Source: Methylophaga sp.
GTDB taxonomy: Bacteria; Pseudomonadota; Gammaproteobacteria; Nitrosococcales; Methylophagaceae
Direction: 5' to 3'
Length of the DNA: 64,000 nt
Assembly: GCA_030148085.1 (NCBI GenBank)
Contig: JASBUF010000030.1
Span: 1 to 64,000, forward strand
Below are positions 1 through 64,000 of this stretch, in pieces. Made by a program: the position numbers and the translations under genes. Under the pieces are notes generated by a model. It ran no database searches, was not told the origin of the DNA, and was given only the letters and a program-made list of their open reading frames with translations. Numbering within the stretch: the stretch's first letter is position 1; each line of letters starts with the position of its first letter.

Positions 1-768
1 GAGTTGCTCCGGGTGTTTAAGTGCGTAATCCCACCCTTTTAATGATGCACGGCGAAAGCGCTCAACCAAATCGGGATCGGTACGTAAGGTCGATTCACTG
101 GTAAACAGCAAGTCACCATACAGATCGATATCGTAATCCATCGGCGAAATGACATGGGGTGTCAACCCTCTGCGCTTAAGAATATATGGCTCATCAGAGG
201 CGAAACCGAATGTTAGCTGCGTATCGCCATTAACTAGGGCATCAAGGTCCCAGTTTTCAACCCGATTATTCAGCTCTGACACTGCCACACCGGCACGTGC
301 CAGCGCGGCAATGACTTCAATATCAATGACCGTGTCCGGTTTATCGGCTATGAGTGGCAAAGAAACTGGTTTATCGCTGATGTCTTCCAGGCGTGTGATC
401 TGGTAACGATCCAAAGTGATAAACGCAGCCGGGGTGCGTTGCATCACTGTAGCTAACATCACCACAGGTAGACCGCGGGCGTGATGAACAAGCAGGTCAC
501 TTCGGGTAACCCCGAACTGTGCACGCTGAAACACCACTTCTTCAACCGGGTTTTGGGTATAGCCGTTCTGATCCATACCCGCACGGATATCGACCTCAAG
601 GCCTTCCTGTTCATAGTAACCTTGTGCTTGTGCGGCGTAATAACCGGCAAATTGAAATTGGTGATACCAGGGAAGTTGTAACACGACCGTGTCTGCTGCC
701 AGCAGCGCAGACCAGAAAAAGGCTAAGAAAAAACAACAGCCAGAGCTGAATAGTGGAGTTCGGCACAT
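1..768 (-). CDS. NMT1/THI5-like periplasmic substrate-binding protein (3' end outside window)
   Basis: The reverse strand reads open from an ATG at 768 to the window edge, giving 256 codons. Residues 1-24 look like a signal peptide ending LLA before ADT. The mature start carries LPWYHQFQFAGYYAAQAQGY followed by YEQEGLEVDIR, the hallmark of NMT1/THI5-like ABC substrate-binding domains. In many gammaproteobacteria this domain is the sensor half of a longer histidine kinase or GGDEF protein. The rest of the gene lies outside, so transporter component and sensor kinase cannot be told apart. The ligand is unknown; thiamine-precursor-like or sulfonate-like molecules are family precedents only. Confidence 0.8.
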   Translation of the reverse strand, partial: MCRTPLFSSGCCFFLAFFWSALLAADTVVLQLPWYHQFQFAGYYAAQAQGYYEQEGLEVDIRAGMDQNGYTQNPVEEVVFQRAQFGVTRSDLLVHHARGLPVVMLATVMQRTPAAFITLDRYQITRLEDISDKPVSLPLIADKPDTVIDIEVIAALARAGVAVSELNNRVENWDLDALVNGDTQLTFGFASDEPYILKRRGLTPHVISPMDYDIDLYGDLLFTSESTLRTDPDLVERFRRASLKGWDYALKHPEQL

Positions 769-855
769 AACAATAGGGCTGAATCGTCCTGACCCGAGCC
801 TGGTAGCATTCCGTTTTTAGCCTATTTCTAAGAGCCACCCTCCATTGCTATCATG

Positions 856-954
856 ACTCTCCCCCATGTGCAGCCCGGAAGCGATTCCAGCGAGAGTTTA
901 CGCAGGCACACTGATACGGGAGTCTAGCAAAACTTGTTTCGACTGCACTCCCGT
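856..954. other. Two adjacent stem-loops in the 769-995 intergenic gap
   Basis: The gap between the binding-protein gene and mtgA holds two stem-loops. The first pairs ACTCTC (856-861) with GAGAGT (892-897) and encloses GGAA-GCGA-TTCC (877-888), a GNRA-type tetraloop on the plus strand. The second pairs ACGGGAGT (916-923) with ACTCCCGT (947-954), with further inner pairing AGTC/GACT and AAAC/GTTT. No U-tract follows either, so they are not simple terminators. On the minus strand they would sit in the leader of the binding-protein gene. No known riboswitch consensus was recognised. Confidence 0.35.
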
Positions 955-995
955 GATTTGAGGGGGGTACCAAAGTCAATTATCGGTATTAATTT

Positions 996-1697
996 TCAGT
1001 CAGCTAAGGGGGCTAACCAGGCTGTACCGCCTAGCTTTTTTTGCTGTTCAAGATTCCAGTACGCTCTTTTCTGCAAGTGTACAGCGGGTCTCGCCGGATC
1101 GTAGTTAAGTGGACTCGGCAGAGTCGATGCCAGTAGCGCTGACTGCATAGGAGTCAAATGCGCCGCAGCTTTACCAAAGTGATAACGGCTGGCAGCCTCC
1201 AGTCCAAACACGCCATGTCCCCACTCGGCAATATTCAGATAAACCTCAAGAATGCGTTGTTTGCCCCAGGTCAGCTCGATCAACAAGGTGAACCACACTT
1301 CCAGCCCTTTACGCAGCCAGCTTCGGCCCGTCCAAAGATACATATTCTTAGCGACCTGCTGGCTGATGGTGCTGGCACCGCGTAACCCTTGCCCATGTCC
1401 CGACTGTTTGATGGCCGTCATAATGGCATCAAAATCGAAGCCCTGATGCAGGGGAAAACGCTGATCTTCCGAAGTCACAACGGCGAGAGCAGCCCCCTTT
1501 GGAATGCTTGACCAGTCCAACCAGTCATGGCGCAGATAAAAGTGCTCGTTTTCCGTGCTGAGCCAGCGATCCGCCATAACCATGGTAAAGGGTGGGTTTA
1601 GCCATCGGAACGGCACCACAATTAACAGGCTGAATAACACCAAGGCTGCAATGGCAGTCAGCAAATAGCGTAGAAAAAGACGTTTGAATTTTTTCAC
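996..1697 (-). CDS. mtgA: Monofunctional biosynthetic peptidoglycan transglycosylase
   Basis: The 233-residue protein has one N-terminal membrane segment (about residues 8-30) and a glycosyltransferase family 51 domain. Visible GT51 motifs are EDQRFPLHQGFD, with the catalytic Glu, then GASTISQQVAKN, RKGLEVWFTLLIE and EVYLNIAEWG. There is no transpeptidase domain, which separates it from class A penicillin-binding proteins. It polymerises lipid II into glycan strands at the outer face of the inner membrane. The start is GTG, with AGGAT upstream. Length is normal for MtgA. Confidence 0.95.
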   Translation of the reverse strand: MKKFKRLFLRYLLTAIAALVLFSLLIVVPFRWLNPPFTMVMADRWLSTENEHFYLRHDWLDWSSIPKGAALAVVTSEDQRFPLHQGFDFDAIMTAIKQSGHGQGLRGASTISQQVAKNMYLWTGRSWLRKGLEVWFTLLIELTWGKQRILEVYLNIAEWGHGVFGLEAASRYHFGKAAAHLTPMQSALLASTLPSPLNYDPARPAVHLQKRAYWNLEQQKKLGGTAWLAPLAD

Positions 1698-1829
1698 GTG
1701 ACGATCCTAGCAGAACTGAAAGTGCGCGATCTATCACCAATCATGCTTGTCTCGTTATAAGTGTATTGGGTAGTATGGCCGCAACTTCTGCCAATGCTGG
1801 CAAACTCGCACTAACACAGGATTTTTTTC

Positions 1830-2153
1830 ATGAAAGCTTATTTGATCGCCGGCTTAGCGCTGACTATGGTGGCTTGCACGACTGCCTCGCCCAAACAATT
1901 CTATCGCCCGGCTGGTGCCGAGCAGCAAGTCGAAATCAGTGGCCGTTTTAATCAGCTCAGCTTTGAGCATCAGGTTCTGATCAACGGCTCTACCGTGATT
2001 TCCGGCCAGCTACCCTACAACTATGACGATGCCAGCTTTAGTGGCCAGTTCAATGAGCAGCCTGTCAGTTCAGACTGTCACTGGCGCTCAAAAACGGATC
2101 TGGAATGCCTAGTCAAAATTAATGATGAAAAGGCAGCCACACTGTCATTTTGA
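1830..2153 (+). CDS. Small predicted lipoprotein, unknown function
   Basis: The 107-residue product starts MKAYLIAGLALTMVACTTAS, a type II signal peptide with lipobox MVAC and Cys16 as the probable lipidation site. The mature part is polar and beta-rich in appearance, with two further cysteines near the C terminus (SDCHW and LECL) that could form a disulfide. AGGA stands 8 bases before the ATG. No family was recognised. It is transcribed away from mtgA. Confidence 0.7.
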   Translation: MKAYLIAGLALTMVACTTASPKQFYRPAGAEQQVEISGRFNQLSFEHQVLINGSTVISGQLPYNYDDASFSGQFNEQPVSSDCHWRSKTDLECLVKINDEKAATLSF

Positions 2154-2275
2154 CCGTGACAACTTCGATAGCATGATCGGCTAGGTGCAAAGTCTGTTAT
2201 CATTCGCCCGCCGTGGTTAACGGCCCGATTAACTCGCCCGGACCAAGCTGGGCATCAGTACTATGCAGGATAAAC

Positions 2276-2551
2276 ATGCCGCAAATTATTATTGAAAAGA
2301 ATCCTTCTGAAGCACGCCTTCAGGAGATGGGTGTCTCTGGATGGGAAATTTGGGACTGCCCGGTTACTGAATTCCGTCTGGACTTTGACGAAACAGAGAA
2401 AGCGTATGTGCTGGAAGGTGAAATCATTGTCACTCCAGATGGTGAAGCACCTATCACTATCGTTGCCGGTGATTATGTTGAATTCCCGGCTGGCCTGAAA
2501 AGCTTCTGGCAGGTCACTAAAACACTGCGTAAGCATTACAGCTACGATTAA
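2276..2551 (+). CDS. Cupin domain protein (DUF861/Cupin_3-like)
   Basis: The 91-residue protein is a single small cupin. It contains WEIWDCPVTEFRLDFDE, EKAYVLEGEIIVTP and AGDYVEFPAGLKSFWQV, the pattern of the EutQ/DUF861 cupin group. The substrate is unknown. The reading frame extends upstream to a GTG at 2213, but the ATG at 2276 has AGGA at proper spacing and matches the usual N terminus of the family (MPQIIIEKNPSE). A strong terminator follows directly. Confidence 0.8.
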   Translation: MPQIIIEKNPSEARLQEMGVSGWEIWDCPVTEFRLDFDETEKAYVLEGEIIVTPDGEAPITIVAGDYVEFPAGLKSFWQVTKTLRKHYSYD

Positions 2552-2555
2552 GACT

Positions 2556-2579
2556 AAAGGCATCTTCGGATGCCTTTTT
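2556..2579 (+). terminator. Rho-independent terminator with UUCG loop
   Basis: A perfect stem AAAGGCATC / GATGCCTTT closes a TTCG tetraloop and runs into a T-rich tail. It follows the cupin stop codon by 4 bases and ends just before the stop of the convergent gene at 2581, so it may serve both genes. Confidence 0.85.
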
Positions 2580-2580
2580 C

Positions 2581-2994
2581 TTAGCTGTCACAGGCCGCTT
2601 CCAACATCACCAACTTGAATGGATCGGCCTGCTTCTCCAGCCCCTGTTCTACACGCCACTGATCCTGCAAACGATAGGCTTCTGCTTCCAACTGTCCCCA
2701 GCAGCCGTCGATATGTTCACCGTTATGCCACTGCAGGTAGTGTACAAGTTCATGTAATAAACGTGCCTGATCGGCCGTATCAACTTGCTGAAAGCCAGCG
2801 TAGAGATAAATCGTATTGCGCTCGTTATAAAAGCCCTTGAGCTTGATTGCCTCACAGTTTGTTGCAGGTTCTACGCCATACACCTGACAGAGGTTCGCCA
2901 CCTCAGTGATAGTCACATTAGGTGTATGTACATCCACATCATAGCCGGTATGAAAATGTAACCAGGCCATCAATGACAACATTAACGCATCCAT
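2581..2994 (-). CDS. Putative small HExxH zinc metallopeptidase-like protein
   Basis: The 137-residue protein contains LLHELVHYLQW, a clear HExxH zinc-binding motif at about residues 80-84. The acidic residues after QLEAEAYRLQDQW may supply the third ligand. An N-terminal hydrophobic stretch may be a signal peptide or anchor. Three cysteines flank the core. AGGAGG precedes the ATG. Similar short HELVH proteins are annotated as uncharacterised in proteobacteria. Peptidase activity is inferred from the motif alone. Confidence 0.7.
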   Translation of the reverse strand: MDALMLSLMAWLHFHTGYDVDVHTPNVTITEVANLCQVYGVEPATNCEAIKLKGFYNERNTIYLYAGFQQVDTADQARLLHELVHYLQWHNGEHIDGCWGQLEAEAYRLQDQWRVEQGLEKQADPFKLVMLEAACDS

Positions 2995-3159
2995 AACGTC
3001 CTCCTGAGTGGGTGTCAGGGTGTATCCAGTATGCGCCTGATTTCACAGAAATTAAACCGATGCGGTGCTAAGATGAACCATGGTCAATTTACTCACACTG
3101 ACCGTATCGATTCCGGTAAGCCACCATTTTAGATTGGTGATCTGGAACGAATGTTATAA

Positions 3160-3185
3160 ATATGCACTAACCCCCTAGTGCATAT
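3160..3185. promoter_or_regulatory. Perfect inverted repeat upstream of the GAF-GGDEF gene
   Basis: ATATGCACTA (3160-3169) and TAGTGCATAT (3176-3185) form a perfect 10-bp inverted repeat with a 6-base spacer, 47 bases before the cyclase start. A TATAAA sequence lies at its left edge (3156-3161). It looks like an operator overlapping a promoter. The binding protein is unknown. Confidence 0.45.
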
Positions 3186-3232
3186 ACGGAAATTTAATGT
3201 AATCTATCTAAATATTGTGTGAAGGATAGGCC

Positions 3233-4243
3233 GTGACAACACCTCTTCATGTTCCCCATCCTCAAGTCAGAGACACAATGATGCAGCAGTGGGAAAGCAT
3301 GCTGAATATTCTGGCTGAGTTCATGGACGTGCCCGTTGCTATGCTCATGCGAGTGGATCGTGATGATCTGTCTGTCTACGTCAAAAACACATCTCCAGAT
3401 AACCCTTTCCACATTGGTAAAAAAGAAAAATGCACCGGCTCAGGTACCTACTGTGAACATGTCATCCGTCACAGCAGCCGACTCTATGTCAACAATGCGC
3501 TTGACGAGCAGGAGTGGAAGGACAACCCTGATATCGAACTCAATCTCATTAATTACCTTGGCTACCCAGTCCGATGGCCCAATGGCGATATGTTTGGCAC
3601 ACTCTGCATCTTAGACCGTACCCCTCACCACTACTCCGAGAAACAAGAGCGACTGATGCTGCAAATGCGCAATATGGTCGAAATTAATCTGGAATTGCTG
3701 GAAAAAAACCTGGAACTGGAGAATCTCTCCAAGAACCTACAGTACCTCGCTAATACTGATGAATTGACCGGCATCTGGAACCGACGTGCTTTTATTTCCG
3801 AAAGCAACAAAGAGCTGCAGCGGGCGCAGCGTACCCAACGCCCTACCTGCTTGCTAATGATGGATCTGGACGATTTCAAAGATGTTAATGACCGCTTTGG
3901 TCATGAAGTCGGCGACGAAGTACTGAAACTGTTTACCCACAGTATAAGAGCAACTAAACGGGCCTACGATATTTTTGGCCGGGTTGGCGGCGAAGAATTT
4001 GCCATGTTGCTACCCGAAACCCGCAAAGTGGAAGCGATTGAGCTCGCTGAGCGGCTACGCCATCGTGTCAGCGAAATCTTTTTCCACAAGCAACAAACCG
4101 ATATTGCAATCACGGTCAGTATCGGTGTCTATGAACTGGCTAAAAATGACACCACCATACTCGCGGCGCTCAGCAAGGCTGATAAAATTCTCTATGCTGC
4201 CAAACGCGCTGGCAAGAATCAGGTCAAAGACCGCGTCCTCTGA
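3233..4243 (+). CDS. GAF-domain diguanylate cyclase
   Basis: The 336-residue protein has a GAF sensor domain (about 15-165), a short coiled linker, and a GGDEF domain (about 170-335). The active-site loop is GGEEF, compatible with cyclase activity, preceded by NTDELTGIWNRRAF. RAYD lies exactly five residues before GGEEF, so the RxxD product-inhibition site is present. There is no signal peptide or membrane segment, so it should be a cytosolic c-di-GMP synthase. The start is GTG after AAGGATAGG. Its 3' end overlaps the convergent DUF3080 gene by 20 bases. Confidence 0.9.
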   Translation: MTTPLHVPHPQVRDTMMQQWESMLNILAEFMDVPVAMLMRVDRDDLSVYVKNTSPDNPFHIGKKEKCTGSGTYCEHVIRHSSRLYVNNALDEQEWKDNPDIELNLINYLGYPVRWPNGDMFGTLCILDRTPHHYSEKQERLMLQMRNMVEINLELLEKNLELENLSKNLQYLANTDELTGIWNRRAFISESNKELQRAQRTQRPTCLLMMDLDDFKDVNDRFGHEVGDEVLKLFTHSIRATKRAYDIFGRVGGEEFAMLLPETRKVEAIELAERLRHRVSEIFFHKQQTDIAITVSIGVYELAKNDTTILAALSKADKILYAAKRAGKNQVKDRVL

Positions 4244-5288
4244 GTTGCCCCGCCACTGGCTCCATACCACATTGTGTAAGCAACTGCTGCCAACGCTCAG
4301 TGTGCAGCTGGATAGCCTTATTTAGTTGCTGCCAAACACTCCCCTCTGCTTCCACAGCAAAAGCATGACGCTGATACGTTTCGAATGTGTCTGGCATCAC
4401 CGTTTTCTGACTCATCGCCAACTGCTGCAAACGTGAGAATACTTGCTCCCCCGCCTGACTGGTCTTTGCCAGATACGGTTGCACACGACCGATGTACACG
4501 GAAAAGAACAGACCTTTCAGGCGTTCCGACTGCGTATTGGATTTGTGCTGATAACACAGAGGCCTGCTCTGCAAGCGTTGCAGCATCATTTCACTGCCCT
4601 GATTAAGCTGTGTAATGAGCAGGCTGGCACTATTTAGTAATTGTCCCGGCACCGGGTTGAATATCCAGCTTTGCTGCATCTCACCCAAGCCATCAAATAC
4701 TGCTTCATCACTTAGCGTATCCAGTTGCTCGCTGAGCCGGATAAGTGCGTCGAGCTGAAGGCTTAATTCACTGACCTTCGGATTAGTCGCGATGGGATAG
4801 AGACCGTTTGAACGCGTCAACAGCGCTGCCATCGGTTCGTCAGCCCAGATAGCATTCCAGAAATAGGCGGCCAGATTCTCCCGCTTATGCTGCATCGCCA
4901 GCCTGAGCTTGTTTATTAACGATTCGTTATCCAGCACAGACACACACTGGTTTGCCTTATCAATAAAACGAAGCTGATAGCGTAATTCATTCAGTGGTGT
5001 CATTACCCGCCCCAAAATGGAATTGCGTTCGGCAACTACCACCTGAAGTTCACAGCCATACAGAGATAAAAATGACAGCATTGAGATATCGAGCTCTTCG
5101 ATATCCACCCGTCTGTCACGGGGTCTGGGAAATGTCTGAACCGTGACCGTTTCAGCAGGTGGCAAGGACACATCCAGCACATATCCGAGGCGTGAGGTAT
5201 AGGCTTCCAACATGGAATCCGGCTCAGCAAACGGATCACAGCCGCAGAGTACACTGGTGATAAGGAAAAGCTGAACGATAAACCTCAT
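4224..5288 (-). CDS. DUF3080-family lipoprotein
   Basis: The 354-residue protein begins with a short hydrophobic leader and lipobox LCGC, so it is probably lipidated. The body is largely helical with many Gln and Leu residues. Length and the leader pattern fit DUF3080 proteins of marine gammaproteobacteria, whose function is unknown. It starts 4 bases after the stop of the upstream cupin gene, which suggests one transcript with the cupin and DUF1223 genes. Confidence 0.75.
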   Translation of the reverse strand: MRFIVQLFLITSVLCGCDPFAEPDSMLEAYTSRLGYVLDVSLPPAETVTVQTFPRPRDRRVDIEELDISMLSFLSLYGCELQVVVAERNSILGRVMTPLNELRYQLRFIDKANQCVSVLDNESLINKLRLAMQHKRENLAAYFWNAIWADEPMAALLTRSNGLYPIATNPKVSELSLQLDALIRLSEQLDTLSDEAVFDGLGEMQQSWIFNPVPGQLLNSASLLITQLNQGSEMMLQRLQSRPLCYQHKSNTQSERLKGLFFSVYIGRVQPYLAKTSQAGEQVFSRLQQLAMSQKTVMPDTFETYQRHAFAVEAEGSVWQQLNKAIQLHTERWQQLLTQCGMEPVAGQLRGRGL

Positions 5289-5292
5289 CAGC

Positions 5293-5610
5293 TCAGGTGA
5301 CCAGCGTCATGGCCTGCTCACTACAGATATAGAGTTCAGCATGACTCAGCGCCACAATATCGTGCTGCTGACCGGCCCTGACAAAAAGGTAGTCGCCCTT
5401 ACTCATTTCCACCCCACCAATGAGTAGCTGACCATTCAATATTAAAAACTCCGCATTGCCTTCATACACATGCTGAGCAAAGTGCGTTCCTTTTTTCATT
5501 CGTAATAACAGGCTTCTTCCGCCGTATTCGTTTGCTCTTAAAACACAGCGCTCAACACCCTCCTGCTGTGTTAATTGCCAGTCCCGTTCTATGCCTCTGT
5601 TTACTAACAT
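5293..5610 (-). CDS. ChrR-like single cupin protein
   Basis: The 105-residue product is a compact cupin: RSLLLRMKKGTHFAQHVYEGNAEFLILNG, then GDYLFVRAGQQHDI. The order of histidine and acidic residues suggests a metal-binding cupin like the C-terminal domain of ChrR anti-sigma factors, but no zinc-binding ASD domain is present. It lies between the DUF1223 and DUF3080 genes with short spacers and is likely co-transcribed. The ligand is unknown. Confidence 0.75.
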   Translation of the reverse strand: MLVNRGIERDWQLTQQEGVERCVLRANEYGGRSLLLRMKKGTHFAQHVYEGNAEFLILNGQLLIGGVEMSKGDYLFVRAGQQHDIVALSHAELYICSEQAMTLVT

Positions 5611-5629
5611 TTGTGATCCCTGCCTCTGA

Positions 5630-6334
5630 TCAATTAATAACAGCCGCTGCAGCCTGTATGACTTCCAGTGAACCGGGTTTGGTTAACCACACCGCCAGTA
5701 CCGTCTGCTGCTGACCCCGTTCGGGCAATGCATCCAAGGTCATGCGCCACTCCGCCATGCCTGCTTGCTGGTAAAGCGCCAAAACCACAAAATCATGTTG
5801 CAAAAGCCGTCCTCGGTTTTCACCCGCATTCACCTGCGTGACCAGTCCCATGCCCAAAACCGCCACGTTGAGTTCATAGCGTGAGTTTTCAGAAAAATTC
5901 ACCGCTAACTCTCCCTTAGCATATTCTGCATTCAATTGACCTGCCGTCTCTGCCACCGACGGTACATCACGAACCCCATTAAACCAGGCGCGCCATTCCT
6001 GACTGTTCACGACCAGCCCCGGTGTATAGACCTGGGACACAAATCCGTGCTGCGCTAAGGCACGTTGCCGTTGCGAAAATTGCCTTTGTGCAAAGCGGTC
6101 TGGCCACCCCAGTTCATCCCAGTAGTCGACATGGAATGCCATTGGTATCAGCGTTTTGAATAAACGTGGATCAGACTTCAGGGAACTCAACCAACGGTCC
6201 GCTGGCGGGCAACTGCTGCAGCCTTCAGAGGTATAGAGCTCGACAACTGTCGTTTGCAGATTGCTGCTGCTGAATTCTAGTGCCCATACCGGCGGCGACA
6301 GCAGGCATATTAGACATAACACAAGACGAGTCAT
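5630..6334 (-). CDS. DUF1223-family exported thioredoxin-like protein
   Basis: From the ATG at 6334 the product is 234 residues, with a signal peptide (MTRLVLCLICLLSPPVWA). The core contains VVELYTSEGCSSCPPADRWL, a CSSC redox-type motif, and HVDYWDELGWPDRF, both diagnostic of DUF1223. The fold is thioredoxin-like and the CxxC suggests a periplasmic redox role, not demonstrated. A longer frame to 6445 would overlap the kinase gene. GGAG upstream of 6334 and the clean signal peptide favour the shorter form. Confidence 0.85.
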   Translation of the reverse strand: MTRLVLCLICLLSPPVWALEFSSSNLQTTVVELYTSEGCSSCPPADRWLSSLKSDPRLFKTLIPMAFHVDYWDELGWPDRFAQRQFSQRQRALAQHGFVSQVYTPGLVVNSQEWRAWFNGVRDVPSVAETAGQLNAEYAKGELAVNFSENSRYELNVAVLGMGLVTQVNAGENRGRLLQHDFVVLALYQQAGMAEWRMTLDALPERGQQQTVLAVWLTKPGSLEVIQAAAAVIN

Positions 6335-6405
6335 GACAGACTCCGCGATAACAACATGTATGTGGATGAGAACACCGCAAGAGAAGCGGAGTTCCTTTAG
6401 TCGAA

Positions 6406-9400
6406 CTAGGTGGCCACTTTTTTCAGGCAGTCCTTTGGCAACCACTGGGCCAGCAGTTTATTCAGCTGATACGGGTCAATCGGCTTGGTCAGGTAGGCAT
6501 TCATACCGGCATCCAGACATTTCTGTTCATCTTCGCGCATTGCCTGTGCCGTCAGGGCAATAATCGGCGTCACCGCGTCACCCTGCCGGATTCGTCGTGT
6601 CGTTTCATAGCCATCCAGCTCCGGCATCTGGCAATCCATCAATACCAGATCATAGTGATTCTGTTCCAGCATAGTTAACGCCTGTACACCATTTTCGGCC
6701 AGACTGACGTCTACCCCAAACTTATGCAACAGGCCAGTCACAATGGTGACATTGGTAGGATTATCTTCAACTACCAGTACGTGCGCATCAAAATGTTCAA
6801 ATTGCATGACGTTAGTGGTGGCAGCATCGCGAGAGGCCAAATCATCTTTCACAATTGCTAACAGCGACTCGAATAATTCAGACTGCACAACGGGTTTACT
6901 GACAATTAGGTCAGCAACATCGTTAATTGCCTGTGGAACCATCGCCAACATGGACTGCTGGCAAGTCACTATCACCGTGACATTATCCTGTTTCTCGCGC
7001 CAGCGTTGCCACTCACTAAGCAGCTTTTTGTGTTTACCATTAAACAGTTCTGCATCCAATAATAACACCTGATGCGCTGCGCTTGATTGTTCAAAACGCT
7101 GCGCCTCCAGAATCACGTCTGACACTAAGTCATAGCTAATGCCCCAGGCTGAAAACAGTGACTCGTAATAGCTCTGGTATAACGGTGACGGACGGACGAT
7201 CTGTAGTGACAGATCAGCAAACACCGTCGTACTTTTCTGTTTGGCCTGTTGGCCGGCTTTGTCGACATCCAATTCAAACCAGAAGGTTGTGCCTTTGCCC
7301 TGCTCACTCTCAACACCAATACGGCCATGCATCAATTCAACTAACTGCTTGCAGATAGCGAGGCCCAGCCCAGTACCGCCCTCACGACGGGTCAGCGAAT
7401 TATCCAGTTGCTCAAAACGACGGAACAGGGTGGCCAGCTTATCTTGACTGATGCCCTGCCCAGTGTCTCTCACATTAAAGCGCAGGCTAAGATGACTGCG
7501 TGACTCATTCAGAATTTCAACATCAACAGCAACTTGTCCTTTCTCTGTGAATTTGATCGCATTACTGAGTAGATTCGTGATGATCTGACGCACGCGCAGC
7601 CCATCAACTATCACCCGCATGACGGGCATATGGTGGCTTGGACACAACAAAGTGAGTCCTTTCGCCTCTGCGCGTGCAGCCAGCGTAACAGCTGTGTCGC
7701 TGAGCAGGCCTGATAACTCCACCGTCTCTTCTTTGATCTGCAGCTTGCCCGACTCAATTTTAGATAGATCCAGGATGTCGTTAATTAAGCCCAGTAGAGA
7801 ATCTGCACTACGTTTTGAAATCGTTACCAGATTTTGCTGTGAGGCATTCAGCCTAGTATCAGACAACAGGTTCAAGGCACCAATAACTCCGTTAATTGGC
7901 GTACGGATTTCATGACTCATATTGGCAAGAAACTCGCCCCGCGACCGATTGGCCATTTCAGCCTTGTCACGTTCCTCGGTGAGCTGAGCTTCCTGTTTTT
8001 TCTGCTCGGAGATGTCGTGCATCGTGCCAAACATCTGCTGTGGTTTGCCCTCTTTGTCCCAGCTAAAGACCTTACCGCGTGTCATTACCCAGACCCAGTG
8101 TCCCTGCCTATGCTTCAAGCGCATGGCACTGGCATAATGATCGACCTTTTTATCAAAATAGCGTCGCAGTTCCTGCTCAAAGTCCTGCTTGTCTTCAGGG
8201 TGAATGAAGCTCTGCCAGCTGTTGGCTGTCACCGGTTCTATATCAGATAGCCGGTAACCAATGATTTCTGCCCAACGCTCATTGACGTTCATAGTATCGG
8301 AATGAAGTGACCACTCCCAAGTGCCGGCATCCGTCGATTCCAGAACATTCTGCAGATGCCAGTTATGTTCGTTTAATTTCCGCTCGGCTTCTCGTTGCTC
8401 GGTGACGTCATGGTTAAAGCCCACCATACGGATTGGGTTATCCGCCAGATCGCGTTCGACAATCACACTTGCCACTATGTAGCGAATACGCTGATCTGGC
8501 AGCACTATGCGAAACGCTATTTCAAAATGATTACTGAAGAGTTTGGCATGCTCCAGTGCAGTCACAGCCTGTTCAATATCATCCGGATGCACACGAGAGG
8601 ACCACGCCTCGACATTACCGTCGAATTCTTCGGCCGTGTAGCCATAGAGATCCAGCATACGCTGGTCCCAAATCAACTTATTTTCAGCAAGATTCCATTC
8701 AGCCAGCCCCATGTTAGCGGCTTCGGCAGCCAGTTGAAGGCGGCGTTCAGTGACATCACGTTCGGTCTCAGCCCACAACGCTTTGGCATACGCCTGCTTA
8801 CGTCCTCTGGCAAGAAATGAAATCAGGTAGAACAGAAAGATATCCAGCAGAATACCAACAATTACGATAAATGTAGGCTGGTGCTTTTCACTGAAGGGTA
8901 CAAAGCCTTCAGCGGTGTAGACATGCAATGTCCAGGGACGACCAGTAATATTCAAGGCGTAATGGCCGCCAAACGAGGCTGTTGAGGCTGAGCTGGCATA
9001 ATCCTGTGCCGTTTCACTGTTGTACAACACTGTATCGTTACTTGCTACAGCACCATCATAGACAGCAAATTCCAGTTCGCCCTGCGCCTGGCCCAAAATG
9101 CCTTGCATCAAATCTCCCATGCGAAATGCAGCGTAAACGTAGGATTTTAGTGCTCGCCGCCGTTCCTCGACGTAATCCACTGGCATATTCGCGTGGTACA
9201 CCGGGAAATACATCAAAAAACCGTACTGGACGTTTTCATTCGTCTCCTGAACCAGCGTTACCCGGCCTGATGTTGCTGGCTGCCCTGTATCGCGGGCACG
9301 GTCCATCGCATCCCTGCGAATCGGGTTCGAGTACATGTCAAAACCAAACGCCCGTTGATTTCGCCAGTCAAAGGGTTCGATAAACTGAATCGCACTGTAC

Positions 9401-9840
9401 TGATCACGCTCACCCTCAGGGCTGACTGTATAGTCGTCAAAACCTTCCTGACGCACTTTTTCAATGTGTGCAGACAATTCATCCGGACTCAACATCACGC
9501 TATAGCCGAGCGCCTGAATACCCGGGAAATATTTATGCAGGTAGATAGTGGTAGCGAAGGAATTCCAGTCTTCACGAGTCACCGCGCTACTGGCATCAAA
9601 CAAAGCAGCGCCGCTACGTAAGGCCAGCTCGTACTCTCGCATACGGTTGGTGATTGCAGTGGCCAGATCCTGCGCCTGAAATTCGAACCGCTCCTCAATA
9701 GTTTGTGTCACCGCCTTGTCTGAGACATACCAGGCCCAACTGGTGACCAATAAAGACAACAGCAGTATCAGCCAGGCGGCCGGCGGATGTCTATCCAGCA
9801 ACCATTTATATAAAGTCTTTATATTTAGGACTTTAGCCAC
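6406..9840 (-). CDS. CHASE-PAS-PAS hybrid histidine kinase
   Basis: The 1144-residue membrane kinase has a first membrane helix at about 17-35, a periplasmic CHASE domain (about 75-230), a second membrane helix (about 320-340), two PAS domains (about 370-620), HisKA with [15 protein letters not shown], and HATPase with [18 protein letters not shown] degenerate receiver follows, then a C-terminal receiver with VLVVEDN and [13 protein letters not shown], where the Asp is the phosphoacceptor. No HPt domain is present. The start is GTG, 14 bases after the stop of the next kinase, so the two are probably co-transcribed and the upstream HPt may serve both. CHASE ligands in bacteria are mostly unknown. 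Confidence 0.92.
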
Positions 9841-9854
9841 ACAACACCCCGATT

Positions 9855-12647
9855 TTAGGAAAGCGCCAGTTCCTGCTTGATAACATCGATTAACTGCTCA
9901 AAGGCAGCAGCCAGATCACGTGCTTTTTTATCAGCGTCAACCACTTCACCCTGCTTGGCTGACACTTCCAGATCAAGCGCAATCTCACGCATTCTCTCAG
10001 CCGACATATTGGCCGCAGCACCTTTAATTCTGTGGGCGAGGCTAGCAATCGCTTCAGCATCTTGGTTTACTACCGCTTGTTGCAGACTGGCAAGCTGTCT
10101 GGGTATATCCGCAATAAAATTAATCGCTACTTGCTGCTGCAGTGAGATGTCATCCATTAAACGATGACCAAATGAGGTGGCATCAAAGACTACCGCAGAC
10201 TTATCATCACTGACTGATTCGGTGTTGAGCGTATTCATCTTTTTATTTTCCTTTGCTCCGATCCATTTGTTCAGCGCCTGCTGAATTCCCTCTGTTTCAA
10301 CCGGTTTCGCCAAATAATCGTTCATGCCGACAGCCAGGCATTTCTCCTTATCACCACGCATCGCATTGGCTGTCATGGCAACTATCGGAATATCAGGGTC
10401 AAACAGGCCTGATGTGTCTTCGCGGATAAGGCGCGTGCATTCATAGCCATCCATGATCGGCATCTGGCAGTCCATAAAGACCATGTCGTAATCATGCTTT
10501 TTCAACATATCCAATGCCACTTCGCCATGTTCAGCGACTTCTACCATCGGCCCGTACAACTCAATCAGGCCCTTGGCAACAACAACATTGATCTGATTAT
10601 CCTCAACCAGTAAAACCCGGGCATTGCTCAAAGCGGATGAGAGGGCTGTCGTCTCTCCGGTAATGACTTGTCGTGTTGGGATCTCTGCCACATAGCCCAT
10701 CAAGGCATTAAACACTTCTGACTGTACTAACGGTTTAGCCAACACCAGGCAGTCAGACTGCTCTACCTGAGCGGGGATCTGGCTCAGCTGGCTCTGCGTA
10801 GCCAGCAAGATAAATTGGACCAGGGCAGGATGACTTGCAAGTAAAGCATCAGTATCCAACTCCAGATACTGTGTCATTTCCATGATCACAATGGCTTTTT
10901 CGCCACTCTCACTGTAGTTGTTCAGCAAGTCGGTCAGGGCCGGTACATTACTGGCCAGCTGATGCTGTACATGCCAGTTTGATAATACATCTTCGAAGTA
11001 ACGTTGATAGCAGGGCAAATCAGCCAGCACGATAACCTGTAAGCTGGCCAGCAAGCGACTGTCACTGTGTGACAAGCGCTCTGTTCGCTGCGCATCCACC
11101 GTAATTTCAAACCAGAAGGTAGAGCCGAGCCCTTCGGTACTGTTCACACCAATACGCCCGCCCATCAGCTCTGTCAGTTGACGACAGATAGCAAGTCCCA
11201 GCCCAGTGCCGCCTCGACTCCGGGTAGTACTGCTATCAATTTGACTAAAGCGCTCGAATAACTTCTGTTGCTGCGCCTCACTGATACCCACACCGGTATC
11301 TGACACGCTGAAACGCAGTGTCTGCTGAGTAGACTTGTTACTGATAATGGCCATATCCAGCACGACCGAACCCTGGTCAGTAAATTTAATGGCGTTACCC
11401 AACAGATTCATCAGAATTTGTTTCAAACGAACCCGATCGACGATGGCCTCACAGGAAGGCACAAAATGGGCAGGACACAACAGTTCTAGCCCCTTTTCCT
11501 CGGCGCGGCTAGCCATGGACTTGGCAATCTCCGTCAAAAAGTCATTAATGTTGACGGTGTCTGCCTGTAAGGTCAGTTTTCCAGACTCGATTTTAGATAA
11601 GTCGAGAATATCGTTGAGTAAGTTCAACAAGGATTCGGCACTGTGTTTACTGATGCCGACCAGATTGCTCTGCCGATGATTAAGCCCCGTTTCGTTAAGC
11701 AAACTCATGGTACCGATCACACCGTTGAGTGGTGTGCGTAATTCATGGCTCATATTGGCGAGAAACTCGCTTTTTGCCCTGTTTGCCAACTCGGCCACTT
11801 CTTTGGCTTCGAGCAACTCCTGGGCCGCCTGTTTCATCCCGCTGATGTCTTCATATGTCCCAAGCACACCGATTATTTGATCATTTTCATCTGTGACCGG
11901 GACTTTATTCGTGTTGACCCAGAATGTTCTCCCCTCCGCATTTTTTACTTGCTCTTCAATCTGCAAATGAGCCTGACCAGATTCCATAACGCTCGAATCA
12001 TCAACACGGTATTTTTCGGCAAAGCTGTCTTTCCAGGGCATATCAAAATCTGTTTTGCCGACCAGTTGCTCAACACTGCTCAGACCAACATCACGCAAAA
12101 ACAGCTCGTTGCCACCCAGAAAACGGGAATGGCGATCTTTCCAGAATACTCTGACCGGAATAGCGTCAAGAATGGTTGACAGCATTTTGTTGGACTCAGC
12201 CAACATAGTCTGATTTTCTTCAAGCTTATCTTCAGCAGCCCGACGGTGCATGTTCTCTTCACTGAGCCTCTTATTAAGGCCGATCAGTTCATTAAGATCT
12301 GGTAACGCCACCATGCCTGGCAGCTTTGGAATTAAATAGATAGCGGTCGCCACTGAAATTAACGCCGTCATGGCCTTAAGTACGCCTTCAATGTAGTACA
12401 CCGGTATCCACAACGTCACCATGCCCATCACGTGGGTAATACCACACATGGTGATGAAACCGGCAAATAGGTAATAAACAGGCTTGAAGGTAATTTCATC
12501 TTTTTGTCTGACGAAATAAACAATGCCGATGGGAATGGAGAAATAGGCCAGTGCGATAAAAAAGTCAGAGAAGACATGTAGAATCAGCAGAGGAATATCC
12601 CATGAAATACAAAAGCCATGGGGCATGAAGTCGTGAACATGGTCCAT
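9855..12647 (-). CDS. Ethylene-receptor-like hybrid histidine kinase with PAS, REC and HPt
   Basis: The 930-residue protein opens with three membrane helices (about 20-125) that match the ethylene-binding domain of plant ETR1. Asp28, Tyr35, Ile65, Cys68 and His72 fall at the same spacing as ETR1 Asp25, Tyr32, Ile62, Cys65 and His69; Cys and His are the copper ligands there. A PHGFCISW motif precedes the first helix, as in bacterial members. Then come PAS (about 150-275), HisKA with NMSHELRTPLNGVIG, HATPase, a degenerate receiver, a receiver with MVFMDCQMPIMDG, and an HPt domain with AHRIKGAAANM. Ethylene as ligand is inferred from residue conservation only. It is the first gene of the kinase pair, with AAGGTG before its ATG. 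Confidence 0.9.
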   Translation of the reverse strand: MDHVHDFMPHGFCISWDIPLLILHVFSDFFIALAYFSIPIGIVYFVRQKDEITFKPVYYLFAGFITMCGITHVMGMVTLWIPVYYIEGVLKAMTALISVATAIYLIPKLPGMVALPDLNELIGLNKRLSEENMHRRAAEDKLEENQTMLAESNKMLSTILDAIPVRVFWKDRHSRFLGGNELFLRDVGLSSVEQLVGKTDFDMPWKDSFAEKYRVDDSSVMESGQAHLQIEEQVKNAEGRTFWVNTNKVPVTDENDQIIGVLGTYEDISGMKQAAQELLEAKEVAELANRAKSEFLANMSHELRTPLNGVIGTMSLLNETGLNHRQSNLVGISKHSAESLLNLLNDILDLSKIESGKLTLQADTVNINDFLTEIAKSMASRAEEKGLELLCPAHFVPSCEAIVDRVRLKQILMNLLGNAIKFTDQGSVVLDMAIISNKSTQQTLRFSVSDTGVGISEAQQQKLFERFSQIDSSTTRSRGGTGLGLAICRQLTELMGGRIGVNSTEGLGSTFWFEITVDAQRTERLSHSDSRLLASLQVIVLADLPCYQRYFEDVLSNWHVQHQLASNVPALTDLLNNYSESGEKAIVIMEMTQYLELDTDALLASHPALVQFILLATQSQLSQIPAQVEQSDCLVLAKPLVQSEVFNALMGYVAEIPTRQVITGETTALSSALSNARVLLVEDNQINVVVAKGLIELYGPMVEVAEHGEVALDMLKKHDYDMVFMDCQMPIMDGYECTRLIREDTSGLFDPDIPIVAMTANAMRGDKEKCLAVGMNDYLAKPVETEGIQQALNKWIGAKENKKMNTLNTESVSDDKSAVVFDATSFGHRLMDDISLQQQVAINFIADIPRQLASLQQAVVNQDAEAIASLAHRIKGAAANMSAERMREIALDLEVSAKQGEVVDADKKARDLAAAFEQLIDVIKQELALS

Positions 12648-13094
12648 GCGTGGTCACCTTAGAGATTACTATTAGTAGTGACGTCAGATAATAGCGGATA
12701 TTTAATAAAAAAATATGCTGGTATAGACGTTTAATGAGTTCGAATTGCCTGAATGACAGTCTAAACACAAAACAGATATTCAAGTCGAAGGTTCTCCTGA
12801 TCGAGACCACTCCGACACAGTCTAAGATTTTTATCTCAGCGTCGCTGACGACGGATAAAAATGACAATGAATCCCTTAAATTACCTCGCTTTTCTGACTA
12901 AAAATATTTTTGACAGCAACCAATAATCGCTATACATTGATGTTAGCTTGAAAGTTGATCTGAATATTTATTTTTCATTTCGATGCATTACCAAGAAGTA
13001 GCTCGTCCTGTTTATTAATAAGTACTCTGCACACCTTCCAGCTATACCCCGGCCTCTTCGAGGCTTTGATTTATTAGTAAATTTAGGATTTGTT
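12648..13094. other. 447-base intergenic gap with csp promoter and long leader
   Basis: This AT-rich gap separates the divergent kinase and cold-shock genes. TTGACA (12910-12915) and TATACA (12931-12936) form a plausible sigma-70 promoter with a short 15-base spacer. It would give the csp mRNA a leader of about 150 bases, the length typical of cold-shock genes. A TGACGTCA palindrome lies at 12679-12686 on the kinase side. No open reading frame of interest was seen. Confidence 0.45.
13052..13064 (+). promoter_or_regulatory. Leader hairpin of the cold-shock gene
   Basis: GCCTC-TTC-GAGGC forms a small hairpin 31 bases before the csp start codon, within the presumed long 5' leader. Leader structures of this sort affect translation of csp mRNAs in other bacteria. 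The role here is inferred. Confidence 0.4.
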
Positions 13095-13301
13095 ATGTCT
13101 ACATCTACCGGTACCGTTAAATGGTTCAATGAAACCAAGGGCTATGGCTTTATCGAACAAGAAAGCGGCCCAGACGTGTTTGCACACTTCAGCCAAATCA
13201 AAGGCGACGGTTTCAGAACTCTGAAAGAAGGCCAACGCGTAGAGTTCAGTGTTAGCCAAGGCGCTAAAGGCCCTCAAGCTGAAAACATCGTTGCACTGTA
13301 A
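13095..13301 (+). CDS. CspA-family cold-shock protein
   Basis: The 68-residue protein is a single cold-shock domain with both RNA-binding motifs: KGYGFIE (RNP1-like) and DVFAHFS (RNP2-like). It begins [20 protein letters not shown], the usual CspA-type start. It binds single-stranded nucleic acid and melts mRNA secondary structure. Which paralogue it represents cannot be told. A strong terminator follows. Confidence 0.95.
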
Positions 13302-13320
13302 ATTTTTACGGTCAACAACA

Positions 13321-13349
13321 AAAAAGCCCCGCTAGTCGGGGCTTTTTTT
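13321..13349 (+). terminator. Terminator of csp (copy 1 of a duplicated sequence)
   Basis: The stem GCCCCG / CGGGGC has loop CTAGT, is preceded by five A and followed by seven T, so it can act in both directions. A 33-base segment including it (13321-13353) is identical to 18389-18421 after pqqA. The stop codon of the convergent SDR gene lies inside the T tract. Confidence 0.9.
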
Positions 13350-14097
13350 ATGCTAGTTCAGGTGGTGTTTCTATCACCTGGCGGGCAAAGGATTCATAGG
13401 CCTGCCAGAGCTCTCGTGCCATGCTGTCTGGGAACAGGTGACACTCACCATCCCGTAGTGCCTGAATAATCCCCTCCGCCACAATACTGGGTGATTCCGC
13501 AATATCCTTCAGCCCAGCGTCATTGGCCATATCGGTGGCGATCGGCCCCGGATGGACACTCAAAACCACGGTGTTTTGCGATGCGAGTTCCTGCCTTAAT
13601 GCCTGGGTCAATGAATATGCCGCTGCTTTTGATGCTGCATAGGCAGCAAAAGCTGGAAACGATCGTAAAGAGGCCACCGAGTTCAATTGCACCAGTGCGC
13701 CACCACCGTTGACCTTGAGTACAGGGGCAAATGCCTGCGCCATACGTAACAAGCCCGCGACATTCACATCCATCTGCGTATGCAGTGCGTCAATAATCTC
13801 AGCTTGTAATGGCGAGGCATTGATCAACACACCGGCATTATTGATGACGATATCCACATCCTGAGCGTTGGCGGCGGCAGAAAACACTGTGTTGGGCCGA
13901 CTGAGATCGATATGGATGGGCGTCACCTGATCTGCATACTGTTGTTCCAGATCCGCCACACTTTCCAGATTCCTGACACCAAGGTACACCTTACGTATCC
14001 CCCGCTCGATAAAGGTTTCGACAATCGCTCTGCCGATCCCCCGATTAGCCCCCGTTACCAATGCCACTTTGTTCTTGATATCAAACGGTGTATTCAT
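13348..14097 (-). CDS. Short-chain dehydrogenase/reductase
   Basis: The 249-residue protein has the classical SDR pattern: the cofactor motif TGANRGIG near residue 15, NNAG, the catalytic Ser in LNSVAS, and YAASK with catalytic Tyr and Lys. It is a soluble NAD(P)-dependent oxidoreductase. Substrate cannot be read from the sequence. Its final codons overlap the csp terminator, so the two genes converge. Confidence 0.9.
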   Translation of the reverse strand: MNTPFDIKNKVALVTGANRGIGRAIVETFIERGIRKVYLGVRNLESVADLEQQYADQVTPIHIDLSRPNTVFSAAANAQDVDIVINNAGVLINASPLQAEIIDALHTQMDVNVAGLLRMAQAFAPVLKVNGGGALVQLNSVASLRSFPAFAAYAASKAAAYSLTQALRQELASQNTVVLSVHPGPIATDMANDAGLKDIAESPSIVAEGIIQALRDGECHLFPDSMARELWQAYESFARQVIETPPELA

Positions 14098-14246
14098 AAT
14101 GTGCCCCCTACTCCCCTGTTAAGCGCTTTCAATTTACACAAGCAGACTTGGCGACACGCTGAAAGTTCAACCACCGTCAGGTTGCTATCGCTGCGTCAGT
14201 CCCCTACATTATCTTGCATAAACACGTACTGAGAAGACACTAACAC

Positions 14247-15548
14247 ATGGATATGAATTCATTTAAGCAATGGCTTGAGTTATTTCTGACAAACACCATG
14301 CACTGGCTGAGCAGCCCCAAGTTTTATTCGCAACTCGGCCTGATAGTCATCGCACTATTAGTTGCTTTTGCTGTTGCCCGTTTTCTCAAATCCAGTTCAC
14401 CGATTTTGAAGCATGCCCCTAGCGATGGGCCGGCCTTACATTTGCGTCAAGGCATCTACAAGTTGAGAGAACTGATTCTGCCTCTGATGATGGTGCTGGC
14501 TCTATCAGTGTCCGTCGATATCGGGCAGGCTTTGATTCACCAAAGCTGGTTGATTCGCATCAGCCTCAGTCTCGCGGTTATTTTCATGCTGTATTCGATT
14601 ATCAAGCGTTTTGTCGAAAAACAGCTGTTTCGCAAACTGGCACTCTGGTTCATTCTGCCCATCGCGGTGCTGCATGTGTTCGACTGGCTGGACGAAGTGG
14701 TTCACTATCTGGAAACGATTTCACTACAAATCGGTAACTTCAAGATTTCAGCCTATGGTGTCGCCCGTGTGCTGATTTTCGGTTCAGTGCTGTTCTGGCT
14801 GGGTCGTATTTCCAACAATGCCGGCCAGCAGATCATCCGGAACCAGCATGATCTGGATGCCGGTACCCGCGAAGTGTTCGCCAAACTGTTCCAGGTCACC
14901 CTGTTTGTTGTTGTTTTCCTGATGCTGCTGCAAATCATGGGCATCAACCTGACCGCTTTGGCTGTCTTCGGCGGCGCCGTTGGCGTAGGTTTGGGCTTTG
15001 GTCTGCAATCCATTGCGTCCAACTTTATCTCAGGCATTATCATTCTGATGGATCGCTCCCTGTCGGTCGGCGACTTTATTGAGATGGAAGACGGCCGTGC
15101 TGGCACGATTCGTGAGCTAAAAATGCGCTCCACCACACTGGAAACCTTTGATGGCAAGGACATCATGGTGCCAAATGAGCAGTTTATTACCACCAGTTTT
15201 ACCAACTGGACGCATAAGAACAAAAAACAACGTTACTCACTTAACTTTCAGGTGGCCTATAAAACTGATCTGCATATGTTATTTGAACTGGTCAGGGAAG
15301 TTGTTGCCAGTCACCCGCAAGTCATCAGCGGCGAAGATATACCAATTGAAGAGCGCCCTGATGCTGAAATTCAGGGCTTTGCCGACTCCGGTATCGATAT
15401 TCTGGTTGAGTTCTGGATGGAAGGCATTGACGATGGGCCTAACCGTGTAGGCGCCGATCTGCTACTAATGATTTGGGATACGCTGAAACAAAATGGCATC
15501 GAAATCCCGTTCCCTCAGCGCGAAGTCAAGATTCTTCAAGGGGAATAA
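14247..15548 (+). CDS. MscS-family mechanosensitive channel
   Basis: The 433-residue membrane protein has five or so N-terminal helices. The MscS pore-lining segment reads LTALAVFGGAVGVGLGFGL, followed by SIASNFISGIIILMDRSLSVGDFIEM, the beta-domain start. The soluble C-terminal vestibule domain contains NEQFITTSFTNWT. Such channels release solutes on hypo-osmotic shock, which fits an organism that handles ectoine. The N-terminal extension is longer than in E. coli MscS (286 residues). Confidence 0.92.
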   Translation: MDMNSFKQWLELFLTNTMHWLSSPKFYSQLGLIVIALLVAFAVARFLKSSSPILKHAPSDGPALHLRQGIYKLRELILPLMMVLALSVSVDIGQALIHQSWLIRISLSLAVIFMLYSIIKRFVEKQLFRKLALWFILPIAVLHVFDWLDEVVHYLETISLQIGNFKISAYGVARVLIFGSVLFWLGRISNNAGQQIIRNQHDLDAGTREVFAKLFQVTLFVVVFLMLLQIMGINLTALAVFGGAVGVGLGFGLQSIASNFISGIIILMDRSLSVGDFIEMEDGRAGTIRELKMRSTTLETFDGKDIMVPNEQFITTSFTNWTHKNKKQRYSLNFQVAYKTDLHMLFELVREVVASHPQVISGEDIPIEERPDAEIQGFADSGIDILVEFWMEGIDDGPNRVGADLLLMIWDTLKQNGIEIPFPQREVKILQGE

Positions 15549-15560
15549 CCCTCTTCATTC

Positions 15561-15582
15561 AAGGCCAGCTGATGCTGGTCTT
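15561..15582 (+). terminator. Weak stem-loop after mscS-like gene
   Basis: AAGGCCAGC and GCTGGTCTT pair around a TGAT loop (one G-T pair), 13 bases after the stop codon. The tail is only weakly T-rich, so termination is uncertain. Confidence 0.45.
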
Positions 15583-15622
15583 GGATACTTACCATTTTGT
15601 GTGATCGGTGTATAGTGAAATT

Positions 15623-16021
15623 ATGGGTACATTGCGCACAATCATTTTGCTCGCTTTAATAGTGCTGTTATTAGCTATCGGCCGCGCGTATTCTGTCAGC
15701 TCTACTTCACAGACGGACGTGCAAGCCGAAGAAGAGCAACAGCACATCGCTCAGCTTAGCCATCATTGTTATCTCAGATGGCAGGAGTATGACTGGACAA
15801 TGGGTGAGCATGGCTTACCTGCAAAAAACAATATCGCTTTCACTGACGGTATCAAGCGTATATGCCAAGTCAGGGCAGAACTGTTCTTTGAGGGCTATGA
15901 AGTTTCCCCCTTAATCGATCCTGACTCACAGCACATGATATTCCCGATAGTGTTCATGCCCGATGAGCAAGAACTGAAAGCTGTAATACGTCAGAATCTG
16001 CCTCCATTGACTGTAATCTGA
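15623..16021 (+). CDS. Single-pass membrane or exported protein, unknown
   Basis: From the ATG at 15623 the product has 132 residues. A hydrophobic N-terminal helix (RTIILLALIVLLLAIGRAYS) is followed by an acidic soluble domain with two cysteines (HHCYLRW and RICQVR). A GTG at 15608 is an alternative start; neither start has a good ribosome site. No family was recognised. Codon use resembles its neighbours, and a frame of this length with a clean N-terminal helix is probably genuine. Confidence 0.6.
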   Translation: MGTLRTIILLALIVLLLAIGRAYSVSSTSQTDVQAEEEQQHIAQLSHHCYLRWQEYDWTMGEHGLPAKNNIAFTDGIKRICQVRAELFFEGYEVSPLIDPDSQHMIFPIVFMPDEQELKAVIRQNLPPLTVI

Positions 16022-16178
16022 CGTTCATCCCCGTCATTTATTCCCTCTCATATTTCTGCGTTCGTATTCACGTTACTATGCATTCAGCCTATCTATATGC
16101 TGGAATCAGCAATTACATATTTGAAATTGGAATCTAATGTGCATAATAGACATCGCTTTACACAAAAATAATAATATA

Positions 16179-16203
16179 TTGCACACAACACAGTTGTGTG
16201 CAA
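16179..16203. promoter_or_regulatory. Palindromic operator upstream of ohrR-like gene
   Basis: TTGCACACAAC (16179-16189) and GTTGTGTGCAA (16193-16203) form a perfect 11-bp inverted repeat with spacer ACA, 25 bases before the regulator start. It follows an AT-rich run (AATAATATA) that may be the -10 region. Size and position fit a MarR/OhrR dimer site for autoregulation. Confidence 0.7.
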
Positions 16204-16228
16204 CCATACATTCAAGAGGATGAGAAAA

Positions 16229-16690
16229 ATGCCGCAATTTGAAAACCTGAAACTCGACCGGCAACTGTGCTTTGCACTCTATAGCGCCACCAACAGCATC
16301 ACGCGTATGTATCGCGGCCTGCTTGATGAATACGATCTGACCTATCCTCAATACCTGGTGTTAGTTGTGCTATGGGAAAAAGATGGGATCGCCATCAAGG
16401 AAGTCATGAAACGCCTGAACCTAGACTCCGGAACCCTGTCACCAATTATCAAACGCCTGCAGATCGCGGGTCTGGTTGAGAAAGTAAGAACAGACAAAGA
16501 CGAACGTATCGTTCGCCTCCTGCTAACTGATAAAGCACGAAAACTTCAACCTATGATTGCCGATGTGCAGAATCAGGTCGCTTGTCAGACTGAGCTGTCC
16601 TCTGAAGAATTTTTCGAACTTCTCGACAGACTGAACCAACTCGCCGCTAGTCTCAATAATACAGAAGCGAAACAGTCTGTCGCGTCGTAA
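16229..16690 (+). CDS. OhrR-type MarR-family peroxide-sensing repressor
   Basis: From the ATG at 16229 (AGAGG upstream) the product has 153 residues. It starts LKLDRQLCFALYSATNSITR and continues YDLTYPQYLVLVVLWE, the OhrR signature in which Cys14 is the reactive cysteine. A second cysteine, Cys119, lies 105 residues later, the same spacing as Cys22 and Cys127 of Xanthomonas OhrR, so a two-cysteine disulfide switch is likely. The winged helix is around residues 55-100. No ohr gene is adjacent; the next gene is an exported globin. A palindromic operator precedes the gene. Confidence 0.85.
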   Translation: MPQFENLKLDRQLCFALYSATNSITRMYRGLLDEYDLTYPQYLVLVVLWEKDGIAIKEVMKRLNLDSGTLSPIIKRLQIAGLVEKVRTDKDERIVRLLLTDKARKLQPMIADVQNQVACQTELSSEEFFELLDRLNQLAASLNNTEAKQSVAS

Positions 16691-16722
16691 CGTGGCATAA
16701 ATTATTGATGCCACGTTTTTTT
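16690..16722 (+). terminator. Terminator between ohrR-like and globin genes
   Basis: ACGTGGCAT (16690-16698) pairs perfectly with ATGCCACGT (16708-16716) and is followed by seven T. It separates the regulator from the globin gene only 25 bases before the latter's start, so it may act as an attenuator or leave the globin to read-through. Confidence 0.85.
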
Positions 16723-16746
16723 GTATCCTTTTTTAGGAGAGAGAAA

Positions 16747-17331
16747 ATGAACACACGTGGCATTAATAACAATCTAGCCTGGATCACAGTAAATAAATGT
16801 CTGATTTTCACCGCTGTTGGCCTCATGCTGGCAGTGGTTATCAGTTTCAGTCAAACTGCCAAGGCCGAAGAGAAAAAGAGCCTTTATGAACGGTTGGGAG
16901 GCACCTATAACATAGCCCTCACCGTCGATCACCTTGTCGATCTCATCTACGATAATCAAGGACTGAATGCGAACCCGATTCTGGATGCCCTTCACCAACA
17001 AAAGCACACTAAAGCCGGCTTTAAAGTTATGTTGACCAACTGGGTGGTGGAAGAAACCGGGGGCCCGGAAATCTATATGCCTGATCCCTTCGGCCGCGGT
17101 AAATCGATGAAGGACAGCCACCCTCATCTTAATATTTCCAATCGCGAGTTCGATATTATCAAAACACTCTGCCTAGCGACATTTTATCACTTCAATGTCG
17201 GTAACCAGGAAATCAACGAACTAATGGATGCACTGGAAAGTTACCGTTATCAGATTGTGACCAGAAAAGACGAAGCACCATTCAAGTCACGTTTGGTAAA
17301 AGAAATGGACGGTATCGATTACAAAGAGTAA
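16747..17331 (+). CDS. Exported group 1 truncated hemoglobin-like protein
   Basis: From the ATG at 16747 (GGAGAG upstream) the product has 194 residues. An unusually long signal sequence runs to about residue 40, with hydrophobic core IFTAVGLMLAVVISF and cleavage after AKA. The mature domain starts KKSLYERLGGTYNIALTVDHLVD, the group 1 truncated globin opening. The proximal histidine is probably the first His of DSHPHLNIS, followed by EFDIIKTL. A C-terminal charged extension follows. Periplasmic location would be unusual for this family. It follows a peroxide-type regulator, so a role with peroxides or NO in the periplasm is an inference. Confidence 0.8.
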   Translation: MNTRGINNNLAWITVNKCLIFTAVGLMLAVVISFSQTAKAEEKKSLYERLGGTYNIALTVDHLVDLIYDNQGLNANPILDALHQQKHTKAGFKVMLTNWVVEETGGPEIYMPDPFGRGKSMKDSHPHLNISNREFDIIKTLCLATFYHFNVGNQEINELMDALESYRYQIVTRKDEAPFKSRLVKEMDGIDYKE

Positions 17332-17351
17332 TCGTCTCCAAATGGGTCTTT

Positions 17352-17376
17352 GCCCCGCTCAGTGCGGGGCATTTTT
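17352..17376 (+). terminator. Terminator of the globin gene
   Basis: GCCCCGC / GCGGGGC with loop TCAGT is followed by ATTTTT. It ends just before the stop of the convergent membrane-protein gene at 17378. Confidence 0.85.
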
Positions 17377-17377
17377 A

Positions 17378-18160
17378 TTACACGGTCAGACGCGATGCAA
17401 TACGCAGCATCAACCAGATAAACAGCAAAGGCATAATCAGCATAAGCAGAACAAATTCGGCGAGTAGATAAATCGCTGCCTGTACTCCCTGCTCTGCACG
17501 CGCGGTCACTTGTGCCAATCTGCTTTCAATATTCAGTTGTCGCCGCAAGTCACTCAGCCAGCCCGACTCTTGATCCTGTTGCTGATTCAATACGGCCACC
17601 TCCTCTTGTGTCGTCTCCAGCACACTGACGGCCTGTTGCCGTTCCTGTTCGAGCCAACCCTGAACGTGATAACTTGCCAGCCCCATCACCGGAACCATCA
17701 GTCTTAACAGTGTCAGCACAATCACCAGCCGGAATAAGCCCTGCCGCCACTGGGGCCGCAGCTTATTTGTGGCAATAACCAGCACACTGAGCAGAGTCAG
17801 CCCTGCCAGCACGACGCGCACAACAGGCTTATCGGCCAACAGTAACATTATCTGCTGAATACCCAGTGATGCTGAGGCCAATAGCAGGACATCGGAAAAC
17901 TGTTCAACCAGATCATTAAGCGGATCAAGAATTTCACCCGGCGCCAGGGTCACGCCGACGCCCATCGGCTCAATAGACATCTCAGTACCTTGCGCCACCG
18001 AAATCACCGCATTGAGACTTCGAGCCAGCGCATAGACCGAGAGCGTCACTTTGAGCATATCGGCCAGGCTGTCATCCATAAACCACTGCAACGGCACACA
18101 GGCCAGAATCAAACACAACAGCAAAAGCAATTGATAAAGTCGAACGTTCGTTCTCCGCAT
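17378..18160 (-). CDS. Multi-pass inner-membrane protein, unknown
   Basis: The 260-residue protein has about five hydrophobic segments: near residues 8-26, 85-105, 113-128, 140-162 and 228-252. A coiled-coil-like hydrophilic stretch (QERQQAVSVLETTQEEVAVL and on to EARLAQ-like repeats) lies between the last two. AGAGAG precedes the ATG. No known family was recognised. It lies between two convergent or divergent single genes with no clear operon partner. Confidence 0.65.
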   Translation of the reverse strand: MRRTNVRLYQLLLLLCLILACVPLQWFMDDSLADMLKVTLSVYALARSLNAVISVAQGTEMSIEPMGVGVTLAPGEILDPLNDLVEQFSDVLLLASASLGIQQIMLLLADKPVVRVVLAGLTLLSVLVIATNKLRPQWRQGLFRLVIVLTLLRLMVPVMGLASYHVQGWLEQERQQAVSVLETTQEEVAVLNQQQDQESGWLSDLRRQLNIESRLAQVTARAEQGVQAAIYLLAEFVLLMLIMPLLFIWLMLRIASRLTV

Positions 18161-18299
18161 GGCACACTCTCTAAACGTTCAGGAAAATCCTGATTGTATT
18201 CGCGCTTTAGTCTGATGGTAGTTTGCTGGGGGCTAAGTAAAATGACAAGCAACTACTCGAACTCGTCGAGTACTTTAACCGCTAACAGGAGATTTTCTC

Positions 18300-18371
18300 A
18301 TGTGGACTAAACCAGAATATTCAGACATGCGTTTTGGCTTCGAAGTAACTATGTATATCTGCAATAGATAA
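18300..18371 (+). CDS. pqqA: PQQ precursor peptide PqqA
   Basis: A 23-codon gene encodes [20 protein letters not shown] followed by CNR. This closely matches 23-residue PqqA peptides such as the Klebsiella one. Glu15 and Tyr19 in the EVTMY motif are the residues cross-linked and excised by PqqE and partners to form pyrroloquinoline quinone. AGGAGA stands 7 bases before the ATG, and a strong terminator follows 18 bases after the stop, so this is a free-standing transcription unit. No pqqB, C, D or E lies in the window. PQQ is needed by methanol dehydrogenases and other quinoproteins. Confidence 0.93.
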
Positions 18372-18388
18372 TACCGTTGCCAAACGTG

Positions 18389-18417
18389 AAAAAGCCCCGC
18401 TAGTCGGGGCTTTTTTT
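18389..18417 (+). terminator. Terminator of pqqA (copy 2 of a duplicated sequence)
   Basis: The stem GCCCCG / CGGGGC with loop CTAGT is flanked by A5 and T7. The 33-base segment 18389-18421 equals that after csp (13321-13353). The stop codon of the convergent GGDEF gene lies inside the T tract, as in the other copy. Confidence 0.9.
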
Positions 18418-19873
18418 ATGCCTGTCTGAGTTGCTGCGAAGTGATTAGACGATTTCGGCCTTGATCTTTGGCCTGGTATAACGCTTTATCCGCCCGTTCA
18501 ACAAGCCCGGTCAGACTTTCTCCCGTTTCGTATTCAGCCAGCCCTGCACTAACCGTCACCGTCAGTGACGTGTCATCCAAATGAAACCGCCATGCCGCAA
18601 TCGCCTGACGCACAGATTCCAGCCTTTCCTCAGCGTGAGCAAGATTACACTCATTGAGTAACAGCAGAAACTCTTCCCCGCCCCAGCGGCACAAGACGTC
18701 ACTATCACGAATATGCAGTTTGATAATTTGAGCCACCGCCGCCAGCACTTTGTCGCCCTGATGATGACCAAAGGTGTCATTAACTTGTTTGAAGTGATCA
18801 ATATCAAGCAGAGCCAGCGTCATCTTCTGCTGATAGCGCTTGCTACGTGACACAGCCTGCTCAAACAGGCTATCAAACACCTGCCGTGTCGCGGCTCCCG
18901 TCAGCTTGTCGCGGGTTGCCATGGTTTCCAGCCGCCCCTGATAGCCCTTGAGCGCCAAATGCGCGACCAACAGCACGACGACACTGATTGCAAGGGAAAT
19001 CAGCAGGTTAATGATTAATGCTGCCTCTACTTTGTCAGACGCTGGGTCGTTGATCTGCTCGATGATCAAAAACCAGTCAAACTCGGGTACCAATCGACTG
19101 TTGAGATAGATGACATTACCGTTTTTAGCTTCAAAGGATACGGACGCACTCGGCGAAGTTAGAATGCGCGTGAACAGCTTTTCCAGCCCATTCTTGTTCT
19201 GCAGATGCAATTCGTGACTGTACTGACTGCTCTGCAGCATCACTTCACCCTGCCGGTTGACGAAGTAAATTTCACGCCCGTAACGCTGCTGGTAGTTTTC
19301 AATCAACCGCGTGACGGTTTCCATAGACAGACCAACACCGATAACGCCGATAAAATCGCCCTGTTTGTTCTGCACCCGGTAATTGACAAAGATACTCAGT
19401 CGCTTATGGTCCGCCGTGTCACTATCAATATTGATTTCGTAATCCTGCTTTAGATTACGGGCACGGAAATACCATTCATCAGCCTTATCTTGTTCAGAGA
19501 CCTGCTTGATAATACCTTCCGGGTGGTAATAAAGACGCGTTTTTTCAGAAATGAAAAACGCTGTAATTGTTTGGTATTGCTCCTGAATCTGTTTCAGGTA
19601 GCGCTGCATTCGGATGGGGTCGTTTTCACCCTCACTCACCCACTCAATGACAAAAGTGTCGTTTGCCATCAACGATGAAATCAGAACGGGCTGCAGAAGA
19701 TCACGCTGGATTTCGGAGTAGATGTTGTCACTGCTGAGTGGCAGCATTTCCTGTTGCAATCTGTCAGCGATGGAATCACGGGCAACAAAGTAACCGATCA
19801 GGCTGGTTGCCAGAAAGCCCACTAGGACAATTACGCTAATGACGATGCTGTAAAAACGTTTCCGGGCTTTCAT
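18416..19873 (-). CDS. Cache-domain membrane diguanylate cyclase
   Basis: The 485-residue protein has an N-terminal membrane helix (about 10-30), a periplasmic dCache-like sensor (about 40-280) and a second helix (about 285-308). The C-terminal GGDEF domain (about 320-482) starts TRDKLTGAATRQVF and carries active-site GGEEF. RDSD lies five residues before it, forming the RxxD inhibitory site. It should make c-di-GMP in response to an extracellular small molecule. It overlaps the pqqA terminator at its 3' end. Confidence 0.92.
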   Translation of the reverse strand: MKARKRFYSIVISVIVLVGFLATSLIGYFVARDSIADRLQQEMLPLSSDNIYSEIQRDLLQPVLISSLMANDTFVIEWVSEGENDPIRMQRYLKQIQEQYQTITAFFISEKTRLYYHPEGIIKQVSEQDKADEWYFRARNLKQDYEINIDSDTADHKRLSIFVNYRVQNKQGDFIGVIGVGLSMETVTRLIENYQQRYGREIYFVNRQGEVMLQSSQYSHELHLQNKNGLEKLFTRILTSPSASVSFEAKNGNVIYLNSRLVPEFDWFLIIEQINDPASDKVEAALIINLLISLAISVVVLLVAHLALKGYQGRLETMATRDKLTGAATRQVFDSLFEQAVSRSKRYQQKMTLALLDIDHFKQVNDTFGHHQGDKVLAAVAQIIKLHIRDSDVLCRWGGEEFLLLLNECNLAHAEERLESVRQAIAAWRFHLDDTSLTVTVSAGLAEYETGESLTGLVERADKALYQAKDQGRNRLITSQQLRQA

Positions 19874-19957
19874 CCTTACTCAGCCAGTTTTCCTTCAAAT
19901 CCGTCATAATAGTTAAGCTGACAATGAATTGCCAATTGGCGTCCGCCTTTTAAACCA

Positions 19958-20275
19958 TCAATCGTCATCATCTGGCAAATAGTAATGTTCATCCTCTGAC
20001 TGACTACCGCCGATACGTTTATAGCTGTAGACGCCGGCCGCAAAACTCAGCAGTAACAGCACATAAAATACATCCAAATCATCATCCTTGAACAGACTCA
20101 AGGCTGCCCAGATCGGCGCAATATAAAACACTATGCTGAAGACCAGTGCCAGTACTTTGCCGAATTCTTTGACTACACCACAATAGGCATAGCGGCTGAA
20201 TAAACCTGTCAGGAAACCACCGAACACGGCCAGCATCAGGTACATAATCATGCCTATGGTATTCACATGTGACAT
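19958..20275 (-). CDS. Small membrane protein, unknown
   Basis: The 105-residue protein has about three hydrophobic segments (residues 6-25, 39-57 and 66-83) and a very acidic C-terminal tail (SEDEHYYLPDDDD). AGGAAG precedes the ATG. No family was recognised. It lies between the Cache-GGDEF gene and the folate cyclo-ligase gene on the same strand, with gaps of about 35 and 85 bases. Confidence 0.6.
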   Translation of the reverse strand: MSHVNTIGMIMYLMLAVFGGFLTGLFSRYAYCGVVKEFGKVLALVFSIVFYIAPIWAALSLFKDDDLDVFYVLLLLSFAAGVYSYKRIGGSQSEDEHYYLPDDDD

Positions 20276-20309
20276 GCTGCTTCCTCATTAATAACGCAAG
20301 AGGTTTTCC

Positions 20310-20861
20310 TTACTGTATTCCTTTTTCGGTAATCACCTTGTCCATCGGCATATCCCATTGCTGCGGCTGAATACTGTCAAAACGGCCAGACTCCATTCCG
20401 ATACCGATGGTATGCATGGGCTTGTCGATTTCCGCCAGCGTTCTATCGTAATACCCACCACCATAACCAAGACGGAAGTTCTGCCTGTCAAAACCTACCA
20501 GTGGAATCAGAAAATGGTCGGGAATCAGTAGCGTTTGTTTTTCTGGAATGGGTATATTCCAACTGCCCATCATCATCGGCGTATCAGGTGTCCAGACAGC
20601 AAAATCCAGACATTTATTCTCACTATTGATGATTGGCACGCACAAGGTCCATCCCCGTTGAATCAGTGCAGGTGCCAGACTCCGACAATCGATTTCACCT
20701 TTAATTGGCCAATACAAACCTAAAACACCAGGTTCACAAGCCATTAAATACTGCTGTATCAAAGTAAGACAGCGTTGTTCGATTTCTTGTCGTTCGTGAC
20801 TGCTTAATCTTTGTCGTTCACTGATCAAGCGCTGTCGCTGTTGTTGACGCCATGTTTGCAT
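20310..20861 (-). CDS. 5-formyltetrahydrofolate cyclo-ligase
   Basis: The 183-residue enzyme ATP-dependently converts 5-formyl-THF to 5,10-methenyl-THF, returning folate to the C1 pool. Family marks are KGEIDCRSL, FLIPLVGFDRQNFRLGYGGGYYDRTL and the basic N terminus (WRQQQRQRLISERQRL). The ATG at 20861 has AAGGA at good spacing. An ATG at 20876 in the same frame lacks one. In E. coli the 6S RNA gene lies just upstream of this gene (ygfA); the 90 bases here are too short for it. Confidence 0.93.
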   Translation of the reverse strand: MQTWRQQQRQRLISERQRLSSHERQEIEQRCLTLIQQYLMACEPGVLGLYWPIKGEIDCRSLAPALIQRGWTLCVPIINSENKCLDFAVWTPDTPMMMGSWNIPIPEKQTLLIPDHFLIPLVGFDRQNFRLGYGGGYYDRTLAEIDKPMHTIGIGMESGRFDSIQPQQWDMPMDKVITEKGIQ

Positions 20862-20918
20862 AAAAATCCTTACCATGTCTTGACGTATACATAAGAGGTA
20901 AATAATATACAGCTTTTA

Positions 20919-20941
20919 AATAGGCATTTTTAATACCTCTT
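20919..20941 (+). promoter_or_regulatory. Probable NsrR operator before hmp
   Basis: AATAGGCATTT, then T, then TAATACCTCTT matches the gammaproteobacterial NsrR consensus (AAGATGCATTT, one base, AAATGCATCTT) at 17 of 22 positions. The site ends 12 bases before the flavohemoglobin start codon. An nsrR gene lies at the far end of hmp, which supports the assignment. Confidence 0.65.
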
Positions 20942-20953
20942 TAGGAGATTAAC

Positions 20954-22162
20954 ATGATAAAACCTGAGTCCATAGCAGTAATCAAAGCCACTGTACCCGT
21001 GTTACAAGAACATGGTGAAGCCCTGACCCGCTTGTTTTATCAGCGCATGTTCGAGAATAATCCTGAGGTCAAAGTCTTTTTCAATCAGGCTCATCAGCAC
21101 GCTGGTTCACAACAACGTGCCCTCGCCGCTGCCGTCTGTGCCTACGCAGAGAATATCGATAACCCCGCTGTTCTTGCAGATGCGGTCGAATTAATTGCCC
21201 AGAAACATGCGTCACTGGGTATTCAGCCTGAACACTACCCTATCGTCGGCCAGAACCTCTTGGCCGCAATTAAAGAGTTACTGGGTGAGGCCGCCACTGA
21301 TGCGATTATCGATGCCTGGGCAGAAGCTTATCAGGCACTTGCCACTATCTTTATTGAGCGTGAACAAGCGATCTACCAACAGCATGAAACCCAACATGGC
21401 TGGCAAGGCTTTAAAGCCTTTAAAGTCATCAACAGTCCGCAGGAAAGTGACAACATTCGATCTTTTTATCTGCAACCTGAGGACGGCTCAACCATCGTCG
21501 CTCATCAACCAGGGCAATATATTACCGTCAAAGTTGATAATGGAAATGGCCAGCAGCTACGAAACTACAGTCTTTCAAATCTGCCCGGCAGCGACGCTTA
21601 TCGCATCAGTGTAAAACGCGAAAGCTCTGGCGAATCAACGCAGCCTCATGGTGTGGTCTCAAGCTTTCTGCATGAGCACATCAACGACGGCGATACTATT
21701 TGGCTTGGCCCACCTTGCGGTGAGTTTGTGCTGCGCAGCAACAGTGACACACCTGTCGTGCTGATTGCAGGCGGCGTTGGTATCACACCCTTGCTTGCCA
21801 TGCTGCATCAACGCGTGTCGAGTGAAGCACCGGCAGCGACCACACTAATCCAAGCCGCAGTGAATGGTGATGCGCATGCCTTCGCGGATGAAATCCGAAG
21901 CCTTACATCAGCACATCCACAATTAAGCTGGCATGTTCGCTACAGCGAACCTAGTGAAGAGGATCGCCAACAAGGCAGTTTTGACAGTGAAGGGCTAATC
22001 GATGATGAGCTAGTAAGCAACCTTGATACTGCTGCAGATTATTACTTATGTGGCCCTGTCGCGATGATGAAACAATGTTATCAATTGCTGACTCAGGCTG
22101 GCATTCCTGCCGAAAAAATCTTCAGCGAAGCTTTTGGCCCTGCGCAATCATTACAGAGCTAG
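20954..22162 (+). CDS. hmp: Flavohemoglobin, nitric oxide dioxygenase
   Basis: The 402-residue protein has a globin domain (about 1-140), with the proximal His in AQKHASLGIQPEHYPIVG. A ferredoxin-reductase FAD domain (about 150-255) follows with the RxYS-type motif LRNYSLSN. The NAD domain contains AGGVGITPLLAML and YYLCGPVAMMK. It oxidises NO to nitrate with O2 and NAD(P)H in the cytosol. AGGAGA precedes the ATG. It is convergent with nsrR and carries an NsrR-type site upstream. Confidence 0.97.
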   Translation: MIKPESIAVIKATVPVLQEHGEALTRLFYQRMFENNPEVKVFFNQAHQHAGSQQRALAAAVCAYAENIDNPAVLADAVELIAQKHASLGIQPEHYPIVGQNLLAAIKELLGEAATDAIIDAWAEAYQALATIFIEREQAIYQQHETQHGWQGFKAFKVINSPQESDNIRSFYLQPEDGSTIVAHQPGQYITVKVDNGNGQQLRNYSLSNLPGSDAYRISVKRESSGESTQPHGVVSSFLHEHINDGDTIWLGPPCGEFVLRSNSDTPVVLIAGGVGITPLLAMLHQRVSSEAPAATTLIQAAVNGDAHAFADEIRSLTSAHPQLSWHVRYSEPSEEDRQQGSFDSEGLIDDELVSNLDTAADYYLCGPVAMMKQCYQLLTQAGIPAEKIFSEAFGPAQSLQS

Positions 22163-22172
22163 GCTAAACCTG

Positions 22173-22197
22173 TAAGGCCGGTTTTATACCGGCCTTA
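22173..22197. terminator. Bidirectional stem between hmp and nsrR
   Basis: TAAGGCCGGT (22173-22182) pairs perfectly with ACCGGCCTTA (22188-22197) around TTTAT. It sits exactly between the two convergent stop codons. T-runs are short, so efficiency is uncertain. Confidence 0.65.
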
Positions 22198-22199
22198 GC

Positions 22200-22631
22200 T
22201 TAGGCTACATTCAGACTTTGCATTAATTGAGGTTTGTTTTTCACTACGTCGGCTAGCGTGTAACCATCCAGCACTTCCAGAAATGCTTTCTGTGCCTTAC
22301 GCATGGCACTGAATAGAATACAGACGTTCTCAATCGGGCAGGCGCACTCCTCACCAAAGCACTCAAGAATCTCCAGATTCTCAGTTTTTCTGATCAACTT
22401 TCCAATATTGATATCGGCTGGGTCCAGCGCCAGTTGTAAACCGCCACCACGACCACGCTGACTGATAACGATATTTTCTTGTACTAACTTCTGTGCGACT
22501 TTAGCCAGATGATTGGTAGAGATGCCGTAACGCTCGGACGCATCTTTTACAGTAGCAGGCTTATCTTTTGGATGAATCGCGAGATAAACCAACAACCTCA
22601 TTGCGTAATCCGAGTGTGTGGTGAGTTGCAT
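22200..22631 (-). CDS. nsrR: Rrf2-family nitric oxide-sensing repressor NsrR
   Basis: From the ATG at 22631 (AGGAG upstream) the product has 143 residues and begins MQLTTHSDYAMRLLVYLA, the standard NsrR start. The winged helix contains ISTNHLAKVAQKLV and QRGRGGGLQLA. Cys91, Cys96, Cys98 and Cys104 cluster in ECFGEECACPIENVC; three of them should hold the Fe-S cluster that reacts with NO. Spacing to the last Cys is two residues longer than in E. coli NsrR. It probably represses hmp next to it. Confidence 0.93.
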   Translation of the reverse strand: MQLTTHSDYAMRLLVYLAIHPKDKPATVKDASERYGISTNHLAKVAQKLVQENIVISQRGRGGGLQLALDPADINIGKLIRKTENLEILECFGEECACPIENVCILFSAMRKAQKAFLEVLDGYTLADVVKNKPQLMQSLNVA

Positions 22632-22990
22632 GCACTTGACTCCTTGTTTATTCCGTATATGATATCCCACTTTAAATTGGTATATTGAATACCAATAAAC
22701 TTAGTGATGCGCCTCCGTTAGCGAATCCTGCGAGAGATTGTTGGATGAAGCAAATATTCGGCCATCTAAGTTGATCACGATTATGCAGTGCACAATTTAG
22801 CTTGATATTCACAGTTATGACCGAAGAGCTACTCCTCTTCTTCGGTTTGCTTTGAGCCCATCTTCTTGGTGGGCTCGTTTTTATTCAGACTTTTTACGCC
22901 CCATCCTGCCCCCTCTGCACAAATTTGGCGCACCTTTATTAGATCTCCGAGGTTCAACAAAGTTTCATCAATGCCATGAAAAAGACAGTC
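22632..22990. other. 359-base gap with a palindrome and a possible small RNA
   Basis: ATTGGTAT (22676-22683) and ATACCAAT (22689-22696) form a perfect inverted repeat with a 5-base spacer, 45 bases upstream of nsrR. It may be an operator for nsrR or for a plus-strand transcript. Further right lies the terminator-like hairpin described separately. No protein gene longer than a few codons was seen. Confidence 0.45.
22820..22883 (+). ncRNA. Candidate small RNA or leader transcript ending in a terminator
   Basis: Two hairpins follow one another: CCGAAGA with TCTTCGG (22821-22845), then GAGCCCA (22854-22860) with TGGGCTC (22870-22876), followed by GTTTTT. The second is a plus-strand terminator, yet no plus-strand gene lies between nsrR and it, so some short transcript must start between about 22697 and 22815. 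A 12-codon frame MTEELLLFFGLL (22818-22856) lies inside without a ribosome site. No known sRNA family was recognised. Confidence 0.35.
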
Positions 22991-23584
22991 TCAGACTGGC
23001 AGCTCAGTGACATCATTCACAACCGCAGCATAGAGATCCCGCGTAGACGCTAGGGCAGCATCGTGCACCTGCTTCGCTGATAACTTCACCCCATCAGCTG
23101 TTTCCAAGCCCCGCGTAGCCGTGGCCTTGGCAACAATGGTTGGACGATAGCCCAGATTGAACGCACCGTGAGCGGTGGAGTTGACGCACATATGTGTCAT
23201 AAATCCTGCCAGCACGACGTTATCGATACCCCGGCCACGCAGATACTCATCCAATGGCGTTTGCACAAAGGCATTTGGCAGGTGTTTGATAATCACGTTT
23301 TCCCCGTCTTGAGGGGCGACTTCGGCAGCAATCTGGCCCAACTCCGTCGTCAAGTCATAGGGAGAGCCTTCGCCACCATCATGCTGAATGTGGAAGACAG
23401 GGATGCCATTATCACGGGCCAGTTGCAACAAGCGTGCAGCATGGTTGAGGGCTTCTTCGACGCCTTCCAGATGCATCATGCCCTGGCGATAGGTGTTCTG
23501 ACAGTCGATCATAATCAGCGCTGATTCACTCAGTGCGGCAGGCTCGTGCCCCAGCCCTATAATGTCTCTCAAAGTGGTATTCAT
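22991..23584 (-). CDS. Isochorismatase-family cysteine hydrolase
   Basis: The 197-residue protein has the family triad: Asp in LIMIDCQNTY, Lys in VIIKHLPNAF and Cys in AGFMTHMCVNSTA. Members hydrolyse amides or vinyl ethers (nicotinamidase, isochorismatase, carbamoylsarcosine hydrolase). Which substrate is used cannot be read here. GGAGAT precedes the ATG. It stands alone on its strand. Confidence 0.9.
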   Translation of the reverse strand: MNTTLRDIIGLGHEPAALSESALIMIDCQNTYRQGMMHLEGVEEALNHAARLLQLARDNGIPVFHIQHDGGEGSPYDLTTELGQIAAEVAPQDGENVIIKHLPNAFVQTPLDEYLRGRGIDNVVLAGFMTHMCVNSTAHGAFNLGYRPTIVAKATATRGLETADGVKLSAKQVHDAALASTRDLYAAVVNDVTELPV

Positions 23585-23716
23585 GGCTTTATCTCCAAGC
23601 GTGAAGCCTCGACCTTAACACATTCATATTCAACGTGTTATGTAGCTAAAGCTTGCAATCCTGATGGCGGACAGTATTATTCCGCGGCAACACGTAACTA
23701 ATGCTTGGACTCAATA

Positions 23717-24559
23717 ATGGATGTAGTAAATCCCACACCATCACCAGCCGCCTCGTCGCTGCTGGACAAAGTCAGAAATAACCGCCTGTTCGAGATCATC
23801 GTTGTCAGTGTGATTTTATTTTCGGCTTTACTGACTGGCGCGAAAACCTATGATATTTCGCCTACGGTACTGACTGTCATCGAATGGCTGGACTATAGCA
23901 TCACCCTGTTCTTCCTAATTGAAATCAGCATTCGTTTCTTAGCTGAACCACAAAAGCGGCAGTTCTTTAAAAGTGGCTGGAATATCTTTGACAGCTTAAT
24001 TGTTATCGTCAGCCTGATACCGATTGAAGACAGTGAACTGGCCTTTGTCGGCCGCCTTATCCGGATCTTCCGGGTGCTTCGTATGGTTTCGGTGATCCCG
24101 GAACTACGCACTCTCCTCAACTCACTGATTAAAGCACTGCCTCAGCTCGGTTATGTAGCGCTGCTGATGTTTATCATTGTCTATATATACGCGGCTGTTG
24201 GTACCACCTTCTTTGCCAGCATCAACCCTATTTTATGGGGTGATATCACCGTGGCGATGTTGACCTTGTTCCGGATCATGACCTTCGAGGACTGGACCGA
24301 TGTTATGTACGAGACGATGTTGGTGTATCCGCTAAGTTGGGCCTTTTACATCAGCTTTATCTTCCTCAATGCCTTTGCCTTTCTGAATATGCTGATCGGC
24401 ATCGTCGTCAACGTAATGGAGAAGGAAAACGCTGAGCAATGGCGGCGTGATCACGCCGATGAACCGACCATTACTGATCTGTCTAAACAGATTGAAGAAC
24501 TCAAGGCCCTCATTGAGCAAAACCAGCTCAACGAGCAGCCATTAAAAAAGGGAGCCTAG
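23717..24559 (+). CDS. Single-domain voltage-gated cation channel (NaChBac/ion_trans type)
   Basis: The 280-residue protein has six membrane segments. S4 reads GRLIRIFRVLRMVSVIPELR with arginines every third residue, the voltage sensor. The pore helix and filter are LFRIMTFEDWTDVMYE; the TFEDW filter keeps the Glu of the bacterial sodium-channel TLESW motif but puts Asp where Ser stands. A C-terminal helical tail (DLSKQIEELKALIEQNQ) is a likely tetramer coiled coil. Ion selectivity (Na or Ca) is not certain. Start is the ATG at 23717; an in-frame TTG lies 12 bases upstream. The stop codon lies inside a terminator. Confidence 0.88.
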   Translation: MDVVNPTPSPAASSLLDKVRNNRLFEIIVVSVILFSALLTGAKTYDISPTVLTVIEWLDYSITLFFLIEISIRFLAEPQKRQFFKSGWNIFDSLIVIVSLIPIEDSELAFVGRLIRIFRVLRMVSVIPELRTLLNSLIKALPQLGYVALLMFIIVYIYAAVGTTFFASINPILWGDITVAMLTLFRIMTFEDWTDVMYETMLVYPLSWAFYISFIFLNAFAFLNMLIGIVVNVMEKENAEQWRRDHADEPTITDLSKQIEELKALIEQNQLNEQPLKKGA

Positions 24560-24570
24560 GCTCCCTTTTT
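24544..24570 (+). terminator. Terminator overlapping the channel stop codon
   Basis: The perfect 16-base palindrome GGGAGCCTAGGCTCCC (24550-24565) is preceded by a run of A and followed by T5. The channel's TAG stop lies in its centre. It can serve the convergent dps gene as well. Confidence 0.85.
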
Positions 24571-24581
24571 ATCATCAGCTG

Positions 24582-25052
24582 TTATCTCTGCATTGCGCGT
24601 AACATCCATGCGGTTTTTTCGTGGACCCGCATGCGGTCACCAACCAATGCAGCGGTGGACTCATCGTCTGCATCCTGCGCCTTCTTCAGTACGTCACGGC
24701 AGGTTTTAACAACTTGTTCATGCCCCTGCGTCAGAGTGACGACCATATCCTCTGCACTCGGCACACCTTCAACTTCATCGATACTACTGAGTTGAGCAAA
24801 GGCTTTGTATGTACCTGGCGCTGCAACACCAAGGGTACGAATTCGCTCAGCCACTTCATCAACGGCTGTCGCCAATTCAGTGTAGTGCTCTTCGAACATC
24901 AGGTGCAGCTCACGGAACTGCGGACCAGTCACATTCCAGTGAAAGTTATGTGTTTGCAAGTAGAGTGTGTATGAATCAGCCAGCAAACGTTTCAATCCTT
25001 CTGCAATATCCTGTCTGTCTTGTTGGTTGATACCGATATCGATGCTACTCAT
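24582..25052 (-). CDS. dps: Dps-family ferritin-like DNA-protection protein
   Basis: From the ATG at 25052 the product has 156 residues and a full Dps ferritin fold. [39 protein letters not shown] carries the intersubunit ferroxidase ligands (His, His, Asp/Glu). It oxidises and stores iron with H2O2 and shields DNA in the cytosol. The frame extends to 25124, but the family start MSSIDIG favours 25052. The basic N-terminal tail typical of DNA-binding Dps is absent. It diverges from a Fur-box-preceded gene. Confidence 0.92.
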
Positions 25053-25264
25053 TACTCTTTGCCTCCTTGTGCATGGTTCGAACAATTTCAGCGCTTTATC
25101 GCCGCGCGATGAATTCACATACATTCTAATCAGCTACTTCATGTATGTGAAACAAGTTATTTTGAATAGAGTAATCGTTTTTTCCGATTTAGTTCTATCG
25201 CTAGACTGATTATGGATTTTACGATTGTTCTGATTGATTTAAGTCATTTTACCTTTGAATTAAA

Positions 25265-25283
25265 TTTAATGATAATCATTCTC
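25265..25283 (+). promoter_or_regulatory. Fur box upstream of the DUF2061 gene
   Basis: TTTAATGATAATCATTCTC matches the 19-base Fur consensus (GATAATGATAATCATTATC) at 16 positions and keeps the central ATGATAATCAT intact. It ends 16 bases before the DUF2061 start codon, an ideal place for iron-dependent repression. Confidence 0.8.
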
Positions 25284-25299
25284 AACAAAGGATAGCAAC

Positions 25300-25509
25300 A
25301 TGGCTAAGACAATCAGTTTCGCAATCGTTCATTTCACCGTGGCATTCACAGTGGGTTATTTAATGACTGGCAGCATATTGTTCGGCAGTGCGATGGCTGT
25401 GGTTGAGCCAGCAATTAATACCGTCGCATTCTACATACATGAAAAAGTATGGGGACAGTTAGAACAGGCTGATCAAGCTGGGGTGGCAGGCATCGTGTCT
25501 GCCACCTGA
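25300..25509 (+). CDS. DUF2061 small membrane protein
   Basis: The 69-residue protein has two hydrophobic segments and the DUF2061 pattern KTISFAIVHFTVAFTVGYLMTGS followed by EPAINTVAFYIHEKVW. The function of DUF2061 is unknown. AGGA precedes the ATG. The upstream Fur box suggests expression under iron limitation, hence a link to iron uptake or iron-sparing metabolism (inference). Confidence 0.85.
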   Translation: MAKTISFAIVHFTVAFTVGYLMTGSILFGSAMAVVEPAINTVAFYIHEKVWGQLEQADQAGVAGIVSAT

Positions 25510-25573
25510 GCCGGGCAACTTGCAATCTTCACCTCAGCCCGCATAATTCAGGCTCTAAGATTAAGAGACTGAC

Positions 25574-26755
25574 ATGATGGGACTCAATTCTGTTGCTGAG
25601 GTATTTGTCGCTTTCCTGAAACTAGGACTGACCTCCTTCGGTGGTCCTATTGCCCACATCGGCTATTACCGGCAGGCGTTTGTTGAAAAACGGCGTTGGC
25701 TGTCAGAAGAACAATTTTCTCAACTGCTGGTGTTGTGTCAGTTTCTGCCGGGGCCGGCTAGCAGTCAGATGGGATTCAGTCTCGGCCTCATGCGTGCTGG
25801 CTGGCTTGGCGGCATTGCTGCCTTTATCGCCTTTACCCTCCCCTCAGCTTTATTATTATTTGCTTTTGCACAATGGCTGCCTTACCTCTCCGACACGGTT
25901 GGTCAGGCCATGATTCATGGACTAAAGCTGGTTGCGCTTGTTGTAGTGGCTCAGGCTGTGTGGCAAATGGCAGCTAAACTGACTCCAGATCGGATACGTC
26001 GTGCAATCGCACTAATGGCCATAGCATTTCTGTTATTCGTTGCACATCCTCTGGCACAGATTGCTGTTGTTATTTTCAGTGCCCTATTGGGCTTGCTGCT
26101 GTGTCGGGAACCATCACCGCAATCTACTTCAATTACCGTAAACTACGGACCTAGGCTGGCCTGGAGTTTGTTGATACTCTTTGCCGTACTGCTATTGGGT
26201 CTTCCATTACTGGCAAACGAAAATAGTTTACTGGCTGTGGTTGATGCCTTTTATCATGCTGGTGCACTGGTGTTTGGTGGCGGCCATGTCGTATTGCCTT
26301 TACTGGAACATTCCGTTGTCGAACCCGGCTGGGTGGCCGCGGATGAGTACCTTGCAGGCTACGGTGCCGCACAAGCTGTGCCCGGCCCGGTTTTTTCTGT
26401 GGCTGCCTACTTAGGCGCCATGTTGCCCGGTGATAATGGCGGCTTGCTCGGTGCAAGTCTCGCTTTAGTCGCTATTTTCCTGCCCGGCTTTTTATTAGTC
26501 TCAGCGATGTTACCGTTATGGCAGACATTGCAAAACTACCCATTAGCCGCCAGCGCAATTGCCGGTGTTAATGCGGGTGTTGTCGGCCTGCTTGCCGCAG
26601 CACTCTATGATCCGATCTGGGTGAGTGTGGTTCATCAGTTCAGCGATATCATAATTGCTGTGATTGGATTGCTGATGTTGCAGCTGTGGCGTATCTCCGC
26701 ACTATGGATAGTCTTCTGGTGTGTCAGTGCCAGTATCGTGCTCACTCTACTATGA
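25574..26755 (+). CDS. chrA: Chromate transporter ChrA, two-domain form
   Basis: The 393-residue membrane protein carries two fused CHR domains. The first has LKLGLTSFGGPIAHIGYYRQ, RRWLSEEQF and LPGPASSQMGFSLG. The second has FGGGHVVLPLLEHSVV and AAQAVPGPVFSVAAYLG. Long-chain CHR proteins export chromate from the cytosol. Start is ATGATG at 25574. It overlaps the GNAT gene by 4 bases (ATGA), so the two are translationally coupled. Confidence 0.92.
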   Translation: MMGLNSVAEVFVAFLKLGLTSFGGPIAHIGYYRQAFVEKRRWLSEEQFSQLLVLCQFLPGPASSQMGFSLGLMRAGWLGGIAAFIAFTLPSALLLFAFAQWLPYLSDTVGQAMIHGLKLVALVVVAQAVWQMAAKLTPDRIRRAIALMAIAFLLFVAHPLAQIAVVIFSALLGLLLCREPSPQSTSITVNYGPRLAWSLLILFAVLLLGLPLLANENSLLAVVDAFYHAGALVFGGGHVVLPLLEHSVVEPGWVAADEYLAGYGAAQAVPGPVFSVAAYLGAMLPGDNGGLLGASLALVAIFLPGFLLVSAMLPLWQTLQNYPLAASAIAGVNAGVVGLLAAALYDPIWVSVVHQFSDIIIAVIGLLMLQLWRISALWIVFWCVSASIVLTLL

Positions 26756-27240
26756 CAAAGACTGTAATTCGTAGAGCAAGCTTGGATGATGTGTCGGCCT
26801 TAACCGCCCTGCTAGAAAGTTGTGCTGCAAGCATGAGCGAGCGAGGAATGCATCACTGGCTCGGTGTTTATAATGAAACCAGTGTGGCTTCAAACCTGAA
26901 CAGCAAAACCGTGTTTGTTTTAGAAACCGAGAATGAATTGGTCGCGTGTGTGGCCTTGGGCACAGAAGCGGCTGGGTACTACTCTACATGCTGGCCCGAT
27001 GCCCCCAAAGCTGATTTTTACATCACCCAGCTTGCCGTTAGACCCGACAAGCAGGGTTCAGGCTATGGCAAACAACTGGTTAAGCACTGCTTAAATCAGA
27101 TTGGTAAACATAGTCTGCAACTCGATGCCGTCGACCATTACCCAGCCTTATTAGTGTTTTATCAAGCTCTCGGCTTTGAGATTATTGCCACCGGTACTGG
27201 CCTCGGTGACAAACGTCATCTTTTTCGCTTTAAACGCTGA
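26752..27240 (+). CDS. GNAT-family N-acetyltransferase
   Basis: The ATG at 26752 overlaps the chrA stop (ATGA). The 162-residue protein starts TVIRRASLDDVSALTALL and contains ITQLAVRPDKQGSGYGKQLV, the GNAT acetyl-CoA loop (Q/R-x-x-G-x-G/A pattern). The C-terminal YQALGFEI is also typical. The acceptor substrate is unknown. Coupling to chrA suggests co-expression, not necessarily common function. Confidence 0.88.
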   Translation: MTKTVIRRASLDDVSALTALLESCAASMSERGMHHWLGVYNETSVASNLNSKTVFVLETENELVACVALGTEAAGYYSTCWPDAPKADFYITQLAVRPDKQGSGYGKQLVKHCLNQIGKHSLQLDAVDHYPALLVFYQALGFEIIATGTGLGDKRHLFRFKR

Positions 27241-27301
27241 TCCTGTCCCTTCTGTTGTGACACAATAATACTATGGTCCAATCCAATGCCGGGGGGCCGC
27301 T

Positions 27302-27496
27302 ATGGTACATCCACTCGAAGAAGACACGATCACCTGCCCCTACTGCGGTGAGCCTCTCACTCTGCTTGTCGACTGCTCTGTCGCCGAACAAGAATATATA
27401 GAAGACTGCGAAGTCTGTTGTTGCCCGATCCAGATTCACTCTCAGGTGACTGATGAGGGTCAACTTCAACTCACCGCTCATACTGAAAATGAATAA
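27302..27496 (+). CDS. CPXCG-motif cysteine-rich small protein
   Basis: The 64-residue protein has TCPYCGEPLTLLVDCS and EDCEVCCCPIQIHSQ, two zinc-ribbon-like cysteine knuckles, and a very acidic composition. This matches the conserved CPXCG family of gammaproteobacteria with no known function. It is short but well conserved in such genomes as a class. Confidence 0.85.
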   Translation: MVHPLEEDTITCPYCGEPLTLLVDCSVAEQEYIEDCEVCCCPIQIHSQVTDEGQLQLTAHTENE

Positions 27497-27576
27497 TCGA
27501 AATATTTAAGGTTAAATTGCTACTGTAAACCTGTTAAGTTCATCAGTGTGCTTACTAGCGGCCATTCAAACTCACT

Positions 27577-27606
27577 ATTTTTGTGAGATACATCGCATTT
27601 TTGTGA
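27577..27606 (+). repeat. Two direct repeats of ATTTTTGTGA, 20 bases apart
   Basis: ATTTTTGTGA occurs at 27577-27586 and 27597-27606, a period of 20 bases, close to two helical turns. It lies about 130 bases before the start of the decayed RTX gene and could be a tandem activator site. Confidence 0.4.
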
Positions 27607-27736
27607 ACTGCAATCAATATTTTTAGCTTAGAACCGATATAACCTTCGTAAGGTTTGCATCTCAAGGGTCTGACATTTAACGTCATCTTGAATGTATATC
27701 TTGATTTAGTATGTGTTCTTGACTTGCTGGGGTGGC

Positions 27737-29682
27737 ATGGGCATCAATCAAGTTCAAAGCAATGTAGCTTCAAAAGATAGCCCGCTATGAACGGATGTCT
27801 CACTGCTTGCAGACATGATTTCACTGCTCATAAGTCAAGTGAGTACAGACTCGCCTGCCGATCAGACGATATTTTCCAGGCTTGAAACCTCTAAGGATAT
27901 CTTTTTCGACTTTGACGATGCCGGTGTATTAACCATCACCGGGTTTGGCAACACTATCAATGAAAATGCAGTCTCTCTAAAAGAGACCGAAACATCGGTC
28001 AACCCAGTTGAACCATAGTCAACCCGAAGCGGTGGCTTATCGTTAGAGGAAATTTTTCCAGCCCTTTTCGGCGATGATCAGTCCTATTTCAGCAAATCCG
28101 CTCTTGTTGAATACCTAAACCCACAGACTCTTCCTATCGCAGGGTTTGACGCCTTATATAACTCGTTATCTTCATATAATCAGCCAGTTAACCAAACCCA
28201 TCAAGATACCGACTCTCAGCTCATTTTCATTGAGCAATACCTAAGTGCCCATAACGACCACTTCAATACCGTCGAAGACACCGTTTTAAGTGGCTCGGTG
28301 GCGATGAATGACAGCACAACATCCACCGGTACTCTTAGCTTCTCCCTAGAAAGCAATGTCAGTCATGGTAGTTTGTTATTCACAAACACAGGATCTTTCA
28401 CTTATACCCCTAATGCCAACTATAGTGGATCAGATAGCTTTACCTACACAGTAACTGACTCGAAAACTAGTCAAACAAACAGCCAAACCGTCATTTTGTC
28501 TGTTGTTACAATCAATGACGCGCCCGTGGCAAGCAACTATGTTGTCAGCCCCATAACGGAACAGATGGCTTCGACTACCAAGTCACGGACAGTGCTATTG
28601 GAGAGACTTCAACGCAATCTGCCAGCATTGAAGTAAGCCCTTCAAGTGAACCACCAGTAGTGCAGGCTCAGAGCACTAGTCTATTGGGGCTGATAGGTCT
28701 GTCTACATTGGGTGTTATGGATTTTGGAACACAGGACATTAATGCTGGTGATGCAGACGGTGATCTGACGTCTGTCGAGATCAAATACACTGCATTACTT
28801 GGCCTAGGAACTTATACCCTATCCGCATCAACAGCCTTAGCTGCAGAACTAGGCTTAGAAGTGAACGTGGTCAATGACCCCGGTGTTCTGGGATTGATTA
28901 GCCCCAGTTCGACAATGATGATTACGGCTGTCGGTGGCGGCGATATCGACAATCTCGATATCAATGAACTATTGGCCAGTGTGCAATTCAATAGTGGTGG
29001 CTCTGTTATTTCCCCCGCCCTGCTAACACTGAATGTACTCAGTGCAACCACTGTCACCGCAGAGGATTCTGAAGGTCAGACTACCTCAGCGACCGTTTCC
29101 AGCCTAGTGGATGTATCAGCTCTAGATACATTACTGGGCGACAACAGTATTCAAGAAGGCACTTCCGGCAACGACACACTAACAGGAACGGCTGATAGTC
29201 ACAGTCTGTACGGATTCGATGGTAATGACACCCTGTCAGGGAGTGATGGTCAAGATCTAATACGTGGCGGTGGTGGAGACGATCAACTTAATGGTGGCGC
29301 TGAAACTGACTTACTCATTGGTGGTGAAGGCAATGACACGCTTCAAGGTGATGCTGGCGCTGATATTTTCCGTTGGGAATCTGGTGATGAGGGTACTGTT
29401 GGCAGTACGGCACAAGATACGGTCAATGATTTTGATACATCTGAAGGCGATGTACTTGATCTGCGTGACCTGCTGAGTGGTGAAGAGTCTGGTGATCTGC
29501 TTGACTATTTGGATTTCAACTTTAATGGCAGCGATACTGAAATCGCTGTTTCAGTCGATGGCAGTGGTGATGTCACACAGAACATTATCCTGCAGAACGT
29601 CGAACTGACTGCAGCGAATACGCTAAGCAATCAACAGGTTATTGATAGCTTATTGGCAGACAACAACCTCATCACAGACTGA
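27737..29682 (+). pseudogene. Decayed type I-secreted RTX/cadherin-like surface protein
   Basis: A reading frame begins at 27737 (MGINQVQSNVASKDSPL) and meets a TGA at 27788 and a TAG at 28016, yet continues in the same frame as protein-like sequence to about 28550. That part includes TVEDTVLSGSVAMND and GSFTYTPNANYSGSDSFTYTVTD, a cadherin/VCBS-type repeat. Near 28550 the frame shifts: VASNYVVSPIT is joined to NGTDGFDYQVTDS in another frame, as if much of one or more repeats had been deleted. The C-terminal frame (to 29682) has RTX nonapeptides (GNDTLTG, GFDGNDTLSG, GGGGDDQLNGG, GGEGNDTLQGD) and a type I secretion tail. No secretion genes are nearby. It was probably an adhesin or exoenzyme and is now broken. 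Confidence 0.8.
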
Positions 29683-29756
29683 CATTAATCATCAGGAATT
29701 TCGCGTTATTATCGGTAGTCAATAACACAAGAACCGATGAAACAAGGATGGAACAA

Positions 29757-30629
29757 ATGACGCTATTCCGCATACTGGCCCTTGTCCTAGCCACCACCTT
29801 CATGAACACCGTGCTCGCTGATAACTACAGTATCACTCAAATACAAGACAACCTTTACCGCTACAGCAGCGGTACTCATCATGCCGTTTTTGTGGTCACT
29901 GACGGAGGCATTGTTCTGACCGATCCGATATCGTTTGAGGGGGCAAGCTGGCTCAAACAAGAACTGAAGAAACGCTTTAAGCAACCCGTTCGCTATGTCA
30001 TTTACAGCCACAGTCATCATGATCATGTCTACGGTGGCCAGGTTTTTGACGAGCCTGGCGTCACGTTTATCTCCCATGAATGGGCAAGGGATGATTTACT
30101 CGCTACCCGTGCCAACACCAAAATCCCTAACCTCGTGTTCAATGATGAACTCACCCTGCATCTTGGCAATACTCAGATCGATTTGCGTTATCACGGCCCC
30201 AACAACGGCAAAGGCAACATTTCCATCAACTTTCCCCAACATCGTGTATTGCATGTTGTGGACTGGGTGGTGCTTGGCCGTATGCCCTATAAAAACCTGC
30301 CCGGCTACGATATCCGCGGCACGATCAACTCGACCCGCGATGTGCTGGCAATGGATTTTGACCTGCTCGTTGGCGGCCATGCTGAGATGGGCAATAAAGA
30401 CGACATCCGCGCCTACCTTCGCTACCTTGAACAACTCTATAAAGCAGTATTGGAAGGCATGCGGGCTGGCAAAAGCCTGGAAACACTGCAGCAGGAAATT
30501 CGCTTTGATGACTATAGCCATCTCGCCATGTACGAAGAGTGGCTGCCTCTCAATATTGAAGGGGTATACAACGACCTGAGCAATCAGTCCTACCTGTTGC
30601 TCCGTCCGGAGTTGCCAGTCAACGACTGA
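29757..30629 (+). CDS. Exported metallo-beta-lactamase-fold hydrolase
   Basis: From the ATG at 29757 (AAGGA, 8-base spacer) the 290-residue product has a signal peptide ending VLA before DNYS. The zinc motif is YSHSHHDHVYGG, an HxHxDH site, with later His residues in HVVDWVVLG and GGHAEMG. It resembles exported MBL proteins found in PQQ-linked relay systems of methylotrophs, but that link is only suggested. An in-frame ATG at 29748 is the alternative start. Confidence 0.85.
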   Translation: MTLFRILALVLATTFMNTVLADNYSITQIQDNLYRYSSGTHHAVFVVTDGGIVLTDPISFEGASWLKQELKKRFKQPVRYVIYSHSHHDHVYGGQVFDEPGVTFISHEWARDDLLATRANTKIPNLVFNDELTLHLGNTQIDLRYHGPNNGKGNISINFPQHRVLHVVDWVVLGRMPYKNLPGYDIRGTINSTRDVLAMDFDLLVGGHAEMGNKDDIRAYLRYLEQLYKAVLEGMRAGKSLETLQQEIRFDDYSHLAMYEEWLPLNIEGVYNDLSNQSYLLLRPELPVND

Positions 30630-30672
30630 TCTTTATTGCTAAACGTTTATCTGTGCTCAACTATAACAATAA

Positions 30673-30705
30673 GCAGAGATACCCGTTTTAACGGGTATCT
30701 CCTGC
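30673..30705. terminator. Long hairpin between convergent genes
   Basis: GAGATACCCGTT (30676-30687) pairs perfectly with AACGGGTATCTC (30690-30701), with further GCA/TGC pairing outside. No T-run follows, so it may act by structure, or separate the MBL gene from the convergent dehydrogenase. Confidence 0.55.
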
Positions 30706-30708
30706 AGA

Positions 30709-32073
30709 CTACTTAATCCACACCTGCTTGGCATTCACAAATTCCTTGATGCCATGCGGGCCTAGCTCACGACCAAAGCCTGATTTTTTAATACCGCCAC
30801 TAGGCAAACGTGGATCGGTTTTGACAATGCCGTTGATAGCGACCTGACCGGCATTGATTTTCATCGCCAGTTCTTGAGCCAGATTGGCATCGGAAGTCCA
30901 TAAACCTGCCCCCAAACCAAACTCGGTATCATTGGCCAGTTCCAGGGCATGCTTCGCGCTCTCGGCTTTAATAACACACATTACCGGGCCAAAGGTTTCT
31001 TCACGAAACGCAACCATTTCCGGCGTCACATCCACCAGCATCGTCACCGGGTATAGAAAGCCCTTACCCTCCGGCAGAGTGCCACCCAATACACAACGCG
31101 CACCAGCCTTGATGCTCTCTGTGACCTGCCGATGTAAATTGTCACGCAGATCTACGCGGGCTATCGGGCCGATATCGGTCGTGTTTTCCAGCGGATTGCC
31201 GAGTTTTAACTTCGCCAGCCTTGTCTGTAAACGTTCTATAAATGCGTTGTATACGGGCGCTTCGACAATAATGCGTTTTGCAGCGATACAGGACTGACCG
31301 GCATTGATAATCCGGGACAAGGTGGCGACATCAGCGGCAGTATCCAGATCGGCATCCGCGAGTACGATAAAAGGGTCACTTCCGCCCAGTTCCAACACCG
31401 AATGTTTAATTTCAGACGCCGCCATTGAGGCCACTTTGCCCCCTGCCCCGGCCGAGCCTGTAAACGATACGGCGGCAATACGCGGGTCACGGATCGCCTT
31501 TTCTACCAGCCGTGTTTCCACCGGCAGGTTGACCATAATATTGTCCGGCACACCGGCATCCCTGAAGACCTGTTCGATGGCCTCGGCGCAGCCCGGCACA
31601 TTAGGGTCATGTTTCATCACGCAGGTATTGCCCGCCATTAAGGCTGGCGCCAGATAACGAAATGCCAGCCACAGTGGGGCATTCCACGGCAAAATGCCCA
31701 GCAAGGTGCCCAAAGGCTGATAGCAGACAAAACTCAGAGAGGCATCTGAGGGTAGCTCCTCTCGATGCAGGTACGCTTCCGCGTGTTCGGCATAATGCTC
31801 AGCGCACCAGGCGGCTTTTTCCACTTCCGGGCCGCCCTCTTTCACCGGTTTGCCCATCTCTTCTGCCATCAGGATGGCCAGCTTTTCTTTGTTTTCACGA
31901 AGACTCGCTGCTACCCGTTTCAGCACATCAGCGCGCTCGGCGATAGGCCGTTGACTCCAGTCAGCAAAGGCTTTATCCGCAGCAGCGATCTTTGCCTTAA
32001 TCCCACTTTCATCTAGTGCGGGATAGCGTTGAATCACTTCATTGGTATAGGGGTTGGTTGCAATTAACATCAT
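30709..32073 (-). CDS. NAD(P)-dependent semialdehyde dehydrogenase, probable DoeC role
   Basis: The 454-residue aldehyde dehydrogenase has all key parts: LGILPWNAPLW, FTGSAGAGGKVA, catalytic Glu in LELGGSDPF and catalytic Cys in NAGQSCIAAKRI. It resembles succinate-semialdehyde dehydrogenases of the Sad/YneI group. In this operon its likely job is oxidising aspartate semialdehyde to aspartate, the last step of ectoine breakdown. The start is the ATG at 32073 (GAGGTG upstream), 4 bases after the M24 gene's stop; the longer frame would overlap that gene. Confidence 0.85.
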   Translation of the reverse strand: MMLIATNPYTNEVIQRYPALDESGIKAKIAAADKAFADWSQRPIAERADVLKRVAASLRENKEKLAILMAEEMGKPVKEGGPEVEKAAWCAEHYAEHAEAYLHREELPSDASLSFVCYQPLGTLLGILPWNAPLWLAFRYLAPALMAGNTCVMKHDPNVPGCAEAIEQVFRDAGVPDNIMVNLPVETRLVEKAIRDPRIAAVSFTGSAGAGGKVASMAASEIKHSVLELGGSDPFIVLADADLDTAADVATLSRIINAGQSCIAAKRIIVEAPVYNAFIERLQTRLAKLKLGNPLENTTDIGPIARVDLRDNLHRQVTESIKAGARCVLGGTLPEGKGFLYPVTMLVDVTPEMVAFREETFGPVMCVIKAESAKHALELANDTEFGLGAGLWTSDANLAQELAMKINAGQVAINGIVKTDPRLPSGGIKKSGFGRELGPHGIKEFVNAKQVWIK

Positions 32074-32077
32074 CACC

Positions 32078-33352
32078 TCATTTAGATTGCTTGCTGGCTT
32101 TTTTTTCACTGGCAGCGTCATCTGTATCAGCGTCAGCTTTTCCACTACTTCTCGCTTTACCCAGATCAATCAACTTCTTGTCGGCCTGATCGGGTTTAAC
32201 GGTAAAGTCGCGATCGAGAGTAAAGAATGATTTACAGCCATCGGCAGTGATATAGATGGTGTCTGAAATACCGCAGGTTTTGTCACCATCGACGCCCCAC
32301 ATCCAGGGAATGAGGTGAAAGGTCATCCCCTCCCGCAGAATTGCTGACTCGCCTTGTTTCAGACTGCAGATATAACCTTCATCCCAGCTGGGTGGGAAAG
32401 CAATGCCAATGGAGTAGCCGGAGCGGGTCACTAGTCTTGCGCCGACATCATTGTTGGTAATGATGTTACGGACCAGATTATCCACATCAGACACGGTCAT
32501 GCCGGGTTGCACAGTATCGTGAACCGCTTTCAGCGCCATTTTCATGCGTTCCTGCGCTTTATACATGGAGTCGCTCAACTCACCGAGAACCACGGTACGC
32601 ATCATCGCTGTGTGATAGCGGCGGTAACAACCGCCCACCTCCAAAAACACATGCTCACCGGGTTGGACGGTACGCCCTTCCCAAGTCGCATGACCAATCA
32701 TGGTTCGTGGCCCGGATGTCACATAGGGCATCACCGCAGGTGGCTCACCACCAGCACGGAACATACCGTCACTGATGGCAGCACCAATCTCGTTTTCAGT
32801 CACACCTGCCTTTGCGGCTTCCAAGCCCGCTTTCATACCGGCTTCGGTGGCCACAGCGGCTTTTTTCATCAGCTCGATTTCCACCGCCGATTTGCAGATA
32901 CGGCCTTGCTCCACAATGCCAAAGCAGTCTAGCAACTTACCTTCGGTCAGCGTGGTATGAACAAAGTCCTGCTGATAGGCAGGGAAAAAATAACTGTTAC
33001 GTTCATAGCCAATGCGCTTATTGGAAAGACCGAATTCACGCAGCGCATCGACCAGCATCTGAATCGCATCGCCGGTATCGGGGTAAGGCCTTGTTCGCTC
33101 TACCCAAGTACGGGCAATGATGTTGGACTCTTCCATTGCCCTGGTGATCATGAATGGTTCCTGTTCCAGAGGCACCACCAGGGCCTGAAAGAAGGAGTAG
33201 CCGGTGGTCTGATAATCCGTCAGATACATAATGTTTTCCGGGTCGGTAATCACCACCGCATCCAGCAGCCTCTCGGCAATTCGCACTCGTAACTCACTTA
33301 GGCGGCGTTCATATTCCTCAAATGGAAAGGTCATATCATCGCGTTGTCTCAT
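32078..33352 (-). CDS. doeA: Ectoine hydrolase-like M24-family protein (DoeA/EutD type)
   Basis: The 424-residue protein has the creatinase-type N-terminal domain (TDPENIMYLTDYQTTGY) and a pita-bread C-terminal domain. Where metal M24 peptidases have ligands, this protein has replacements: Asp-Asp becomes Glu and Ala in FLEVGGCYRRYHTAMMRT, the His loop becomes SGYSIGIAFPPSWDEGY, and the last Glu pair is lost (TFHLIPWMWG, CGISDT). Metal-free sites of this type mark ectoine hydrolases, which open ectoine to N-acetyl-diaminobutyrate. The tail from residue 400 is charged and probably disordered. It overlaps the aminotransferase stop by ATGA. Confidence 0.8.
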   Translation of the reverse strand: MRQRDDMTFPFEEYERRLSELRVRIAERLLDAVVITDPENIMYLTDYQTTGYSFFQALVVPLEQEPFMITRAMEESNIIARTWVERTRPYPDTGDAIQMLVDALREFGLSNKRIGYERNSYFFPAYQQDFVHTTLTEGKLLDCFGIVEQGRICKSAVEIELMKKAAVATEAGMKAGLEAAKAGVTENEIGAAISDGMFRAGGEPPAVMPYVTSGPRTMIGHATWEGRTVQPGEHVFLEVGGCYRRYHTAMMRTVVLGELSDSMYKAQERMKMALKAVHDTVQPGMTVSDVDNLVRNIITNNDVGARLVTRSGYSIGIAFPPSWDEGYICSLKQGESAILREGMTFHLIPWMWGVDGDKTCGISDTIYITADGCKSFFTLDRDFTVKPDQADKKLIDLGKARSSGKADADTDDAASEKKASKQSK

Positions 33353-34623
33353 GCCGCTTCCTCCATGACCTGGGTGGTGACATCAACCAGAATTTTCAGC
33401 CCTGTATTCAGATCGTCTTCTGGGATGGTCAACGGTGGAATCAGCTTGACCACCCGGCCGCCGGTGCCGCAACTGGCGATAAGCAAACCGGCTTTAAAGC
33501 AGTTATCAACGATCTTCTTCGCTCGCTCACCGGTGAGCACATCTAGTCCGATAATCATGCCTTTGCCGCGAATCTGAACCTGATCAAAGCGTTCTTCTAA
33601 TGGCACCAAGGCCTGATTCATCACATGCGCTTTGTCTTCGACCTCTTTCATCAGTTTGTCGTTTTCGAAATAGCTGAGCGCTTCGCTACCTGCGACAAAA
33701 GAAAGGCTCTGGCCACGGAAGGTGCCGGTATGCTCACCCGGCGACCAGTACTCATCCACTTCCGGTTTAATCAGGTTCATCGCCAGTGGCGTACCCATCC
33801 CGCCAATCCCTTTGGCCAGACAGATAATGTCCGGGTCGATGCCCATATCATCAAAACTGAAAAACGATCCGGTGCGGCCCATGCCGACCTGGATGTCATC
33901 CACTATCAGCAAGGCACCGACTTCCTTGGCTAGGGCCGCGACAGCCTGTAGCCATTCCTTGGAAGCGACATTGACCCCACCTTCCGCCTGCACCGTTTCC
34001 AATAAGAATGCAGCTGGCGGCGTAACCCCACTTGAGGTATCACGATACAGACTGCGCATCTGTTCGATGCTTTCCAGACCACAACCAGATTCACAGCCCA
34101 TGCAGGGCTTATTACAACCGAAGGGATAATGGGAAACATGATTGAGAGGTACACCGGCGGCACCTCGGAAATAGCGGTTCGCTGTCGCCGCCAGCGAACC
34201 CAGCGTCATCCCATGAAAACCACGGGTAAAAGCGACAATCTCCTGACGGGATGTCACACGTCGTGCCAGTTTCATCGCCGCTTCCACCGCATTGGTCCCG
34301 GTCGGGCCAACAAACTGCATTTTGTGCGTCATATTGCGAGGCTTGAGAATGACTTTCTCAAAGCGTTCCATAAAGCGCCGCTTGGCTGTCGTCATCATAT
34401 CCAGCGAATGCAACACACCACCGGACTGGAGGTAGTCCACAACGGCCTGTGTCATTCGTTCGTTATTGTGACCAAAGTTCAACACACCGGCACCGGCAAA
34501 AAAGTCGATATATTCTCGGCCATCCTCATCGGTTTGCCTTGCATTTTTGGCTATATCGAACACTACCGGATAAACACGGCAATAAGCCCTGATTGCAGAC
34601 TCACGTTGCTCAAATACACTCAT
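33349..34623 (-). CDS. EctB-like diaminobutyrate-2-oxoglutarate aminotransferase
   Basis: The 424-residue class III aminotransferase resembles EctB: EYIDFFAGAGVLNFGHN, MQFVGPTGTNAVEAAMKLAR, FTRGFHGMTLGSLA, LLIVDDIQVGMGRTGSFFSF, and PLP lysine in CLAKGIGGMGTP. EctB normally makes diaminobutyrate for ectoine synthesis. Here, with a hydrolase, deacetylase and dehydrogenase, the reverse direction (diaminobutyrate to aspartate semialdehyde, the DoeD role) is more likely. No ectA or ectC is adjacent. AGGAGG precedes the ATG at 34623. Confidence 0.85.
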   Translation of the reverse strand: MSVFEQRESAIRAYCRVYPVVFDIAKNARQTDEDGREYIDFFAGAGVLNFGHNNERMTQAVVDYLQSGGVLHSLDMMTTAKRRFMERFEKVILKPRNMTHKMQFVGPTGTNAVEAAMKLARRVTSRQEIVAFTRGFHGMTLGSLAATANRYFRGAAGVPLNHVSHYPFGCNKPCMGCESGCGLESIEQMRSLYRDTSSGVTPPAAFLLETVQAEGGVNVASKEWLQAVAALAKEVGALLIVDDIQVGMGRTGSFFSFDDMGIDPDIICLAKGIGGMGTPLAMNLIKPEVDEYWSPGEHTGTFRGQSLSFVAGSEALSYFENDKLMKEVEDKAHVMNQALVPLEERFDQVQIRGKGMIIGLDVLTGERAKKIVDNCFKAGLLIASCGTGGRVVKLIPPLTIPEDDLNTGLKILVDVTTQVMEEAA

Positions 34624-34675
34624 CAAACACCTCCTGATTGGATTGAGCCACTACCTTGAGCGGCAAAACAGCCGG

Positions 34676-35836
34676 TTATTCTGCTAAAGGCGCACCGACC
34701 AGACGCGCGTATAAACGGGTGACCAAGGGAATCAAACGATCATTAAAATCGTAGAACGGGCTATGACAGACGGCCTGATGCTCAGGTCCATCATTGGCAC
34801 CGATTAGGGCGAAGGCCCCGGGAATCTCTTTCAGGTAATAACTGAAGTCTTCTGAAGCCATAATAGGCATACGAATCGATGTATCCAGACTGGATGTGCC
34901 ATGTTCCTGCTGCCACAGATCCCGCACCCGGGTCGCGGGCGCAGCATGATTTATCGTGGCTTCATAACGTGGCATATGAATAACCTCCGCTTTCACCCCA
35001 TACGCCGCTGCTGTTTGTTCTGCGGTTTCCGTCATGAGTCGGGTGATAAGGTCACGTGTAGCCCTGTCAGACACCCGAATACTGCCGCCTAATTTTGCTG
35101 AAGCCGGAATGACCGTCGCTGCGCTCGGCGCCTCAATGGATGTCACACTGATAACCGCCGCGAGCTGTGGTGGCATACGCCGACTAATGATCTGCTGTAA
35201 GGCCATGGTTACCGCACTGGCTGCGAGCACCGGATCACGACATAGTTCGGGTTGACTGGCATGCCCCCCTTCCCCGGTCAGCACAATCTCGAAGGTGCCG
35301 TTTCCACACATGACGATGTCATCCGGGCAGACTAATTGACCGAACGCCATCGCCGGCCAGTTATGCCAACCATAGATAACGTCGATCCCTTCCAGCGCGC
35401 CGTCCTCAATCATCTTTTTGGCGCCGTGTCCGCCTTCTTCAGCAGGCTGAAACAGTAAAGTCACCGGACCGGGAAGCTCTGCTTCAACGGACTTTAACCA
35501 ACGCGCTGTAGCCAGCAAAGTCGCCGTATGGCCATCATGACCACAGGCGTGCATCTTACCTAGCTGTGTTGATTGCCACGCATGTGAGGTTTGCTCGCTA
35601 ATCGGCAAGGCATCCATATCTGCACGCAGCGCAATATGTTGGCCCGGTGCATCTGGATTCAGACGACCGAGGGTGCCGAGCCCCGCGCAGGCTTGCCAGG
35701 GAATACTCAACTCAGTTAATTCACGGCGGATCACGTCTGCAGTACGCACTTCCTGCCAACCGAGCTCAGGATGCCGGTGCAGGTCGTGGCGCAGTTGCTG
35801 CGCATTGTCGATCGCGTGTTGCCAGATGTTAGCCAT
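34676..35836 (-). CDS. M20-family deacetylase, probable N-acetyl-diaminobutyrate deacetylase (DoeB2 type)
   Basis: The 386-residue amidohydrolase has the M20D metal motifs LRADMDALPI, HACGHDGHTATLL and QPAEEGGHGAKKM. The dimerisation domain follows, then a late ligand in MASEDFSYYL. Relatives act on N-acyl amino acids. In this operon it fits removal of acetyl from N-acetyl-diaminobutyrate, the job of DoeB2. It is first in the four-gene unit with AGGAG before its ATG, and 52 bases separate it from the aminotransferase gene. Confidence 0.82.
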   Translation of the reverse strand: MANIWQHAIDNAQQLRHDLHRHPELGWQEVRTADVIRRELTELSIPWQACAGLGTLGRLNPDAPGQHIALRADMDALPISEQTSHAWQSTQLGKMHACGHDGHTATLLATARWLKSVEAELPGPVTLLFQPAEEGGHGAKKMIEDGALEGIDVIYGWHNWPAMAFGQLVCPDDIVMCGNGTFEIVLTGEGGHASQPELCRDPVLAASAVTMALQQIISRRMPPQLAAVISVTSIEAPSAATVIPASAKLGGSIRVSDRATRDLITRLMTETAEQTAAAYGVKAEVIHMPRYEATINHAAPATRVRDLWQQEHGTSSLDTSIRMPIMASEDFSYYLKEIPGAFALIGANDGPEHQAVCHSPFYDFNDRLIPLVTRLYARLVGAPLAE

Positions 35837-35859
35837 CTTGCTCCTTTGCGTTTTTGACT

Positions 35860-35878
35860 CAAAACGGTGCGCGTTTTG
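35860..35878. promoter_or_regulatory. Inverted repeat before the ectoine-degradation operon
   Basis: CAAAACG (35860-35866) and CGTTTTG (35872-35878) form a 7-5-7 inverted repeat 24 bases upstream of the deacetylase start. It may be the operator of this operon. No EnuR/GntR-type ectoine regulator gene lies in the window. Confidence 0.4.
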
Positions 35879-36027
35879 ATATGAATCGAGCGTCTTAGCA
35901 CCTGAACAGGTTGTAATTGCGTAAAAAACACGACGCTTTCAAACTCAGACTAACATCAAGCAAAGCCTGTTCCAATAGTTTGAGTACTAACTATTTATTC
36001 TGTATTTCTATTACTGAAAACAAACAC

Positions 36028-36042
36028 TAGACGACTGGTCTA
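36028..36042. promoter_or_regulatory. NemR-like operator 1
   Basis: TAGACGACTGGTCTA is a TAGAC-N5-GTCTA inverted repeat 12 bases before the TetR-type gene. The same 17-base ACTAGACGACTGGTCTA recurs before yqhD. The half-sites match the NemR box type. Confidence 0.8.
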
Positions 36043-36054
36043 ATCTATGAAATA

Positions 36055-36681
36055 ATGCCTCCCATGAATCAAGCAACTCGCTCGCGTTATAGCGATACTA
36101 GACAGCAGATCCTCAGCACAGCCCAAGCCATTATCCTAGGTAAAGGCTTCGCCGCGGTTGGCTTGAATGAAATTCTGAAAACTGCAGGTGTACCCAAAGG
36201 TTCGTTCTATCACTACTTCGAATCTAAGGAACACTTCGGCAGTGCACTGCTCGAAAATTATTTCGAGCAATACATGATTCTTCTTGATGAACAGCTCGAC
36301 GATAACGGCTGCCCGGCTGTTGAAAGATTGTTGACTTACTTCACGAATTGGAAAGCGACCCAGTGCGGTGACACCACCACCGATAAGTGCCTGGTCGTTA
36401 AACTGAGCGGTGAAGTGACCGATTTATCAGAAAGCATGCGCCTGGCCCTGAAACAGGGCGCGAACCGCGTTATTAACCGCCTCGCCCGCGTAGTGCAGGA
36501 AGCCATCGACAATAATGAAATTGATATCGAAGGCGATGCCAGAACAGTCACAGAAGAGATGTACTACCTGTGGATTGGCGCCACCCTGCTCACCAAGGTT
36601 AACCATAATCCTGACGCTTTGTATGTCGCCATGAATGCATTGCGCGCCCGCTTAAATCTGCCTCAGGCCGAGACTGCCTGA
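36055..36681 (+). CDS. nemR: NemR-like TetR-family electrophile sensor
   Basis: The 208-residue repressor has the TetR helix-turn-helix VPKGSFYHYFESKEHFG and matches E. coli NemR along its length. Cys112 in DKCLVVKLSGEVTDLSE aligns with NemR Cys106. Lys181 in TLLTKVNH aligns with NemR Lys175. Both lie 69 residues apart, as in E. coli, where they form the redox switch for hypochlorite and reactive aldehydes. Operators of identical sequence precede this gene and yqhD. No clear ribosome site is visible; ATG at 36064 is an alternative start. Confidence 0.88.
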   Translation: MPPMNQATRSRYSDTRQQILSTAQAIILGKGFAAVGLNEILKTAGVPKGSFYHYFESKEHFGSALLENYFEQYMILLDEQLDDNGCPAVERLLTYFTNWKATQCGDTTTDKCLVVKLSGEVTDLSESMRLALKQGANRVINRLARVVQEAIDNNEIDIEGDARTVTEEMYYLWIGATLLTKVNHNPDALYVAMNALRARLNLPQAETA

Positions 36682-36702
36682 GCTTTTTATTTGCCCAAAA
36701 AC

Positions 36703-36717
36703 TAGACGACTGGTCTA
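36703..36717. promoter_or_regulatory. NemR-like operator 2
   Basis: TAGACGACTGGTCTA stands 26 bases before yqhD and is identical to the site upstream of the nemR-like gene. It suggests that repressor and enzyme genes are separate promoters under one regulator. Confidence 0.8.
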
Positions 36718-36742
36718 TTAAATCCAGCCAAGGAGTCCTGTA

Positions 36743-37903
36743 GTGAACAATTTTCAATTCTTTAACCCGACCCGAATCGTTTTCGGTGAAGGCCAGATAA
36801 AGCAGATTGATAGCCTGGTCCCTGAATCAGCGCGTGTACTCGTGCTCTATGGTGGTGAAAGTGCCAGAAAACACGGTACCATCGATGAAGTGCTTAGTGC
36901 GCTGGGTTCACGTCATGTCGAGCAGTTTGGTGGCATTGAAGCCAACCCCGGTTACAGCACCCTGATGCGTGCTGTCGAACAGATCCGCTCAAACAAACTG
37001 GATTATCTGCTGGCTGTCGGTGGCGGTTCTGTCATTGATGGCACCAAGTTCGTCGCTGCCGCCGTTAACTGTGACGGTAACGCCTGGCAAGAGATTCTGG
37101 TTAACGGTGCCAAGAACATTAAGTCCGCACTTCCCTTTGCTAGCGTTTTAACGCTGCCCGCAACCGGCTCGGAGATGAATACCAATTCTGTTATCACACG
37201 CTATGAGACCAAAGAAAAACTGGCTTTCAGCAGTGATCTGGTGTTTCCACAGTTTTCTGTATTGGATCCGACTAAGACCTACACCCTACCTCCTCGCCAG
37301 TTGGCCAATGGTGTTGTCGATGCCTTTACTCACGTTATGGAGCAATACATCACCTATCCGGTCAACGCCAAGGTGCAGGATCGTTTTGCCGAGGGTTTAT
37401 TGCAGACGCTGATAGAAATCGGTCCTGAATTACTTGCTAAACCATCCGACTACAGCTTGCAGGCCAACTTTATGTGGACTGCAACGCTGGCATTGAATGG
37501 TCTCATCGGTGCCGGTGTTCCGCAGGATTGGGCAACACACATGATTGGTCATGAAATTACCGCACTGCACGGCTTAGACCATGCGCAAACTCTGGCGATT
37601 GTATTGCCCGGCATCCTACAGGAACAACGTGATAGCAAGCATAAAAAGTTACTGCAATACGCAGAACGCGTCTGGCAGATCACCGAGGGCGATGAAGCCA
37701 GTCGTATCGATCAGGCTATTGAGCAAACACGCCTTTTTTTCGAACAGATGGGTGTTAAAACCCGTTTAAGTGACTACCGGATTACTGCCGACGCTATTCC
37801 CGCCATGATTCAGCAACTGGGTGACCATGGTCTGAATCAGCTAGGTGAACACGGTGACGTCGATCTGGAGAAAAGTCGTCGCGTACTGGAAGCCTGCGTC
37901 TAA
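36743..37903 (+). CDS. yqhD: NADPH-dependent aldehyde reductase YqhD
   Basis: The 386-residue iron-type alcohol dehydrogenase is close to E. coli YqhD in length and sequence: NPTRIVFGEGQI, AVGGGSVIDGTKF, LTLPATGSEMN, and PQDWATHMIGHEITALHGLDHAQTLAIV. Metal ligands are Asp and His in ANGVVDAFTHVMEQ and the two His in GHEITALHGLDHA. YqhD reduces short and toxic aldehydes with NADPH. The start is GTG at 36743 (GGAG upstream), first in the yqhD-QOR-nemA unit and directly after operator 2. Confidence 0.95.
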   Translation: MNNFQFFNPTRIVFGEGQIKQIDSLVPESARVLVLYGGESARKHGTIDEVLSALGSRHVEQFGGIEANPGYSTLMRAVEQIRSNKLDYLLAVGGGSVIDGTKFVAAAVNCDGNAWQEILVNGAKNIKSALPFASVLTLPATGSEMNTNSVITRYETKEKLAFSSDLVFPQFSVLDPTKTYTLPPRQLANGVVDAFTHVMEQYITYPVNAKVQDRFAEGLLQTLIEIGPELLAKPSDYSLQANFMWTATLALNGLIGAGVPQDWATHMIGHEITALHGLDHAQTLAIVLPGILQEQRDSKHKKLLQYAERVWQITEGDEASRIDQAIEQTRLFFEQMGVKTRLSDYRITADAIPAMIQQLGDHGLNQLGEHGDVDLEKSRRVLEACV

Positions 37904-37918
37904 TTAAAGGAGTGAACC

Positions 37919-38908
37919 ATGTCTAAAGTCGTCAGATTTAATCAAACCGGTGAGCCGGATGTGCTTGAGCTTCGCGATGAGCAGATTCCACCACCCGCCG
38001 AAGGCGAAGTGCAGATCCTTGTTGCCGCCATCGGCCTGAACCGAGCAGAAGCCATGTTCCGCCGGGGTCAATATCTGGAAGCGCCGGAGTTTCCGGCACG
38101 TATTGGGTATGAAGCCGCTGGCACAATTACCGCCTTAGGAGATGGTGTAACGGGTTTCAAGGTGGGTGATGCAGTCAGCACCGTGCCGAACTTCTCCATG
38201 AATCACTACGGCATCTACGGCGAACGGGTCAACGTCCCTGCCAGCGCCCTTGCCTTCCATCCACCGAGCTTAGACTGGGAACATGCTACCGCCATCTGGA
38301 TGCAGTATCTCACCGCCTACGGCGCGTTGATTGATATCGCCAATATGCAGCCGGATGAGTTTGTGCTGATCCCCGCTGCGTCGAGCAGTGTCGGGTTGGC
38401 CGCAATACAACTCTGCAACCTGATTGGCGCAGTACCTATCGCCTTAACCCGTAACAGAAGTAAAAAACAGGATTTGCTCGATCATGGCGCTCAGCATGTT
38501 GTCGTCAGTGAAGAAGAGGATGTGATCGCTGCCGTTGAAAACATCACCAACGGTCAGGGTGCACGAATTGTCTTCGATCCTGTTGGTGGCCCAATGCTGA
38601 ACACCTTAGCTGAGGTCACTGCCCCCCACGGCATTATCTTTCAATACGGTGCATTAAGTCCTGAACCAACGCCATTCCCATTATTCAGCGTGCTGGGTAA
38701 AGGTCTCACCATCCGCGGCTACACCCTATTCGAATTCACCAGTGATCCGGAAGTGCTCGACCGTGCCAAGACAGCTATTTATGGCTGGCTAGAAAGTGGT
38801 CAGCTCAGCCCGATCATCGCACGTACCTTTTCGCTTGATGACATCGTCGAAGCGCACCGTTATCTCGAATCTAACACCCAGCTGGGCAAGATTATTGTCA
38901 CCGTCTAA
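37919..38908 (+). CDS. Zinc-less medium-chain dehydrogenase (quinone oxidoreductase-like)
   Basis: The 329-residue MDR protein has the groES-like N domain (EVQILVAAIGLNRAEAMFRRGQY, IGYEAAGTITALGDGV) and a Rossmann domain with AASSSVGLAAIQLCNLIGA. Zinc-site cysteines are absent, as in quinone oxidoreductases. It likely reduces quinones or activated alkenes with NADPH. It lies 15 bases after yqhD with AAGGAG before its ATG, in the same operon. Confidence 0.88.
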   Translation: MSKVVRFNQTGEPDVLELRDEQIPPPAEGEVQILVAAIGLNRAEAMFRRGQYLEAPEFPARIGYEAAGTITALGDGVTGFKVGDAVSTVPNFSMNHYGIYGERVNVPASALAFHPPSLDWEHATAIWMQYLTAYGALIDIANMQPDEFVLIPAASSSVGLAAIQLCNLIGAVPIALTRNRSKKQDLLDHGAQHVVVSEEEDVIAAVENITNGQGARIVFDPVGGPMLNTLAEVTAPHGIIFQYGALSPEPTPFPLFSVLGKGLTIRGYTLFEFTSDPEVLDRAKTAIYGWLESGQLSPIIARTFSLDDIVEAHRYLESNTQLGKIIVTV

Positions 38909-38929
38909 TCGTTAATAAGGATCCTATCC

Positions 38930-40015
38930 ATGAATCAAACTGCTGATTTACTGACACCGATTAAAGTCGGTGCCATTTCGCTGAAAAACCGTTTTGTTAT
39001 GGCACCGCTGACTCGCAGCCGCGCAGGAGAAGGCATGGTGCCCACCGACTTGATGGTCGAATACTACCGCCAGCGTGCCTCTGCTGGCCTGATTATTACT
39101 GAAGCGACATTGGTCAGTGCGGATGGGGCTGGCTACCCTGCTATCCCCGGTATATTCAGTGATGCTCAGGTCGAAGGCTGGAAAAAAGTCACTGATGCCG
39201 TGCACCAGGCCGGCGGCAAAATCGTGATGCAAATCTGGCACTGCGGCCGGGTAGGTCACACCAGTCTGCTCAATGGTGAATTGCCTATGGCCCCCTCCGC
39301 CATCAAGCCTGCCGGTGAAGTGTTTACCGGCACCGCGATGCAGCCCTATGAGACACCACGTGAGATGAGCCTGCATGATATTGCTCGCGTCAAAGAACAG
39401 TTCCGTCAGGCTGCGCACAACGCACTCAGTGCCGGTTTCGATGGTATCGAAGTACACGGTGCAAACGGCTATCTGCTGGATCAGTTCCTGCGCGATGGCA
39501 GCAACCATCGTAATGACATCTATGGTGGCAGCATAGAAAATCGTGCCCGCCTGTTACTGGAAGTCATAGATGAAGTCAGCAAAATCTGGGGTGCTGACCG
39601 TGTCGGCGTGCGTTTGTCTCCACTACAACCGTTTAACGACATGCATGACAGTAATCCAGAGCAGACCTTCCGCTATGCCGTGGAGAAACTGGATAAATTC
39701 GGTCTTGCTTATCTGCACATTACCGAGATGGGTACTGAAAGCCCGGAAACAGCGGGTCCTGTGTTCCCTATCCACTCGCTGCGTGAGTTATGGCACAGCA
39801 TCTATATGACCAATTTTGATTACAGCCTGGATCGTGCCAACGAGGTTATTGCCAATGGCGAGTTTGACCTTATTTCCTTCGGCAAGCTGTTTATCGCCAA
39901 CCCTGACCTGCCGGTACGTTTCGATAAAAAAGCCACGCTGAATGAGCCTGATCCGGACACATTCTATGGCGGTGATGAGCGCGGTTATACCGACTACCCG
40001 TTTCTCGAAGCCTGA
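38930..40015 (+). CDS. nemA: Old yellow enzyme, N-ethylmaleimide reductase NemA
   Basis: The 361-residue flavoprotein has the FMN-barrel motifs KNRFVMAPLTRSRAGEG, QIWHCGRVGH, FDGIEVHGANGYLLDQFLRDGSNHR and YGGSIENRARLL. In HGANGYL the His and Asn bind the phenolic or carbonyl substrate. NemA-type enzymes reduce activated C=C bonds and nitro groups with NADPH. In E. coli nemA is controlled by NemR, which fits this operon. Confidence 0.95.
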   Translation: MNQTADLLTPIKVGAISLKNRFVMAPLTRSRAGEGMVPTDLMVEYYRQRASAGLIITEATLVSADGAGYPAIPGIFSDAQVEGWKKVTDAVHQAGGKIVMQIWHCGRVGHTSLLNGELPMAPSAIKPAGEVFTGTAMQPYETPREMSLHDIARVKEQFRQAAHNALSAGFDGIEVHGANGYLLDQFLRDGSNHRNDIYGGSIENRARLLLEVIDEVSKIWGADRVGVRLSPLQPFNDMHDSNPEQTFRYAVEKLDKFGLAYLHITEMGTESPETAGPVFPIHSLRELWHSIYMTNFDYSLDRANEVIANGEFDLISFGKLFIANPDLPVRFDKKATLNEPDPDTFYGGDERGYTDYPFLEA

Positions 40016-40023
40016 GAACAGAT

Positions 40024-40033
40024 CCCCCCCCCC
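40024..40033 (+). repeat. Homopolymeric C10 tract before a start codon
   Basis: Ten consecutive C lie 13 bases before the ATG of the PQQ/SMP-30 gene and just before AGGAGG. The tract is outside coding sequence, so length change could affect expression but not frame. Confidence 0.8.
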
Positions 40034-40046
40034 AACAGGAGGAACA

Positions 40047-41981
40047 ATGAAACTTAAAACCTTATCTTTAGCCACCCTCGCCGCAAGCGCCGTTGGCATT
40101 CTATCAGCGCCCGCTATGGCCGATCGTGCTTCGGCAGAAGCCAATCTGCATAAACTCAACCTACCTGAAGGCTTTCAGGTTGAGGTTTATGCTGAAGTGC
40201 CCGGTGCCCGTCAAATGGCTTTCGGTCAGTCTACCGGTACTGTGTTTGTCGGCACCCGCGGTAAAAACGTCTACGCCGTGGTCGATAAAAACAAAGATCG
40301 TCAGGCCGACGAAGTGGTCACCATTCTTGATGATCTCAAAGTCGGCAATGGCGTTGCCATGTATCAGGGCAACCTCTACGTAGCGGAGCAAAACCGTATT
40401 GCCCGCTATGCCGCCCCCGGTTTCGATTTGACGCTGCCCTTCAAGGATATGCGTGAAGTCGTGTTTGAAGACCTGCCGGACAACCCACATCACGGCTGGC
40501 GTTATATTGACTTTGGACCGGATGGCAAACTCTATGTGACTGTTGGTGCGCCTTGTAATATCTGTGATGTTACAGGTTATGAAGGCACGATTATCCGTAT
40601 GAATCCGGATGGCACAGAGCCTGAAATTTATGCTCAAGGTGTGCGTAACTCTGTCGGTATCGACTTTCACCCTGAGACTGGTGCGCTCTATTTCACCGAT
40701 AACAATGTGGATATGATGGGCGATGACAACCCACCTGGTGAGTTCAATAAAGCGGCGCAAGCCGGAATGCATTTCGGGTTCCCGTTTTACGCCAGCGGTC
40801 ATGCGCAACATGATGACTGGAAAGACAAACAACCACCGCAGGAAGTCACCTTCCCTGAAGTCGAATTTCAGGCACATACCGCTAATCTGGGCTTTAAGTT
40901 CTACACCGGCACAATGTTTCCAGCGGAATATCAGGGTGATGCAATCGTTGCTCAACATGGTTCGTGGAACCGTACCGATCCGATTGGTTACCAACTGGTA
41001 CGAGTGACCTTTAACGATGCCAATGAAGTCAGCGGTCATGACGTCTTTATTAATGGCTGGTTGAATGACGGTGAAGCCTGGGGTCGCCCAACCGATGTGC
41101 TGCAATTACCGGACGGCTCATTACTGGTATCCGATGACTTTAACGGTGTGATTTACCGCATCAGTTACGGCGAAGCTGAGAAAGCAACGTCAACAGCCTC
41201 TGCGTCTTCGACAACCGTCACCGGTTTGAACATGCCTGAATCTGCCATCGCCCATCCCGATGGTCGGGTCTTCATCACTGAAATCGGTGCGTTCGGCCAA
41301 GGTGGCGACGGTCAAATCACCATCATCAATACCGATGGTTCAAAAAGCGTGCTGGCCGCCGGCCTGAATGATCCGAAAGGTATCGACCTGTTCAACAATG
41401 AACTCTATGTGGCCGATATCGATCAGGTCATCAAAGTCGATTTAGCCGGTAATGTCACGCTGCTGGCTGACAGCAAAACCCTGCCCGGCACCCCTGTATT
41501 TCTGAACGATATCGAGATTGATGGTCTGGGTAATGTCTATGTGTCTGACAGTGGTGATGAAAACGGTAACCATGCCGGCATTTACAAAATCACACCTGAA
41601 CGCGAGATCAGTGAAGTAGTGAATGCTGAGTCCGGAATCCAGCGCCCGAACGGCCTGTTGATGGACGGTGTGGATAGCCTGCTTGTCGCTGACTTCGGCA
41701 CAGGTGACTTGTTCCGCGCCAATCTGGCAACCGGCACTGTCAAAGCCTTAAATCAGGGTTTTGGCGGCGCCGATGGTCTGGTTCGCGATAGCCATGGCGT
41801 GCTCTATATCAGTGACTGGCACAACGGCAAAGTCTGGCAACTGGCTGAACCGATGGCTACGCCACAACTGATTTCAGACAACTTCCAATCTGCTGCGGAT
41901 ATCACCTTCTCTGCAGATGGTCGCTTCTTGCTGGTACCGGACATGAAAGGCGGTGATATGCAGTACCTGCCTGTCCGTTAA
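40047..41981 (+). CDS. Two-propeller exported protein: PQQ sugar-dehydrogenase-like plus SMP-30/NHL-like
   Basis: From the ATG at 40047 the 644-residue product has a signal peptide ending AMA before DRAS. The N-terminal propeller (about 30-375) is sorbosone/glucose-dehydrogenase-like: LNLPEGFQVEVYAEVPGARQ, YIDFGPDGKLYVTVGAPCNI, YAQGVRNSVGIDFHPETG and QHGSWNRTDPIGYQ. The C-terminal part (about 390-640) is a second propeller of SMP-30/gluconolactonase-like or NHL blades: PEGIDLF-like LNDPKGIDLFNNELYVAD, FLNDIEIDGLGNVYVSD and RPNGLLMDG. Sugar dehydrogenases make lactones, so a fused lactonase is a tempting inference. It follows the nemA operon by 31 bases. Confidence 0.85.
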   Translation: MKLKTLSLATLAASAVGILSAPAMADRASAEANLHKLNLPEGFQVEVYAEVPGARQMAFGQSTGTVFVGTRGKNVYAVVDKNKDRQADEVVTILDDLKVGNGVAMYQGNLYVAEQNRIARYAAPGFDLTLPFKDMREVVFEDLPDNPHHGWRYIDFGPDGKLYVTVGAPCNICDVTGYEGTIIRMNPDGTEPEIYAQGVRNSVGIDFHPETGALYFTDNNVDMMGDDNPPGEFNKAAQAGMHFGFPFYASGHAQHDDWKDKQPPQEVTFPEVEFQAHTANLGFKFYTGTMFPAEYQGDAIVAQHGSWNRTDPIGYQLVRVTFNDANEVSGHDVFINGWLNDGEAWGRPTDVLQLPDGSLLVSDDFNGVIYRISYGEAEKATSTASASSTTVTGLNMPESAIAHPDGRVFITEIGAFGQGGDGQITIINTDGSKSVLAAGLNDPKGIDLFNNELYVADIDQVIKVDLAGNVTLLADSKTLPGTPVFLNDIEIDGLGNVYVSDSGDENGNHAGIYKITPEREISEVVNAESGIQRPNGLLMDGVDSLLVADFGTGDLFRANLATGTVKALNQGFGGADGLVRDSHGVLYISDWHNGKVWQLAEPMATPQLISDNFQSAADITFSADGRFLLVPDMKGGDMQYLPVR

Positions 41982-42004
41982 TTCTCTCTCGCTTATACCC
42001 GCTT

Positions 42005-42036
42005 GCCGGGCCCTGCTATCAGGGTCCGGCTTTTTT
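42005..42036 (+). terminator. Terminator of the two-propeller gene
   Basis: GCCGGGCCCTG pairs with CAGGGTCCGGC (one G-T pair) around CTAT and runs into T6A. Confidence 0.88.
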
Positions 42037-42120
42037 ATGCCTGTGGATGAGGTTGCAACCTCGACGCATCGACTGAGTCGAAGTATTATCGATCATAGGT
42101 TGCCATGTGGAGGGAGCCCC

Positions 42121-42459
42121 ATGATTTTCAATTTTGATGAATGGGCAGAACTGGCTAAACAGGACAGTGCAGCCTTTGAGGCCAAACGCCGTGAAACCCT
42201 ACAACAGGCAATAAACGACTGTGCGGGTACCGACCGGGAAAAACGCATGCTCAATGGCTTGCAGTTCAAAGTCGATATGATTCGTCGAAAGCACAAAACG
42301 CCGCTTGGTGCCTGCGTCGCCATTTCTGATATGTTGATGCACAACGTTCGTTATCTGATACATATGGATGTAGCAGACATGTATGAACATGCGCGCCATC
42401 CCCACTTCTCTTCGCCGTCTGCCACCATCATCCCATTCACACACAAACCCAAGCACTAA
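42121..42459 (+). CDS. DUF3135-family protein
   Basis: From the ATG at 42121 (GGAGGGA upstream) the 112-residue product starts MIFNFDEWAELAKQDSAAFE and contains EKRMLNGLQFKVDMIRRKHKTPLGACVAISDML. This matches DUF3135, found in gammaproteobacteria and of unknown function. The longer upstream frame lies over the previous terminator and is rejected. Confidence 0.8.
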   Translation: MIFNFDEWAELAKQDSAAFEAKRRETLQQAINDCAGTDREKRMLNGLQFKVDMIRRKHKTPLGACVAISDMLMHNVRYLIHMDVADMYEHARHPHFSSPSATIIPFTHKPKH

Positions 42460-42543
42460 CCGTCGATTTATGAGTGAGAGATGTCAGTGACAGGATGATT
42501 GAAAAAAGTTTTTCACATTACCCACAATTTCTGTGGAGAAGCA

Positions 42544-42552
42544 TGTGGATAA
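42544..42552 (-). promoter_or_regulatory. DnaA-box-like 9-mer in the 42460-42681 gap
   Basis: TGTGGATAA on the plus strand is the complement of a perfect DnaA box (TTATCCACA). A near-match TGTGGAGAA lies a few bases to its left. No other boxes, AT-rich unwinding element or replication genes are near, so this is not an origin; it could be a chance site. Confidence 0.3.
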
Positions 42553-42681
42553 CTTTCTTGTAACTCGCTAAGTGGTTCTTTTCGGACAAGCTTTAAAAAC
42601 TGCTCATTTTTTAACCAACGCACCAAATATCAGGCTTGACAATTTCGGCCGTATCCCAGGGATAAGACCGTTATCAATGAC

Positions 42682-43176
42682 TTAGCGCTGCGCCTCTTTT
42701 TGCAGCAATATTCGCTTGCGTTCTACACCCCAGCGATAACCTGACAAGGAACCATCACGGCGGATAACCCGATGGCACGGAATCGCTAAAGCCAGTGAAT
42801 TGGCGGCACAAGCGCCAGCTACCGCCCTAACTGATTTGGGGGAGCCGATCTTTTCGGCCAATTCTGTGTAACTACAAGTTTGCCCTGTCGGTACGGTTTG
42901 TAAGGCCTGCCAGACACGCTTCTGAAAGTCGGTACCATGCACGTCCAACTCCAGGTTTAGATCTGAATCCGGCCATTCGGCAAAGTTGAGCACGCGCTGC
43001 AGCCGGGACAGTAAATGGGCGTTATCAGACCCTTTTCGTGCATGTGGATAAATTTCTTTAAGTCCCTCAACCAGTTGTTCAGGATCATCACCCAGTGAAA
43101 TAGCACATACGCCTTTTTCACTGATTGCAACCAAGATACAACCTAGCGAACAGCTGCCCAATTCGTATTCAACCAT
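42682..43176 (-). CDS. ogt: Methylated-DNA-[protein]-cysteine S-methyltransferase
   Basis: The 164-residue repair protein has the active-site motif IPCHRVIRRDG, preceded by the helix-turn-helix region KIGSPKSVRAVAGACAANSLALA. The Cys of PCHR accepts the methyl group from O6-methylguanine once. The N-terminal domain is short and lacks the Ada sensor parts. The ATG at 43176 with GGGAG upstream is chosen over the frame start at 43206. Confidence 0.93.
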   Translation of the reverse strand: MVEYELGSCSLGCILVAISEKGVCAISLGDDPEQLVEGLKEIYPHARKGSDNAHLLSRLQRVLNFAEWPDSDLNLELDVHGTDFQKRVWQALQTVPTGQTCSYTELAEKIGSPKSVRAVAGACAANSLALAIPCHRVIRRDGSLSGYRWGVERKRILLQKEAQR

Positions 43177-43279
43177 TGTGCTGTACTCCCTAGTTCTATT
43201 CTTCAAGCATTACTGCTAAGACAGAACTTAATACGTTATCATCTGACTATACACTCATTAATTACGATGGAGCAGAGCA

Positions 43280-43693
43280 TTGAAACTGCCAGTCATAGTC
43301 AGCTTATTTCTACTGTCTTTTACGGCCCATGCAGGTGGCTTACCACCCGGTGTTTATCGCCATAGTGATGACACTTTGCAAAAGCTCTATGCCGAGTTGC
43401 ACTACCTAAATGAAGTGGGTCGTGAAATCCATTTGAAATATGACGACAAGATGGCAGAAGACCCATCTCAGATGCGTTTCTGTCAGGGAGAGTATGGCTA
43501 TATCGACTCTCGTGCCAGTGCCACCATCGGTATCGCAAACCGTCTCGACAGCCCGAATAAAGACGAATACATTGCAACCGGCTGGAAAGCCTATGAGTGC
43601 ATAAAATGTTCTGGCAAAGTCACCAGCTGCGATGCTATTCCACCGACACTAGATACAATCAAAGCCGAATACAAAGCACAGCAGGCTGAGTAA
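43280..43693 (+). CDS. Small exported protein with cysteines, unknown
   Basis: The 137-residue product appears to start at TTG (43280), with GGAG 9 bases before. It has a signal peptide MKLPVIVSLFLLSFTAHA. The mature part has four cysteines (RFCQGE, YECIKCSGK, TSCDAI), so disulfides are likely in the periplasm. No family was recognised. An ATG at 43267 lies in another frame. It is convergent with the MerR-type gene. Confidence 0.7.
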   Translation: MKLPVIVSLFLLSFTAHAGGLPPGVYRHSDDTLQKLYAELHYLNEVGREIHLKYDDKMAEDPSQMRFCQGEYGYIDSRASATIGIANRLDSPNKDEYIATGWKAYECIKCSGKVTSCDAIPPTLDTIKAEYKAQQAE

Positions 43694-43695
43694 TA

Positions 43696-44091
43696 TCAGT
43701 CTTCAAACGCGGCCAGAATGGCACAGGGTTGTGATTTACCTGCACAGGCGCAATGCTGTGCCAGCTTGCTAAGACTGTCTCTGGCGCGTTGCATCTCACT
43801 AATCTTTTTATCCAGTTCGCTTAAACGAATGCTTGCCAGTTCAAAGGCGCGCTGATGATCTTCACCCGCATCCAATGTAATCAGTTCTCGGATTTCTTTC
43901 AAAGTAAACCCAGCTTCCTGCGCTTTTCGTATAAAACGCAACTGGCGTAGAGCCGCCTTGTCATAACGCCGAATACTGTCATTTTTTTCTGGCGTATCCA
44001 GTAGCCCTTCACGTTGATAATAGCGCACTGTTTCAACCCCAACATCAGCCGCTGCAGCCAACTTCCCGATAGTTAAACCTTGTTCTGACAT
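43696..44091 (-). CDS. MerR-family metal-responsive activator, copper-type by context
   Basis: From the ATG at 44091 the product has 131 residues. The MerR helix-turn-helix reads LTIGKLAAAADVGVETVRYYQREGLL. The C-terminal metal loop is HCACAGKSQPCAIL, with three cysteines. The dimer-helix cysteine typical of mercury MerR is not visible near residue 80, which argues against mercury. It diverges from a copper-type ATPase and its operator lies directly upstream. The frame to 44121 would run through that operator, so 44091 is preferred. Copper is the inferred inducer; silver, gold or other metals remain possible. Confidence 0.82.
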   Translation of the reverse strand: MSEQGLTIGKLAAAADVGVETVRYYQREGLLDTPEKNDSIRRYDKAALRQLRFIRKAQEAGFTLKEIRELITLDAGEDHQRAFELASIRLSELDKKISEMQRARDSLSKLAQHCACAGKSQPCAILAAFED

Positions 44092-44097
44092 TTCCTC

Positions 44098-44129
44098 TTG
44101 ACTCCGTACTATGGTACGCACTTTATAGT
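44098..44129 (+). promoter_or_regulatory. MerR-type promoter of the copper ATPase
   Basis: TTGACT (44098-44103) and TATAGT (44124-44129) are -35 and -10 elements with a 20-base spacer, too long for normal sigma-70 use but standard for MerR activation. Within the spacer CGTAC (44105-44109) and GTACG (44114-44118) form the dyad. It points toward the ATPase and lies beside the regulator start. Confidence 0.8.
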
Positions 44130-44222
44130 GCTAACACATCACTGAAAAAGCAAGACTGGTATCAGTCAAATTAGTGATTTAGATTAGACATTAATCACGT
44201 TTAACGTGTTAAGGAGAGAAAG

Positions 44223-46667
44223 ATGGCTACAGATCCTGTTTGTGGTATGACTGTTGATGCAGATAACGCCCTCTTCCATGCTCATCATGAGGAGCAGGAC
44301 TATGTTTTTTGCTCCCAGCATTGCATGAATAATTTTAAGGCCGAACCTGGCCGTTATCTAAAACCAACAGAGCCAATTAAAGCCTGTTGTGGTGGTCATG
44401 GACACCACCATCACGCCCAAGCAGAAGTCATAGCTGGTACTGGGACTGATTATATTTGCCCAATGTGTGAGGGCGTCAGGCAGAAAGGCCCGGGTAGCTG
44501 CCCCAAATGTGGCATGGCACTCGAGCCGGAATCCCCGCTGCCCACAGCCAGCAAAACCGAATATACCTGCCCAATGCATCCACAAATCGTGCAGGATCAT
44601 CCCGGCAACTGCCCTATCTGTGGCATGTCGTTAGAAGCACGCACTGTCGCTGTCGAGGAAGACAACACCGAACTCTACGATATGTCGCGCCGCTTCTGGG
44701 TGGGCTCACTCTTAACGCTGCCAGTATTTGTCATTGCCATGCTTATGGATATGGCACCTCACTGGCTGCCAGCGGCTGTCAGTCACCATCAACTGCAATG
44801 GCTTCAATTTGTGTTGGCAACCCCTGTCGTTTTATGGGCTGGCTGGCCCTTCTTTGAGCGTGCCGTGTTATCAGTAAAAACGATGAACCTGAATATGTTC
44901 ACACTGATCGGGATCGGGGTCGGCGTTGCCTGGCTCTACAGTGTGGTGGCATTGCTGGTGCCCGGCATTTTTCCCATCAGTATGCAGAATGCCGACGGCA
45001 GTATCCCCGTGTATTTCGAGGCCGCAGCGGTCATTACCGTACTGGTCTTACTGGGTCAGGTGCTTGAACTTCGTGCACGCAGCAAAACCAATGCTGCAAT
45101 TAAACTACTGCTCGGTCTTGCCCCGAAAACAGCCCGCAAAGTAACGAATGATGGCAAGGAAGAAGACGTGCCGCTGGATCAGGTTCAGGTCGGGGATAAA
45201 CTGCGGGTCCGTCCAGGCGAGAAAATTCCGGTCGATGGCATCGTGCTTGAGGGCAGCAGCAATGTCGATGAATCGATGGTCACCGGCGAGCCCATCCCTG
45301 TTGCCAAGTCAGCTGAAGACGAACTGATTGGTGCAACCGTCAACGGCACCGGCTCGTTGCTGATGCGTGCCGAACGTGTAGGCAAGGAAACGCTTTTGTC
45401 ACAGATCGTCACTATGGTGGCAGAAGCACAACGATCACGGGCACCGATTCAAAAACTGGTCGATAAAGTCGCGGCTTATTTCGTGCCTGCTGTTGTGCTC
45501 ATCTCAATCATCACTCTGGCAGCGTGGTTTGTATTGGGGCCTGAGCCGAAGCTCGCTCACGCGATCGTTAATGCCGTTGCAGTTTTGATCATCGCCTGCC
45601 CCTGTGCATTAGGCTTGGCGACGCCCATGTCGATTATGGTCGGCACCGGTCGAGGTGCCAGTGCTGGTGTTTTGATCAAAAACGCTGAGGCATTGGAAGC
45701 GATGGAACAGATTGACACACTGGTCGTCGATAAAACCGGTACCCTCACCGAGGGCAAACCGAAACTGGTGTCAGTTGAAACATTGACGGACATTGACGAA
45801 TCGCTGTTTCTGAGACTGGTTGCCAGCCTCGAGCAAGGCAGTGAACATCCGCTCGGTGCAGCAATCGTTGATGGCGTTCGTGAACGCGGTCTTGAGTTAT
45901 TTAAACTTGAACAGTTTGAGTCGTTGACCGGTCAGGGTATCCAAGGTCGTATTAATGGCCAGCAGGTTGCCATCGGTAATAAAGCCCTGTTCACTTCTCT
46001 AAATCTCGTCACCAACGAGCTGCCACAGCGCGCTGAAACCTTACGTAAAGAGGGACAGACTGTGATGCTGGTCGCCATCGACAACCAGCCCGCGGGGCTT
46101 ATCGGTGTGGCAGACCCTATCAAAGAAACGACTCGAGAAGCCATCCGTGCACTGCATGCCGAAGGTATCAACATTGTCATGCTCACCGGTGATAACCATG
46201 TAACCGCAGAAGCCGTTGCCCAAAAACTCGGTATTGATCAGGTACAGGCCGACGTATTGCCCGACCAGAAAAGTCAGGTCATTAAAGATCTGCAGGCTCA
46301 GGGTAAAAAAGTCGCTATGGCTGGTGATGGAATTAATGATGCACCTGCACTGGCACAGGCCACCATTGGCATAGCCATGGGCAGTGGCACCGATGTCGCC
46401 ATGGAAAGTGCAGGTATTACTCTGGTTAAAGGTGATTTACGGGGTATTGTCCAAGCATTGAAACTCAGTCGAGGAACGATGAAGAATATTCGTCAGAACC
46501 TCTTCTTTGCCTTTATCTACAACTCGTTGGGTGTACCTGTAGCGGCAGGCGTACTCTACCCTTTATTTGGCTTGTTGTTATCACCGATGATTGCCGCGGC
46601 TGCGATGAGTTTAAGCTCGGTATCGGTCATTGCCAATGCACTAAGATTAAGACGAGTGAAGCTCTAG
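44223..46667 (+). CDS. copA: Copper-type P1B ATPase with YHS and heavy-metal-binding zinc-ribbon domains
   Basis: The 814-residue pump has an N-terminal YHS domain (DPVCGM, FCSQHC), a His-rich stretch GGHGHHHHA, and two heavy-metal-binding knuckles (YICPMCEG to CPKCGM, then YTCPMHPQ to CPICGM). No classical HMA domain is present. The P-type core includes phosphatase motif MVTGEP, CPC in [11 protein letters not shown], the phosphorylated Asp in [15 protein letters not shown], and [15 protein letters not shown]. It should export Cu(I) or Ag(I) from cytosol. AAGGAG precedes the ATG. Confidence 0.93.
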
Positions 46668-46682
46668 GCTTCACCCGAATCC

Positions 46683-47522
46683 TCACGCAAGACGGCCCTC
46701 ACGGTAATCGGCAAACGCCTGCTCTACCTGCTCACGGGTATTCATGACAAACGGTCCACCACGGGCGACCGGCTCATTCAGCGGTTGCCCGGAGACCAGC
46801 AGAAATTCACTGGCTTGTTCCGCTCGCAGCCGCACCGTATCGCCACGTTCCAACACACCCAGCTGGCCACTGTTTAATGGCCGCTGTTTATCGCCCAGAC
46901 TTAACTGCCCGTTCATGACATAAATAAAGCTGTTATCCGTCTCTGGCACCGCTTGCTCAAACTCGATACCGGCAGGCAATTCAACATGCAGATAGAGCGG
47001 TTTAACAAAGGGGTTGTCAATCACACCCTGTGTGCCTGTATCTGTCTGACCGGCTACCACTTTGATGTTGGTGCCGTTATCACGCGTCTCAACCGGAATC
47101 TCTGCCGCCGTGCGTTCCTGATAACGCGGCTCCCGTAATTTTTCATTTGCAGGCAGATTCACCCAAAGTTGAAACCCTGCCAACAGCCCCTCTTCCTGCT
47201 CCGGCATTTCAGAGTGGATAATGCCGCGTCCTGCTGTCATCCATTGGACGCCACCACTTTCAATCACACCACTGTTTCCGGCGCTATCTTCATGGCGCAT
47301 TTTACCTGCGAGCATATAGGTCACCGTTTCAAAACCACGGTGTGGATGAGGCGGGAAACCGGCTAGATATTCCTGCGGTTCATCCGAGCCAAAGGCATCG
47401 AATAACAGAAACGGATCCAGCATATTCAGTTGTGGCGAGCCGATAATACGTTTGAGTTGCACACCGGCACCATCTGACACCTGATTTCCATTCACTATTT
47501 GACGTAATTCTCTGGTACTCAT
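46683..47522 (-). CDS. Pirin-family protein
   Basis: The 279-residue bicupin has the pirin marks LDPFLLFDAFGSDEPQEYLAGFPPHPHRGFETVTYMLAGKMRHEDSAGN and GGVQWMTAGRGIIHSEMPE, with the His/Glu metal site. Some bacterial pirins are quercetin 2,3-dioxygenases. The true role is unknown here. Its start overlaps the azoreductase stop by ATGA, giving a doxX-azoR-pirin operon opposite a LysR gene. Confidence 0.92.
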   Translation of the reverse strand: MSTRELRQIVNGNQVSDGAGVQLKRIIGSPQLNMLDPFLLFDAFGSDEPQEYLAGFPPHPHRGFETVTYMLAGKMRHEDSAGNSGVIESGGVQWMTAGRGIIHSEMPEQEEGLLAGFQLWVNLPANEKLREPRYQERTAAEIPVETRDNGTNIKVVAGQTDTGTQGVIDNPFVKPLYLHVELPAGIEFEQAVPETDNSFIYVMNGQLSLGDKQRPLNSGQLGVLERGDTVRLRAEQASEFLLVSGQPLNEPVARGGPFVMNTREQVEQAFADYREGRLA

Positions 47523-48112
47523 GATTCACCTCCCACAATCGCTGCAATTTGTTCACGAATCTCTGCTTCATTTGCAGCCTGCCCAAGTTCATTGGCATTG
47601 ACCAAGGTCACATCCTCAATGCCGAGAAAGCCCAACACATGGCGCAGGTAAGTCGAGGCATAATCCACCTCACTGCCCAGCGGCACACCACCGGATGCAA
47701 CGACCAGGTAGGCTTTTTTGCCTTTTAACAGTCCTTCAGGACCATTTTCGGTGTAACGAAACGTCACTCGGGCCCGTGCCACCTGATCAATCCAGGCTTT
47801 CAGTGATGCCGGCACACTGAAATTATAAATCGGTGCCGCAATCACGATATGGGTCGAGTTTTCCAGTTCAGCCACGAGTGAGTCAGACAAAGATAAAGCT
47901 TCTTTCTGCTGATCACTGCGCTCTGCAGGATCGGTAAAATTCGCCCCAATCCAATTCTCGTCGATAAATGCCAAACCATCTGCCAGATCACGACTGACAA
48001 TATCGGCGTCATACTGGTGCTGAAGTTGATTCACTAACTGCGATGAAATATCGCGTGTTACAGAGCCTTCAATACGGGCACTAGCGTTGATATGTAAAAT
48101 GTGGTTTTTCAT
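47519..48112 (-). CDS. azoR: FMN-dependent NADH-azoreductase AzoR
   Basis: The 197-residue flavoprotein has the AzoR pattern: HINASARIEGSVTRDISSQLVNQL, the FMN loop IVIAAPIYNFSVPASLKAWIDQVARARVTFRY, and GPEGLLKGKKAYLVVASGG. It carries out two-electron reduction of quinones and azo dyes with NADH. It sits between doxX and pirin in one operon; spacing to doxX is 11 bases. Confidence 0.94.
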   Translation of the reverse strand: MKNHILHINASARIEGSVTRDISSQLVNQLQHQYDADIVSRDLADGLAFIDENWIGANFTDPAERSDQQKEALSLSDSLVAELENSTHIVIAAPIYNFSVPASLKAWIDQVARARVTFRYTENGPEGLLKGKKAYLVVASGGVPLGSEVDYASTYLRHVLGFLGIEDVTLVNANELGQAANEAEIREQIAAIVGGES

Positions 48113-48123
48113 GTCTACTCTCC

Positions 48124-48519
48124 TTATGCCTGGTTACGATTAAGGCCATCGACTGACCAGCGTGCTGCACCATGAGCCACTACTGTCAGCAATCCACCGG
48201 CAATAGCCAGGTTTTTCATAAACAATATGCTCTGCATCTGATCGCTGAAGTCAAAGTGGAACAAGACCGCAGACAACAAGCTGAAACCAGCGAGCAGGAA
48301 GGCGGCAATACGCGCTTGAAAGCCAACTAATAAGGCTATACCTGCCAAAATCTCAGTTGCAATGACCAAAGGCAGCAAACTTCCGGAAACGCCCATTGCT
48401 TCCATATAGCCTTGAGTCCCTGCATAACCAGCGCCTAGCTTGCTAATACCCGCGTTGATGAAAATGGCACTCAGCAGTACACGGCCAGTCAGATTAGATG
48501 CGTTAGTGATAAAACTCAT
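48124..48519 (-). CDS. DoxX-family membrane protein
   Basis: From the ATG at 48519 (AGGAA upstream) the 131-residue product has four hydrophobic segments. Family marks are GRVLLSAIFINAGISKLG at the start, then EILAGIALLVGFQARIAAFLLAGF. DoxX-like proteins accompany quinone or redox stress genes, with no settled function. It leads the operon that includes azoR and pirin. Confidence 0.88.
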   Translation of the reverse strand: MSFITNASNLTGRVLLSAIFINAGISKLGAGYAGTQGYMEAMGVSGSLLPLVIATEILAGIALLVGFQARIAAFLLAGFSLLSAVLFHFDFSDQMQSILFMKNLAIAGGLLTVVAHGAARWSVDGLNRNQA

Positions 48520-48598
48520 TGTTAATTCCTCGTGTTGATTGATCATGGATACAGTTTATCGTTTCCATTTTTTTGAAAAACACGCTATTAATGAACTT

Positions 48599-48625
48599 AT
48601 TGTTTCTATTATGAGAACAAACAAT
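48599..48625. promoter_or_regulatory. Inverted repeat over the lysR-type start
   Basis: ATTGTTT (48599-48605) and AAACAAT (48619-48625) form an inverted repeat that overlaps the regulator's start codon, as a LysR autoregulatory site could. It lies in the 104-base gap between divergent genes. Confidence 0.4.
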
Positions 48626-49538
48626 GAGTCAACTAGAAGAAATGCAGACCTTTGTGCGTATTGTTGAGGCGGGCAGTATTACCCGCGCGGCTGAGCAGAT
48701 GAATACGGTCAAGTCCGCTATCAGCAAACGGCTGACCGATCTGGAAAAACGTCTCGGTGTCAGTTTGCTCAAGCGCACCACTCGTAAACAGACTTTGACC
48801 GATGCCGGACAGAACTACTACCAGCATTGCGTGCGTATTCTTGATGATATTTTTGAGATTGAAACTGCGCTCGGTGATGAGCATACAGCGCTGGCTGGCA
48901 GGATTCGTCTGGCCGCCCCGATTACTTTCGGGCTGATGCATCTGAGCCCGGCTCTACGCGCATTTAATCAGGCTAATCCAGACATTATTTTTGATATTGA
49001 ATTTAATGATCGTCAGCAGGATCTGGTCGCGGAAGGGGTTGATCTCGCCATACGCGTCTCAAACCTAAGCGACTCCAGCCTGATTGCCAGAAAGCTGTCT
49101 ACCACGCGTTTGCTTATCTGCGGCAGTCCCGACTACTTTGCCCGCAATGGCCGGCCTGAACAGGCGGAAGACCTACTTTATGGCCATGTAAAGCTGCAAT
49201 ACAGCAACGTCACTAATAGCTGGCCATTGCGAGGCCACCAGGGTGACCAGCTATCCATTAATATCCCCGCCGCGCTCACCGCCAATAATGGTCAGTATCT
49301 GCTTGATGCTGCTGTGGAAGGTAAAGGCTTGATCCTGTCACCTGATTTTATCTGTGCCAACGCAATACGAGCTGGAACACTAATTCCAGTATTGGTAGAC
49401 CAGCTGTTACAGAAAGAAATTGGCGTCTATGCCGTTTACCCTCAGACACGCTATCTGTCGCGGCGAGTCAGGTTACTGATTGATTACCTGCGTGACTATT
49501 TTGCCGAACGGCCTGATTGGCAATGTCCGCAAGACTAG
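48624..49538 (+). CDS. LysR-family transcriptional regulator
   Basis: The 304-residue protein has an N-terminal winged helix (FVRIVEAGSITRAAEQMNTVKSAISKRLTDLEKRLGVSLLKRTTR) and a periplasmic-binding-protein-like effector domain ending PQTRYLSRRVRLLIDYL. It is divergent from doxX-azoR-pirin and probably regulates that operon. The inducer may be a quinone or related electrophile (inference from the target genes). Confidence 0.92.
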   Translation: MSQLEEMQTFVRIVEAGSITRAAEQMNTVKSAISKRLTDLEKRLGVSLLKRTTRKQTLTDAGQNYYQHCVRILDDIFEIETALGDEHTALAGRIRLAAPITFGLMHLSPALRAFNQANPDIIFDIEFNDRQQDLVAEGVDLAIRVSNLSDSSLIARKLSTTRLLICGSPDYFARNGRPEQAEDLLYGHVKLQYSNVTNSWPLRGHQGDQLSINIPAALTANNGQYLLDAAVEGKGLILSPDFICANAIRAGTLIPVLVDQLLQKEIGVYAVYPQTRYLSRRVRLLIDYLRDYFAERPDWQCPQD

Positions 49539-49550
49539 AGACCAACAGCT

Positions 49551-50465
49551 TTATTTACAGAAATAGTCAAAGTCACGCTGATGCCGTTCAACGCTGGCAA
49601 CGCCCTCTTCTATGGCTTCAGCAGCCCGATAAAACTCAAGAATGCCGACCTGTGACAAACGCGGCGACAGAATGATTTCAGGTGGATCTCCCGCCATACG
49701 GCTGCGCGTTATCCGGTCTTGAGTAATATTGATAGAGGCCGCAATCGCATCCATCAAATCAGGTGCTTCATCCTTGTTTTTATCGGTTTTGAATAAATTC
49801 GTGGTGTAGTCCGCCACCATATCGGTAAAACGCTCGGTCAGACTGCTCGGCGAAGCCGACTCACTCTTTTCTACCGGCGGTTCGGCACGAAAATGCTTAC
49901 CAACGATATCACTGTTCAAATTCACCGCAATCACCACATCCGCCCCAAGCGCTCGGCATAAAGAGACTGGCACGGGATTAACCAGGCCGCCATCAATTAG
50001 CCAGCGATCATGATGCTTGATGGCTGGAAACAGCCCCGGCAAAGCAATCGATGACCAAACAGCATCAATGACTTTGCCCTCGGTGTTCCAGATTTCTCGA
50101 CCGGTGGTCAGATCGGTCGCCACCGTGGCAAAAGGCTTGGTAAACCCCTCAATCAACTGATCGTCCTTAACCACATAGTCATGCAAAAACTGATGCAGAC
50201 GCTCTTTGTTGACGAAACCTTTCAGAGAGCGGTTAATACTAAAATAGCGTGCAGTCTGTAGCTTATCCAGCTGACGTACCCACTGCTCCAGTTTGTCGAC
50301 ATTACCGGCCATATAGGCGGCCCCGACCAATGCACCAATCGAGGTGCCGCAGACAATATCCGGCTCAATACCGATACGCTGTAACTGCTGTATCACACCA
50401 ATGTGGGCCCAGCCTCTGGCTGCTCCACTTCCCAGTGCCAGCCCTAGTTTTACCTTCTTGCTCAT
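49551..50465 (-). CDS. Patatin-like phospholipase (RssA type)
   Basis: The 304-residue protein has the patatin fold marks: oxyanion loop LALGSGAARGWAHIG, nucleophile Ser in GTSIG, and Asp in the DGG motif of WLIDGGLVNPVPVS. It is a predicted cytosolic lipid acyl hydrolase. Substrate is unknown. The ATG at 50465 is chosen; a TTG 6 bases upstream is in frame. The gene stands alone between the LysR and GGCT genes. Confidence 0.9.
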   Translation of the reverse strand: MSKKVKLGLALGSGAARGWAHIGVIQQLQRIGIEPDIVCGTSIGALVGAAYMAGNVDKLEQWVRQLDKLQTARYFSINRSLKGFVNKERLHQFLHDYVVKDDQLIEGFTKPFATVATDLTTGREIWNTEGKVIDAVWSSIALPGLFPAIKHHDRWLIDGGLVNPVPVSLCRALGADVVIAVNLNSDIVGKHFRAEPPVEKSESASPSSLTERFTDMVADYTTNLFKTDKNKDEAPDLMDAIAASINITQDRITRSRMAGDPPEIILSPRLSQVGILEFYRAAEAIEEGVASVERHQRDFDYFCK

Positions 50466-50524
50466 ATGCAATACTTTTCTATATTATTCAAATATATAAA
50501 ACTGTAATATAAAGTCACTTATCA

Positions 50525-50917
50525 ATGAAAAAAGACTACTTATTCGTCTACGGCACCTTAATGCAGGGGCAGCATCCGATGCATGATGTGTTGAGCGCAC
50601 ATAGTCAATATATCGGTCGTGGCTGGATTACGGCTCAACTGTATCAGATCCGTGATTATCCCGGCGTTGTAGTGTCTGATAAGCCTGAAGATAAAGTCTT
50701 TGGTGAGCTCTACCTACTGACAAACGCTGCAGTCTTGCAGCCGTTGGATGATTACGAAGAGTGCTCCGCAGCCTTTGCTGAGCCGCATGAATACCGACGT
50801 GAACAGGTCGAAGTCTTCATCTCATCAGCCATTTCCTACACAGCCTGGGTCTATGTTTATAACCATCCGGTAGACAGCGCTCGTCGAATCCGCAGCGGCC
50901 TTTTCAAACCCAATTAA
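50525..50917 (+). CDS. Gamma-glutamylcyclotransferase-family protein
   Basis: The 130-residue protein begins DYLFVYGTLMQGQ, the YGTL substrate loop of the GGCT/AIG2 fold, and continues to VVVSDKPEDKVFGELYLL, with a Glu in DDYEEC likely catalytic. Such proteins cleave gamma-glutamyl amines or peptides to 5-oxoproline. Exact substrate is unknown. Confidence 0.88.
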   Translation: MKKDYLFVYGTLMQGQHPMHDVLSAHSQYIGRGWITAQLYQIRDYPGVVVSDKPEDKVFGELYLLTNAAVLQPLDDYEECSAAFAEPHEYRREQVEVFISSAISYTAWVYVYNHPVDSARRIRSGLFKPN

Positions 50918-50995
50918 GTTGCCAACAAGCAAGTTTTTTAAAGTTCATCAAAATCAAGCCGATAGCTTTAGTATGCAACTTGCGAGTGAAGAGCG

Positions 50996-51211
50996 ATGAA
51001 CGAAATACCGCGCCTCCAACATACACAGTACGTCAATGTCAGTACGCCTAGTCAGGTCGCCCCTGCTCGTCCGGTGGCCGACAAAACTCAATCGATTAGT
51101 GAACATGAGCGTCGCAAGCAATCTGATCGTCGGAAACGTAATAAAAAACCCCTGATCGAGCGCAGAACCTCATCGGATCGGCGTGGGCCTCGTTTTGAAG
51201 CCAAAGCCTGA
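50996..51211 (+). CDS. Small basic protein with repeated ERR-SDRR motifs, unknown
   Basis: The 71-residue protein is polar N-terminally and ends with two copies of one motif: HERRKQSDRRKRN and IERRTSSDRRGPR. Short proteins with repeated ERRxxxDRR motifs occur in many gammaproteobacteria without known function; the net charge suggests nucleic-acid or membrane contact. Its stop codon abuts the stop of the convergent PilZ gene. Confidence 0.65.
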   Translation: MNEIPRLQHTQYVNVSTPSQVAPARPVADKTQSISEHERRKQSDRRKRNKKPLIERRTSSDRRGPRFEAKA

Positions 51212-51631
51212 TTAATCAAGCAGAGGAAAGCGACTGGCAAACTCTTTTATCCAGCGTGCAGCAGCCTGCTGGCTATCGAGTTTCTCGCCAGTTTCCTCTT
51301 CAAGTCTGCGCCGATAGGCTTCGATATAGCAGAGTTGCTCCACCATGCGCACAGCAAAGCGTACGGATTCTTCATTGAAAGTGACCCCAACCAGAAAGCC
51401 ATCCCCGTCGGGTCGACACCAACGTACCAAGCCTTCAGCATGAAACGTCGGTTCACAGGCGCTAATCTCAACCAGAATGACCGTCCCTGCTTCAACCGCT
51501 TCATCACTGCTGAAACATAAGCCACCATGGCTGACATCTCTGACCTTACGCCGATAATGTTGTCGTCCAAGACGAAACTGAATCGGTATCGTGCTGGGAT
51601 GACGGATAAATTGACGACATTGAGTTGCCAT
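51212..51631 (-). CDS. PilZ-domain c-di-GMP receptor
   Basis: The 139-residue protein has the PilZ binding signature: RQFIRHPSTIPIQF supplies the RxxxR arm, and DVSHGGLCF the (D/N)xSxxG motif. It should bind c-di-GMP, made by GGEEF enzymes such as the two in this window. A C-terminal helix (residues 100-139) may contact a partner. Target process is unknown. Confidence 0.88.
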   Translation of the reverse strand: MATQCRQFIRHPSTIPIQFRLGRQHYRRKVRDVSHGGLCFSSDEAVEAGTVILVEISACEPTFHAEGLVRWCRPDGDGFLVGVTFNEESVRFAVRMVEQLCYIEAYRRRLEEETGEKLDSQQAAARWIKEFASRFPLLD

Positions 51632-51666
51632 AACAGCAACTTAGCACAGCATTTAAAAACTGTGAA

Positions 51667-53043
51667 TCAGTAGAGCTTTTTCAATGTGTTGTTGATAAGC
51701 CCCAGCCTACCCACCTTCACAGCACCTCGACGGATGCCACTCACCGGTGCAATAAAAAACATATCACCGTTCTGTCCTTCTAACTGCTCCGGTACGCCGA
51801 CTGACTTTGCAACACGGGCATTGGCACGCATATGCCGGAACTCGCCATGTACAGGGATGGCACAGCGCGGTTTAACCCACTGATACATGGCCTTGAGTTC
51901 GTCCTGTGCCGGATGACCGGAAGCATGGATTGGTAGACGGCTGTTGTCTATGGTGATGACATCAATCTGCATGCCTTTTAAACGCTCAATCAACGACTCG
52001 ATTGCTGCCTCATTGCCTGGAATCACCTTGGAGCTGAAAATCACCGTATCACCCGGTTCCAGCTGCATATCACGAAAGCTGTTGTGGCTCAGTCGGTTCA
52101 GCGCGGTCCTTGGCTCACCCTGACTACCGGTTGCCACCAGTAACACGGTCTGCTTCGGCAAGTAGCCCAAGTGATGTGGATCAACAAAGGTTTCCACACT
52201 GCTCCAGAACCCTGTGCGTTTGGCTGCCTGATGCGTATTTATCAAAGAACGCCCGAGCAGCCCCAGATGACGCCCCGTTTCCTGCGCGATATCGGCAATG
52301 GTTCTAAGGCGGGCGATATTACTGCCGAAACAGGTCACAACGACGCGCCCTGTTGCCTGCTCGACATGATGCTTGAGACCTTTGTACAAAGACGCTTCAG
52401 AGGCGGACCAGCCCGGCACATCGGCATTGGTTGAATCACAGACCATGGCATCGACCTCTAGCTCTGCCAATGCTTCAAAGTGTTTGGGCTGATAGCGCTC
52501 ACCGACGACCGGGTCGCTGTCGAGTTTCCAGTCAGCGGTATGGAACACCTTACCGGCCGGGGTACTTATTAATAATGCAAACGGCTCAGGTATTGAGTGT
52601 GTCAATTGAATCCATTTGACATGAAATACACCAATATCGATTTCAGACTCGGCATCCACAATCACGACGGGTACCTCTTTAACCAGCCCTACTTCCTGTA
52701 ATTTCCGTCGCAGGATTTCAGCGGTATAGGCCGTGGTGTAGACAGGGCAGCGAAAGCGCTCCCAGAGATAAGGCACTGCACCGATATGGTCTTCATGAGC
52801 ATGGGTGATGATAAGACCGTCCAAACGCTCTTTGCGATCAGCAATAAATTGCGGATCAGCCATCTGAATCTCAGCCCTGCTTCCGGCTATGGGTTCACCG
52901 TCGACATCTGTCTTGGCCTCGAAGGTGACGCCGCAGTCGACCATCAACCAACGACCATCGTGACCGTAGAGATTGAGGTTCATGCCAATCTCGCCAGTTC
53001 CCCCCAGTGGCAGGAACCAAAAGTCGTCCGCATCCGGCGTCAT
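51667..53043 (-). CDS. Ribonuclease J-like metallo-beta-lactamase nuclease
   Basis: From the ATG at 53043 (AAGGGG upstream) the 458-residue protein has the RNase J pattern: PLGGTGEIGMNLNLYGHDGRWLMVDCG, zinc motif ITHAHEDHIGAVPY, HTADWKLD, CDSTNAD, and the beta-CASP part with FGSNIARLRTIADIA and PVHGEFRHM. The C-terminal RNase J domain is short. RNase J-type enzymes degrade RNA 5' to 3'. They are patchy in gammaproteobacteria, where RNase E usually dominates. Confidence 0.88.
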   Translation of the reverse strand: MTPDADDFWFLPLGGTGEIGMNLNLYGHDGRWLMVDCGVTFEAKTDVDGEPIAGSRAEIQMADPQFIADRKERLDGLIITHAHEDHIGAVPYLWERFRCPVYTTAYTAEILRRKLQEVGLVKEVPVVIVDAESEIDIGVFHVKWIQLTHSIPEPFALLISTPAGKVFHTADWKLDSDPVVGERYQPKHFEALAELEVDAMVCDSTNADVPGWSASEASLYKGLKHHVEQATGRVVVTCFGSNIARLRTIADIAQETGRHLGLLGRSLINTHQAAKRTGFWSSVETFVDPHHLGYLPKQTVLLVATGSQGEPRTALNRLSHNSFRDMQLEPGDTVIFSSKVIPGNEAAIESLIERLKGMQIDVITIDNSRLPIHASGHPAQDELKAMYQWVKPRCAIPVHGEFRHMRANARVAKSVGVPEQLEGQNGDMFFIAPVSGIRRGAVKVGRLGLINNTLKKLY

Positions 53044-53205
53044 AGTTACCCCTTCATGTCCGCAAAAAATTTTTTTATTATGCCAAGTTTGCATCAAGTT
53101 CCGCAGCATTGTGCTCCAACAGCAGCAAGCAGGGATTTGCGAATCAGTTCACGCTAGCTGTTATAGCCCGCAAGGATCTCAGTAGAGGCTCCGACGGCTC
53201 AACAA

Positions 53206-53214
53206 TGGTATAAT
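53206..53214 (+). promoter_or_regulatory. Extended -10 promoter of oadGAB
   Basis: TGGTATAAT is a perfect -10 hexamer with TGn extension. No good -35 is visible, as is common for extended -10 promoters. It lies 63 bases upstream of the oadG start. Confidence 0.55.
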
Positions 53215-53276
53215 GCCCCGCTGTTTTGATTTAAGTCATTGATTTAATGGCGAGAGTTTCATCCGAGGAGGTCTAC

Positions 53277-53558
53277 ATGGCTGCATCCAATCTGGTGTCT
53301 GAAGGCTTTAACCTGATGCTGATCGGTATGGGTTTTGTCTTTATTTTCCTGACACTGCTGGTCTTCGCGACCACCATCATGTCCAAAATAATTACCCGCT
53401 ACGAAAAAAATGTCGGCGTATTACCTGAAGAAGGCATTCCGGCTCCCACTGCTGTGATCAGCCAGGCAATGAGCGAGCGACAACATGCTAATGATGACAA
53501 GAACCTGATTACAGTCCTGTCCGCCGCTATTCACAAATTCCGCTCACGCGACAAATAA
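53277..53558 (+). CDS. oadG: Oxaloacetate decarboxylase gamma subunit
   Basis: From the ATG at 53277 (GAGGAGG upstream) the 93-residue product has one membrane helix (FNLMLIGMGFVFIFLTLLVF) and a polar C-terminal tail. It is the OadG/MmdD-type small subunit that holds the sodium pump together. A terminator-like hairpin separates it from oadA. Confidence 0.88.
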   Translation: MAASNLVSEGFNLMLIGMGFVFIFLTLLVFATTIMSKIITRYEKNVGVLPEEGIPAPTAVISQAMSERQHANDDKNLITVLSAAIHKFRSRDK

Positions 53559-53559
53559 T

Positions 53560-53584
53560 CGGCTGTCTTTTGACAGCCGTTTTC
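53560..53584 (+). terminator. Hairpin between oadG and oadA
   Basis: CGGCTGT (53560-53566) and ACAGCCG (53573-53579) pair around CTTTTG, followed by TTTTC. It starts one base after the oadG stop and ends 20 bases before oadA. It may attenuate or process the operon mRNA. Confidence 0.6.
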
Positions 53585-53603
53585 GTTACATCTAACTAAG
53601 GCC

Positions 53604-55394
53604 ATGAATATGACCGAAGCAAAAAAACCATTAGGCATTACCGACGTCGTCCTGCGTGATGCCCACCAATCCCTGTTTGCCACCCGGCTACGTCTTGATG
53701 ACATGCTGCCTATCGCTGATAAACTCGACCAGGTTGGTTTCTGGTCTGTTGAAAGCTGGGGTGGCGCGACGTTTGATGCCTGTATCCGCTATCTGGGCGA
53801 AGATCCCTGGCACCGTATCCGTAGCCTGAAAGCAGCGATGCCAAACACCCGTCAGCAAATGCTGCTACGTGGGCAGAACCTGCTCGGCTACCGCCACTAC
53901 GCCGACGACGTAGTAAAGAAATTTGTCGAACGTGCTGCAGTTAACGGCGTTGACGTCTTCCGTGTCTTCGACGCGATGAATGACCCACGTAACCTGGAAA
54001 CCGCGATCAAAGCCGTTCTGGAAAATGACCGCCACGCACAAGGCACCATTGCCTATACCCAAAGCCCCGTTCACAATCTTGAACTGTGGGTTGATATGGC
54101 GAAACGTATCGAAGATATGGGTGCACATTCCCTTGCCATTAAGGATATGGCTGGTTTACTTAAGCCTTACGCAGCCTACGAGTTGGTTAAAAGTCTTAAG
54201 CAAGCTATTGATATCCCGATTCAAATTCATTCTCACGCTACAACCGGTCTGTCTACCGCCACCATCATGAAATGTGTTGAAGCTGGCGTTGATAATGTCG
54301 ATACCGCCATTTCATCTATGGCGATGACCTATGGACACTCAGCGACAGAATCCGTCGTGTCAATTTTTGAAGGCACGGATCGTGACACAGGTCTGAATAT
54401 GGCCTTGCTGGAAGAAGTCGCTGCCTACTTCCGTGAAGTGCGCAAAAAATACGTTAAGTTCGAAGGTATGCTGCGCGGTGTTGATTCACGCATTCTGGTA
54501 GCGCAAGTGCCAGGCGGCATGCTGACCAATATGGAAAGCCAGCTGCGTGAACAAAATGCGTTGGAGCGTATGGACGAGGTGCTGCATGAAATTCCTCGTG
54601 TCCGTGAAGATCTGGGTTTCATTCCACTGGTCACGCCAACCTCGCAAATCGTCGGCACCCAAGCGGTTATCAATGTGCTGACCGGCGAGCGCTACAAAAG
54701 CATTACGGCTGAAACCGCTGGCGTCCTCAAAGGTGAATATGGTTCAGCCCCTGCACCTTACAACAAAGAACTGCAGGATCGTGTACTTGACGGCGCTGAA
54801 GCCATTACTTGTCGTCCAGCGGATCTGCTGGAACCTGAAATGGACAAGCTGACCACCGAACTGCTGGAAAAAGCAGATGCCGACAGCATCAAACTGGCTG
54901 AAGGCGATCATCAGGTTGATGACGTGTTGACCTATGCGCTGTTCCCACAAGTGGGTCTGAAATTTCTGCAGAACCGTGATAATCCTGATGCCTTTGAACC
55001 GGTACCTACCGGTGCGTCTGCGACAGCTTCTGCCCCGGCCGCTAGTGGTGATCAGGAAACCTATACCATTAAAGTCAATGGTCAGGCCTATGTGGTACAG
55101 ATCAACGAAGGCGGCGATATTAGCCAGATCAGCAATGCCGACCCTGCACCTGCCGCACCTGCAGCCGCACCAGTCGGTGCCGGTGACCCGGTCAAAGCCC
55201 CCCTGTCCGGAACTATCTGGAAAATTCTTGTGAACGCTGGCCAGCAAGTCAACGAGGGTGATGTGCTGTTGATTCTGGAAGCCATGAAGATGGAAACCCA
55301 AATCGTGGCCTCCAAAGCTGGTACCGTGGCATCCATTTCTGTGAAACAGGGTGATGCTGTCAAAGTCGGTGATCAACTCGTCAGCATCGCTTAA
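53604..55394 (+). CDS. oadA: Oxaloacetate decarboxylase alpha subunit (biotin-containing)
   Basis: The 596-residue protein has the carboxyltransferase domain (about 5-470) with [30 protein letters not shown] and HSHATTGL. A Pro/Ala-rich linker near 475-525 leads to the biotinyl domain with EAMKMET, where the Lys is biotinylated. It transfers CO2 from oxaloacetate to biotin in the cytosol, and OadB then releases it while pumping Na+. Confidence 0.97.
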
Positions 55395-55409
55395 GCTAAG
55401 GATTTATTC

Positions 55410-56543
55410 ATGGATAAACTGTTACACCTCTGGGAAGTGACCGGCATTAATCAGATGACGCCCGGTCAAGGCGTGATGATCTTGATTGGCATGCTGCTGC
55501 TCTATCTCGCCATTAAGAAAAACTTTGAACCGTTGCTGCTGGTACCGATTGGTTTCGGTGGTGTATTGGCTAATATTCCGGGTGCGGGCCTTGCTGAAGC
55601 AGGCGGCATTCTGCATATTTTCTACACCGTGGGTATCGAAAGTGGTGCTTTCCCGCTGATCATCTTTATGGGTGTCGGCGCGATGACTGACTTCGGCCCC
55701 CTGCTTGCGAATCCGAAAACCCTGTTCCTCGGTGCTGCTGCCCAGTTTGGTATTTTCGCCACCCTGATGGGTGCGGTGGTGCTATCTCACTTCGGTATCT
55801 TTGATTTCAGCCTGGCTGATGCTGCTGCCATCGGTATTATCGGCGGTGCTGACGGCCCGACCTCAATCTATGTCGCCAGTAAACTGGCACCGGATCTGCT
55901 CGGTGCGATTGCGGTAGCGTCATACTCATACATGGCATTGGTACCATTGATCCAGCCGCCCATCATGCGCATGTTCACCACCGAAGCTGAACGTAAAATC
56001 AAAATGGTGCAGCAACGTCATGTTTCTCAGCGTGAGAAAATTGTCTTCCCGCTGCTGCTGTTAATCCTGGTTGCGTTCCTGCTGCCCGATGCCGCACCAC
56101 TGCTGGGTATGTTCTGTTTCGGTAACCTGATGAAAGAATGTGCCGTGGTTGATCGTCTGAGCAACACCACTCAAAACTCGCTGATCAATACTGTCACGAT
56201 CTTCCTCGGTCTGGCTGTCGGTTCTAAGCTGAGTGCTGACAAGTTCCTCGACTTCACCACGCTGGGTATTCTGGTTCTGGGTATGGTGGCGTTTGCTATC
56301 GGTACTGCATCAGGCGTGATTATGGCCAAAGTGCTGAACAAGCTGATCAAAGAACCGATTAATCCACTGATCGGTTCTGCCGGTGTATCGGCTGTGCCAA
56401 TGGCCGCCAGGGTATCGAATAAGCTGGGTCTGGAATCTGACCCGCATAACTTCCTGCTGATGCATGCGATGGGGCCGAATGTGGCTGGGGTTATCGGCTC
56501 GGCTGTCGCCGCCGGTATCCTGATTAATTATATCGGCGCATAA
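55410..56543 (+). CDS. oadB: Oxaloacetate decarboxylase beta subunit, sodium pump
   Basis: The 377-residue membrane protein has about nine or more helices and the OadB motifs [31 protein letters not shown] (with the functional Asp) and [14 protein letters not shown]. It couples carboxybiotin decarboxylation to Na+ export, fitting a saline habitat. AAGGA precedes the ATG, 15 bases after oadA. The length is shorter than the Klebsiella protein (433), mainly at the N terminus. Confidence 0.96.
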
Positions 56544-56560
56544 CGCAAACCTTGAGTAAT

Positions 56561-56587
56561 AAAAAACCCGCCAAAGGCGGGTTTTTT
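56561..56587 (+). terminator. Terminator of oadGAB
   Basis: A6, stem CCCGCC / GGCGGG with loop AAA, and T6 form a strong bidirectional terminator between the convergent oadB and the small membrane-protein gene. Confidence 0.92.
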
Positions 56588-56589
56588 AT

Positions 56590-56898
56590 TTATTCTTCGT
56601 CAACAATATGGGCGCTGGCGACCCGGTCTACCGCACCGATAATCACACAGGCATAACGATCAATAGAGGCTTTTGACTCCACAGAGGTCATCCACTGCGC
56701 ACTACTATCAGTACGACCTTGAGGCGAATTCAAACTGATATGATTTTCATCAGCCAGCGCATTAAGCTCTGTCAGCGTCATTCCCGGCTTGATATTTTCA
56801 CAGAAGGTTTCGATACGCCCGGTGTCCCAAACGTAATAGACCGGATAGAGTATCGCTGCCACGATGGCCAGTTGTATCAGGGTAACCAATGGTTTCAT
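56590..56898 (-). CDS. Small single-pass membrane or exported protein, unknown
   Basis: From the ATG at 56898 (GGAAG upstream) the 102-residue product has an N-terminal helix (LVTLIQLAIVAAILYPVYYV), then a soluble domain with two cysteines and GMTLTELNALADENHI, a motif reminiscent of small SmpA/OmlA-like (BAM-type) folds. That likeness is weak. No family was recognised with confidence. Confidence 0.6.
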   Translation of the reverse strand: MKPLVTLIQLAIVAAILYPVYYVWDTGRIETFCENIKPGMTLTELNALADENHISLNSPQGRTDSSAQWMTSVESKASIDRYACVIIGAVDRVASAHIVDEE

Positions 56899-57064
56899 GC
56901 ACAGATCTTCCGTATCTGAGGTAAAATCGCGACTATACACCCGTCCCCATGACAATGTCGCGACGCAAGTCTCAAGCTCAGCTGTTAAGACTATTATTTT
57001 GGAGGGCGGTGCTCTGCGTCAATAAGCCACTTATTCAATAAACACATTAACGATTATCGCTACT

Positions 57065-57283
57065 ATGACTCAAACCACCACCGTTGTCTTAAGCAAAAGC
57101 CCTGTCGAGCTGTTTAAAATCTTGAAATTTGAAGGCATTGCCGCCAGTGGTGCTGAAGCCAAGCATATTATCGAGCAGGGGCTGGTCTCCGTGAACGGTG
57201 AAACTGAAACGCGTAAGCGCCGTAAAATCGTAGGCGGCGATATCATTCAGCTAGACGATATTATCCTTACTATCACTGAATAG
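57065..57283 (+). CDS. S4-domain RNA-binding protein (YbcJ-like)
   Basis: The 72-residue protein is a single S4 fold: LFKILKFEGIAASGAEAKHIIEQGLVSVNGETETRKRRKIVGGDII. It matches the YbcJ family of small RNA-binding proteins. The RNA target is unknown. Its last 11 bases overlap the convergent TetR gene. Confidence 0.88.
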   Translation: MTQTTTVVLSKSPVELFKILKFEGIAASGAEAKHIIEQGLVSVNGETETRKRRKIVGGDIIQLDDIILTITE

Positions 57284-57845
57284 TGGCCGAGCTTAACAGC
57301 TGTTCAGCCAGTCGCTTTGCCTTTTTTGCCGCCAGTTTATCGCCCTGAACCTGTGCGGTCACAATTGCCCCTTCTTTGAGCATTGTCAGCATATCTGCCA
57401 GATAATCAGTTTCCGCAACAGCCATTGTCTTCAATTCTTGTTTGACCAATTCATGAATACGCCGTTTATGTGCTCTACAGAGTTGATGTGGCGTTGATGA
57501 CGGATCGCCGTATTCAGAGCAAGTGTTGATAAATAGACAGCCATGAAACGCCGCCAGGTTTTCAACACGATCATTAAACCAATCATCCAGCGCATCAAAC
57601 AGGGCCAGAATCGCTGCTTTCCCAGCGTGTTCTTGTTGCATCCGTTGTGATGCCCATTCAACAAAGCGCGCATCTCGGTATTCCAACACTGCTTCGAGCA
57701 ATTTTTCTTTACTCTCAAAGTGCGAATACAACGTCTTTTTAGCGATCTTGGCTTCTTCCAGGATCTGGTTTACCCCCACCGCATGAATGCCGTGCTGATA
57801 AAACAGTCTGAATGCAGTTTCGATTAGCTTTTGTCGTTTGTCCAT
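57273..57845 (-). CDS. TetR-family transcriptional repressor
   Basis: The 190-residue protein begins MDKRQKLIETAFRLFYQHGIHAVGVNQILEEAKIAKKTLYSHFESKEKLLEAVLEYRD, a standard TetR helix-turn-helix. The ligand domain has one clear CLFINTCSEYGD segment with two cysteines. It diverges from the DUF1348 gene, and two operator-like repeats lie between them. Inducer is unknown. Confidence 0.92.
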   Translation of the reverse strand: MDKRQKLIETAFRLFYQHGIHAVGVNQILEEAKIAKKTLYSHFESKEKLLEAVLEYRDARFVEWASQRMQQEHAGKAAILALFDALDDWFNDRVENLAAFHGCLFINTCSEYGDPSSTPHQLCRAHKRRIHELVKQELKTMAVAETDYLADMLTMLKEGAIVTAQVQGDKLAAKKAKRLAEQLLSSATIQ

Positions 57846-57882
57846 CGTTGGATACTCGTTGATATTTATTCAGTTTGACATA

Positions 57883-57926
57883 GGTAGACCACTCTGTCTA
57901 CCATAAAGTAGACAAATCGTTCTACC
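57883..57926. promoter_or_regulatory. Two tandem operator repeats between tetR and DUF1348 gene
   Basis: GGTAGAC (57883-57889) with GTCTACC (57896-57902) is a perfect 7-6-7 repeat. A second, looser one pairs GTAGA (57908-57912) with TCTAC (57921-57925). Both share GTAGAC-type half-sites and lie in the 94-base divergent gap, as expected for TetR autoregulation. Confidence 0.7.
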
Positions 57927-57939
57927 AACGGAGACTAGC

Positions 57940-58413
57940 ATGACAATCGAACAGAAACCGCCCTTTCCCCCTTTTGACGAAGACAGCGCTAAACAAAATG
58001 TCCGCATGGCCGAGAATGCCTGTAACGGAAGAGATCCTGAAAAAGTCGCCCTGGCCTATACCGTCGATAGCCAATGGCGTAACCGAGCTGAATTCCCTCA
58101 AGGTCGTGAGCAGATCAAAGCCTTTTTACAGCGCAAATGGAGCCGTGAACTTGACTACCGCCTTATCAAAGAACTCTGGGCCTATGACAACAACCGTATT
58201 GCGGTTCGCTTTGCCTATGAGTGGCACGACGATGCCGTGAACTGGTTTCGCTCCTATGGCAATGAAAACTGGGAGTTTGATGAGAATGGTCTGATGAAAA
58301 CCCGTCATGCCAGCATCAACGACATGCCTATCAAGGAGTCAGAGCGGAAGATGCGCTGGCCGAAAGGCCCTCGACCAGAAGCTTATCCTTCGCTAACAGA
58401 GTTAGGACTCTGA
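57940..58413 (+). CDS. DUF1348 (NTF2-like fold) protein
   Basis: The 157-residue protein has the DUF1348 pattern: [54 protein letters not shown] and [28 protein letters not shown]. Members are often cytosolic proteins controlled by TetR regulators, with unknown activity. GGAG precedes the ATG; the two operators lie just upstream. Confidence 0.88.
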
Positions 58414-58473
58414 ATAGTCGCAAACACCGTTACTCAGGTAGCATAAAGTTGTTTCTATTAAACTGAGAACAGC

Positions 58474-59115
58474 ATGGAACACGTTGTGTTACTTCACGGC
58501 CTGGCCCGAACACCACGCTGCATGCGCAGGCTTGCAGCACGGCTGAGCACTGCCGGCTACACAGTTCACAATATTGGCTATCGCTCTACCCGACTGACGA
58601 TTGAGCAGGCTGCTGAGCAATACTTAAGTAAAACGCTCAGCTCTATCAGTGAAACAGATACGATCAATGTCGTGACTCATTCTCTGGGTGGAATAATACT
58701 GCGGCTTTATCTGAGCCAAAATACGATGAGTAACCTCGGGCGCGTGGTAATGCTGGCACCACCGAACCAAGGTAGCGAAGTCGTCGATAAGCTACGTCAC
58801 TGGTGGCTATTTCGCTGGTTTAATGGCCCAGCAGGCCTGCAGCTGGGAACTGATCCGCTAAGCATGCCCAGACAACTTCCTGCAGCCGACTTTGACCTCG
58901 GTGTTATCGCGGGGAATAAAACCCTTAATTTGTGGCTATCGACCCTGTTACCGACACCTAATGATGGCAAAGTCAGCGTCAAATCAACCCAAGTTGAAGG
59001 CATGAGCGAGCATATCACCCTGCCGGTCACTCACCCCTTTATCATGCAAAACAAGCAGGTGATTACGCATACACTGCACTTTTTACAACACGGAACCTTC
59101 GACTTGAACCATTAG
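58474..59115 (+). CDS. Alpha/beta-hydrolase, lipase- or esterase-like
   Basis: The 213-residue protein starts EHVVLLHGLARTPRCMRRLAARL, has the nucleophile elbow VVTHSLGGIILRLYL and a late His in MSEHITLPVTHPFIM. These give the Ser-His parts of the triad; the acid is less clear. No signal peptide is seen. It resembles PGAP1-like or YheT-like small esterases; substrate is unknown. Confidence 0.88.
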   Translation: MEHVVLLHGLARTPRCMRRLAARLSTAGYTVHNIGYRSTRLTIEQAAEQYLSKTLSSISETDTINVVTHSLGGIILRLYLSQNTMSNLGRVVMLAPPNQGSEVVDKLRHWWLFRWFNGPAGLQLGTDPLSMPRQLPAADFDLGVIAGNKTLNLWLSTLLPTPNDGKVSVKSTQVEGMSEHITLPVTHPFIMQNKQVITHTLHFLQHGTFDLNH

Positions 59116-59130
59116 CCCTGAGTCGACTGG

Positions 59131-59139
59131 TGCTATAAT
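59131..59139 (+). promoter_or_regulatory. Extended -10 promoter of the parvulin gene
   Basis: TGCTATAAT is a consensus -10 with TGn extension, 33 bases before the parvulin start. No clear -35. Confidence 0.5.
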
Positions 59140-59171
59140 TGCCACCTTTTTACACGAACGAGGGTCATAAC

Positions 59172-59453
59172 ATGGCAAAAGCAACCGCGAGACATATTCT
59201 GGTAGACAGTGAAGAAATCTGTCTGGAACTGAAAAAAGAAATCGAGCAAGGTGCTGATTTCGGCGATATCGCGAAGGAATACTCTTCTTGCCCATCAGGC
59301 AGCCAGGGCGGTGATCTGGGTGAATTTGGCCCAGGCATGATGGTACCGGAATTCGACAAAGTGGTTTTCTCAGCACCAGTGAACACTGTTCAGGGTCCGG
59401 TGAAAACCCAGTTCGGTTATCACCTGCTGGAAGTCACCAGCCGCACTGAATAA
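59172..59453 (+). CDS. ppiC: Parvulin-type peptidyl-prolyl isomerase
   Basis: From the ATG at 59172 the 93-residue protein is a single rotamase domain: [63 protein letters not shown] and [13 protein letters not shown]. No signal peptide, so it is a cytosolic PpiC like E. coli's 93-residue protein. Confidence 0.94.
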
Positions 59454-59471
59454 GTTCTGCCTAGTCAGCAT

Positions 59472-59500
59472 AAAAAACCCGGCCTAAGCCGGGTTTTTTA
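59472..59500 (+). terminator. Terminator of the parvulin gene
   Basis: A6, stem CCCGGC / GCCGGG with loop CTAA, and T6 form a strong terminator ending 20 bases before the convergent gene's stop. Confidence 0.92.
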
Positions 59501-59519
59501 TTGGGTTTAAATCACGCTC

Positions 59520-59807
59520 TCAAGACTTTTTCGCCTGCGTCTGCACGTAGGCATCACTGATAGGATTAAACTGTTGAGGTCGTAGTAACTCAGTTTGGCT
59601 ATCCAGTTGTGCTTTAAAGGTCGGTTGCGTTTTTTTCATTGCTTCCAGTTGCAGATAACGATCCGAGAAGAAATTAAACGCCTGTGGGCGCAATTGTGTT
59701 TTTTGTGCCTGCATCTGTTCTGTCATCGCCTGCTCTGGCGTTAAGGCAAAAGCTGGGGCAGTCATTAATCCGGTAGTAACAATCAGTGCGCTAAATACGG
59801 TTTTCAT
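59520..59807 (-). CDS. Small exported protein, unknown
   Basis: The 95-residue product has a signal peptide (MKTVFSALIVTTGLMTAPAFA). The mature part holds two related segments: QKTQLRPQAFNFFSDRYLQ and QTELLRPQQFNPISDAYVQ, an internal duplication of about 40 residues with consensus LRPQxFNxxSDxYxQ. No family was recognised. Confidence 0.7.
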   Translation of the reverse strand: MKTVFSALIVTTGLMTAPAFALTPEQAMTEQMQAQKTQLRPQAFNFFSDRYLQLEAMKKTQPTFKAQLDSQTELLRPQQFNPISDAYVQTQAKKS

Positions 59808-59961
59808 CTCAGTCTTCTCCTAGTCTGACTACGAATGAATAGAACGGTCTTACACAGTTGAGTCCATCTTAGTCAGCGTTTAGGAGTTTGAACCGAGCAG
59901 AGTCTCTCAAACATCAGGGAAAAGCTTCCTGAACCCGTCTTGCGGTGTGAAATAGCACACA

Positions 59962-62043
59962 CTATTTCTCTACTAAACGGTAATCCGGTAGATGCTCGAG
60001 TAATTGTCTGCCATACGCTTTGGTGAGCAGACGCCGATCCAAGATCGTAATACGGCCTTTATCGGTTTCCTTGCGCAATAAACGACCACAAGCCTGAATC
60101 AACTTCACGCTGACTGCAGGCAGCGACAAGGCTGTGAACGGCTGCCCCCCCTTCTGGATAATCCACTCCTGCTTGGCCTGCTCGATAGGACGGGTAAATA
60201 CCGGAAACGGTAATTTGGTAATGATCACGTGGGTACAGAGGTTACCGGGGAGATCCACCCCTTCGGCAAAGCAATCCATACCGAAAATAATACTGCCATG
60301 CCCGGCCTCTATCTGGCGGATATGGCGCAGCACCATATTCTTCGGTGACAAAGTGTCGCCCTGAATTAGCACCAGTCGGCTGATTTGTGCCGGAAGTTGT
60401 CGGTACACCTCTTCCATCACTTCCCGCGATGTAAACAAAACCAGTGTGGCTTCTTTGGTATCAATAAGCTCTGATAGCTTCTCCACGACCTCACGCCGCC
60501 ACTGCTGCTGGTTCTCATTCGGTATGGAACGCATGGCCGGCAGGCTTAAAGTTGCCTGGTCGCTGTAGTTAAACGGTGATGGTACAGCGAGGAAATGCTG
60601 TTCATTAAAACGATACAGACCTGCATCCATACGAAAACGATGGAATAAGCCCATACCCCGTAAGGTGGCTGAGGTTAACACCACACCAAAGGCGCGTGAC
60701 CACAGACTGCGGTCAAGAAAATACGCAGCGGTCATCGGTCCAGCATGCACCACCAATGTTTCCTGCTTACCTACCTTTTCGACCGAAAGCCAGCGTACAT
60801 TGGGCGGACGATCTTCCTGATCCGGCTCCAAAAACAGCGCCATAAAATCGATCAGATAGCCGAAGATATTCTGTACGGTGCCCACCTGAGGCAACAGTGC
60901 TTCACCAACTTTATTGGATAGCTGTGTTTTTTCCAGCCCTTCTTTGATCCACTTAGCCAACAAGGAATAATGCTTGTAGATATTGTTCGCCCGCTGTAGC
61001 AGGTTCTGGCACGGGATAATCATCGCGTTGACTAAGGGACTGTTCCAGAAAATACGGGGTTCACTGATACGCTTTTCGACTAAGTCCTGTACCAGGCCAT
61101 CACTGTGCAACAGGGTTTCCAATTGCTGCAGCTGACTCATTACCGCTGGCAGGTCTTTGCGCAGCTCCGCCAGCATATAACCGAAATCATGCTGACGAAA
61201 TGCCAAAGCCGAGGGAATCTTTTTCAACACACTGTCAGCCGTTTCGGTAGTTTGGTAGAGCTGGATAAAGTTGAGTGCTTTGGCCGCATGATCGAGCGCC
61301 TTACGAGGCAGGTTGTGCGCCTCATCAAAGACAAACAGCACTTCTTCCGGGTTTGGTAATACCAAGCCGCCACCCAAATCGGCATCACTCAATATTAAAT
61401 CATGGTTAGCCACGACCACTTGAGCAGCGGCCATTTCACGGCGCAGTTTGTAATACGGACAGCGCAAATAGAAGGTACAACTCTTCGCAGCACAACCTTC
61501 TGAATCCGTCGATATCTGATGCCATAAATCAGGATGAACCTTGTCACGCCGACTGTCACGGTCACCGTCCCAACGTTCCTGGTCCCATTCACTCAGCATT
61601 TGCTTGGCTGCCGCCAAATGTAGCGCCTGCTGGTATTTTTCATCAACACCGATGTCCAGCGTCTGCTGCTCAGGCTGGGTTGCGAGCTGCGTCAGTTTGC
61701 TGGGACACAGGTAACGACGCCGTCCTTTCACCTGAACAAAACGGATGGGCTCTTCCAATGCTGCTGAAAACTGTGGCAAGTCCTTTTGAATCAACTGCTG
61801 CTGCAGGTTGACTGTCGCCGTACTGATAACCAGCGTCTTTTTATTCGTCAGTGCAGCCTCAATCGTTCCGCTCAAATAAGCCAACGTTTTACCTACGCCG
61901 GTTGGTGCCTCTACCACGGCCACGCGTTGCTGAGGCGGCCTCTGCATTGTCTTAGCGATAAACTCGCTCATCTGTTGTTGCTGTGGACGTGGCTTGAAGT
62001 CGCCGATGCTCTCCTGCAAACGCTTGAATATCGTGTCAGTCAA
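59962..62043 (-). CDS. dinG: DinG-type ATP-dependent DNA helicase
   Basis: The 693-residue XPD-like helicase has Walker A in VVEAPTGVGKTLAYL and the Walker B DEAH box in LFVFDEAHNLPRKAL. The Fe-S cysteines lie in RRYLCPSK and EGCAAKSCTFYLRCPYY. Late motifs include FGMDCFAEGVDLPG and QACGRLLRKETDKG. It unwinds 5' to 3' and resolves R-loops and replication-transcription conflicts. The start appears to be TTG at 62043; the first ATG in frame is at residue 25, after conserved sequence. Confidence 0.95.
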   Translation of the reverse strand: MTDTIFKRLQESIGDFKPRPQQQQMSEFIAKTMQRPPQQRVAVVEAPTGVGKTLAYLSGTIEAALTNKKTLVISTATVNLQQQLIQKDLPQFSAALEEPIRFVQVKGRRRYLCPSKLTQLATQPEQQTLDIGVDEKYQQALHLAAAKQMLSEWDQERWDGDRDSRRDKVHPDLWHQISTDSEGCAAKSCTFYLRCPYYKLRREMAAAQVVVANHDLILSDADLGGGLVLPNPEEVLFVFDEAHNLPRKALDHAAKALNFIQLYQTTETADSVLKKIPSALAFRQHDFGYMLAELRKDLPAVMSQLQQLETLLHSDGLVQDLVEKRISEPRIFWNSPLVNAMIIPCQNLLQRANNIYKHYSLLAKWIKEGLEKTQLSNKVGEALLPQVGTVQNIFGYLIDFMALFLEPDQEDRPPNVRWLSVEKVGKQETLVVHAGPMTAAYFLDRSLWSRAFGVVLTSATLRGMGLFHRFRMDAGLYRFNEQHFLAVPSPFNYSDQATLSLPAMRSIPNENQQQWRREVVEKLSELIDTKEATLVLFTSREVMEEVYRQLPAQISRLVLIQGDTLSPKNMVLRHIRQIEAGHGSIIFGMDCFAEGVDLPGNLCTHVIITKLPFPVFTRPIEQAKQEWIIQKGGQPFTALSLPAVSVKLIQACGRLLRKETDKGRITILDRRLLTKAYGRQLLEHLPDYRLVEK

Positions 62044-62242
62044 CGATTGCTGTCCGTAATAAAGACATAAAACACCATTACACAGAGGTGATATGCTGAA
62101 AATTGCACAATAGAGACAAGCCGATTAGCGATTAGAGAATTTGCTATTGTCCTAATCTGAGCCATGCAATTCAATCATTAAGCTGTTCAAAACCCGATTA
62201 AATTTTTTACACTGGGAGTAAATAAGAAGGGAGCACAGTACT

Positions 62243-63196
62243 ATGACTGAACATATGCCCCGCCCCATCTGCACACTCTGCCTGAATCCGGCACTGGATG
62301 TGACCTATCACGTTGCCAAATTAATTCCCGATGAAAAATCGCGCTCAGCCAGCGCCCGCCACGATCCTGGCGGCAATGGCATCAATATCGGTCGCGCATT
62401 GAAACGGATGAATATTTCATCCCATACGATTTGTGTCATTGCAGGCAGCGTTGGTCAAATCTTTAAAACCCTGCTAAAAGACCAGCTCGATCATGTCGTA
62501 TATGAGGAAATTGAAGGAGAAACCCGCATCAATACGACGATTATCGAGACAGATACCCATACGCAATACCAGGTTACCGGCAGTGGCACTGACATTCCCC
62601 CAGCCGAAATTGTCCGTATCGCCAATGACTTTATTGAGGTAACGTCTAACGGCTACGGCATTATCACCGGCTCTTGTCAGCCCAATATTCACGTTACGCT
62701 CTATGCCGATCTGGTTCAGCGACTGAATGAGCAAGGTGCGCGTGCAGTTGTCGATGCGCATGGCGAAATGCTCAAACTGGCGATCGCGGAGAAGCCTTTT
62801 TTAATCAAACCCAATAAACATGAACTCGAACAAATGCTCAATAAGCCGCTGCAATCGGTGGAAGCGGTAGCTGAATGTGCCCGCGGCATACAACGCAGTG
62901 GTGTGGATTTCGTCTGTGTTTCACTCAGTCACGAAGGCGCACTCTTAGTCAGCCCTGACAACAGCTATTACGCACCAACATTAGATGTGCCCGTTAATAC
63001 CACCGTCGGCGCAGGTGACTCCATGGTCGCCGGGATGGTTGCTTCGTTCAATATGTATGAGAACGCTGAGCTCGCACTGAGATGGGGTATTGCCTGTGGC
63101 GCCGGTACAGTCATGCATCCCGGCACAGAACTCTTCAATTCCGAAGAAATTTCTGAATTGCAGAGCAAAGTGCTAGTTAAACAGTTGGATATTTGA
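62243..63196 (+). CDS. PfkB-family hexose-phosphate kinase (1-phosphofructokinase-like)
   Basis: The 317-residue sugar kinase starts PICTLCLNPALDVTYHV and has the PfkB motifs DPGGNGINIGRALKRM and NTTVGAGDSMVAGMVASF, where the Asp is the catalytic base. It resembles 6-phosphofructokinase II, FruK and LacC; which sugar phosphate it uses is not clear. No PTS genes are near. An ATG 12 bases on is an alternative start. Confidence 0.88.
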   Translation: MTEHMPRPICTLCLNPALDVTYHVAKLIPDEKSRSASARHDPGGNGINIGRALKRMNISSHTICVIAGSVGQIFKTLLKDQLDHVVYEEIEGETRINTTIIETDTHTQYQVTGSGTDIPPAEIVRIANDFIEVTSNGYGIITGSCQPNIHVTLYADLVQRLNEQGARAVVDAHGEMLKLAIAEKPFLIKPNKHELEQMLNKPLQSVEAVAECARGIQRSGVDFVCVSLSHEGALLVSPDNSYYAPTLDVPVNTTVGAGDSMVAGMVASFNMYENAELALRWGIACGAGTVMHPGTELFNSEEISELQSKVLVKQLDI

Positions 63197-63256
63197 TTAA
63201 AAACGCAACTCTTAATCAAGTTGGCTGACACCATGATTTTCCGCTGGCTTTACCTT

Positions 63257-63601
63257 TCAAACGAATGCCATGGAAATAATGAAACCAATTCCCATACCGC
63301 CAGTAAAAGTAATTGCGGCATCCGCATAGTAAAGCAGCGGATGTTTAAACTCGGGCTTTGCACGAAAAGCCCTGTATGGGTTATCACGATATTCGTCTTT
63401 TATAGAAAAGGTATTGAATAACTTAGAGAACAACACATATGCCAGTGCGTTCATCAACACGTCACTATGGGATAGATCTGATACATTCAGATCCATGTTC
63501 AGCACCAGAACTATACCTACGATAAGAGATAACCAAGCAAGGTAGAAATGATGAAATTGGATATCCCCAACATCATGATGATCGTATTTGTGTTTATCCA
63601 T
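63257..63601 (-). CDS. Small multi-pass membrane protein, unknown
   Basis: The 114-residue product has about three hydrophobic segments (residues 19-36, 46-62 and 92-112), a His/Asp-rich N terminus (MDKHKYDHHDVGDIQFHHF) and a polar loop with KDEYRDNPYRAFRAKPEFKHP. No family was recognised. It lies in convergence with the PfkB gene. Confidence 0.65.
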   Translation of the reverse strand: MDKHKYDHHDVGDIQFHHFYLAWLSLIVGIVLVLNMDLNVSDLSHSDVLMNALAYVLFSKLFNTFSIKDEYRDNPYRAFRAKPEFKHPLLYYADAAITFTGGMGIGFIISMAFV

Positions 63602-63704
63602 AACCTTTATTAAATCCGTTTATTCAGTCAGTTATTAAATCTCGATAAAACCGTTAGCTCAGCCAACATGAGTTACTGCATGTATTTGTATACCAACTGC
63701 TGAG

Positions 63705-64000
63705 TCAAACCGGCTGCAATAATTCATCCACCAAAAATTGCACCGATTTGCTGGCCCGAAACTCGTTGACTGCCAGTCTATAACGGATCAGTACTTTGGA
63801 GCCTTGCTCCAACCAATCAGGTTTGACCTGTCTGAACGCCATCGCCGTGATTTTTCGGCTATCCGGCAGACTTAAACTTAGCCGTAAATGATCCTGATCC
63901 TGCCCGACTAAACGCCAGTCAGCGACTTCAAACAGACCGTGGAATCGGGGCTCTTCAAAACCCTGTCCCCATGGGGCCGCGTTGGGTAATTGCTCAGCCA
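63705..64000 (-). CDS. recJ: RecJ single-strand exonuclease, C-terminal part (5' end outside window)
   Basis: The reverse frame ends at a TGA (63705-63707) and reads open to the window edge, giving 98 codons. EQLPNAAPWGQGFEEPRFHG, DWRLVGQDQDHLRLSLSL, then LIRYRLAVNEFRASKSVQFLVDEL are the conserved C terminus of RecJ, the oligonucleotide-binding-like last domain. RecJ digests 5'-ended single-stranded DNA in repair and recombination. The catalytic DHH domain lies outside. Confidence 0.88.
   Translation of the reverse strand, partial: AEQLPNAAPWGQGFEEPRFHGLFEVADWRLVGQDQDHLRLSLSLPDSRKITAMAFRQVKPDWLEQGSKVLIRYRLAVNEFRASKSVQFLVDELLQPV

Follow-up and report, generated by a model that had tools for sequence, protein, structure and literature searches.

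The usual partner of OhrR is the organic-hydroperoxide reductase Ohr. In the 64-kb stretch of Methylophaga DNA analysed here (the window) there is no Ohr, and the neighbour of ohrR is a gene for a truncated globin with a predicted signal peptide. The locus thus raises the question of what a thiol-based peroxide sensor may control where Ohr is missing, and whether the globin is one of its targets.

The regulator and the globin

Cys14 and Cys119, the sole cysteines of the window OhrR, are 105 residues apart and align with Cys22 and Cys127 of Xanthomonas OhrR. In the same alignment Tyr28 and Tyr39 occupy the places of Xanthomonas Tyr36 and Tyr47, which form hydrogen bonds to the reactive cysteine in two-cysteine OhrR (PMC3469484, PMC5201249). 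Xanthomonas OhrR (2pfb) is also the closest PDB structure (E 7.7e-36), and the score against NF052638, a Vibrio-type model, is 155.6 bits, with a cut-off of 200. As judged by alignment, the protein has the complete residue set for the two-cysteine sensing mechanism. In common with the OhrR–Ohr systems of Xanthomonas, Chromobacterium violaceum, Sinorhizobium meliloti, and Agrobacterium, the locus displays a two-cysteine MarR-family sensor with conserved Cys and Tyr residues and a dyad at the promoter of the regulator itself, and a response to organic hydroperoxides would be expected here as well.

The downstream protein scores 25.6 bits against Pfam Bac_globin (PF01152; cut-off 21), and its PDB matches are group 1 truncated hemoglobins (E about 1e-5). 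With trHbN, the cyanoglobins, and the PDB 8uzu group it shares the Bac_globin domain, the LGG motif, GGP..Y, and the proximal His F8, which alignment places at His125. It departs from them in its signal peptide, a 6-residue insertion before the F8 histidine, and a C-terminal tail. The distal pocket is predicted to be apolar, in a branch of globins where all three trHbN residues TyrB10, GlnE11, and PheCD1 are replaced: alignment puts Val64 and Leu96 at the places of TyrB10 and GlnE11, and PheCD1 is absent. An AlphaFold model built with three sequences as input reached a mean pLDDT of 46.7 and was set aside.

All four Methylophaga copies of the globin carry a hydrophobic N-terminus and an AxA or VxA pattern ahead of the mature domain, and this pattern persists despite divergence elsewhere in the signal region. 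The mature globins display pS values of 0.75–0.89 and pN values of 0.04–0.11, so that their synonymous sites are near saturation; the disparity between synonymous and nonsynonymous differences indicates globins that are old, functional, and strongly constrained. The original prediction, which had described a two-cysteine OhrR of 105-residue spacing preceded by a perfect 11-bp palindrome and followed by a group 1 truncated globin with a signal sequence, with no ohr gene present, is borne out in each of these parts, and its suggestion that the globin is exported is supported by the signal peptide pattern.

Table 1. Features of the ohrR–globin locus (window coordinates)
Feature	Position	Strand	Details
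Sigma-70-like promoter of ohrR (predicted)	16147-16175	+	TAGACA-17-AATAAT; consensus scan, 10/12 matches
Perfect dyad, putative OhrR operator	16179-16203	none	TTGCACACAAC-ACA-GTTGTGTGCAA; 25 bp
ohrR, two-cysteine MarR/OhrR family repressor, peroxide-sensing (predicted)	16229-16690	+	153 aa; Cys14, Cys119, Tyr28, Tyr39
Conserved nucleic-acid element (putative RNA leader/attenuator)	16607-16749	+	ohrR 3' end, hairpins, up to globin start codon
Hairpin P1	16624-16682	+	Arms 16624-16633 and 16673-16682; 10 bp, perfect
Intrinsic-terminator hairpin P2 and T7 tract	16689-16722	+	Arms 16689-16698 and 16708-16717; overlaps ohrR stop codon
Group 1 truncated globin, exported (predicted)	16747-17331	+	194 aa; proximal His125
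Signal peptide of globin (predicted)	16747-16866	+	Residues 1-40; hydrophobic N-terminus, then AxA/VxA
Terminator-like hairpin 3' of globin	17351-17371	+	

Several neighbours deserve mention. A small exported protein that matches no Pfam family (15608-16021, +) lies directly 5' of ohrR in many Methylophaga and has a paralogue elsewhere in the genome (G000:C68:74626-74877). A 260-residue membrane protein without a Pfam or NCBIfam match (17378-18160, −) is conserved in convergent orientation to ohrR across Methylophaga. The flavohemoglobin Hmp (20954-22162, +) and a convergent Rrf2/NsrR-type regulator (22200-22670, −) are encoded 4 kb from the globin.

Recurrence of the pair in an Ohr-less genus

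The window lies on contig C88 of G000, a Methylophaga metagenome assembly of 2.46 Mb (90% complete, 3.3% contamination). The Ohr model TIGR03561 finds no match in this genome, in which peroxiredoxin-type genes are present, and across 24 Methylophaga genomes none above cut-off. OhrR orthologues within the genus are 58–84% identical, and in most genomes that have OhrR they occupy one syntenic locus, in the order mechanosensitive channel gene, small exported protein gene, ohrR, and convergent membrane-protein gene. The globin is usually absent from this locus, and OhrR stands alone in most species. The earlier idea that the globin replaces Ohr must therefore be rejected as stated: since the genus is without a bona fide Ohr and most species have OhrR without the globin, Ohr was lost and the globin gained in separate events, and the distribution indicates that the globin joined an OhrR that was already without Ohr. 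Because most Methylophaga keep OhrR without the globin, the regulator must also have another role.

A search of other genomes for the same pair, as originally proposed, found it at three places besides the window. One is at the terminus of C84, another contig of this assembly, where the two proteins are 76% and 72% identical to those of the window; since the assembly is metagenomic, this contig could belong to another strain. The second is a different Methylophaga species (G050), and in a tree of OhrR the pair members fall among the core Methylophaga OhrRs. The third is a Roseovarius plasmid, in which an OhrR with Cys15 and Cys120 lies 42 bp from a related globin (40% identity) that is without a signal peptide; this is an independent occurrence, outside the genus.

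The pair is rare. Relatives of the globin were found in 369 genomes from the class to which the window belongs and in 398 from its phylum, but no P0001-like regulator in the short flanks fetched outside Methylophaga. A search for the Roseovarius globin (P0004) among 385 genomes belonging to a second class gave no match at E 1e-20, and no similar globin lies within 3 kb of close, plasmid-borne relatives of the Roseovarius OhrR (Methylobacterium, Tritonibacter, Caballeronia). Viral contigs yielded one weak globin match.

Two side observations concern mobility. Contig C84 ends just after the globin, at a possible mobile-element boundary, and upstream of its pair (L024, ~4640-4760) an apparent 5' half of tRNA-Arg can be made out by eye, where ARAGORN reports no complete tRNA. 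A globin on a haloarchaeal plasmid (Halomarina, L079:3989-4411) is 59% identical to that of the Roseovarius pair, which suggests inter-domain transfer.

The putative operator and a natural deletion of ohrR

The dyad ahead of ohrR consists of two 11-bp arms that are 100% complementary across a 3-bp spacer, and it overlaps the start region of the promoter-like site. It is the only ACAAY-N3-RTTGT site within the 64 kb. First-order Markov copies of the window yield one comparable dyad per 10 windows; the remaining perfect 11-bp dyads of the real window are nearly all GC-rich hairpins within A/T tracts and are terminator-like. Known OhrR operators are TACAATT-AATTGTA or GCAAATT-type sites (PMC5201249, PMC3107159). 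The window dyad, TTGCACACAAC-N3-GTTGTGTGCAA, is of neither type; its core, ACAAC-N3-GTTGT, resembles TACAATT-AATTGTA, but the flanks differ.

Related dyads precede ohrR in G050 and a globin without ohrR in a third species (G044), and that before ohrR on contig C84 is less regular, with 4 mismatches relative to the window core. Three genomes (G044, G000, G050) were scanned for GCACACAAC-N3-GTTGTGTGC with up to 3 mismatches and with the reversed pattern as control. G000 contains the ohrR site and one intragenic site, and G050 has three sites, one of them at ohrR; the reversed pattern has none in the three genomes. An operator-like match at position 62886 of the window lies inside a sugar-kinase-like reading frame and was taken as chance. 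The best dyad before the Roseovarius ohrR is no better than those of shuffled sequence.

The G044 globin has no ohrR beside it and lies past two tRNA genes. Upstream of it are the dyad TTGCACACAAGATTGTTGTGAGATA, about 200 bp 5' of the globin and the only operator site with up to 3 mismatches in that 2.4-Mb genome, and what is left of the 3' end of ohrR, its frame broken. An intact ohrR is found on another contig, without a globin, and its promoter carries a different palindrome, TGTATTGCTCGCAATACA; it is assumed that the product of this core gene reads the operator of the globin. Since the synonymous sites of the globins are near saturation, the kept operator points to selection and is unlikely to reflect mere inertia, the deletion itself being undated. 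Retention of the dyad after deletion of ohrR provides the best evidence of the set, and suggests that the operator serves the globin; the deletion amounts to a natural reporter fusion for the regulatory claim. Together with recurrence of the pair, it supports the initial proposal that the palindrome is an OhrR operator with the globin as target, and such control of the globin, considered by itself, is probable.

An OhrR-type regulator with a target other than Ohr has a precedent in EstR-estC of Agrobacterium tumefaciens (PMC5201249), where likewise a paralogue of OhrR adjoins a non-ohr target gene. EstC, however, is an esterase encoded divergently, whereas the window target would be an exported globin, encoded in the same direction and behind a terminator.

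From the terminator to the globin

The two genes do not form a simple operon: the predicted terminator P2 (−13.4 kcal/mol, z −5.7) stands between them. From this hairpin to the globin start there are about 24 bases, into which a promoter does not fit. Neither this hairpin nor the second pair on contig C84 figured in the original prediction. P2 is kept at all pair loci, with a shorter and weaker version (−8.1) in G044. A related hairpin lies 3' of ohrR in G055, where the globin is absent, and P2 is thus probably the ancestral terminator of ohrR.

The 3' end of ohrR is abnormally conserved at synonymous sites, which suggests an RNA leader element. From codon 121 to the end, codons in the three intact pair loci are identical at 23/27, 20/25, and 22/27 conserved-residue positions, as against 47/98, 29/87, and 29/83 before it (Fisher P of 4e-4, 4e-5, and 2e-5, values that are optimistic in that the boundary was picked after viewing the alignment). 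At loci without the globin this conservation is lacking in the G044 core gene and in G049 and is present in part in G055 and G047. In the noncoding remnant of G044, one pair in each of P1 and P2 has changed on both sides, that in P1 from G-C to A-U; a shuffling control on four sequences (26/500) renders these compensatory pairs only suggestive. Among the 24 Methylophaga genomes a covariance model of the leader matches only ohrR 3' ends and the region before the solo G044 globin, and Rfam contains nothing close to gathering score. From these features we infer an attenuator or other cis-acting RNA, and, speculatively, its action could be tied to the ribosome at the stop codon of ohrR. Anti-Shine-Dalgarno pairing, suggested by the fold of the window, was dropped, as inspection by eye did not reveal it in the copies of C84 and G044.

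Recent recombination or gene conversion between copies might produce the same conservation, as G000 has two copies and the conserved segment is short and flanks the globin. This explanation is rather unlikely: the segment is common to G044 and to G050, a different species, the globin next to it has almost saturated synonymous sites, and the compensatory pairs also speak against it.

It is less probable still that the globin is a mere bystander, with OhrR regulating only itself and distant genes and the globin insulated behind the terminator, its expression coming from weak read-through or a cryptic promoter within ohrR. The terminator does separate the genes, and OhrR is alone at the locus in most species, the two being adjacent in few genomes. 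On the other hand, adjacency has recurred independently in Roseovarius, one genome has two intact pair loci, G044 lost ohrR ahead of the globin and yet kept both operator and leader, and there is no promoter room between hairpin and globin.

Under operator control of the globin, reduced OhrR would bind the dyad over its own promoter and keep both ohrR and the downstream globin off. An organic (lipid) hydroperoxide would oxidise Cys14, a disulfide would form with Cys119 of the partner subunit, and the oxidised repressor would leave the dyad, permitting a transcript that starts there. Because there is no promoter room beyond it, the hairpin at the ohrR stop codon, inside the conserved leader, would set read-through into the globin. 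The globin, exported by Sec and loaded with heme, could then act in the periplasm on membrane peroxidation products or on a small ligand that such stress sets free. Read from sequence, this combination of an OhrR-dyad switch, leader read-through, and an exported globin is moderately favoured. That the exported heme globin is the effector under direct control of an OhrR lacking Ohr, with an attenuator gate at the RNA level, is a tentative proposal and somewhat doubtful. No paper linking OhrR to a truncated globin target was found in the literature searched. The locus offers a way to test whether a thiol peroxide sensor controls a globin; such control would hint at the physiology of exported truncated globins, whose functions are hardly known, and would widen OhrR targets beyond Ohr.

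As to the chemistry, NO dioxygenases are known among group 1 truncated globins, trHbN of M. tuberculosis being one, and NO-detoxifying Hmp and an NsrR-like regulator are encoded nearby; that the globin handles NO or O2, as a dioxygenase or scavenger whose induction by peroxide is incidental, is nevertheless improbable, since replacement of TyrB10, GlnE11, and PheCD1 does not favour trHbN-like NO dioxygenation, no reductase partner is encoded beside the globin, and the cytosolic Hmp already serves NO detoxification. A role in hydroperoxide chemistry is plausible from the logic of induction and by analogy with YjbI of B. subtilis, a cell-surface truncated globin with protein-hydroperoxide peroxidase-like activity (PMC9536834). 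Both globins would lie outside the cytoplasm. YjbI, however, belongs to group II, uses Tyr63 near the heme (a tyrosine not equated in the window globin), and has no link to OhrR (PMC9536834). In several proteobacterial genomes (L106, L120, L122, L123), two or more globin domains of group 1 either occur in tandem or share a single long reading frame.
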